Below are positions 1-24,033 of a DNA stretch of 24,033 nt, in pieces. The notes below the pieces were generated by a model. It made no database searches, was not told the DNA's origin, and saw only the letters and a list, made by a program, of their open reading frames with translations. The translations under genes were made by a program, and so were the position numbers. The stretch covers positions 1 to 24,033 of IMG/VR virus record IMGVR_UViG_3300020190_000341. The stretch is one strand, 5' to 3'. How positions within the stretch are numbered: position 1 is the first letter of the stretch; every line of letters starts with the position of its first letter. Source of the DNA: a virus.

Positions 1-237
1 TAATTTTTGAATTAAATCAACCGCCATATCAAAATCTTGACCTATAGACCTATGAAAATGAACAATATCGTATTGTTTCCAATAGTTATAGTCATTAATT
101 TTGGGTTCGTAATCAATATCTACGTGAAACTCATCTGCGTGATTATTTTGAAGGCAAACGTGGGGGTCTACTGAGCGAAATTTTCCAACTCCAGTACGGT
201 CGCTAGGGGTGACTAAAACCTTAATTTTTTTTGACAT
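1..237 (-). CDS. Glycosyltransferase-like protein, N-terminal part (runs off the left edge)
   Basis: Only the first 79 codons are in the window; the gene continues beyond base 1. The ATG is at 237-235. The protein opens with a short basic stretch and a beta-strand, IKVLVTPSDRTGVGKFRS, followed by a second strand ending in YDIVHFHRS. This strand/Gly-loop/strand layout resembles the N-terminal Rossmann half of GT-B glycosyltransferases, which phages use to decorate DNA or virion proteins. The catalytic C-terminal half is not visible, so donor and acceptor cannot be named. The first 17 bases overlap the 3' end of the upstream homing endonuclease gene. In that arrangement the only upstream sequence available for initiation lies inside the endonuclease gene. 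Confidence 0.5.
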   Translation of the reverse strand, partial: MSKKIKVLVTPSDRTGVGKFRSVDPHVCLQNNHADEFHVDIDYEPKINDYNYWKQYDIVHFHRSIGQDFDMAVDLIQKL

Positions 238-1090
238 ACTTTTTTATAATTTTATTTATTAATTTTGGGTTTTTGTTGTATTCCGTTTCCCAAATCACTT
301 CTAAATTATAACCATTACTTTTTATTAAATCAATTTTCTTTTTGTCATAATTCCAGATTTCTTCTGCGGACATTTTTTTTAACTCATGATAATAGTCAAA
401 ATTATACTTATTGGGGTTACAATGCCAATAGTCGCCATTATATTCTATAATTAAGTTTAATTCGGGAATAAAAATATCACAAATATATGGTCTTAAAACT
501 TTACTATGTTTTGTATTAGTGAATTGTTTTTTTATTTTTTCAAATATTTCTATTTCACTTTTCGACCTAGTATTAAAATTTATAGGATTAATTTCTATTC
601 TTTTCAATAATATTTCTTTTAATTTTTCTCTGTTTTCTAATTTTGCCATAGAATTGTTTGCCCCCATTCCCTTACCCTTTCTACTTTTAGAAATTTCTTT
701 TTTTGTTTTTTTTGTGTGTTTTTTTCGATAAAAAGGGTTTCCTGTCCCAATCTGAGATTCAAGTGAACATTTTTTACATTCAATATTTTTTTCAATTTTA
801 TTATAATGATTTCTACATGCAATTGTTTTATTTTTCGATTTAGTTAAAACAGTTTTTTTACAAGTGGGACAAACTCTTTCAACCACATAAAAATCATCTT
901 TTTCAATTATATTTAGACTAGCACACCTATTTCGTTTTCTTGTTACGTTGTGTCTTTTTAGAATTTTTAAAATGGTTGGTTTAGAAACATTAAACTCTGA
1001 TGACAAAACCAATGAGCTTTTTCCACTAAGATATTTTTCTAAAATTTTATTTTCATCTAAATGTATTTTATTTCCCATACTTTTTTTCAT
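221..1090 (-). CDS. Free-standing homing endonuclease: HTH, Cys/His cluster, NUMOD3, Vsr-like nuclease
   Basis: 289 residues, strongly basic and especially AT-rich. Domains in order: a helix-turn-helix-like segment (about 12-50); a zinc-ribbon-like cluster (C74, C77, C92, H95, then C105 and C108); a NUMOD3-type DNA-binding motif (about 117-141, NPFYRKKHTKKTKKEISKSR); and a nuclease domain (about 175-275) with SKSE, CDIFIPELNLIIEYNGDYWH and a terminal VIWETE. The E216/D220/H223 pattern fits the Vsr-like EDxHD homing-endonuclease family. These enzymes cut an uninvaded allele so that the gene is copied in by repair. No intron boundaries are evident, so it appears free-standing, like T4 seg/mob genes. 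An alternative in-frame start is the ATG at 1078. Its end overlaps the glycosyltransferase start by 17 bases. Confidence 0.85.
   Translation of the reverse strand: MKKSMGNKIHLDENKILEKYLSGKSSLVLSSEFNVSKPTILKILKRHNVTRKRNRCASLNIIEKDDFYVVERVCPTCKKTVLTKSKNKTIACRNHYNKIEKNIECKKCSLESQIGTGNPFYRKKHTKKTKKEISKSRKGKGMGANNSMAKLENREKLKEILLKRIEINPINFNTRSKSEIEIFEKIKKQFTNTKHSKVLRPYICDIFIPELNLIIEYNGDYWHCNPNKYNFDYYHELKKMSAEEIWNYDKKKIDLIKSNGYNLEVIWETEYNKNPKLINKIIKKYVKKN
235..245. repeat. Left copy of an 11-bp direct repeat flanking the homing endonuclease
   Basis: CATACTTTTTT, which on the minus strand reads AAAAAAGTATG and contains the ATG of the glycosyltransferase gene. The same 11 bases occur at 1076-1086, across the first codons of the endonuclease gene. 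Joining the two copies would put the glycosyltransferase in frame behind the present endonuclease leader. Confidence 0.7.
1076..1086. repeat. Right copy of the 11-bp direct repeat
   Basis: CATACTTTTTT, identical to 235-245. On the minus strand it lies within the first five codons of the endonuclease (MKKSM). Confidence 0.7.
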
Positions 1091-1159
1091 TTAGATTTAT
1101 TTTTCCTTTTAGAAAATCATAAATAGTCCTGTACTATCAAATGGTAAATTATTACAATA

Positions 1160-1186
1160 AAAAAATCCACCCTTTTGAGGTGGATT
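1160..1186 (-). terminator. Intrinsic terminator of the 3686-1208 operon
   Basis: An 8-bp perfect stem, AATCCACC (1164-1171) with GGTGGATT (1179-1186), around a 7-base loop. On the minus strand it is followed directly by a run of T. It lies about 20 bases past the stop of the 1208-1813 gene, so it closes the minus-strand cluster. It also isolates the homing endonuclease/glycosyltransferase pair from that cluster. Confidence 0.85.
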
Positions 1187-1207
1187 GTCTATTTTAGATA
1201 TTTTATA

Positions 1208-1813
1208 TTATTTAAGTCTTTGAATTTTTGTAACTTTACCCATAAAAATGTGTTTTCCAACTTTGAATTGTAGTACTTCATTCGCATTTTCTATTGATTC
1301 ACTTATTATTCCTGCGTCTTGTAATTCTTCTCTTATAACTTCACGAATCATTTCTTTTAATTCTTTGATATCAAATGGCGTGTGAATTGATTGTTGATTA
1401 GTTGGTTTTGGTTGTGTTTTATTATTTTCTTGAAGAACATTAGGTTTTTCCATTTTCATAAGTCTTTGCGCCCCCTCAATAATATCTTCTGATATTATGG
1501 AACTACCCATCGAGCTTGATTGAACTATTGGTTGTTCAATCATCAATTTTTTTATTTCATCAGGTAACTTAGAATTTAAAATTTTTGATTGTTCAATTGG
1601 TTGTGTTGGGTCGAAATTTGACCTTGTCGGTTGTTGTTGCTGTGGTAAAAATTCTTGTGGAAAATTGTATGATGCTTGTGGAGCTTGAAAACTCTCAACC
1701 ATTGGTGACGAATTCGAAGATTGTGGTAACTCACCTCTTTTTATTGTACTTTGCCTATCCATAATTTTTTTGGATACCGCTAATTTTTGCATTAACTCTT
1801 CTGCTGTTGACAT
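1208..1813 (-). CDS. Unknown Gln/Pro-rich protein, probably virion-associated
   Basis: 201 residues; not recognised. The N-terminus (1-25) is a likely helix (TAEELMQKLAVSKKIMD). Residues about 30-145 are low-complexity, rich in Q, P, S and N, with a QQQQ run, and look disordered. Residues 146-172 form a charged amphipathic helix (KELKEMIREVIREEL), and the last 25 residues look like a small beta-hairpin (LQFKVGKHIFMGKVTKI). This disordered linker with short structured ends suits a scaffold or tether, but no function can be assigned. It is the last gene of a five-gene minus-strand cluster, 11 bases after the WYL-like gene and just before a terminator. Confidence 0.65.
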   Translation of the reverse strand: MSTAEELMQKLAVSKKIMDRQSTIKRGELPQSSNSSPMVESFQAPQASYNFPQEFLPQQQQPTRSNFDPTQPIEQSKILNSKLPDEIKKLMIEQPIVQSSSMGSSIISEDIIEGAQRLMKMEKPNVLQENNKTQPKPTNQQSIHTPFDIKELKEMIREVIREELQDAGIISESIENANEVLQFKVGKHIFMGKVTKIQRLK

Positions 1814-1824
1814 GTTATATCTTT

Positions 1825-2214
1825 TTATTCTTCATCGAATTTAGCATTCACTAAAACTCTAATCATTGATTTATCTCCTGTTGGATTGTAATTTGGTCTC
1901 ACAGTATTAAATTTATCAAGAGTTGGTTTGTATGTAAAGATTTTATCTACCCTAAATAACCTCCAACCTGGCAAAAAATTACCTTTGTTTTTTGCACTAT
2001 AAGAGGCTCCTTCCACTTCCCAAGCTCTTAATACCATATTGTCTTTTTTTGAAAATCCTAAACAAACAGGTTCTATTGTTCTATAACCTTTACCTCCGTT
2101 GTCATTACCATCATAGTAAATTGTAACAAGGTTCTTTTTTTTTATGGAACTTGTCATATCAGAAATTGCTGCAATTTCTGTAATCAACTCACTAAGATTG
2201 TTAACTAGTTTCAC
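1825..2214 (-). CDS. Stand-alone WYL-like domain protein
   Basis: 129 residues, using a GTG start (2214-2212) that overlaps the TGA of the preceding gene (GTGA). The core matches the Sm-like beta-barrel of WYL domains: strand LVTIYYDG, then GYRTIEPVCLGFSKKDNMVLRAWEV split over two strands, and a closing GWRLFRVDKI. WYL domains bind nucleic acid or nucleotide ligands and usually sit behind an HTH in transcription factors; some regulate CRISPR effectors. Here there is no HTH, and only a short N-terminal helix precedes the barrel. The assignment rests on motif spacing read by eye, and the literal W-Y-L triplet is absent (LRAWE occupies the equivalent place). It could be a regulator, an accessory factor of a phage enzyme or a virion protein. 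Confidence 0.5.
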   Translation of the reverse strand: MKLVNNLSELITEIAAISDMTSSIKKKNLVTIYYDGNDNGGKGYRTIEPVCLGFSKKDNMVLRAWEVEGASYSAKNKGNFLPGWRLFRVDKIFTYKPTLDKFNTVRPNYNPTGDKSMIRVLVNAKFDEE

Positions 2215-2504
2215 GTTACGGTATAATATGGGTTTTGTGGTGAAAATTTATTGGTTTTCAAATCTTCTTTTCTTTCGAATCGGTCTGTAATTGTGCCCGC
2301 ATTTTGATTGTATACATCTAAGTCTCCCCCCGTTCCTCTTCCTTTACCGTCACCATCCGCCAAGGCGGCCGGATTAACTGCCGAGTATGGGTTAACTTCC
2401 TTAAAGTCGTTTCTTGCAAACATTTTTCTTCTTTGTTCTTCTGCAATCTTAGACAACGGATTGTCGGGTTGCGAAAAATCTAATTTATCTGATTGAACTG
2501 CCAT
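2211..2504 (-). CDS. Small hypothetical protein of the 1208-3686 cluster
   Basis: 97 residues, not recognised. It is polar and probably extended, with a Gly/Asp-rich centre (DGDGKGRGTGGD) and a C-terminus ending in NPYYTVT; there is no cysteine and no membrane segment. Translation looks coupled on both sides. Its ATG (2504-2502) overlaps the stop of the upstream gene as TAATG, and its own TGA overlaps the GTG start of the WYL-like gene. This packing supports a real gene made together with its neighbours. Confidence 0.6.
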   Translation of the reverse strand: MAVQSDKLDFSQPDNPLSKIAEEQRRKMFARNDFKEVNPYSAVNPAALADGDGKGRGTGGDLDVYNQNAGTITDRFERKEDLKTNKFSPQNPYYTVT

Positions 2505-2968
2505 TATAATATTTTTTTAATTAAATAGTTTATTTTTTTAACTTCTTCTTTTATTGATGTGTCGAACTTATTAATTGATTTTTCATGTCTTTTACTTGGC
2601 GAAATATTTACACCATTTTTTTCGTGAGTATCTAAAAACTGATTTTGCATCCCTGTATCACTTTTAATTTTTTTTCCACCTTCCACATTATTTCTCCAAG
2701 TATTTAAAACCTCATCACACCAATTTTTCATTCTATCACCACCATTTAAAATGAAAGGTGCATCTTTTTTATCACCACTATAGTTGTCAAACCAACTTTT
2801 TATTCTTTTTATTTGTTGATATGTTGCAACTTTTGAACCCCTTAATTCTTTGTTTCTTTTATACCCTTCAGTATTTTCATCAGCGCTAGATGAACTAAAA
2901 CACTGTTCTAAATGTTTCAACAAAGTATCGGGTAAAACGGCCTTTCTATCGTATAATGAACTATTCAT
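2504..2968 (-). CDS. Hypothetical protein, lysine-rich C-terminus
   Basis: 154 residues, not recognised. The N-terminal half looks helical (LPDTLLKHLEQCF), with a Ser-rich loop (SSSSADENTEG). A central segment reads YQQIKRIKSWFDNY and DRMKNWCDEVLNTWRN, a two-helix pattern with conserved-looking Trp residues. The last 40 residues are basic and helical. It has no signal peptide or obvious catalytic motif. Its start lies 8 bases inside the 3' end of the gene at 2961-3686, and its stop shares bases with the next ATG, so it belongs to the same cluster. A late or virion role is inferred only from the late-promoter-like motif ahead of the cluster. Confidence 0.6.
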   Translation of the reverse strand: MNSSLYDRKAVLPDTLLKHLEQCFSSSSADENTEGYKRNKELRGSKVATYQQIKRIKSWFDNYSGDKKDAPFILNGGDRMKNWCDEVLNTWRNNVEGGKKIKSDTGMQNQFLDTHEKNGVNISPSKRHEKSINKFDTSIKEEVKKINYLIKKIL

Positions 2969-3686
2969 TTTTTAACATGTAAATTAATTCTTGTATAGAA
3001 ATGTTATTGTCGTTTGCCATCTTTTTAATAGCTCTAACATTTTTTTTAATTAAATCTCCGATAATACTGTCATCTGTTTTTTTGTCTTTGTTGAACAACA
3101 TGTCTTCATATATTTCATCAGTTTGAAGTTCTTTTAATATTTCTCTATCAATAAATCCTTTTTTCTTTTTAATTGTAGGTGGGGTTTTTTTGTCCAAACC
3201 TTTTTTCTTTCCTTGGCCCAATGTTCTGATTTTTGCATTATGAGGTTTCAATTTAAGCTCTTTTTTATAATACTTTTCTGTTTCTTCTGCATCCATAAAT
3301 TTAGTATCTTCGAACCCAAATGATTTAGACATATCGATTTCTTTAACATAACCCTCACCATAATACCCATACCAACCTCTTAACAACGGGTCTCTTGGAT
3401 TTTTACTCATAAAGACAATTTTGTCTGTAGTTGTTGGGTTGTTTTTTGTTGCAGTGCTTGCCGGATTTAATATTGGAATTGAAGATGTTTCCCAAGTCCC
3501 ATCATAATCCACAAGTTCAGTTACCTCACCTTCGGAGTTTTTTGTTTTTTTCAAGAATATTTCATGACTATTACACGGCATGTAAACTTTCTTTCCTTTT
3601 TCAGTATGTTGATGTGAGCCAGTACAATTAATTGTTTTTGCAACCCTTTCAGCCCTATCTTTTGTGGAGTACTTATACGTTTTCAT
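2961..3686 (-). CDS. Protein with CxxxH...CxxH metal-site-like N-terminal motif
   Basis: 241 residues; first gene of the minus-strand cluster. Residues 21-41 hold C21, H25, C38 and H41 in the pattern CTGSHQH ... YMPCNSH, preceded by a helix (RAERVAKTIN). This looks like a small zinc or iron site found near the termini of assorted phage proteins (family recognition from memory, not searched). A middle region (about 85-145) contains LLRGWYGYYGEGYV, and the C-terminal 100 residues are Lys-rich and helical. No enzymatic function is assigned. The ATG at 3686 is preceded, after 13 bases, by a TATTTATA motif on the same strand, which suggests it is the promoter-proximal gene. Confidence 0.6.
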   Translation of the reverse strand: MKTYKYSTKDRAERVAKTINCTGSHQHTEKGKKVYMPCNSHEIFLKKTKNSEGEVTELVDYDGTWETSSIPILNPASTATKNNPTTTDKIVFMSKNPRDPLLRGWYGYYGEGYVKEIDMSKSFGFEDTKFMDAEETEKYYKKELKLKPHNAKIRTLGQGKKKGLDKKTPPTIKKKKGFIDREILKELQTDEIYEDMLFNKDKKTDDSIIGDLIKKNVRAIKKMANDNNISIQELIYMLKNE

Positions 3687-3699
3687 TTAATACTTTTTA

Positions 3700-3707
3700 T
3701 ATAAATA
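3700..3707 (-). promoter_or_regulatory. TATTTATA late-promoter-like motif for the 3686-1208 cluster
   Basis: On the minus strand ATATTTATATA, with 13 bases between TATTTATA and the ATG at 3686. The same motif with the same 13-base gap precedes the neck gene at 10793. T4 late promoters carry TATAAATA; this is the reverse complement, so similarity of role is inferred. Confidence 0.5.
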
Positions 3708-3720
3708 TCTTCGTTTAAAG

Positions 3721-3728
3721 TATTTATA
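3721..3728 (+). promoter_or_regulatory. TATTTATA motif upstream of the 3736 structural gene
   Basis: TATTTATAAATAAAAATG: the motif ends 7 bases before the ATG. It overlaps a T4-like TATAAATA at 3725-3732. If it acts like a -10 element, the mRNA would be nearly leaderless. It faces the opposite way to the motif at 3700-3707, giving a compact divergent promoter pair. Confidence 0.4.
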
Positions 3729-3735
3729 AATAAAA

Positions 3736-6045
3736 ATGCCAAGTCAAAGTATTAATTCATATTTTACGCCTAAATATTCTCAAAAATTAAATTTTGGGAA
3801 TTATTTTGATTTTACTCTCATAGGTGATGAAAAAGACTATGATGAGGAAGTTGTTTTTTCAGACGAATTAATAGCCATTAATGATGGTAATAGACTACCA
3901 ATCATATATGATTTAGACAATACCCAAACATGTGAAAAACCAACAATGATTTTTGATACTTTTTATAGTAATGCAACTTTAGTTAGTAAAAATTATTATA
4001 ACCCAAACAATCTTGACCTGGCTTGTTTGTCTGCTCTTACTGGTACTTGTGATGTGGGTCTTACTGCAACAGACAATGGTTTATATACTTTAATGACAGG
4101 TCAAACTTTATTTTATACTATGGGTATTAGAGACGATTATAAGTTTCACCCAATGTACTACGATAGAAGAATGAAGATGCACATGGTAACTGGTTATACA
4201 ACTCCACCAAATGTTGTATTTTCAGGTAGACCAAAACAATCTATGTATAATATTGTTTCTAAAACAGACCCAACGGTTGGGTATTATCAAGAGTTGTATG
4301 GTGGGTTCTATCAAGGTTTTTATAAATTGTTTGGTTACGACTATGAAATTTTTCCTGAAAGGGTAAATAAAGGTTGGACTATGGAAACGGTAATCAAGCC
4401 AAGAAATGTTGATGAGTATAGTATAGATACCTCAACTGAAGAATACCTTAACACTAGATACCCTAACAACGCTGGTACTTTTTTCTACTTTGGTACAAGA
4501 GCCGAAAATAAATATTATCACTACGCCGATGGTAGCCCTGAATCTGATTCAGGTTATACAAGGGCGACTACAGGTCTCACAAGTTTAAGTAGTTGTACTT
4601 GTTATCAGTCGGGGTATACAAACGCAAATTGCGTGAAGTTATATCCAATGAGTTCAACAACTGCTTATCATAATATAGGTTGTAATTGTGGTGCTTGCAC
4701 TGAACAAATCCCAAACCTACCTTTAGACCCAAAATTTGATGTACTTTCAAATGCCCTTTCAATTAGATTTAGTGGGTGTCCATTGAATCCGAGTTTATGT
4801 GTAAAATACATAAAAATTACAGGAGACTGCGTTACAACAGGCGTATGTGAAACTACCGGTGTTACTTTCCAAACGGGTTATACTATTACTGAAGTTTGTA
4901 CACCACCAATTTATGATATATGTGATTACATATGTGGAACAATCACTGAAGACAGATGGGTTATGGTTACTGCGGTTTTTGAAAGATATACAACAATAGA
5001 AGAGTGTGATTTATTAAATCTTGGTGGTCTTGGGGATATTCGAGAAGTTACTTACCAATCAATCCTTAATGGAACCGCATATAATTTAATAATGCCACCT
5101 GAAACACATTCAGGGGATACGAAAGAAAATAAAGTATATAGAATTGTTTTTGACCACAAATGGTTCGACGATACTTGGTATAGATTAGGTAGATTAAAAT
5201 TATACATAAACGGATACCTTTTTACGGTCATTGAAAATTTTGAAGAAATTATTCCTCGCGAGTTGAATTGTGAAAAAGAAAAACAAATAGGAGTTCCTTT
5301 TAATATGTCTTGGGGAGGAGGAAGTCAGGGGCTTCACGATAGTTTAATATTTTCGGCACATACTTTATTGAATGGTCCTTATAAACAAGACCCCGAATTA
5401 TTTCCAAACGAAATACTTTCTGCAACTACATTTAGCGGATTAGATACAAATATACTAGTTGAACAAAATTTTGGTGGGTCTTTTATGGGTGGAATTTCAC
5501 AATTTAGAATGTATACTGAACCATTTTCTAGTCCACAAGTCCAACACAATTTTAGAATATTAAAAGATAAGTTTGATTTATTTGACTATTGGTGTCCAAA
5601 TTGTTTAAAAATACCTGCACCCGCACCTACTCCAACACCAACACCTACTCCAACACCTACTCCAACACCTACTCCAACACCTACTCCAACACCTACTCCA
5701 ACACCTACTCCAACACCTACGCCTGAGCCCTGTTTATCAAATCACTCATACTTATCTTCTAACATAATATTTAGTGTTAGTGGGGTAAATATAAATTATG
5801 ATTATTCTTCTGCTTGTAGTGGCCTTGCTTGTTTACAGGCTAGTAGTTGTTCACCAACCGGTTCATATTCACCATCTTTTATGGATACCGCAAATGTACA
5901 AGTTGGTACTGTGTTTTACGGAAATGCAACAACTTGTAATTATTACACATTTAGCGGTTGGTATATTGTACAAAACTCAGGAAGTTATGTGTTAATTAGT
6001 ATATCTAATGGAATTGTGACAACTGTTTTAAGTAATTGTCCATAA
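3736..6045 (+). CDS. Large virion/appendage protein with LamG-like region and Pro-Thr linker
   Basis: 769 residues. The first ~620 are beta-rich with many aromatics. The stretch from about 220 to 620 has the feel of a concanavalin/LamG-type sandwich: [28 protein letters not shown] and a terminal [15 protein letters not shown]. Cys pairs cluster around residues 285-400 ([22 protein letters not shown]). A Pro-Ala/Pro-Thr linker (about 627-665) leads to a ~105-residue Cys-containing C-terminal module (666-769). Lectin-like sandwiches joined by PT linkers suit a tail or head appendage contacting glycans; this is inference. There is no signal peptide or membrane segment. It is divergent from the minus-strand cluster and followed by a small virion-like gene. 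Confidence 0.7.
5623..5724 (+). repeat. 12-bp tandem repeat encoding a (TP)n linker
   Basis: Six perfect copies of ACACCTACTCCA occupy 5641-5712, flanked by degenerate copies at 5623-5634 and 5713-5724 and a half copy between. The unit is in frame (TPTP), so gain or loss of copies changes linker length without a frameshift. Confidence 0.95.
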
Positions 6046-6065
6046 AAAATATTTTTAAGTAGAAA

Positions 6066-6419
6066 ATGGAATTTTTTATAAACCAAAACTCAACACTACC
6101 CATTCTAAAAATGGAACCCGTCATTGATGGGAAAAGTGACTCATATAAAAATATTATAGAAATATTAGACAATGCCATTATTAGATTTTCTATGAAAAAC
6201 GAGGCAAATGGTGTTCAGAAAATTTTTATGAACCAAGCATATATTGTTCAAAAATTAAAAAACAATCCTGATTCTCCGTGGGAGTATTACCTTTATTATA
6301 AATGGAACTCTAACGATACTAAAATTAAAGGTCGTTTTATTGGTGAGTTTTCAATCGTTTTAGAAAATGGAGAATTGATTTCACCAATTAGGGAAAATCT
6401 TTATATCAATATTATTTGA
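6066..6419 (+). CDS. Small beta-rich virion-like protein (possible BppU-N/Ig-like fold)
   Basis: 117 residues, starting 20 bases after the preceding stop. The protein begins MEFFINQNSTLPILKMEPV, then has a stretch NAIIRFSMKNEANGVQKIFMN, an aromatic strand WEYYLYYKWN, and ends with GRFIGEFSIVLENGELISPI. This pattern of a sequence opening on free N-terminal strands and closing on ISPIRENLYINI resembles small Ig-like baseplate/fibre attachment domains such as the BppU N-terminal domain (recognised from memory, moderate certainty). It follows the large appendage gene and probably shares its transcript, which supports a structural role. No recognisable terminator follows it. Confidence 0.55.
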   Translation: MEFFINQNSTLPILKMEPVIDGKSDSYKNIIEILDNAIIRFSMKNEANGVQKIFMNQAYIVQKLKNNPDSPWEYYLYYKWNSNDTKIKGRFIGEFSIVLENGELISPIRENLYINII

Positions 6420-6423
6420 CAAG

Positions 6424-6440
6424 GGTAAATTTTACGCTTA
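6424..6440 (+). repeat. Upstream polymerase repeat 1 (operator candidate)
   Basis: GGTAAATTTTACGCTTA. It matches the copy at 6454-6470 at 15 of 17 positions, with starts exactly 30 bp apart. It contains the inverted arms GTAAA/TTTAC around one central base. It lies in the 87-base gap before the DNA polymerase gene. Confidence 0.65.
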
Positions 6441-6453
6441 TAATTAAGACGAA

Positions 6454-6470
6454 GGTAAATGTTACACTTA
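6454..6470 (+). repeat. Upstream polymerase repeat 2 (operator candidate)
   Basis: GGTAAATGTTACACTTA, the second copy. Its end also forms a 5-bp inverted repeat, GTTAC (6461-6465) with GTAAC (6472-6476). In RNA this could be a short hairpin about 30 bases before the ATG. T4 DNA polymerase represses its own mRNA at a leader hairpin, so autoregulation is a possible role. Confidence 0.6.
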
Positions 6471-6506
6471 AGTAACAGCTAATACACCAAACTTAAATAT
6501 AAAATT

Positions 6507-9335
6507 ATGGTTCCACAAGAAGATATTGAACGCTTTTTATTAGGCGAAGACGACGAAAAATATATCGTATCTTTAGAATACGATTACAAAACCTCAAAAA
6601 TTTATAAAATAATCCAAGACCCAATCAAGGGTAAGTTGTTACGTCCTGACACATTCATTCCATTTGCGTGGGTTGGTGATTTAAAAGGTAAAAACTTTTA
6701 TAAAAACGACAAACATGCTCAAAAAAGAGCGATGAGTGAAAATGGTATTATTATAGAAAAGTTAGACACTCACGGAGATGAACGTTTAGAAAACGGACTC
6801 AAATATATGGTTAAAACGACAAAGACATACTCAAACCTTGTTAACTTTTTTAAAGGTGGTGGTTTAGACCCTTGGGGTAGAGACAACACTGACTCCATAC
6901 AAATACTTTCTCCAGTTGAGCAATATTTGGTTCAAAAAAACAAACGTCTATTTAAGGGATTTGAAGAATACGATGAAATACACAGGTTTGTATTCGATAT
7001 CGAGACCACAGGTCTTGACCCCAAAACAAGTAAGATATTCTTGATTGGGATGAAAGACAATCGTGGGTTTTTAAAATTATTATCAGCACAAAACGAAGAT
7101 GAAGAACGACAAATGATTGTTGATTTCTTTAAAACTATTGATGACTTAAAACCATCTTTAGTTGGTGGTTACAACTCAGCATTCTTTGACTTTCCTTTTA
7201 TTTTGAAACGTGCTGAAATTCTAAAAGTTAATATTAAAAAAATCTGTAAAACTTTACACCCTGATTATACTCTAAAACAAAAAGACGGTATTCTAAAGTT
7301 AGCAAACGAAATGGAACCATATGTTCAAACTCAGATGTGGGGGTATAATATTGTGGATATTGCACACGCAGTTCGTAGAGCTCAAGCTATCAATTCAGAT
7401 ATTAAAAGTTGGTCCTTGAAGTATATTACAAAGTTTATTGAAGCAGAAAAACCTAATCGTGTTTACGTCGAAGGTGATAAGATTGGTAAAATATATTTTG
7501 ATAATGAAGATTATTGGATGAACAAAGAAAACGGAGCATACAAAAAAGTTGGGTTTGATTCTAAAATAGATGAAATATGTAAAAGACGTGATGATGTTTA
7601 TAAATTAGTAACAGGTTCAAAGATTATTGAGGACTACTTGGATGATGACCTTTATGAAACAATGGTTGTTGACGAACAATTCAATCAAGCAAACTTCTTA
7701 TTATCTAAACTTGTTCCTACAACATACGAAAGACTTTCAACGATGGGAACTGCAACATTATGGAAAATGATTATGTTTGCATGGTCTTATAAACATAATT
7801 TAGCACTTCCAAAAAAGTTAGAAAAAAGAAAGTTTACAGGTGGTCTTTCTCGTTTGGTTCAAGTTGGGTTTTCAAAAAATGTATTAAAACTTGACTACTC
7901 TTCACTATACCCATCCATTCAATTGGTTCACGATGTGTTTCCTTCCTGTGATGTGACAGGTGCTATGAAAAGTATGTTGAAGTATTTTCGTGATACTCGT
8001 ATTAAATACAAGAACTTGGCTAATGAATATAAAATAATTGACCCAAAGTTATCAATTTCATACGATAGAAAGCAGTTACCAATTAAAATCTTTATAAACG
8101 CATTCTTTGGTTCATTGTCGGCTCCACAAGTATTTCCTTGGGGTGATATTGATATGGGTGAACAGATTACATGTACGGGTAGACAATACTTACGTCAAAT
8201 GATTATGTTCTTTATCAAACGAGGATATGTTACACTTGTAATGGATACGGATGGTGTAAACTTTGAAACACCACAAGACCGTAATGAATACAAATACATT
8301 GGTAAAGGTCTTAATGGGTTGGTTGAAGAAGGTAAAGAATATTTTGGAGCTGAAGCTGATGTGGCCGAATATAATGACTTATTTTTACGTGGTGAAATGG
8401 GTCTTGATATTGATGGGGTTTGGCCTTCAACAATCAACGTGGCTCGTAAAAATTACGCACTTCTTACAGACAAAGGAAAAGTGAAACTCACAGGTAATAC
8501 AATTAAATCCAAAAAACTTCAAACATATGTTGCTGAATTTTTGGATAAAGGTCTTCAAATGTTATTAGATGGTCAGGGTAGTGAGTTTTTAGACTTCTAT
8601 TATGAATATGTTGATAAACTATACAACAGGCAAATTCCATTGGCAAAGATTGCAAACAAAGCTCGTGTCAAACAATCCATCGAAGATTATAAAGTTCATA
8701 TTACAAAAACCACAAAGGCAGGTAACATGATGTCAAGACAAGCTCACATGGAACTTTTAATTATAGAAAATAAAAATCCTGGTCTTGGAGATACTATCTA
8801 TTATGTTAATAACGGGGAAAAGAAATCACATGGTGACGTTCAAAAGAAAAAAGATGAACTTGTTTTGAATTGTTATTTAATTAATGAACAAGACATTGAA
8901 AAAAATCCTGATTTACTTGGTGATTATAATGTTTCAAGATATATGGCGGCGTTCAACAAAAGAATTGAACCCTTACTTGTTGTATACAAACCTGAAATAA
9001 GAGAAGACATTTTAATTGAGGACCCTAAAGATAGACCAATATTTACAAAATCGCAAACAGAACTTGTAAGAGGTTATCCCATGAAAATTGCACACCAAGA
9101 CACGTTAGAAGAAGTATTATCTTTATCTGATATGGAGTTGACCTTTTGGAAAAGTGTTGGTATTGACCCTTATTATATGTATATTGACAATACTTTAGAC
9201 TTAGTAGACACAGAATGGGTTTCGAAAAACAAAAAAATGATGGATAAGTTTGTAAGTAAAAATGAAAAAGTAGACCAAGATGAATACTACGAGTTCGACG
9301 CTGAAGGAGATTTAATGGCTCTTAGTTTTGATTAA
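6507..9335 (+). CDS. gp43: Replicative DNA polymerase, family B (T4 gp43-like)
   Basis: 942 residues, close to T4 gp43 (898). The 3'-5' exonuclease has all three motifs: ExoI FDIETTGLDP (D164, E166), ExoII GYNSAFFD (N223, D228) and ExoIII YLDDD (Y377, D381). The polymerase domain has motif A KLDYSSLYPSIQ (D463), motif B KIFINAFFGS (K527, N531, G535) and motif C VMDTDGVNF (D580, D582). The FTGG at 443-446 fits the linker between exonuclease and polymerase. It is intact, without intein or frameshift, so proofreading synthesis of the phage genome is expected. No TATTTATA motif precedes it, unlike the virion genes; instead two 17-bp repeats lie upstream. Its stop overlaps the stop of the convergent gene at 9332 (shared TTAA). 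Confidence 0.96.
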   Translation: MVPQEDIERFLLGEDDEKYIVSLEYDYKTSKIYKIIQDPIKGKLLRPDTFIPFAWVGDLKGKNFYKNDKHAQKRAMSENGIIIEKLDTHGDERLENGLKYMVKTTKTYSNLVNFFKGGGLDPWGRDNTDSIQILSPVEQYLVQKNKRLFKGFEEYDEIHRFVFDIETTGLDPKTSKIFLIGMKDNRGFLKLLSAQNEDEERQMIVDFFKTIDDLKPSLVGGYNSAFFDFPFILKRAEILKVNIKKICKTLHPDYTLKQKDGILKLANEMEPYVQTQMWGYNIVDIAHAVRRAQAINSDIKSWSLKYITKFIEAEKPNRVYVEGDKIGKIYFDNEDYWMNKENGAYKKVGFDSKIDEICKRRDDVYKLVTGSKIIEDYLDDDLYETMVVDEQFNQANFLLSKLVPTTYERLSTMGTATLWKMIMFAWSYKHNLALPKKLEKRKFTGGLSRLVQVGFSKNVLKLDYSSLYPSIQLVHDVFPSCDVTGAMKSMLKYFRDTRIKYKNLANEYKIIDPKLSISYDRKQLPIKIFINAFFGSLSAPQVFPWGDIDMGEQITCTGRQYLRQMIMFFIKRGYVTLVMDTDGVNFETPQDRNEYKYIGKGLNGLVEEGKEYFGAEADVAEYNDLFLRGEMGLDIDGVWPSTINVARKNYALLTDKGKVKLTGNTIKSKKLQTYVAEFLDKGLQMLLDGQGSEFLDFYYEYVDKLYNRQIPLAKIANKARVKQSIEDYKVHITKTTKAGNMMSRQAHMELLIIENKNPGLGDTIYYVNNGEKKSHGDVQKKKDELVLNCYLINEQDIEKNPDLLGDYNVSRYMAAFNKRIEPLLVVYKPEIREDILIEDPKDRPIFTKSQTELVRGYPMKIAHQDTLEEVLSLSDMELTFWKSVGIDPYYMYIDNTLDLVDTEWVSKNKKMMDKFVSKNEKVDQDEYYEFDAEGDLMALSFD

Positions 9336-9664
9336 GAGTTTTTAAGTCCATCTGAAGAAAGAATATACCAAAATCTATTAACTTTTTTGAATTCAACGCA
9401 AGCCCCTTTTTCCATTTCAACTTCTTCAAACTGCTCATCAATTAATGCGTCTGCTTTAACTAAAACATTTGTCATAGCTTTAACAACTACGTGGTCTGTG
9501 TTTGACGAATTTAAAAAAAGTTCGCAACTATCAATACCTGTTATAACAATAACATACTCACCATTTGTTTCGTAAGTCGTGTTTGAAACAACTGCCGATT
9601 CTGATGTTTCTATTTTATTACCATTAATTATTCTGGTGGATGAAACTGACCTAAATACTGCCAT
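9332..9664 (-). CDS. Small beta-rich protein, unknown
   Basis: 110 residues, not recognised. It is predicted almost entirely beta, with alternating hydrophobics (YVIVITGI, HVVVKAMTNVLVKA), an acidic loop (DEQFEEVEMEKG) and a C-terminus FWYILSSDGLKNS. There is one Cys in each half and no membrane segment. Such short beta proteins ending on an aromatic strand are common among virion decoration or fibre-tip domains, but that is a guess. It starts 7 bases after the stop of the neck gene, so it is probably co-transcribed with it. Its stop overlaps that of the DNA polymerase on the other strand. Confidence 0.6.
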   Translation of the reverse strand: MAVFRSVSSTRIINGNKIETSESAVVSNTTYETNGEYVIVITGIDSCELFLNSSNTDHVVVKAMTNVLVKADALIDEQFEEVEMEKGACVEFKKVNRFWYILSSDGLKNS

Positions 9665-9671
9665 AAAAAAA

Positions 9672-10793
9672 TTATATAATATTATAAGGACTTGTAAATG
9701 GTCTAAATTTCAAGGCCTTATTTATATTTTCAGCCTGTGATGCTTTTTGTTCCAATTGTTTTTCAGGTCTTAATCTTTCAAGTCTTGTTTTCAATTCTTC
9801 CCATAACAGAGCTTTTTCATCTTTCGCTTCAGTGTTTAAACTTTGCCATTCTAACGTCAATTCAGAATCAGGAGTTTTTAAACTTCCACTATACTTACCT
9901 CTTACTTTCGCTAAAGTTTCTTTACAATAAGCGGTAAACCATCTTCTAACCCAAGTTTGTGCTGGTGAGTTTAGTTCGTCCCATCGCATTTCATCTATTG
10001 GAACATCTGATGGTAATCTAACAACATCGGGATTTTTAGCCAAACAATCATCTCTATCAAATGTGTCGTAGTACCAATACCACACACGATATTTTTGGTA
10101 ATTAATATTTCCAAAATCAAACCTACCTCCAGGAACATTCATTAAATGTAGTGCCTTTTTACCTTCAGGAAGTGACGTGATTCTGTAAGTTAAATCACCT
10201 GTAATTATTCTTCTTTTCATTTGAATGTCGGACATTCTAAGTAAAATATCAAATGCTGGTGTAATAAAATAATTACCAGTTGTACCTAATTGTGAAAATC
10301 CGGCACCGCCACCAAGACCAATACCCCCAAAACCACCAAACCCACCCATAAATGGGTCAAAGTAAGCAGCATCTAATTCAGACCTAGAAAACCATAAAAT
10401 TTCGTTTATTTCCCGACCTGCCGGTATTTCATATATTTGTTGGTTTTTAACTAAATCAATATAATCTTTTTTTAAAACCCAATCTCCACCGGCTTGTAAT
10501 CCCACAATTTTAGAATACGCAAATGTAAATTGAGTTTCATAGTCTAAACTTCTTGTCGTAAATGCTCTTGTAAGTGATTGTTCATCTAAGTTAAGACCCG
10601 CCAAAGATGTCCATTGAGATTCAATTAACCAATCATTAACGTGTTGAGCATAATCTTGAATTGACAATTCTAATAATGAATCCATCATTTCATCTTCTAA
10701 TTCAACACTACGAAGAGGTGCCCCTAAAAGATTTTTTATTCTTTTATAAAGTTTACTTCTATCAGGTTCAGTGATTATTACAGTAGTTGCCAT
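9672..10793 (-). CDS. Probable neck / head-tail connector protein (gp13-like role)
   Basis: 373 residues. The N-terminal 60 residues are helical (KLYKRIKNLLGAPL, EDEMMDSLLELSIQDYAQHV), as in connector adaptors. A beta region follows (about 110-260), interrupted by a very Gly/Phe-rich loop (GGFGGFGGIGLGGGAGF, about 150-166). The C-terminal third is helical again: PAQTWVRRWFTAYCKETLAK, then an arginine-rich helix LKTRLERLRPE and a tail ending in LKFRPFTSPYNII. Helical bundle, insert and C-terminal tail fit the first head-tail adaptor ring placed under the portal; the exact T4 counterpart (gp13 or gp14) is uncertain. A TATTTATA motif precedes it by 13 bases, which supports late expression. Confidence 0.55.
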   Translation of the reverse strand: MATTVIITEPDRSKLYKRIKNLLGAPLRSVELEDEMMDSLLELSIQDYAQHVNDWLIESQWTSLAGLNLDEQSLTRAFTTRSLDYETQFTFAYSKIVGLQAGGDWVLKKDYIDLVKNQQIYEIPAGREINEILWFSRSELDAAYFDPFMGGFGGFGGIGLGGGAGFSQLGTTGNYFITPAFDILLRMSDIQMKRRIITGDLTYRITSLPEGKKALHLMNVPGGRFDFGNINYQKYRVWYWYYDTFDRDDCLAKNPDVVRLPSDVPIDEMRWDELNSPAQTWVRRWFTAYCKETLAKVRGKYSGSLKTPDSELTLEWQSLNTEAKDEKALLWEELKTRLERLRPEKQLEQKASQAENINKALKFRPFTSPYNII

Positions 10794-10806
10794 AATATAT
10801 TTTATA

Positions 10807-10814
10807 TATAAATA
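10807..10814 (-). promoter_or_regulatory. TATTTATA motif upstream of the neck gene
   Basis: On the minus strand ATATTTATATATAAAATATATTATG, quoted here in parts: ATATTTATATAT, a short A/T spacer, then the ATG. There are 13 bases between the 8-mer and the start codon, the same as for 3700-3707, and no Shine-Dalgarno sequence in between. Confidence 0.5.
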
Positions 10815-10819
10815 TTCTT

Positions 10820-11905
10820 TTAGTCGTTTAGTTTTGACTGCGTCGAATATAAATCATTTACAAACCCCCAATTAACTACCTTCCAAAAGTTTGAAACGTA
10901 TTTATCTCTTTGGTTTTTATACTTTAAGTAATAAGCATGTTCCCAAACATCCAACCCCAAAAGAGGATATCCTCTAACTTCTTGATTGTCCATTAACGGG
11001 TTATCTTGATTTGCAGTAGTGACAATCTTCAATCTATTTGTCTTTGTCAATATTAACCAAACCCATCCTGAACCAAATCTTGATTTTGCCTCTTCTTCAA
11101 ACTTTTCTTTGAATTTTTCAAAAGAACCAAAAGTTTTTTCGATTTTAGATTTTATTGGGTCTTCAAGATTTTGTTTTTTTGGTGAAAGCATTTTCCAAAA
11201 TAAGGCATGATTAAACGCTCCGCCACCATTATTTCTAACTACCGTATTGAATTTTGATATATCTGAAACTATTTGTTCTAAATCTAAATCTTTACCTTTA
11301 ACTTTTTCTAATTCCTTATTTAGCTTATCAACATAACCTTTGTAATGCTTATTGTAATGAGTATTCATAGTCTCACTATCAATAAAAACCTCTAAAGAGT
11401 TATATTCATAAGGTAATTTATCTATACTGATTTTTTTAATTTCATTAATTAAGGTGATTTTTTCAGATGAGTCAATTTCTAACATAGATTCAATCTCACT
11501 TATTTTTTTTGAAAATGATTTATAGATTGATTTTTCCATGTCCTTGTTATTTTTTTCAAATTTTTTAATTTCTTGTGATGATTGTGAACTGGCTTCATCT
11601 TCATTTTTTCCACCAATGTCCTTACCTTTTTTTCTTTTTAAAATAGTTCTTTGGTATTCGTGCGACCATTCGTGAGCTAATGTTCTCATTATGTCACGAT
11701 TTAATCTATCTTTTACTAAAATTTTAAGTTTGTTTTTGTCTGTACGTGAACCTGTGGTCATAGTACCCGTTCTTTTTGATTGAAATGAAATATCAATATC
11801 ATCCTCTAATGGATAATTCTTTTTAAGTTGTAAAATAAAATCGTTGATTAATTTCTTATCTTCTTTTGTTGGGTCTATTCCATCATATTTAATATTAACT
11901 TCCAT
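10820..11905 (-). CDS. Fusion protein: zincin-like metallopeptidase domain plus Fe/Mn superoxide dismutase
   Basis: 361 residues in one uninterrupted frame. Residues 1-115 contain an HExxH site, TLAHEWSHEYQ (H78, E79, H82). NEDEA follows ~20 residues later; E102 fits the ExxA third ligand of gluzincins. A charged helical linker (about 106-160) joins it to a full-length superoxide dismutase (163-355). That domain starts LPYEYNSLE and has all four metal ligands: H183 (THYNKHY), H233 (FNHALFW), D319 and H323 (LDVWEHAYYLKY). The gateway residues H187 and Y191 are present. Gly at 229 and Gln at 300 (TANQDNP) match the Mn-type rather than the Fe-type. Superoxide to peroxide chemistry is expected; the peptidase substrate is unknown. 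It lies between the helicase and neck genes. No signal peptide is seen. Confidence 0.88.
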   Translation of the reverse strand: MEVNIKYDGIDPTKEDKKLINDFILQLKKNYPLEDDIDISFQSKRTGTMTTGSRTDKNKLKILVKDRLNRDIMRTLAHEWSHEYQRTILKRKKGKDIGGKNEDEASSQSSQEIKKFEKNNKDMEKSIYKSFSKKISEIESMLEIDSSEKITLINEIKKISIDKLPYEYNSLEVFIDSETMNTHYNKHYKGYVDKLNKELEKVKGKDLDLEQIVSDISKFNTVVRNNGGGAFNHALFWKMLSPKKQNLEDPIKSKIEKTFGSFEKFKEKFEEEAKSRFGSGWVWLILTKTNRLKIVTTANQDNPLMDNQEVRGYPLLGLDVWEHAYYLKYKNQRDKYVSNFWKVVNWGFVNDLYSTQSKLND

Positions 11906-11909
11906 ACAA

Positions 11910-11917
11910 TATAAATA
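11910..11917 (-). promoter_or_regulatory. TATTTATA motif between helicase stop and SOD-fusion start
   Basis: On the minus strand TGATATTTATATTGTATG: the helicase TGA, then the 8-mer, then 4 bases, then the ATG. The gap is too short for a normal leader, so it either drives a nearly leaderless mRNA or is an AT-rich chance match. Confidence 0.3.
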
Positions 11918-14785
11918 TCATCTCCTATTGGAAATCATATTTAACATTTCTTCAATTGTTGATGCGTCATCCATCATATCATCACCCATTACGGTTGATA
12001 TGATTTTCTTTTTTCTACTAAGGATGTCGTATATAGCACCTTCAATTGTGTTTTCAAATAGTGGATAATAAACAGAAGTTGAATTTTTTTGACCTATTCT
12101 ATGGGACCTGTCTTCGGCTTGTGAATGTTCTGCAGGTACAAATGATAAATCATTCATTATTACAGCTTCAGCTGAAGTTAAAGTAATACCAACACCAGCA
12201 GCCCTTAAGTTTCCAACAAATACATTTATTTTATCATTTGTTTGAAATTGGTCAACAGCATACTGACGTGTTGCGTTACTACAACTACCATCAAGATAAA
12301 CTGATTGTTTTCCAAAATGTTGGTGTATTTCTTGTAGTGTGTCTGTAAAATTTGTGAATATGATAACTTTTTTTCCTTGTTCAATTATGTTTTCAGCCAA
12401 CTCAATAGTATTTTTAATTTTTTCTTGGGCAATTACTTTTCTAACTTTCATTAGTTTTGAAAACTGAATTGTTAGGGATGAAGACTCTTCAGGTCTTGTA
12501 TCATACCAATCAAAATATTCACCCATTAATTCTTCGTAATCTTTTGACTTTAGTCTTAAATAAACAGGAGTAATTATTTTTTCAGGTAAATCTAATACCT
12601 CTTCTTTAAGTCTTCTAAGAATATGGGTTTGTGTTCTTTCTCTTAACTCTTCTAAATTTGATGCCCCCGTTACGTTCCAAACTTTTCTTTTACCAACACT
12701 AAACTGAAAACCATTGCAATATCTTCTTGCGTATGCCATCCAATTTGCGGCAACAGGACTATCAACCAAATTTAGTAAGTTATAATAATTCATTGGTCTT
12801 GAGGTCATTGGGGTTCCTGATAATAACCAAACCCTTTCTAATTTACTAGCAATATCATTTGCAATTTTCGTTCTTTGTGCTTGTGGATTAGATATCATGT
12901 GAGCTTCGTCCATAATCACCAAGTCAAAGTTAATTTTCATAATCTCTGATTTTTCCTTGTTTTTGATGTCGTGGAAGTTTTTTAATATATCGTAATTAAC
13001 AATTACAAAATCGTGTTCATTAGAAAACTTTTTACCTTCAGAAATATAAACACTTCTGTTTGAATAATTTTCTATTTCTCTTTGCCAATTTATTTTTAAT
13101 GATGCGGGACAAACAATTAATATTTTTTTCGCACCTGTTTCAAGTGTGGCTATTATGGTAGAAGTTGTATTATGTGTAACAATACAATGTTCTGTCACAT
13201 ATAGTTTATCAGGAGAGTCAACTGAAATACAAACGCTATCCTCAAACCCAACCTTTTCGATGTTTTTAATAAATCTACCAGTTGGGTATTTTGTGGGTTC
13301 AACATACCTTTCGGATTTTCGTTTTAATCTAAATGGATTCATACCTTTTGGTAGTTTGATATTAACCCTATAAGATAATTGACCTTTCTTTTTTTCACCA
13401 TTATGAGTGTATGTTGGAATACGAGTTTGAACTCTTGCAATACCACCTAACGTTTGAACCACCTCAACAACGTCATCACAAAGTTGTTTTGAAATGGTTG
13501 AAAATTCAGTTCCTAAAAACTTTCCACTACTATTAAACATGCAATGACCGTCAGTGTCCATTAATCCTTGTAGTATTGAAAGTCTGTTATCAACAGATGA
13601 ATATTTGTATATTTCTGGGATAAACTTATTGTGGGAACGGGTGTGTTCAATACCCAAATCATATAAAGACAAATTAACATTAATATATCCATTTCTTTTA
13701 TTACCCTGTGATTTGTTTTCTTTTAAATTCAGTGAAGTAAATAAATTATCATAATCGTCTTTATGAACTGAAAATCTGATATTTTTTTTGTTAAACGAAC
13801 CATCACCTAAGGCAAGTCCTAACAAATATGGGTCAATTGGAAGATTTTCGTTACGTTCGAATTGAATTGGTTTTACAATAGGAATTTGCCATTTATTATT
13901 TCCGTTTGGTGATTTGAAGTAAGTTTCAATTTCATATTCCTTATCTTTATTATAACCAATACCTTTAACTTTAATTTTACCCCCCTCAAACATTTGTTTT
14001 GTTGACAGAACTAAAGATTTTTTTCGTCTTTCGTTTTTTGTATTTTTACCATAATTGGGTGATGAAACTGACCACAAATGTTCGTCACCTGCCAAAATAG
14101 AAAATCCATCATTAAATGTAATTTTATATGTTTCCCTAACTCCCTGTGGAAATACACCAACTACATTATAGGGTTTACCATCACTACCAATAATTTTATC
14201 ACCTACTTTTAAATCTCCAATTTTTTTTCTACCAAATGGGGTAAAAACCCTATTATTAATGGGTTCAAATTTACCCAAACCCATATCGTCTGCCAAAATA
14301 AACTTTTTATTTCTAACTAATTTTTCAATAGCCTCTTTTTGATGAGCCATTGGAGCTCTGTGACTATACTTTTCATAATCAATTGAAACATTTTTTACTT
14401 CGTTGTCTTTTAATATTGCTGATTTTGGCATCCAAAAGTCGTGTAAAGTTTCGCCACTGAAAATTTTGCCCCATATATGATAAGATTTATCTTTTTCAAC
14501 TAATAACTTTTCAACATATATTTCACTAGGTTCTTTTGTATACATTTTGTCTTCCATCAGTTTTTTTCCAAAATATGTGTCTAATTTGACCCATTTTTTT
14601 GCAACCTTAGGGTTTGTATTCTTATAGTTTATAATGTATTCTGCTTGTGCTCTCGTCGGGGTGAATGTTTTGCTATTATCTTTTTTATGTTTTAAATTTA
14701 GGATATAGTTATTTGACCCTTGATATTCATCTAATAAAAAAAGGGCTTTTGACTCTGGTGTTTTAGACACAAAATCTTCATTCAT
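11918..14785 (-). CDS. SNF2-family helicase/ATPase with an in-frame intein in the P-loop
   Basis: 955 residues from the ATG at 14785; the frame stays open to an ATG at 14821, but the extra 12 residues are hydrophobic and less likely. After removing the intein (173-539) the host protein is 588 residues. It has a phage-type N-terminal region, the Q-like MAHQKEAI, P-loop DDMGLGK|TTS split by the intein, DEAH box VIMDEAH (626-629), motif III LLSGTP, motif V GVGITLTSAEAV and motif VI QAEDRSHRIGQ. This is the full SNF2/SMARCAL1-like set, so an ATP-driven translocase that remodels DNA forks or displaces proteins is expected. Intein removal is needed to rebuild the P-loop. It is divergent from the 14839 gene, and the SOD-fusion gene follows 12 bases after its stop. 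Confidence 0.93.
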   Translation of the reverse strand: MNEDFVSKTPESKALFLLDEYQGSNNYILNLKHKKDNSKTFTPTRAQAEYIINYKNTNPKVAKKWVKLDTYFGKKLMEDKMYTKEPSEIYVEKLLVEKDKSYHIWGKIFSGETLHDFWMPKSAILKDNEVKNVSIDYEKYSHRAPMAHQKEAIEKLVRNKKFILADDMGLGKFEPINNRVFTPFGRKKIGDLKVGDKIIGSDGKPYNVVGVFPQGVRETYKITFNDGFSILAGDEHLWSVSSPNYGKNTKNERRKKSLVLSTKQMFEGGKIKVKGIGYNKDKEYEIETYFKSPNGNNKWQIPIVKPIQFERNENLPIDPYLLGLALGDGSFNKKNIRFSVHKDDYDNLFTSLNLKENKSQGNKRNGYINVNLSLYDLGIEHTRSHNKFIPEIYKYSSVDNRLSILQGLMDTDGHCMFNSSGKFLGTEFSTISKQLCDDVVEVVQTLGGIARVQTRIPTYTHNGEKKKGQLSYRVNIKLPKGMNPFRLKRKSERYVEPTKYPTGRFIKNIEKVGFEDSVCISVDSPDKLYVTEHCIVTHNTTSTIIATLETGAKKILIVCPASLKINWQREIENYSNRSVYISEGKKFSNEHDFVIVNYDILKNFHDIKNKEKSEIMKINFDLVIMDEAHMISNPQAQRTKIANDIASKLERVWLLSGTPMTSRPMNYYNLLNLVDSPVAANWMAYARRYCNGFQFSVGKRKVWNVTGASNLEELRERTQTHILRRLKEEVLDLPEKIITPVYLRLKSKDYEELMGEYFDWYDTRPEESSSLTIQFSKLMKVRKVIAQEKIKNTIELAENIIEQGKKVIIFTNFTDTLQEIHQHFGKQSVYLDGSCSNATRQYAVDQFQTNDKINVFVGNLRAAGVGITLTSAEAVIMNDLSFVPAEHSQAEDRSHRIGQKNSTSVYYPLFENTIEGAIYDILSRKKKIISTVMGDDMMDDASTIEEMLNMISNRR
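13169..14269 (-). mobile_element. Intein with LAGLIDADG homing endonuclease, class 3 features
   Basis: 367 residues between GLGK and TTST of the helicase. It begins FEPINNRVFTPFG (block A), followed by IGDLKVGD. Block B reads ILAGDEHLWSV, with H64 and W66. The two LAGLIDADG motifs are LLGLALGDGS (about 149-158) and LQGLMDTDGH (about 233-242). Block F reads SVCISVDSPDKLYV, with C347 where class 1 inteins usually have Asp. Block G ends VTHN, and the +1 residue is Thr. Residue 1 is Phe, not Cys/Ser/Ala. Trp two after the block-B His, Cys in block F and Thr before the His-Asn form the WCT triad that defines class 3 inteins, which start splicing from the block-F Cys. It is therefore probably active. 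Confidence 0.92.
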
Positions 14786-14827
14786 ATAATATAATATAAG
14801 TAATAATAAAGAAAAAATCAATTAAAC

Positions 14828-14835
14828 TATTTATA
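14828..14835 (+). promoter_or_regulatory. TATTTATA motif directly upstream of the 14839 gene
   Basis: CTATTTATAAGTATG: only 3 bases separate the 8-mer from the ATG, and there is no Shine-Dalgarno sequence. If it is a -10-like element, the message is leaderless. It sits in the 53-base divergent gap between the helicase and this gene. Confidence 0.3.
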
Positions 14836-14838
14836 AGT

Positions 14839-15354
14839 ATGACACAACCAAAAGTTCCAATTACAAGATTAAATAAGTTTTTTGCTGAAGATGATTTTAA
14901 TTTAGACATTAAAATGGGTAGGGAGTGGTTAGAGGGTGATATGAATTTCACTTTAGTATTGTATAAAATTGACAGACAAAAAACAAACAACGATGACGTT
15001 TATGGAGAAGCGTTAAAAGGAGGTATTCAATTTTTACCACCAATTGAGTTTAAAGGTCTTGTTAAAATCGAAGCACCTTCAAATTCAGATTATGGTTCAA
15101 CAAAATTAGAACAACTTGAACCAGGAAATTTAACGGTTAGTGTTTATCAAGACTACTTAGATGACTTGGAAATTGATATTGAGTTTGGTGACTACATTGG
15201 TTACTATGAAACCGAAACAAGAGTTAGATATTATAGTGTTGTCAATGATGGTAGAGTTTTTACCGACAACAAACACACGTATGGTGGTTACAAAAGATTT
15301 TATAGAACAATTCTTGCAACACCTGTTACAAATAATGAATTTGAAGGTATATAA
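14839..15354 (+). CDS. Probable head-tail connector/neck structural protein
   Basis: 171 residues. It opens with a conserved-looking helix/turn (PITRLNKFFAEDDF), then IKMGREWLEGDMNFTLVLYKIDR, and is beta-rich afterwards. Typical pieces are FLPPIEFKGLVKI, PGNLTVSVYQDYLDDLEIDI and GDYIGYYETETRVRYYSVVN; the end reads YKRFYRTILATPV. It has the look of a small barrel such as a head-closure or neck protein. Position supports this: it begins the tail operon, 2 bases before the gp15-like gene and upstream of sheath and tube. The name stays provisional because no family could be matched with certainty; a T4 gp14 analogue is the best guess. Confidence 0.5.
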   Translation: MTQPKVPITRLNKFFAEDDFNLDIKMGREWLEGDMNFTLVLYKIDRQKTNNDDVYGEALKGGIQFLPPIEFKGLVKIEAPSNSDYGSTKLEQLEPGNLTVSVYQDYLDDLEIDIEFGDYIGYYETETRVRYYSVVNDGRVFTDNKHTYGGYKRFYRTILATPVTNNEFEGI

Positions 15355-15356
15355 TT

Positions 15357-16589
15357 ATGGCATTTCCTAAACAAATAAAAAAACATTTACCTCTAATTCC
15401 ACAAAAATTTGGTGTGGAGAGAAGAGAAGAAATGCTTGATGATGTTACAAGACATGGAACATTTTTACCTAAAGGTGTTTTACATGCTGATTTAGATGGA
15501 GGATTTTTGAATTTTGTTAAAGAAAATTTACAACTGACTGTAGATGGTAAAACGGTCCCAACAATTGACAAAATCATAACCAATCAAAATTGGATGCAAT
15601 TTACCCAAACTTGGAATTTTCAAGATTTGGACAAAAACATATCTTTACCTTTCATTGCCATAGTTAGGACCCCCGAAGTAAAGTTAGGTAAATTAGTCGG
15701 AGGTAAATATAATATTCCTGAAAAGTTAAGAATAAATTACTTTACAGTACCTACTTGGGATGGGCAAAGAAAAGGAGCTGACGTTTATAAAGTCCCACAA
15801 CCAATCGCTGTAGATATTGTTTATAATGTCAAATTATTCTGTAATAGAATGAGAGAAAATAATGAATTTAATAAAATAGTATTACAAAAATTTGCATCAA
15901 TCCAAGCACATACTCAAATTAATGGTCATTATATGCCAATTATTTTAGATGAAGTTAGCGATGAATCGGTAAAAGATTTAGAAAAAAGAAAGTATTATAT
16001 AATAAATTATAAAATGACACTTCAAGGGTTTTTGTTAGACGAAAAAGATTTTCAAGTGTCTCCTGCAATATCAAGGTATTTAACAATGTTCGAAGTGGAT
16101 ACTAAAGTTAAAAGTAGAAGAGTTGAAATAGAGCCACCAAGACCCGATAATTTTGATTTAGATTTTACTTTTTTACCTGGAGTAACACAACTATCAGAAG
16201 TTTTTAGATATACAGCAGATTTAAAAGTTGTTGAATTAGAAAACCTAACTAATTGTTATAATTTTTCTTTTACCTCAAATACAACAAACACTTTATTTTT
16301 TACTCCGTGTGGTGGTGGACCCGCAACCGTGTCAGGTATTACTAATGGGACCTCACAATCCTACTGCGTTCAAGGAGGAACAACGCCTACTTTTTCTAAC
16401 GCTACAGGGGTCACCACAAATTCAACAACTTCTTGTGGCGATGCTTTTTCTGTTTTTATAAATGGGTTATTTTTGGGGGACAATTTACAAACAATACAAG
16501 TAAATGATGGAGATACTGTTGTTGTAAAGGCTTTTAAAAAATTAGTGAATGAAACTGCTAAAATAAAAACGGTAGCGTACTTGGTTTAA
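15357..16589 (+). CDS. Tail completion / sheath-terminator protein (gp15-like) with C-terminal extension
   Basis: 410 residues; T4 gp15 is about 270. The N-terminal ~270 residues contain the gp15-like order: a WNFQDLDKNISLPF strand region, then PIAVDIVYNVKLFCNRMREN, a helix with QKFASIQAHTQIN, and a turn EKRKYYIINYKMTLQGFLLD. In T4 the equivalent stretches pack the hexameric ring that caps sheath and tube. Residues ~300-410 are an added Thr/Asn/Gly-rich beta domain with four Cys, containing FFTPCGGG and SYCVQGG. This may be exposed decoration. It lies immediately before the sheath gene region, as gp15 does functionally. Its TAA overlaps the stop of the minus-strand RHH-like gene. Confidence 0.6.
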   Translation: MAFPKQIKKHLPLIPQKFGVERREEMLDDVTRHGTFLPKGVLHADLDGGFLNFVKENLQLTVDGKTVPTIDKIITNQNWMQFTQTWNFQDLDKNISLPFIAIVRTPEVKLGKLVGGKYNIPEKLRINYFTVPTWDGQRKGADVYKVPQPIAVDIVYNVKLFCNRMRENNEFNKIVLQKFASIQAHTQINGHYMPIILDEVSDESVKDLEKRKYYIINYKMTLQGFLLDEKDFQVSPAISRYLTMFEVDTKVKSRRVEIEPPRPDNFDLDFTFLPGVTQLSEVFRYTADLKVVELENLTNCYNFSFTSNTTNTLFFTPCGGGPATVSGITNGTSQSYCVQGGTTPTFSNATGVTTNSTTSCGDAFSVFINGLFLGDNLQTIQVNDGDTVVVKAFKKLVNETAKIKTVAYLV

Positions 16590-16744
16590 TTTTCACCATA
16601 TATATCTTTTGTTATAGAACAAGTTTCTATAATTAGATTTTCTAAAAATTTGTAAATTTTTAATCCTTTATTTTCGCAATAGTCTTTTAATATTTTGTGA
16701 GTTTCTTCCGATATTTTTAAATTTTTAATTTTTTTTGTTTTCAT
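16586..16744 (-). CDS. Small ribbon-helix-helix-like protein
   Basis: 52 residues, ATG at 16744-16742. The sequence is short and basic: KNLKISEETHKILKDYCENK, followed by GLKIYKFLENLIIETC. This is the beta-strand, helix, loop, helix order of ribbon-helix-helix (MetJ/Arc-type) DNA-binding proteins, which bind as dimers with the strand in the major groove. It runs against the surrounding tail operon and is one of only a few minus-strand genes in this half. A 7-bp perfect inverted repeat (16770-16789) lies 25 bases before its start, which could be its operator. Its stop shares bases with the convergent gp15-like gene. Confidence 0.7.
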   Translation of the reverse strand: MKTKKIKNLKISEETHKILKDYCENKGLKIYKFLENLIIETCSITKDIYGEN

Positions 16745-16769
16745 GTTATTTTAGGTGATGGTAGAAATA

Positions 16770-16789
16770 AGGCAGAATTAAGTCTGCCT
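16770..16789. promoter_or_regulatory. Perfect 7-bp inverted repeat, operator candidate
   Basis: AGGCAGA (16770-16776), 6-base spacer, TCTGCCT (16783-16789). It is GC-richer than its surroundings. No T-run follows on either strand, which argues against a terminator. It lies between the RHH-like gene start and the sheath promoter-like motif, so it could control both. Confidence 0.5.
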
Positions 16790-16837
16790 CACAAGATAAA
16801 TATAATAATGTCAATAGTTTTTTTCATCGATTCAATA

Positions 16838-16845
16838 TATTTATA
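16838..16845 (+). promoter_or_regulatory. TATTTATA late-promoter-like motif of the tail sheath gene
   Basis: ATATATTTATATATAAAAC, with 33 bases from the 8-mer to the sheath ATG. The leader is almost purely A/T and lacks a Shine-Dalgarno sequence. The tube gene has the same 8-mer at the same 33-base distance. Confidence 0.6.
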
Positions 16846-16878
16846 TATAAAACATAAAAAAATAAAACATTATTTAAC

Positions 16879-19800
16879 ATGGCATCTAGTAATAAGGTTT
16901 TCGTCTCACCAGGAGTTTATACTTCAGAGAGAGATTTAACTTTTGTTGCACAAAGCGTTGGTGTAACAACTTTAGGTATTGTTGGGGAAACTCTACAAGG
17001 ACCGGCATTTGAACCGATTTTCATTTCCAACTTTGATGAATTTCAAGTTTATTTTGGAGGAACAAGTCCTGAAAAATTTGTAAATACTCAAATTCCTAAA
17101 TATGAAACAGCATATATTGCAAAAGCATATCTTAGTCAAGCAAATCAACTTTTTGTTACAAGAATTCTTGGTCTTTCAGGATACGATGCGGGCCCTTCTT
17201 GGTCTGTTGTAACAATTGCCAATCCAAATCCCGCAACAATTGCAGCAACAGGTAACACAACAGGTATTACATTAAACTTTACAGGAACAACAGGAGCTAG
17301 TACAAATATTACAATTACTTCGGTTCCTTCACAACTAACATCTGATTTTTATAGTACTTATACTACTTTTAATGGTGGAACATCTACTCTAAACTCAGAC
17401 TTTCAGGCATTTATTTCAACAAACGTTAATAGGTTTAGTGTTAGTGCTTCTACATCTGCGACCACTGCAATTTATTGGGGGACTCTAAGTGCAACCACAT
17501 TATCATATGTTTCTGGTTCATCAGTTAATACTGTAACCGCAACTTCTGAAACGTTCGGTGTAGATAATGTAAATTTGTCTTTAGCTAATCTATCGGCATC
17601 AACTAATGACACTTGGTATTATGCACTATTTGATTATAATAAAGTTCAAAGTGTTGGTTCATATTTTGGTTATGGTTTCGGTTCATCGATTGGTGCCATG
17701 TCATCTTTAGGTGGTGGTGTTTTCTCAGGTAGTTGTAACATAGGCATGACATTCTATTCAGGTTCTCCATATTCAGATTGGGACGATTTAGTTGTTGCAA
17801 CTTTACGTTCAAGAGGTTTGACAACCTACTCATCAACACAACATGGGCCAAAATATTGGGTTACAGGAACAAGTGACGTTCAAATGGTTTGTACGGGTAA
17901 TTATTCAGCAGTAACAAGTAATCCTTTTTCAACATTTGTTATTTCAGGAATTACGTATGATTCAGACACCTTCAGTTTTGAAACATCAATAAAGTCTACC
18001 AATAAAAACTACATGTCTAGTTTATTTGGAAAATCAAACTTTTCTAAAGATAGAAACGAAGTTCCACTATTTGTGGAAGAAATTTACCCAAGTTTATTAA
18101 ATTCAGGCTACAACAATAGTAAAATCAGAGGATTATTTTGTTCCCTAATTTCTTTAGACAGTGCGGTTTCTTTAAATACCGATACAATCGGATTTTATTT
18201 GGAACAATATCAAACACCTAAAACCCCTTACTTAGTATCTGAGTTAAGAGGAAATTTAGTTTATAAATTATTTAAATTTGTTTTGATATCCGATGGTAAC
18301 GCGGCAAATAGATTAATTAAACTTTCTATTGGCAACATATCTTTTACAAATAATACGTTTGATGTTTTTGTAAGGGACTTTTATGATACTGACCAAAATG
18401 TTAGAGTTATTGAAAGTTTTACAAACTGTTCTTTAGACCCAACTCAAAATAACTTCATTGCAAACAAAATTGGGACATCGAATGGTGAATACCAAGTGAA
18501 ATCAAAATACATCATGATTGAAATGGCCGACGAGGCTCCAACTGACGCACTACCTTGTGGGTTTGAAGGTTATGATATGAGAAAATATGCAAACGCAACA
18601 CCTCCTTATATTATTTACAAAACTAAATATTTAAAAGCGGGTGACCAAATAGATAATCCACCTTTTGGGGCAGGTAGTGGTGGTGATAATATCAGAATAT
18701 CTGGTGGCGAAAATGTTAGAAGAGCTTACTTAGGTATTTCAAATATTACGGGAGTTGACTATGATTTCTTTGACTACAAAGGAAAACAATTACCAACAAA
18801 TATTGCAACAGATACCACAGGTCCTGAGTGGGGTTACATTACAAAAGGATTCCATTTAGACAGTGGGGCCACAATTGTTACAGTATCTAGCGCATATGTA
18901 ACATCTGGTCAGTCTGCGTTCGATGTTGGTACAGGTTCTTTTTCTAGTGAACCTCTTGACACGGATAATCCTTACTATAACCTCAGGACAAGAAAATATA
19001 CCGTTTACGCTTACGGTGGGTTTGATGGTTGGGATATTTATCGTGAATATAGAACAAACGCCGATACTTTTGCTCTTGGTCAAACAGGATTTAAAAATGG
19101 TTCCGCAGCATCTGCAACTTACCCAACCGCAACTGGATGGGGCGCGTTCAAACAAATATCAGGACCTAATCAGGAAACTTGGGCAAACACCGATTATTAC
19201 GCATACGAATGGGGACAATCAACTTTTGCTAACCCTGAAGCGACTAACATAAATGTATTTGTTACGCCGGGTATTGACTATGTCAATAATAGTAATTTGG
19301 TTGAGGATGCAATCAATATGATTGAAGAAGATAGGGCGGATTCAATTTATATTACAACAACTCCAGACTTTAACTTGTTTTTACCAACATACCAAAGTGT
19401 TGTTGAAGGTTTAATTTATCCACAAGAGGCGGTCGATAATTTAGAAAATACAGGTATTGATTCGAACTATACTGCAACTTACTACCCTTGGGTCCTTACT
19501 CGCGATAGTGTAAATAACACACAAATTTATTTACCACCAACTGCGGAAGTTACTAAAAACTTTGCACTAACTGACAACATTGCATTCCCATGGTTTGCGT
19601 CTGCAGGTTATACAAGAGGTCTTGTTAATTCGATTCAAGCAAGAAAGAAACTTACACAAGAGGATAGAGACACATTATACAAAGGTAGACTTAATCCAAT
19701 TGCAACATATAATGATGTAGGAACCGTAATTTGGGGTAATAAAACTTTACAGATTAGAGAATCGGCTCTTGACAGAATTAACGTCCGTAGGTTACTATTA

Positions 19801-20082
19801 CAAGCTCGCAAATTAATTTCGGCCGTAGCCGTTAGGTTGTTGTTTGAACAAAATGATGATAGAGTAAGACAAGATTTCTTAGATTCAGTGAACCCAATAT
19901 TGGATTCAATCAGAAGAGATAGAGGTTTGATTGATTTTCGTGTGACGTTGTCTAACACTCCAGAAGATTTGGATTCAAACACTCTTACTGGTAAAATATT
20001 TTTGAAACCAACAAGGGCTCTTGAGTATATTGACATTGAATTTGTAATCACACCAACAGGAGCATCATTCGATAACGTATAA
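16879..20082 (+). CDS. gp18: Tail sheath protein (gp18-like), enlarged
   Basis: 1067 residues, against 659 in T4 gp18. The N-terminus has the sheath signature: VFVSPGVYTSERDLTF (8-22), VGETLQGPAFEPIFIS and a strand FVTRILGLSGYDAGPSW. The C-terminal ~250 residues are the conserved core that forms the contractile mesh: YYPWVLTRDSVNN, LPPTAEVTKNF, then WGNKTLQIRESALDRINVRR, LISAVAVRLLFEQNDD, and a last strand pair ending YIDIEFVITPTG. The extra length sits mainly in Ser/Thr/Gly-rich beta segments at about 110-360 and 640-800, probably surface domains on the outside of the sheath. The C-terminal half alone is enough to name it. It is led by a TATTTATA motif and is presumably one of the most abundant virion proteins. 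Confidence 0.95.
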   Translation: MASSNKVFVSPGVYTSERDLTFVAQSVGVTTLGIVGETLQGPAFEPIFISNFDEFQVYFGGTSPEKFVNTQIPKYETAYIAKAYLSQANQLFVTRILGLSGYDAGPSWSVVTIANPNPATIAATGNTTGITLNFTGTTGASTNITITSVPSQLTSDFYSTYTTFNGGTSTLNSDFQAFISTNVNRFSVSASTSATTAIYWGTLSATTLSYVSGSSVNTVTATSETFGVDNVNLSLANLSASTNDTWYYALFDYNKVQSVGSYFGYGFGSSIGAMSSLGGGVFSGSCNIGMTFYSGSPYSDWDDLVVATLRSRGLTTYSSTQHGPKYWVTGTSDVQMVCTGNYSAVTSNPFSTFVISGITYDSDTFSFETSIKSTNKNYMSSLFGKSNFSKDRNEVPLFVEEIYPSLLNSGYNNSKIRGLFCSLISLDSAVSLNTDTIGFYLEQYQTPKTPYLVSELRGNLVYKLFKFVLISDGNAANRLIKLSIGNISFTNNTFDVFVRDFYDTDQNVRVIESFTNCSLDPTQNNFIANKIGTSNGEYQVKSKYIMIEMADEAPTDALPCGFEGYDMRKYANATPPYIIYKTKYLKAGDQIDNPPFGAGSGGDNIRISGGENVRRAYLGISNITGVDYDFFDYKGKQLPTNIATDTTGPEWGYITKGFHLDSGATIVTVSSAYVTSGQSAFDVGTGSFSSEPLDTDNPYYNLRTRKYTVYAYGGFDGWDIYREYRTNADTFALGQTGFKNGSAASATYPTATGWGAFKQISGPNQETWANTDYYAYEWGQSTFANPEATNINVFVTPGIDYVNNSNLVEDAINMIEEDRADSIYITTTPDFNLFLPTYQSVVEGLIYPQEAVDNLENTGIDSNYTATYYPWVLTRDSVNNTQIYLPPTAEVTKNFALTDNIAFPWFASAGYTRGLVNSIQARKKLTQEDRDTLYKGRLNPIATYNDVGTVIWGNKTLQIRESALDRINVRRLLLQARKLISAVAVRLLFEQNDDRVRQDFLDSVNPILDSIRRDRGLIDFRVTLSNTPEDLDSNTLTGKIFLKPTRALEYIDIEFVITPTGASFDNV

Positions 20083-20083
20083 T

Positions 20084-20111
20084 AAATATGGGTCTTACGT
20101 CCCACATATTT
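20084..20111 (+). terminator. Weak hairpin after the sheath gene
   Basis: AAATATG (20084-20090) pairs with CATATTT (20105-20111), with two further G-C pairs across a bulge. The T tract is short and interrupted. It could slow or attenuate transcription after the abundant sheath message, or protect its 3' end. Confidence 0.3.
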
Positions 20112-20125
20112 TAAAAATTGAAAAA

Positions 20126-20263
20126 ATGAAGATTAAAAAGAAAATTATTAAAGAGTCTTTCGGTGTCAAACAACCTAATATTGAAACTTTTTCTATAAAA
20201 AAACAAAATATTATTATAACTGAGTCACAGTTAGAAAAACTTTTAGAAAAACTACAAAAGTAA
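20126..20263 (+). CDS. Small 45-residue protein ahead of the HAD gene
   Basis: Begins ATG at 20126 and ends with TAA overlapping the next ATG (TAATG), which points to coupled translation. The peptide is very basic at its N-terminus (MKIKKKIIKESFGV), with a polar middle (KQPNIETFSIKKQN) and an amphipathic C-terminal helix (TESQLEKLLEKLQK). It is not recognised. The N-terminal IIKE fits the (L/I)xE pattern that the T4 prohead protease cuts, as does LNE in the next gene; this may be coincidence. It has no Cys, no aromatic core and no membrane segment. Confidence 0.55.
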   Translation: MKIKKKIIKESFGVKQPNIETFSIKKQNIIITESQLEKLLEKLQK

Positions 20264-21153
20264 TGGATATAAAAGGATATGTCAGAAAATTTGTTCAAAA
20301 TAAATTGAACGAAGGGTTTGATGACGTAGGAAGACCAGATTTAAAGTATTATGCTTTTGATTGGGATGATAATATATTATTTATGCCAACAACTATAATT
20401 GTAGCGGATGAAGATGATAATGAAGTTCAGATGTCTACTGAAGATTTTGCAGAACACAGAGAACAGATTGGTATGGAACCATTTACTTATCGTGGGAAAA
20501 ATATAATAGGTTACGCATTAGGAGCACTTCGAAACTTCAGAGAACCTGGTAATAAAAAGTTCATTTTGGACTCCATGATGGCAAAAATAGGTCCTTCATG
20601 GAAAGATTTTGTGGAGTGTGTAAATGGGGGGTCAATATTTGCAATTATTACCGCAAGAGGTCATAGCCCTGAAACACTTAAAGAGGCTGTTTATAATCTT
20701 GTAATGAGTAATAAAAATGGAATTGACAGTAGAGAAGTTGCAAAAAATTTAAAAAAATATAGAGATATTGGAAACAAGGTAAGTAGTGATACAAATAGAA
20801 AAGCACTTTCACCTTCAGAATTAAATGAATATTTAGATATGTGTGTTTTTGAACCCGTTTCTTTTAATGGTGAAAATATTTCGAATCCTGAAATAGCTAA
20901 GTTTAATGCTCTTAAAAACTTTATATCTTATTGTAGAGATTTGTCAAAAGAGATATCTCAAGATATGGAAATAAGTGGGACACCGATGTTTAAAAATGAT
21001 GTAAACGGAAATCCTATATGGGAACCACTAATTGGTTTTTCAGATGATGACTTGAGAAATATTGAAAAAATTAAAGAGTTATTATCAAATGAATATGAAG
21101 AATCACCAGTCAACTTATATTTAACTAAAGGAGGTAATAAAATTAAATACTGA
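20263..21153 (+). CDS. HAD-superfamily phosphatase-like protein
   Basis: 296 residues. Motif I is FDWDDN (nucleophile D33, acid/base D35), motif II IITARG (T130), motif III is probably K213 (EIAKFNALKNF) and motif IV GFSDDDLRNI (D261-D263). All four HAD catalytic motifs are thus present in order, with a cap-like insertion (about 40-115) after motif I. A phosphomonoesterase acting on a nucleotide, nucleic-acid end or protein is expected; the substrate is not visible. An N-terminal peptide (MDIKGYVRKFVQNKLNEGFD) precedes the fold and looks like an add-on. It sits between sheath and tube genes, where T4 has no such enzyme, and starts within the stop of the 45-residue gene. Confidence 0.8.
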   Translation: MDIKGYVRKFVQNKLNEGFDDVGRPDLKYYAFDWDDNILFMPTTIIVADEDDNEVQMSTEDFAEHREQIGMEPFTYRGKNIIGYALGALRNFREPGNKKFILDSMMAKIGPSWKDFVECVNGGSIFAIITARGHSPETLKEAVYNLVMSNKNGIDSREVAKNLKKYRDIGNKVSSDTNRKALSPSELNEYLDMCVFEPVSFNGENISNPEIAKFNALKNFISYCRDLSKEISQDMEISGTPMFKNDVNGNPIWEPLIGFSDDDLRNIEKIKELLSNEYEESPVNLYLTKGGNKIKY

Positions 21154-21214
21154 TAACTAGATATATAATATTTTAAAAAAAAATAAAAGTAAATAGAAAA
21201 AATAATATTTAGCA

Positions 21215-21222
21215 TATTTATA
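21215..21222 (+). promoter_or_regulatory. TATTTATA late-promoter-like motif of the tail tube gene
   Basis: GCATATTTATATAAAAAAAT, 33 bases before the tube ATG and followed by an A-only-rich leader (AAAAACAAAAGAT just before the start). Same motif, orientation and distance as at the sheath gene. Confidence 0.6.
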
Positions 21223-21255
21223 TAAAAAAATAAAAAAAAACTAAAAACAAAAGAT

Positions 21256-21744
21256 ATGGCTGATTTATTAATGCGAATGCCCTTTCAGTATGAACCTAAA
21301 ATGACCAACAGGTTTATACTTACCTTTCCATCATCTCTAGGTATTAATTCTTGGTATGTGGAAAGTGTTGGTAAACCAAATATTAAAATAGAAAACAAAG
21401 ACATCAAATTTTTGAACACCCAAACATACGTTGCAACAACTTTTGCTTGGCAATCTATTAGTGTTAAATTCCGTGACCCTATTGGACCTTCGGCGTCTCA
21501 AGCTGTTATGGAGTGGGTTAGATTACACGCAGAGTCCGTGACAGGTCGTATGGGTTATGCTGCTGGTTATAAAAAAGACGTAGATTTAGAAATGTTGGAC
21601 CCAACAGGTGTGGCAGTTGAAAAATGGATTTTACAAAACTGTATGATAACGGATGCTAAATTTGGTGACGCGAAATATGATTCAGCAGATTTGGCAACCG
21701 TCGATTTAACTTTACAACCTGACAGATGTATTTTGGTTTATTAA
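21256..21744 (+). CDS. gp19: Tail tube protein (gp19-like)
   Basis: 162 residues, matching T4 gp19 (163). It begins with a short helix and PFQYEPKMTNRFILTFP, the entry strand of the tube fold, followed by SSLGINSWYVESVGKPNI. Further on are TFAWQSISVKFRDPIGPSA, a helix SQAVMEWVRLHAES, and strands ending in DLATVDLTLQPDRCILVY. This is the beta-sandwich with one helix that stacks as hexameric rings inside the sheath. It is transcribed from its own promoter-like motif and followed by a strong terminator, which fits high, separately controlled expression. Confidence 0.93.
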   Translation: MADLLMRMPFQYEPKMTNRFILTFPSSLGINSWYVESVGKPNIKIENKDIKFLNTQTYVATTFAWQSISVKFRDPIGPSASQAVMEWVRLHAESVTGRMGYAAGYKKDVDLEMLDPTGVAVEKWILQNCMITDAKFGDAKYDSADLATVDLTLQPDRCILVY

Positions 21745-21768
21745 AAAAAATAAAAAATTTTAATTAAG

Positions 21769-21796
21769 AATCCCGTCGGATTGATGGGATTTTTTA
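21769..21796 (+). terminator. Intrinsic terminator after the tail tube gene
   Basis: AATCCCGTC (21769-21777) pairs with GATGGGATT (21783-21791), one G-T wobble, loop GGATT, followed by a T-run. It is 24 bases after the tube stop and before the chaperone gene. Confidence 0.9.
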
Positions 21797-21839
21797 TTTA
21801 CTACTGTATTTTGTAAAGTATTTTTTTATTAAAAAAACT

Positions 21840-22592
21840 ATGGAAGATAATGTAAAATATGGACAAGACAATTTTTCCTTACCACATGATGTAATTAAGT
21901 TACCATCTAAAGGAAGATTTTATAAACAAAAAAGAGAATCAATTAAAGTTGGTTACTTGACGGCACAAGATGAAAATACTCTTATGTCACCAAATAATGA
22001 CAAAGAAGGTATTATTTATACTCTACTTAGACAAAAAATTTATGAACCAGGATTTAATATCAATGAAATGTTGGACTGTGATGTTCAAGCTGTATTAATT
22101 TTTCTAAGGAACTCGTCATTTGGACCACAATATAATTTTACAGTAACTGACCCTGCAACTTCAAGAACTTTTGAAACCACAGTAATGTTGGATTCTTTAG
22201 ACTACATTGAGTCGGAAGAAACTCCTGATTCAGAAGGGTTGTTTACATTTGTATTACCAAAAAGTAACAAAGTTTGTAAATTTAGACTACTAACTATAGG
22301 AGACCAAAGAGAACTTGACAAATTAACAAGTCAATATCCAAAGGGAATGGTTGCACCGATTGCAACAAAAAGATTAGAAAAACAAATTGTAGAACTTGAC
22401 AATATTAGAGACACACAAGAAATATCAAAGTTTATTACACAAATGCCAATATCAGATGCGAAGGACTTAAGAAAATTTGCAAATAAATGTGAACCAAAAA
22501 TCGATTTACAAAAAGTAATTCAAACCCCGTCTGGAGAAAAAGTGACTATTGATGTCGCTTTTGGGGTGGAGTTTTTTCGCCCTTTCTTCTGA
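21840..22592 (+). CDS. Tail assembly chaperone (G) / gp26-like protein
   Basis: 250 residues. It begins with LPSKGRFYKQKRESIKVGYLTAQDENTLMS, given here as LPSKGRFY and KVGYLTAQDENTLMS, which matches the T4-type gp26-like baseplate/hub-assembly family in phages of this group (family recalled, not searched). A middle part reads CKFRLLTIGDQRELDKL and a helical C-terminal third follows (DAKDLRKFANKCEP). It sits between tube and tape-measure genes, the classical position of lambda G-type tail chaperones. It ends GVEFFRPFF*, immediately after a T6C slip-prone run, while an open +1 frame continues to 22737. A short G form and a longer G-T fusion are therefore likely. Confidence 0.75.
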   Translation: MEDNVKYGQDNFSLPHDVIKLPSKGRFYKQKRESIKVGYLTAQDENTLMSPNNDKEGIIYTLLRQKIYEPGFNINEMLDCDVQAVLIFLRNSSFGPQYNFTVTDPATSRTFETTVMLDSLDYIESEETPDSEGLFTFVLPKSNKVCKFRLLTIGDQRELDKLTSQYPKGMVAPIATKRLEKQIVELDNIRDTQEISKFITQMPISDAKDLRKFANKCEPKIDLQKVIQTPSGEKVTIDVAFGVEFFRPFF

Positions 22593-22737
22593 GTACCAAA
22601 AACACTTATTAGACGAAATTTATTACTTAGTGAAAGTTGTAGGATTCACTTACCACGACGTAACTCACATGCCAACTTACGAAAGAAAGTATTTTATTAA
22701 TAAACTTATTGAAGATAATCAAAAAGACCAAAACTAA
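22549..22737 (+). CDS. Frameshift extension (T part) of the tail assembly chaperone
   Basis: Open frame in +1 relative to the chaperone, overlapping its last 44 bases and continuing to the TAA at 22735-22737. Unique sequence reads SSEYQKHLLDEIYYLVKVVG and FTYHDVTHMPTYERKYFINK, a compact helical region typical of the domain fused C-terminally to G-type chaperones. Slippage at 22572-22578 would give about 298 residues: the first 246 of G joined to 52 from this frame. Separate initiation at ATG 22549 is the alternative, but no Shine-Dalgarno sequence precedes it and the first 10 residues are merely the other frame of the chaperone gene. Confidence 0.65.
   Translation: MMSLLGWSFFALSSEYQKHLLDEIYYLVKVVGFTYHDVTHMPTYERKYFINKLIEDNQKDQN
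22572..22578 (+). other. Putative programmed-frameshift slip site TTTTTTC
   Basis: Zero-frame codons TTT TTT CGC. Phe-tRNA on the second TTT can re-pair with TTC after a +1 step, or with TTT after a -2 step. Both lead into the extension frame. Confidence 0.5.
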
Positions 22738-22745
22738 TATTTATA
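22738..22745 (+). promoter_or_regulatory. TATTTATA motif upstream of the tape-measure gene
   Basis: It starts right after the TAA of the chaperone extension and leaves 12 bases to the ATG at 22758, close to the 13-base gap of the 3686 and 10793 genes. Confidence 0.45.
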
Positions 22746-22757
22746 AAATAAAAGAAT

Positions 22758-24033
22758 ATGTGGTTAACAATAACCGACCCTTTTAAAAGTAGTCAAACTA
22801 ATGTTTTGACTGACGTTTTTGTAAGTAACTTTGGGGGAAAACTCGAAAAGGCGTTAAATGATGCATTTACCCCCCTAAGATATGAAGATTTTTTCTTGAA
22901 ATTAGAAGCTTCTGCGGTAGGATTTAATAAAACCTTGGGTCTTGGTATGACGGAAAACTTGGAAGACCTTAGAGGTTTAATGTTTGATGTTTATAAAGAA
23001 GGTCAAGGGTTTGGATTTGCTCTTGAGGATTCTGGTAAATTTTTATCAACCATACAGGGTGATATGGGTAGAATAATCCCCATTAGTAAAGAAGTTACAA
23101 AAAATGCACTTATGTTTGGTAAAGCAATTGGGGATACGCCAGAAAACGTAGCAAAACTAATTGCCGGTATGACGGCCTATGGTGTGTCACAAGATAAGGC
23201 CGTTAAAACCATGAACAGAGTTGCTTTAGTTGCAAGGGCTTCAGGTTTAGATGCAAAAACTTTAACTGCAACCGTAGGTAAAGAATTATATAAAACACAA
23301 CTTTATGGATTCAAAGCAGGTGTTGATGGACTAACCAAAATGGCAGCTCAAGCCCAAAGACTTGGTTTTGATTTGTCTAAAGCACAAACCGTAGCAAATA
23401 GAATACTTGATGGCGGACCTGACAAGGCAATCGAAATGGCAAACACCTTACAGTCTCTTGGTGGAAACATTGGGGGATTAGGAGATGCTGGACAATTAAT
23501 TCATATGGCCATGTATGATATGGAAGGACTACAAGACCAAATAATAAAGGCATCGGCCTCTTCTGTTGAGTTTAACAAAAAAACGGGTCAATTCAAAATA
23601 CCTGCTGAAGAAATGTTGAGAATGAGACAACAGGCAGATGCTATGGGGATTACTTACGAAGACATGGCCAAGTCTGCAATATTGTTTAGAAAAGAACAAG
23701 AAATTACTTCACAAGTTGATTTATCAAAGTTAAATGACCAACAAAAAGAATTAGTTACAAGTTTATCAGAAATAGGTGAAGGTGGTGAAATTAAACTTGA
23801 CCTTCCTGGTTTTGATGAAAAAGGTAAAAACTTGGACCAAATAATGGCAGATGTTGCTGCTGGTAACGCAGAAGGACAAGCGTTCCAAAAAGCACTAGCG
23901 GAGTATGATAAAGAATCGAATAAGACCGATATTCAAATACAACAGGAAATGAATCGAACGGCTACTGCCCAACTTAGTGTATCAGAAAAAATGTTATTGT
24001 CACTACAGGCGATACAGAACCAATCAATATTTG
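22758..24033 (+). CDS. Tape-measure-like tail protein, N-terminal part (runs off the right edge)
   Basis: 425 complete codons are visible and the frame is still open at the end. It starts ATG at 22758. The sequence is highly helical and Ala/Lys/Gln-rich, with tape-measure-like stretches: ENVAKLIAGMTAYGVSQDKA, VARASGLDAKTLTATVGKEL, then GFDLSKAQTVANRILDGG and LQSLGGNIGGLGDAGQL. Position directly after the chaperone/frameshift locus and tube gene is diagnostic for the tape-measure protein. It sets tail length and is threaded through the tube. Only the N-terminal portion is seen, so total length and any hydrophobic segments or lytic domain cannot be judged. Cleavage or enzymatic domains further downstream remain possible. 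Confidence 0.8.
   Translation, partial: MWLTITDPFKSSQTNVLTDVFVSNFGGKLEKALNDAFTPLRYEDFFLKLEASAVGFNKTLGLGMTENLEDLRGLMFDVYKEGQGFGFALEDSGKFLSTIQGDMGRIIPISKEVTKNALMFGKAIGDTPENVAKLIAGMTAYGVSQDKAVKTMNRVALVARASGLDAKTLTATVGKELYKTQLYGFKAGVDGLTKMAAQAQRLGFDLSKAQTVANRILDGGPDKAIEMANTLQSLGGNIGGLGDAGQLIHMAMYDMEGLQDQIIKASASSVEFNKKTGQFKIPAEEMLRMRQQADAMGITYEDMAKSAILFRKEQEITSQVDLSKLNDQQKELVTSLSEIGEGGEIKLDLPGFDEKGKNLDQIMADVAAGNAEGQAFQKALAEYDKESNKTDIQIQQEMNRTATAQLSVSEKMLLSLQAIQNQSIF

Follow-up and report, generated by a model that had tools for sequence, protein, structure and literature searches.

Superoxide dismutases (SODs) of phages are usually seen as auxiliary metabolic genes, the products of which act in the infected cell after their expression. 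The SOD genes of freshwater phages have been reported as a defence against ROS (PMC6802176), and the available portion of that report concerns the same enzyme from the same habitat as the gene described here, although it gives SOD among ROS genes only and mentions neither a fusion nor a late element or processing site. SODs are also annotated in several Pseudomonas jumbo phages, and together with the freshwater genes they speak against an initial annotation of the present locus, in which phage SODs were taken to be rare.

A second system that bears on this locus is the head of phage T4, in which gp21 cleaves after an L/I-X-E consensus and short propeptides at the N-terminus provide the targeting of internal proteins (PMC9026906). 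The gene resembles those for T4 Alt and IPI-III, whose capsid-targeting sequences are cut by gp21 (PMC9026906), in its late-type element, in an L/I-x-E motif before the putative mature domain and in the presence of an S77 protease in relatives. It differs in that a whole enzyme domain would serve as the propeptide and in that the putative targeting peptide would lie inside the protein, whereas that of T4 is N-terminal.

The gene lies in a 24,033-nucleotide stretch of viral DNA (the window; IMG/VR record IMGVR_UViG_3300020190_000341) and encodes a predicted gluzincin-type peptidase domain joined to an Mn-type SOD. The fusion gene is real, conserved and widespread, and it is present as a probable late gene in many freshwater T4-like phages. 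A search of annotated phages found no full-length peptidase-SOD fusion, and a literature search combining zincin, superoxide dismutase and phage, which covered an incomplete set of main texts, found none described. While the component parts are known already, their combination and handling appear to be new, namely a TATTTAT element of the gene's own, a linker L/I-x-E so placed that cleavage would release an SOD of normal length, and the same motif at third-domain junctions and in N-terminal tags. It is tentatively proposed, at slightly less than even confidence, that the product is a late, head-associated cargo precursor that is packed in the capsid, cut into separate enzymes and delivered to the host.

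The Fusion Gene and Its Surroundings

The features of the locus, all on the minus strand, are as follows.

11918..14821 (-), SNF2-type helicase with intein, upstream (Pfam; comparison with a relative)
11911..11917 (-), TATTTAT element, 6-12 nt before the fusion ATG (common to many virion genes)
10820..11905 (-), fusion gene, gluzincin-type peptidase, linker and Mn-type SOD, 361 aa (ORF, Pfam, alignment)
11546..11905 (-), predicted peptidase domain, residues 1-120 (AF2, VIA-align, BFVD relative)
11660..11674 (-), HEWSH zinc site, residues 78-82 (invariance in relatives)
11600..11602 (-), E102 of the NExxA motif, putative third ligand of the zinc (invariant; spacing HEXXH-x19-E)
11441..11545 (-), residues 121-155, charged linker, for the most part disordered in the prediction (pLDDT)
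11441..11449 (-), I-N-E, residues 153-155, candidate cleavage site of the head protease, after E155 (motif)
10823..11440 (-), Mn-type superoxide dismutase domain, residues 156-361 (Pfam; nearest solved, Sphingobacterium T2 MnSOD)
9672..10793 (-), neck / head-tail adaptor gene, downstream, 26-nt gap (phrog_211; synteny)

The reading of this gene as a single-ORF fusion was upheld: one 361-aa frame runs from an ATG at 11905 to a stop codon at 10820-10822 with zero internal stops, and neither a stop nor a frameshift separates the two domains. The residue numbers given earlier for the protein are correct, and the strand, which had been left unstated, is the minus strand. A sequencing or assembly accident was ruled out because numerous independent contigs carry the fusion. 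The dN/dS ratios of 0.12 for the peptidase and 0.08 for the SOD indicate that both domains are maintained under purifying selection.

Other features of the window were recorded in passing. The SNF2 helicase is interrupted within its P-loop (GK/T) by an intein of 367 aa (13169-14269, minus strand), while the copy of the helicase in one related genome (G005) is 587 aa long and intein-free. The first residue of the intein is Phe rather than Cys or Ser, and the positions of its W, Cys and T-H-N residues presumably fit a class 3 (WCT) intein. An ORF at 221-1090 (-) has a weak NUMOD3 match and is possibly a homing endonuclease, and a 769-aa ORF at 3736-6045 (+) contains a long PTPTPT repeat.

The Superoxide Dismutase Domain

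Pfam identified both halves of the SOD well above their cut-offs, Sod_Fe_N at residues 161-241 (E 4e-23, 82 bits, cut-off 27) and Sod_Fe_C at 250-350 (E 3.5e-42, 143 bits, cut-off 20.9). The metal ligands H183, H233, D319 and H323, the gateway pair H187/Y191 and the Mn-type residues G229/Q300 are invariant in 81 of 81 alignment rows, as befits the complete Mn-type enzyme that had been recognised at the outset; the loci among these rows represent 55 distinct sequences. G229 and Q300 suggest that Mn is the metal. A profile of 46 relatives matched solved MnSODs from about residue 160 (E 1e-75), with that of Sphingobacterium sp. T2 (6GSC, 5A9G; PF00081/PF02777 family) the best, and a Foldseek search with the AF2 model returned the same enzyme (44% identity, TM 0.90 on the target). 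The phage domain shares with it all ligands, gateway and Mn-type residues and an approximately equal length, but has in addition an N-terminal E-[IM]-K-K extension, a fused peptidase and, in relatives, third domains. Invariance of the complete active site disfavours the suggestion that the SOD fold serves merely as a binding or multimerisation module.

The Peptidase Domain

Residues 1-120 are, on the basis of HEXXH-x19-E, NExxA and a predicted fold, a gluzincin-type metallopeptidase domain. H78, E79, W80, H82 and E102 are invariant in the 78 of 78 alignment rows that have the N-domain, in agreement with the original assignment of HEWSH (H78/H82) and E102 as a gluzincin-like ligand set. Modelled alone by AF2 (pLDDT 93, pTM 0.88), the domain is predicted to have the zincin fold that had been expected of it: the best solved structures in VIA-align were zincins (Z 8.4-9.6), including M30 lugdulysin (Z 9.6 over 110 residues), M1 aminopeptidases (Z about 9), the YbeY-like 1oz9 (9.3) and Wss1 (8.4), every one of which has a zincin-type HEXXH domain. 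Foldseek gave zero PDB matches below 0.001 for the domain, the E-value being just 0.04, and the fold call therefore depends on VIA-align and the motifs.

Sequence searches placed the two parts of the protein differently. Pfam bore out the SOD part of the initial annotation through both Sod_Fe domains, whereas Pfam and PHROGs gave no convincing family match for residues 1-130, all matches in either collection, including those to the SprT-like and M78 families of Pfam, being weak. A PDB sequence search found no relative of the domain, and annotated phages held no convincing one. Among viral models (BFVD), a standalone phage relative of 127 aa was found (A0A6J5L9U4; TM 0.89, 34% identity), with weaker matches inside large phage proteins labelled AAA or amidoligase. 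Compared with clan MA(E) gluzincins (M1, M30 and related families), the phage domain has in common HEXXH-x19-E, NExxA and the predicted fold (Z about 9.6), but it is minimal at about 120 aa and lacks a PDB sequence relative or convincing curated family match. A host-gene origin was probed by one cellular-genome scan with the domain, in which the sole match was short, due to chance and located at an unrelated site. Judged by their residues, both enzymes appear to be active.

IrrE-like and SprT-like phage proteins among the BFVD matches, together with the weak Pfam matches and the Wss1 score, would accord with a host-takeover module, in which an ImmA/IrrE- or SprT-like peptidase cuts a host regulator or DNA-protein crosslinks and the SOD handles the resulting stress. 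This seems improbable, as the Pfam matches are weak and a common zincin fold does not mean a common function.

Relatives and Domain Architectures

Far from being a one-off, the fusion has hundreds of relatives in IMG/VR. A first scan found at least 592, of which the best 80 loci were kept, and 98 distinct proteins were drawn from the window, these 80 loci, 80 from a second scan and 20 from a third. They comprise 44 peptidase-SOD, 24 peptidase-SOD-third domain, 22 tag-SOD and 8 tag-SOD-third domain proteins, proportions that depend on the queries and are not natural frequencies. Both domains are thus present in 68 of the 98, and the peptidase is absent at the same locus in 30. Among distinct relatives with sufficient flanking sequence, 85 of 96 have the SNF2 helicase upstream and 90 of 92 have the neck gene on the downstream side. 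Third domains behind the SOD are of at least four sequence types (L048, L050, L062 and L196), a Pfam search identified none of them, and part of one of the types (L070) is found in L212 as well, there not within the fusion.

On the SOD tree, presence of the peptidase requires 14 changes, at least 8 of them forced by well-supported branches, and the SOD domains of L001 (peptidase present) and L044 (peptidase absent) are identical. N-terminal stretches similar to the peptidase's first strand in L163, L190 and L195 indicate in-frame loss of the peptidase. Because the peptidase is patchy, with at least 8 gains or losses, and both domains are under selection, it was concluded that the peptidase is useful yet dispensable and that the SOD is the constant part. 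This pattern bears on a reading in which the peptidase is a head or neck assembly factor, for maturation or clearance, with the SOD dimer providing association and SOD activity secondary. The constancy of the neighbouring neck gene and the late-type element are in its favour, but assembly cannot generally need a peptidase that is missing from 30 of 98 relatives and has a history of at least 8 gains or losses, one of them beside an identical SOD; the invariance of the SOD site also counts against this reading, which is very unlikely.

The capsid protein places Flavobacterium phage immuto and Microcystis phage Mel-JY01 among the nearest cultured phages, and the best neck-gene matches include Flavobacterium phages. 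With Flavobacterium phages among both sets of matches, a Bacteroidota host is plausible.

The TATTTAT Element and Probable Late Expression

In six related genomes, 151 of 586 genes have TATTTAT in the 45 nt upstream of them, compared with 20 expected, and 112 of 587 genes have it in a control stretch downstream of stop codons. Within 60 nt it precedes 37 of 52 virion-gene instances as against 5 of 39 replication-gene instances, these being homologous genes in the six related genomes and hence not independent, so that the p-value exaggerates the difference; all five replication-gene instances are one DnaB-like gene. The element is present before sheath, tube, neck, S77 protease, scaffold and core genes. 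In the six genomes it is absent before polB, ssb, recA-like, ribonucleotide reductase and SNF2 helicase genes, and none lies within 60 nt upstream of the portal, MCP and terL genes. The SOD gene has it in all six genomes and at 94 of 97 loci (within 45 nt), in contrast to none of six for the adjacent upstream helicase. In the window it also stands 21 nt before the neck gene and 41 nt before the sheath and tube genes. TATTTAT is the complement of TATAAATA, the T4 late promoter, and it is a candidate late promoter of this phage group.

Late expression is also compatible with a product that is never packaged. In this main rival to a packaged precursor, the protein is an uncut, bifunctional late cytosolic enzyme, the SOD of which guards the infected cell, as well as progeny DNA and virions, against superoxide in the late phase of infection, while the peptidase acts, tethered, in quality control or on host proteins. 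The complete SOD active site and the place of SODs among the freshwater-phage genes reported for ROS defence (PMC6802176, available portion) argue for it, and it is possible, if rather doubtful in view of the linker.

The Linker and Its L/I-x-E Sites

In the AF2 model, pLDDT falls below 50 at residues 131-135 and 137-163. All 98 of 98 distinct relatives, whether the peptidase is present or absent, have I or L at position 153 and E at position 155; residue 154 varies, and the linker is otherwise variable in sequence. Cleavage after E155 would leave the SOD with an N-terminal length approximating that of solved MnSODs. The S77 protease was found in 7 of 16 partial relative genomes, always above the Pfam cut-off, and the 24-kb window stops short of the region. 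Capsid propeptides of this phage group appear to end in LINE/A, IVSE/A and LISE/A (cut points, marked by a slash, being read from sequence), and the linker ends LINE, IISE and LITE are close to these, although the residue after E155 is I or M where capsid propeptides have A. E155 could instead be structural, because K157 and hydrophobic residues at 156, 159 and 161 are likewise conserved near the site. An extra site at residue 130 reads IFE/S in peptidase-less forms and IYKS in the window's own clade.

The motif recurs at the other end of the SOD. All 28 distinct SOD/third-domain junctions have [LI]-x-E, and two copies are present in 21 of 23 scored junction segments, compared with 2.4 expected from shuffles, while the third domains behind them look unrelated to each other in sequence. 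T4 core proteins are encoded between portal and protease, and the gene in that position had the highest [LI]-x-E density in 3 of 3 genomes. Double [LI]-x-E tags were found at the N-termini of 43 genes (e.g., MKKIVRLTESDLVNIVKRVIEE/Q), against 12.6 expected, and residues 46-80 of the same genes gave 26 hits too. [LI]-x-E is short and frequent in amphipathic helices; because a loose count at N-termini was weakly above chance, the motif alone was not taken as proof. A profile of the SOD/third-domain junction placed 14 of its 45 top hits at N-termini, which hold 11.5% of residues, and made no clean pick of tags. A search of annotated phages with the tag peptide MKKIVRLTESDLVRIVKRVINEQ, a query of only 23 aa, found no match.

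The peptidase form starts directly with the fold, without a short N-terminal capsid-targeting propeptide, and only the peptidase-less relatives have a short tag. Several otherwise different proteins bear a near-identical tag, MKKIVRLTESDLxxIVKRVINEQ, a candidate capsid-targeting sequence found at L089 12701-13171 and L089 14362-14712 (G005), with copies in G003, G008, G009 and G012. Another tagged protein, at G012 139790-141025 (L115/L116), has an HELKH motif and is a possible second packaged metallopeptidase. In the window, an HAD-like protein is encoded between the sheath and tube genes (20263-21153, plus strand), and in several relatives it has a variable N-terminus ending in [LI]-x-E (KLNE/GFDD).

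An uncut cytosolic enzyme leaves unexplained the invariant [IL]-x-E in a disordered linker, its presence at the junctions and its likeness to the tags of other proteins. Packaging and cleavage is, judging from these motifs, the most economical reading.

Proposed Role as Packaged and Cleaved Cargo

In the proposed pathway, the linker would bring the precursor into the prohead, and the S77 protease of the phage, an enzyme of the T4 gp21 type, would cleave after E155 and free a normal-length SOD from the peptidase part. Both enzymes would then enter the next host along with the DNA; there the SOD would clear superoxide from the outset of infection, while the peptidase would cleave some target. 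In peptidase-less relatives a short tag would replace the peptidase, and where a third domain is present, the same motif would set it apart as well. The original idea of a virion-associated protein gains indirect support: the upstream element is of late type, a neck gene adjoins, relatives encode an S77 protease and the L/I-x-E site is invariant. Held more tentatively still is a broader form, a capsid-cargo polyprotein in which interchangeable enzyme domains (peptidase, SOD and several unrelated third domains) on targeting and cleavage linkers would be loaded into the head, separated by the maturation protease and delivered as a set, a ROS-defence enzyme thus reaching the host with the DNA.

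If this is true, an SOD made late and cut in the head would be at work as soon as the DNA enters, and delivery of an antioxidant enzyme by a phage would be directly testable. The shared linker and tag may further provide a means of listing other candidate injected proteins in uncultured T4-like phages.

Follow-up and report, generated by a model that had tools for sequence, protein, structure and literature searches.

The helicase gene and its insert

The window, by which we mean the whole stretch of DNA analyzed here, is the 24-kb IMG/VR virus record IMGVR_UViG_3300020190_000341 (positions 1–24,033). Its minus strand carries a single open frame at 11918–14785 that encodes an intein-containing SNF2-family helicase precursor. 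The mechanical ORF begins at a TTG codon at 14821; the ATG at 14785 is the likely start codon. Pfam assigned SNF2-rel_dom (E = 1.1e-27; residues 160–761, a match stretched by the insert) and Helicase_C (E = 3e-16) to the host protein, in which the SNF2-family motifs DDMGLGK-TT, MDEAH and QAEDRSHRIGQ were also present, and LAGLIDADG_3 (E = 3.4e-7) to the insert.

The insert occupies 13169–14269 (minus strand) and splits the Walker A motif between Lys and Thr. It comprises 367 codons with zero stops, from TTT (Phe1, 14269–14267) to AAT (Asn367, 13171–13169), and its product begins with FEPINNRVFTP and ends with SVCISVDSPDKLYVTEHCIVTHN. The N-extein of 172 aa (14270–14785, minus strand) ends in ILADDMGLGK, i.e., Walker A through its Lys, and the C-extein of 416 aa plus stop (11918–13168, minus strand) starts with TTSTIIA and contains the remaining SNF2 motor and Helicase_C. 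The flanks join as DDMGLGK-TTST, indicating that Walker A is intact once the insert is removed; the expected spliced helicase has 588 aa (172 + 416). An earlier note, made from the DNA letters, had described a class 3 intein in the P-loop of a phage SNF2 helicase at this location. Its coordinates were exact to the base, and a script verified both terminal codons, the residues it had named (Phe1, Trp66, Cys347, Thr365 and the terminal His-Asn) and His64.

The residues relevant to splicing all lie on the minus strand. The first residue, Phe1 (14267–14269), is non-nucleophilic. Block B contains His64 at B:10 (14078–14080) and Trp66 at B:12 (14072–14074), the W of the WCT triad. Cys347 at F:4 of block F (13229–13231) is the predicted initiating nucleophile, and block G provides Thr365 at G:5 (13175–13177), the T of the triad, followed by the penultimate His366 and the cyclizing Asn367 (13169–13174). 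The C-extein +1 Thr (13166–13168), present in every complete relative, would serve as the second nucleophile and is also the Walker A Thr. The insert also contains both LAGLIDADG motifs, which the earlier note had called intact: LLGLALGDG with the catalytic Asp156 (13799–13825, minus strand) and LQGLMDTDG with the catalytic Asp240 (13547–13573, minus strand). Gly155, Asp156 and Gly157 of motif 1 and residues 233–241 of motif 2 were invariant among relatives, including both acidic residues of the LAGLIDADG endonuclease.

Tail sheath and family B DNA polymerase genes were found near the helicase by Pfam. Directly downstream, at 10820–11905 (minus strand), lies a gene whose product combines an Fe/Mn superoxide dismutase (SOD) domain with an N-terminal part containing HEWSHE, a metallopeptidase-like HExxH motif. 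The T4 late promoter core TATAAATA occurs at 14828–14835 (minus strand), just upstream of the helicase, and in ten other places. This count of 11 in the window compares with 4.6 expected, and as many were obtained in 1 of 100 shuffles.

Empty sites, residue conservation and mobility

We scanned IMG/VR with the C-extein and examined the best 80 loci. In 75 of them, DDMGLGK|TT was uninterrupted at the exact predicted junction, and the other 5 carried an intein. The boundaries of the insert are thus established far beyond chance. A second scan with the intein yielded 80 loci, and the whole intein was readable in 74; these 74 contigs carried an intein of 367–377 aa, always at the same GK|T. Residues were compared for the window plus these 74 inteins (75 in total, with 53 distinct sequences). 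One contig (L002/L082) matches the window exactly over this region and is not independent of it.

His64, Trp66, Cys347, Thr365, His366 and Asn367 were invariant across the 75 inteins. Approximately a quarter of all positions were invariant; invariance at any single position is therefore weak evidence alone, and it is the contrast with residue 1 that counts. This residue was Phe in 27 inteins, Gly in 16, Cys in 12, Ala in 12, Leu in 5 and Met in 3; it ranked 26th of 367 positions in variability (entropy over the 53 distinct sequences) and, on a tree computed with the first four residues left out, required a minimum of 14 changes. Such drift at residue 1 would not be tolerable in a class 1 intein.

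Relative to the inteins, the host sequences had different histories. The window and the relative L003 shared an intein 93% identical (dS 0.44), whereas the C-extein was 76% and the N-extein 60% identical, with dS 1.6. The nearest empty-site relative, L083, had a C-extein 94% identical to that of the window, and the C-exteins of L026 and L050 were 99% identical while their inteins were 75% identical. Together with the mostly empty sites, this mismatch indicates that the intein is mobile and moves independently of its host. The incongruence fits homing, in which the endonuclease would presumably provide the cleavage. Against L003, dN/dS was 0.061/0.476 for the Hint (splicing) part and 0.022/0.461 for the endonuclease; both ratios are far below 1, indicating that the splicing and endonuclease regions are under purifying selection.

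An apparently extreme intein/extein discordance in L048 (C-extein approximately 30% identical) was an artefact of a second intein in the DEAH box and was dropped. The L048 helicase holds two inteins, one of class 3 in Walker A and one of class 1 type inserted after the Asp-Glu of the DEAH box, the latter starting with CFTYDTK and ending with NHNYFANNILVSN|C. The C-extein of L049 is near-identical to that of L048.

Class assignment and alternative explanations

Class 3 inteins are defined by Trp at B:12, Cys at F:4 and Thr at G:5, with no nucleophile required at residue 1 (PMC3196547; PMC5222942; PMC5050341). The family studied here showed each triad residue in 75 of 75 inteins and Phe, Gly, Ala, Leu, Met or Cys at residue 1, and the intein in the window has the block B His, the terminal His-Asn and a nucleophilic +1 Thr. 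Class 1 inteins require Cys, Ser or Thr at residue 1, where the window has Phe. Every published class 2 intein is a KlbA orthologue and carries Ala1, with Asp at F:4, Ser at G:6 and Cys at +1 (PMC4031507); the corresponding residues here are Phe, Cys, His and Thr. By every sequence criterion testable here, assignment of the insert to class 3 is supported.

A wider search provided further comparison. Using tblastn with the intein, we found 780 phage records at E ≤0.01, of which 728 covered at least 80% of the intein, all at less than 60% identity; full-length relatives in phages and bacteria were 26–39% identical. Their hosts include SNF2 and other helicases, terminases, DnaB and an RNA polymerase subunit. 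We read junctions and catalytic positions for a sample of relatives from phages, plasmids and bacteria, and in most the triad was accompanied by Ala, Leu, Met, Gly, Arg or Thr as the first residue. Among 40 inspected non-class-1 relatives outside the near family, 38 kept Cys at F:4, with W and T or with one or two substitutions, whereas 11 bacterial class 1 controls had Cys1, Asp or Asn at F:4 and in no case Trp at B:12. The phage inteins of JA-1 TerL, LfeInf and phiCbK TerL (L170, L183 and L179, respectively) lack Cys1 and keep Cys at F:4 with an otherwise deviant triad: Asn at B:12 in JA-1 TerL, Phe at B:12 with Ser at G:5 in LfeInf, and Pro1, Phe and Val at G:5 in phiCbK TerL.

On a tree of the splicing blocks with the signature columns included, the window belonged to a 43-row group (41 triad rows and two deviants; support 99/88) separate from all class 1 controls. 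When the four signature columns were removed, the splicing blocks were too weak to resolve a class 3 clade, and a grouping of the window family with class 1 was not rejected by the AU test (p = 0.55). In the full-length alignment without these columns, 33 triad rows including the window formed a clade (SH-aLRT 96); forcing the window family together with class 1 cost 27 log units and was also not rejected (AU p = 0.19). Phylogeny thus supports class 3 and is not decisive alone.

An AlphaFold2 model of the intein (44 sequences; pLDDT 88.7) resembled PI-SceI, a Hint + LAGLIDADG intein, most closely over its full length (Z 25.9 over 330 residues). Among the VIA-align matches to structures consisting of a splicing domain only, the top three were class 3 DnaB inteins (6bs8, Z 20.2 and rmsd 1.4; 6rix, 19.9; 6riy, 19.8), ahead of fungal Prp8 inteins (19.2) and the class 1 inteins gp41-1 (18.1) and NpuDnaE (17.5). 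The lead over the Prp8 inteins is within approximately 1 Z unit; therefore, the modeled structure is supportive of class 3 and not decisive.

We considered whether the insert may be a class 1 intein in decay, which lost its Cys1 recently and is now non-splicing or only cleaving. In favor of this are Phe1 and the AU tests without signature columns, which permit a joint grouping with class 1. However, all 75 inteins have Cys rather than Asp at F:4 with W and T fixed, residue 1 changed at least 14 times while the rest was never lost, and dN/dS is far below 1; in addition, if the insert stayed in place, Walker A would be interrupted in a helicase that is conserved throughout the relatives. The earlier note had itself raised a class 1 lineage with a recent loss of Cys1, and no such lineage was seen: the Cys1 forms are nested among non-Cys1 forms that keep the triad. 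We consider this explanation very improbable. Still less probable, to the point of being hardly credible, is a class 2-like route in which the +1 residue attacks the N-terminal splice junction directly and Cys347 is non-catalytic. It would account for a first residue without a nucleophile next to a +1 Thr, whereas the known class 2 residues at F:4, G:6 and +1 all differ from those found here and the W and T specific to class 3 are fixed.

A further proposal accepts class 3 and adds a condition, namely that redox gating of Cys347 delays splicing and thereby helicase activity during infection. A class 3 DnaB intein of M. smegmatis is reported to act as an oxidative stress sensor (PMC6195587), and the gene with the Fe/Mn SOD domain lies directly downstream of the helicase. 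However, this neighbor was present at each of the 65 empty-site loci whose downstream DNA was long enough, compared with only 25 of 53 loci carrying an intein; we therefore rejected the SOD gene as an intein-linked redox feature and regard gating as unlikely, although less so than the two preceding explanations.

Predicted splicing, homing and Cys1 forms

We favor, with a probability of roughly 0.93, a class 3 intein that is active and mobile, contains a LAGLIDADG homing endonuclease and occupies Walker A of a phage SNF2 helicase. The class 3 reading of the earlier note thus withstood comparison with the invariant triad beside a drifting residue 1, the purifying selection, the structure and, with the above caveats, the phylogeny. 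Counted against it are the AU results and the +1 residue, Thr being less nucleophilic than Cys.

By analogy with studied class 3 inteins, from which we infer the splicing of this intein, the order of its chemical steps and the cutting by its endonuclease, Cys347, held by His64, Trp66 and Thr365, would attack the peptide bond between the extein Lys and Phe1 after translation, yielding a thioester branch at Cys347. The N-extein would then be transferred from this branch to the +1 Thr, cyclization of Asn367 would release the intein, and an acyl shift would join the exteins, leaving DDMGLGK-TTST. Since Walker A is intact only after excision, we propose that ATP binding may be limited to the spliced helicase. 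The endonuclease would cut the empty P-loop codons in the helicase gene of a co-infecting phage, and repair would copy the intein into the site.

Cys1 together with the complete WCT triad occurred in 12 of the 75 inteins, at two or more positions on the tree: a subclade (L008, L010–L015, L017, L020, L021 and L024) and the separate lineage L070. A 2011 paper reportedly broadened the class 3 definition to permit a nucleophile at residue 1. As a speculative suggestion with a small chance of being correct, these forms may be natural two-nucleophile inteins in which Cys1 and the block F Cys can each initiate splicing, or they may be reverting to class 1. If so, the Cys1 forms and the Phe, Gly, Ala, Leu and Met forms together would offer a naturally occurring series in which to test the way the class 3 mechanism came about. 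The natural variation agrees with mutagenesis in that residue 1 of class 3 is free and Cys at F:4 is fixed. With its size and depth, its empty-site alleles and its mixed residue 1, this family of full-length class 3 inteins lends itself to tests of where class 3 came from and to the selection of splicing reagents. Apart from this value, the element is an ordinary phage mobile element.

Comparison with known inteins

Class 3 inteins, including those in SNF2 helicases, are already known and are common in phages. The earlier note had called them uncommon, which does not agree with hundreds of phage records containing relatives; it had also considered an SNF2 host noteworthy, and phage SNF2 hosts with the triad are present in GenBank. 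Such a host is not new, given that the Deinococcus radiodurans Snf2 intein was already published as class 3: this intein and those of Bethlehem DnaB and Catera Gp206 splice efficiently and define the class (PMC3196547). Class 3 inteins have been proposed to be phage-derived and to have spread to helicase genes (PMC4031507).

In published descriptions (Brace et al. 2010, as cited in PMC3196547, PMC5222942 and PMC7664689), the Snf2 intein of D. radiodurans resembles the intein in the window in class and in its SNF2-family host. According to these accounts it splices via a block F branched intermediate, a step that the phage intein would share; unlike the phage intein, it resides in a bacterial host. 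A scan of genome contigs returned five relatives, D. radiodurans not being among these five. They include a bacterial SNF2 protein of 1414 aa from a Candidatus Eremiobacterota MAG (L174), whose class 3 intein likewise interrupts DDMGLGK|T.

The class 3 DnaB inteins (mycobacteriophage Bethlehem; M. smegmatis DnaBi1, 6bs8; M. chimaera DnaB1, 6rix) have the same WCT triad at B:12, F:4 and G:5 and, judging from our model, the same Hint fold (Z approximately 20, rmsd 1.4–1.9, 28–30% identity), with block B numbered one residue apart (His65/Trp67 versus His64/Trp66 here). They differ in having DnaB hosts, and the solved ones are mini-inteins without an endonuclease. The Salmonella phage SETP3 helicase intein sits at the same Walker A K|T position of an SNF2-related phage helicase; however, it has the class 1 signature, with Cys1 and neither Trp at B:12 nor Cys at F:4. 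The SNF2 inteins of PhiPA3 gp233, vB_BpoS-Papperlapapp, vB_EliS-L02 and the uncultured 484-kb phage LR756508 share the triad, the G-x-G-K|T site and LAGLIDADG with the intein in the window, and differ from it in having Ala, Met or Gly at residue 1 and only 33–37% identity.
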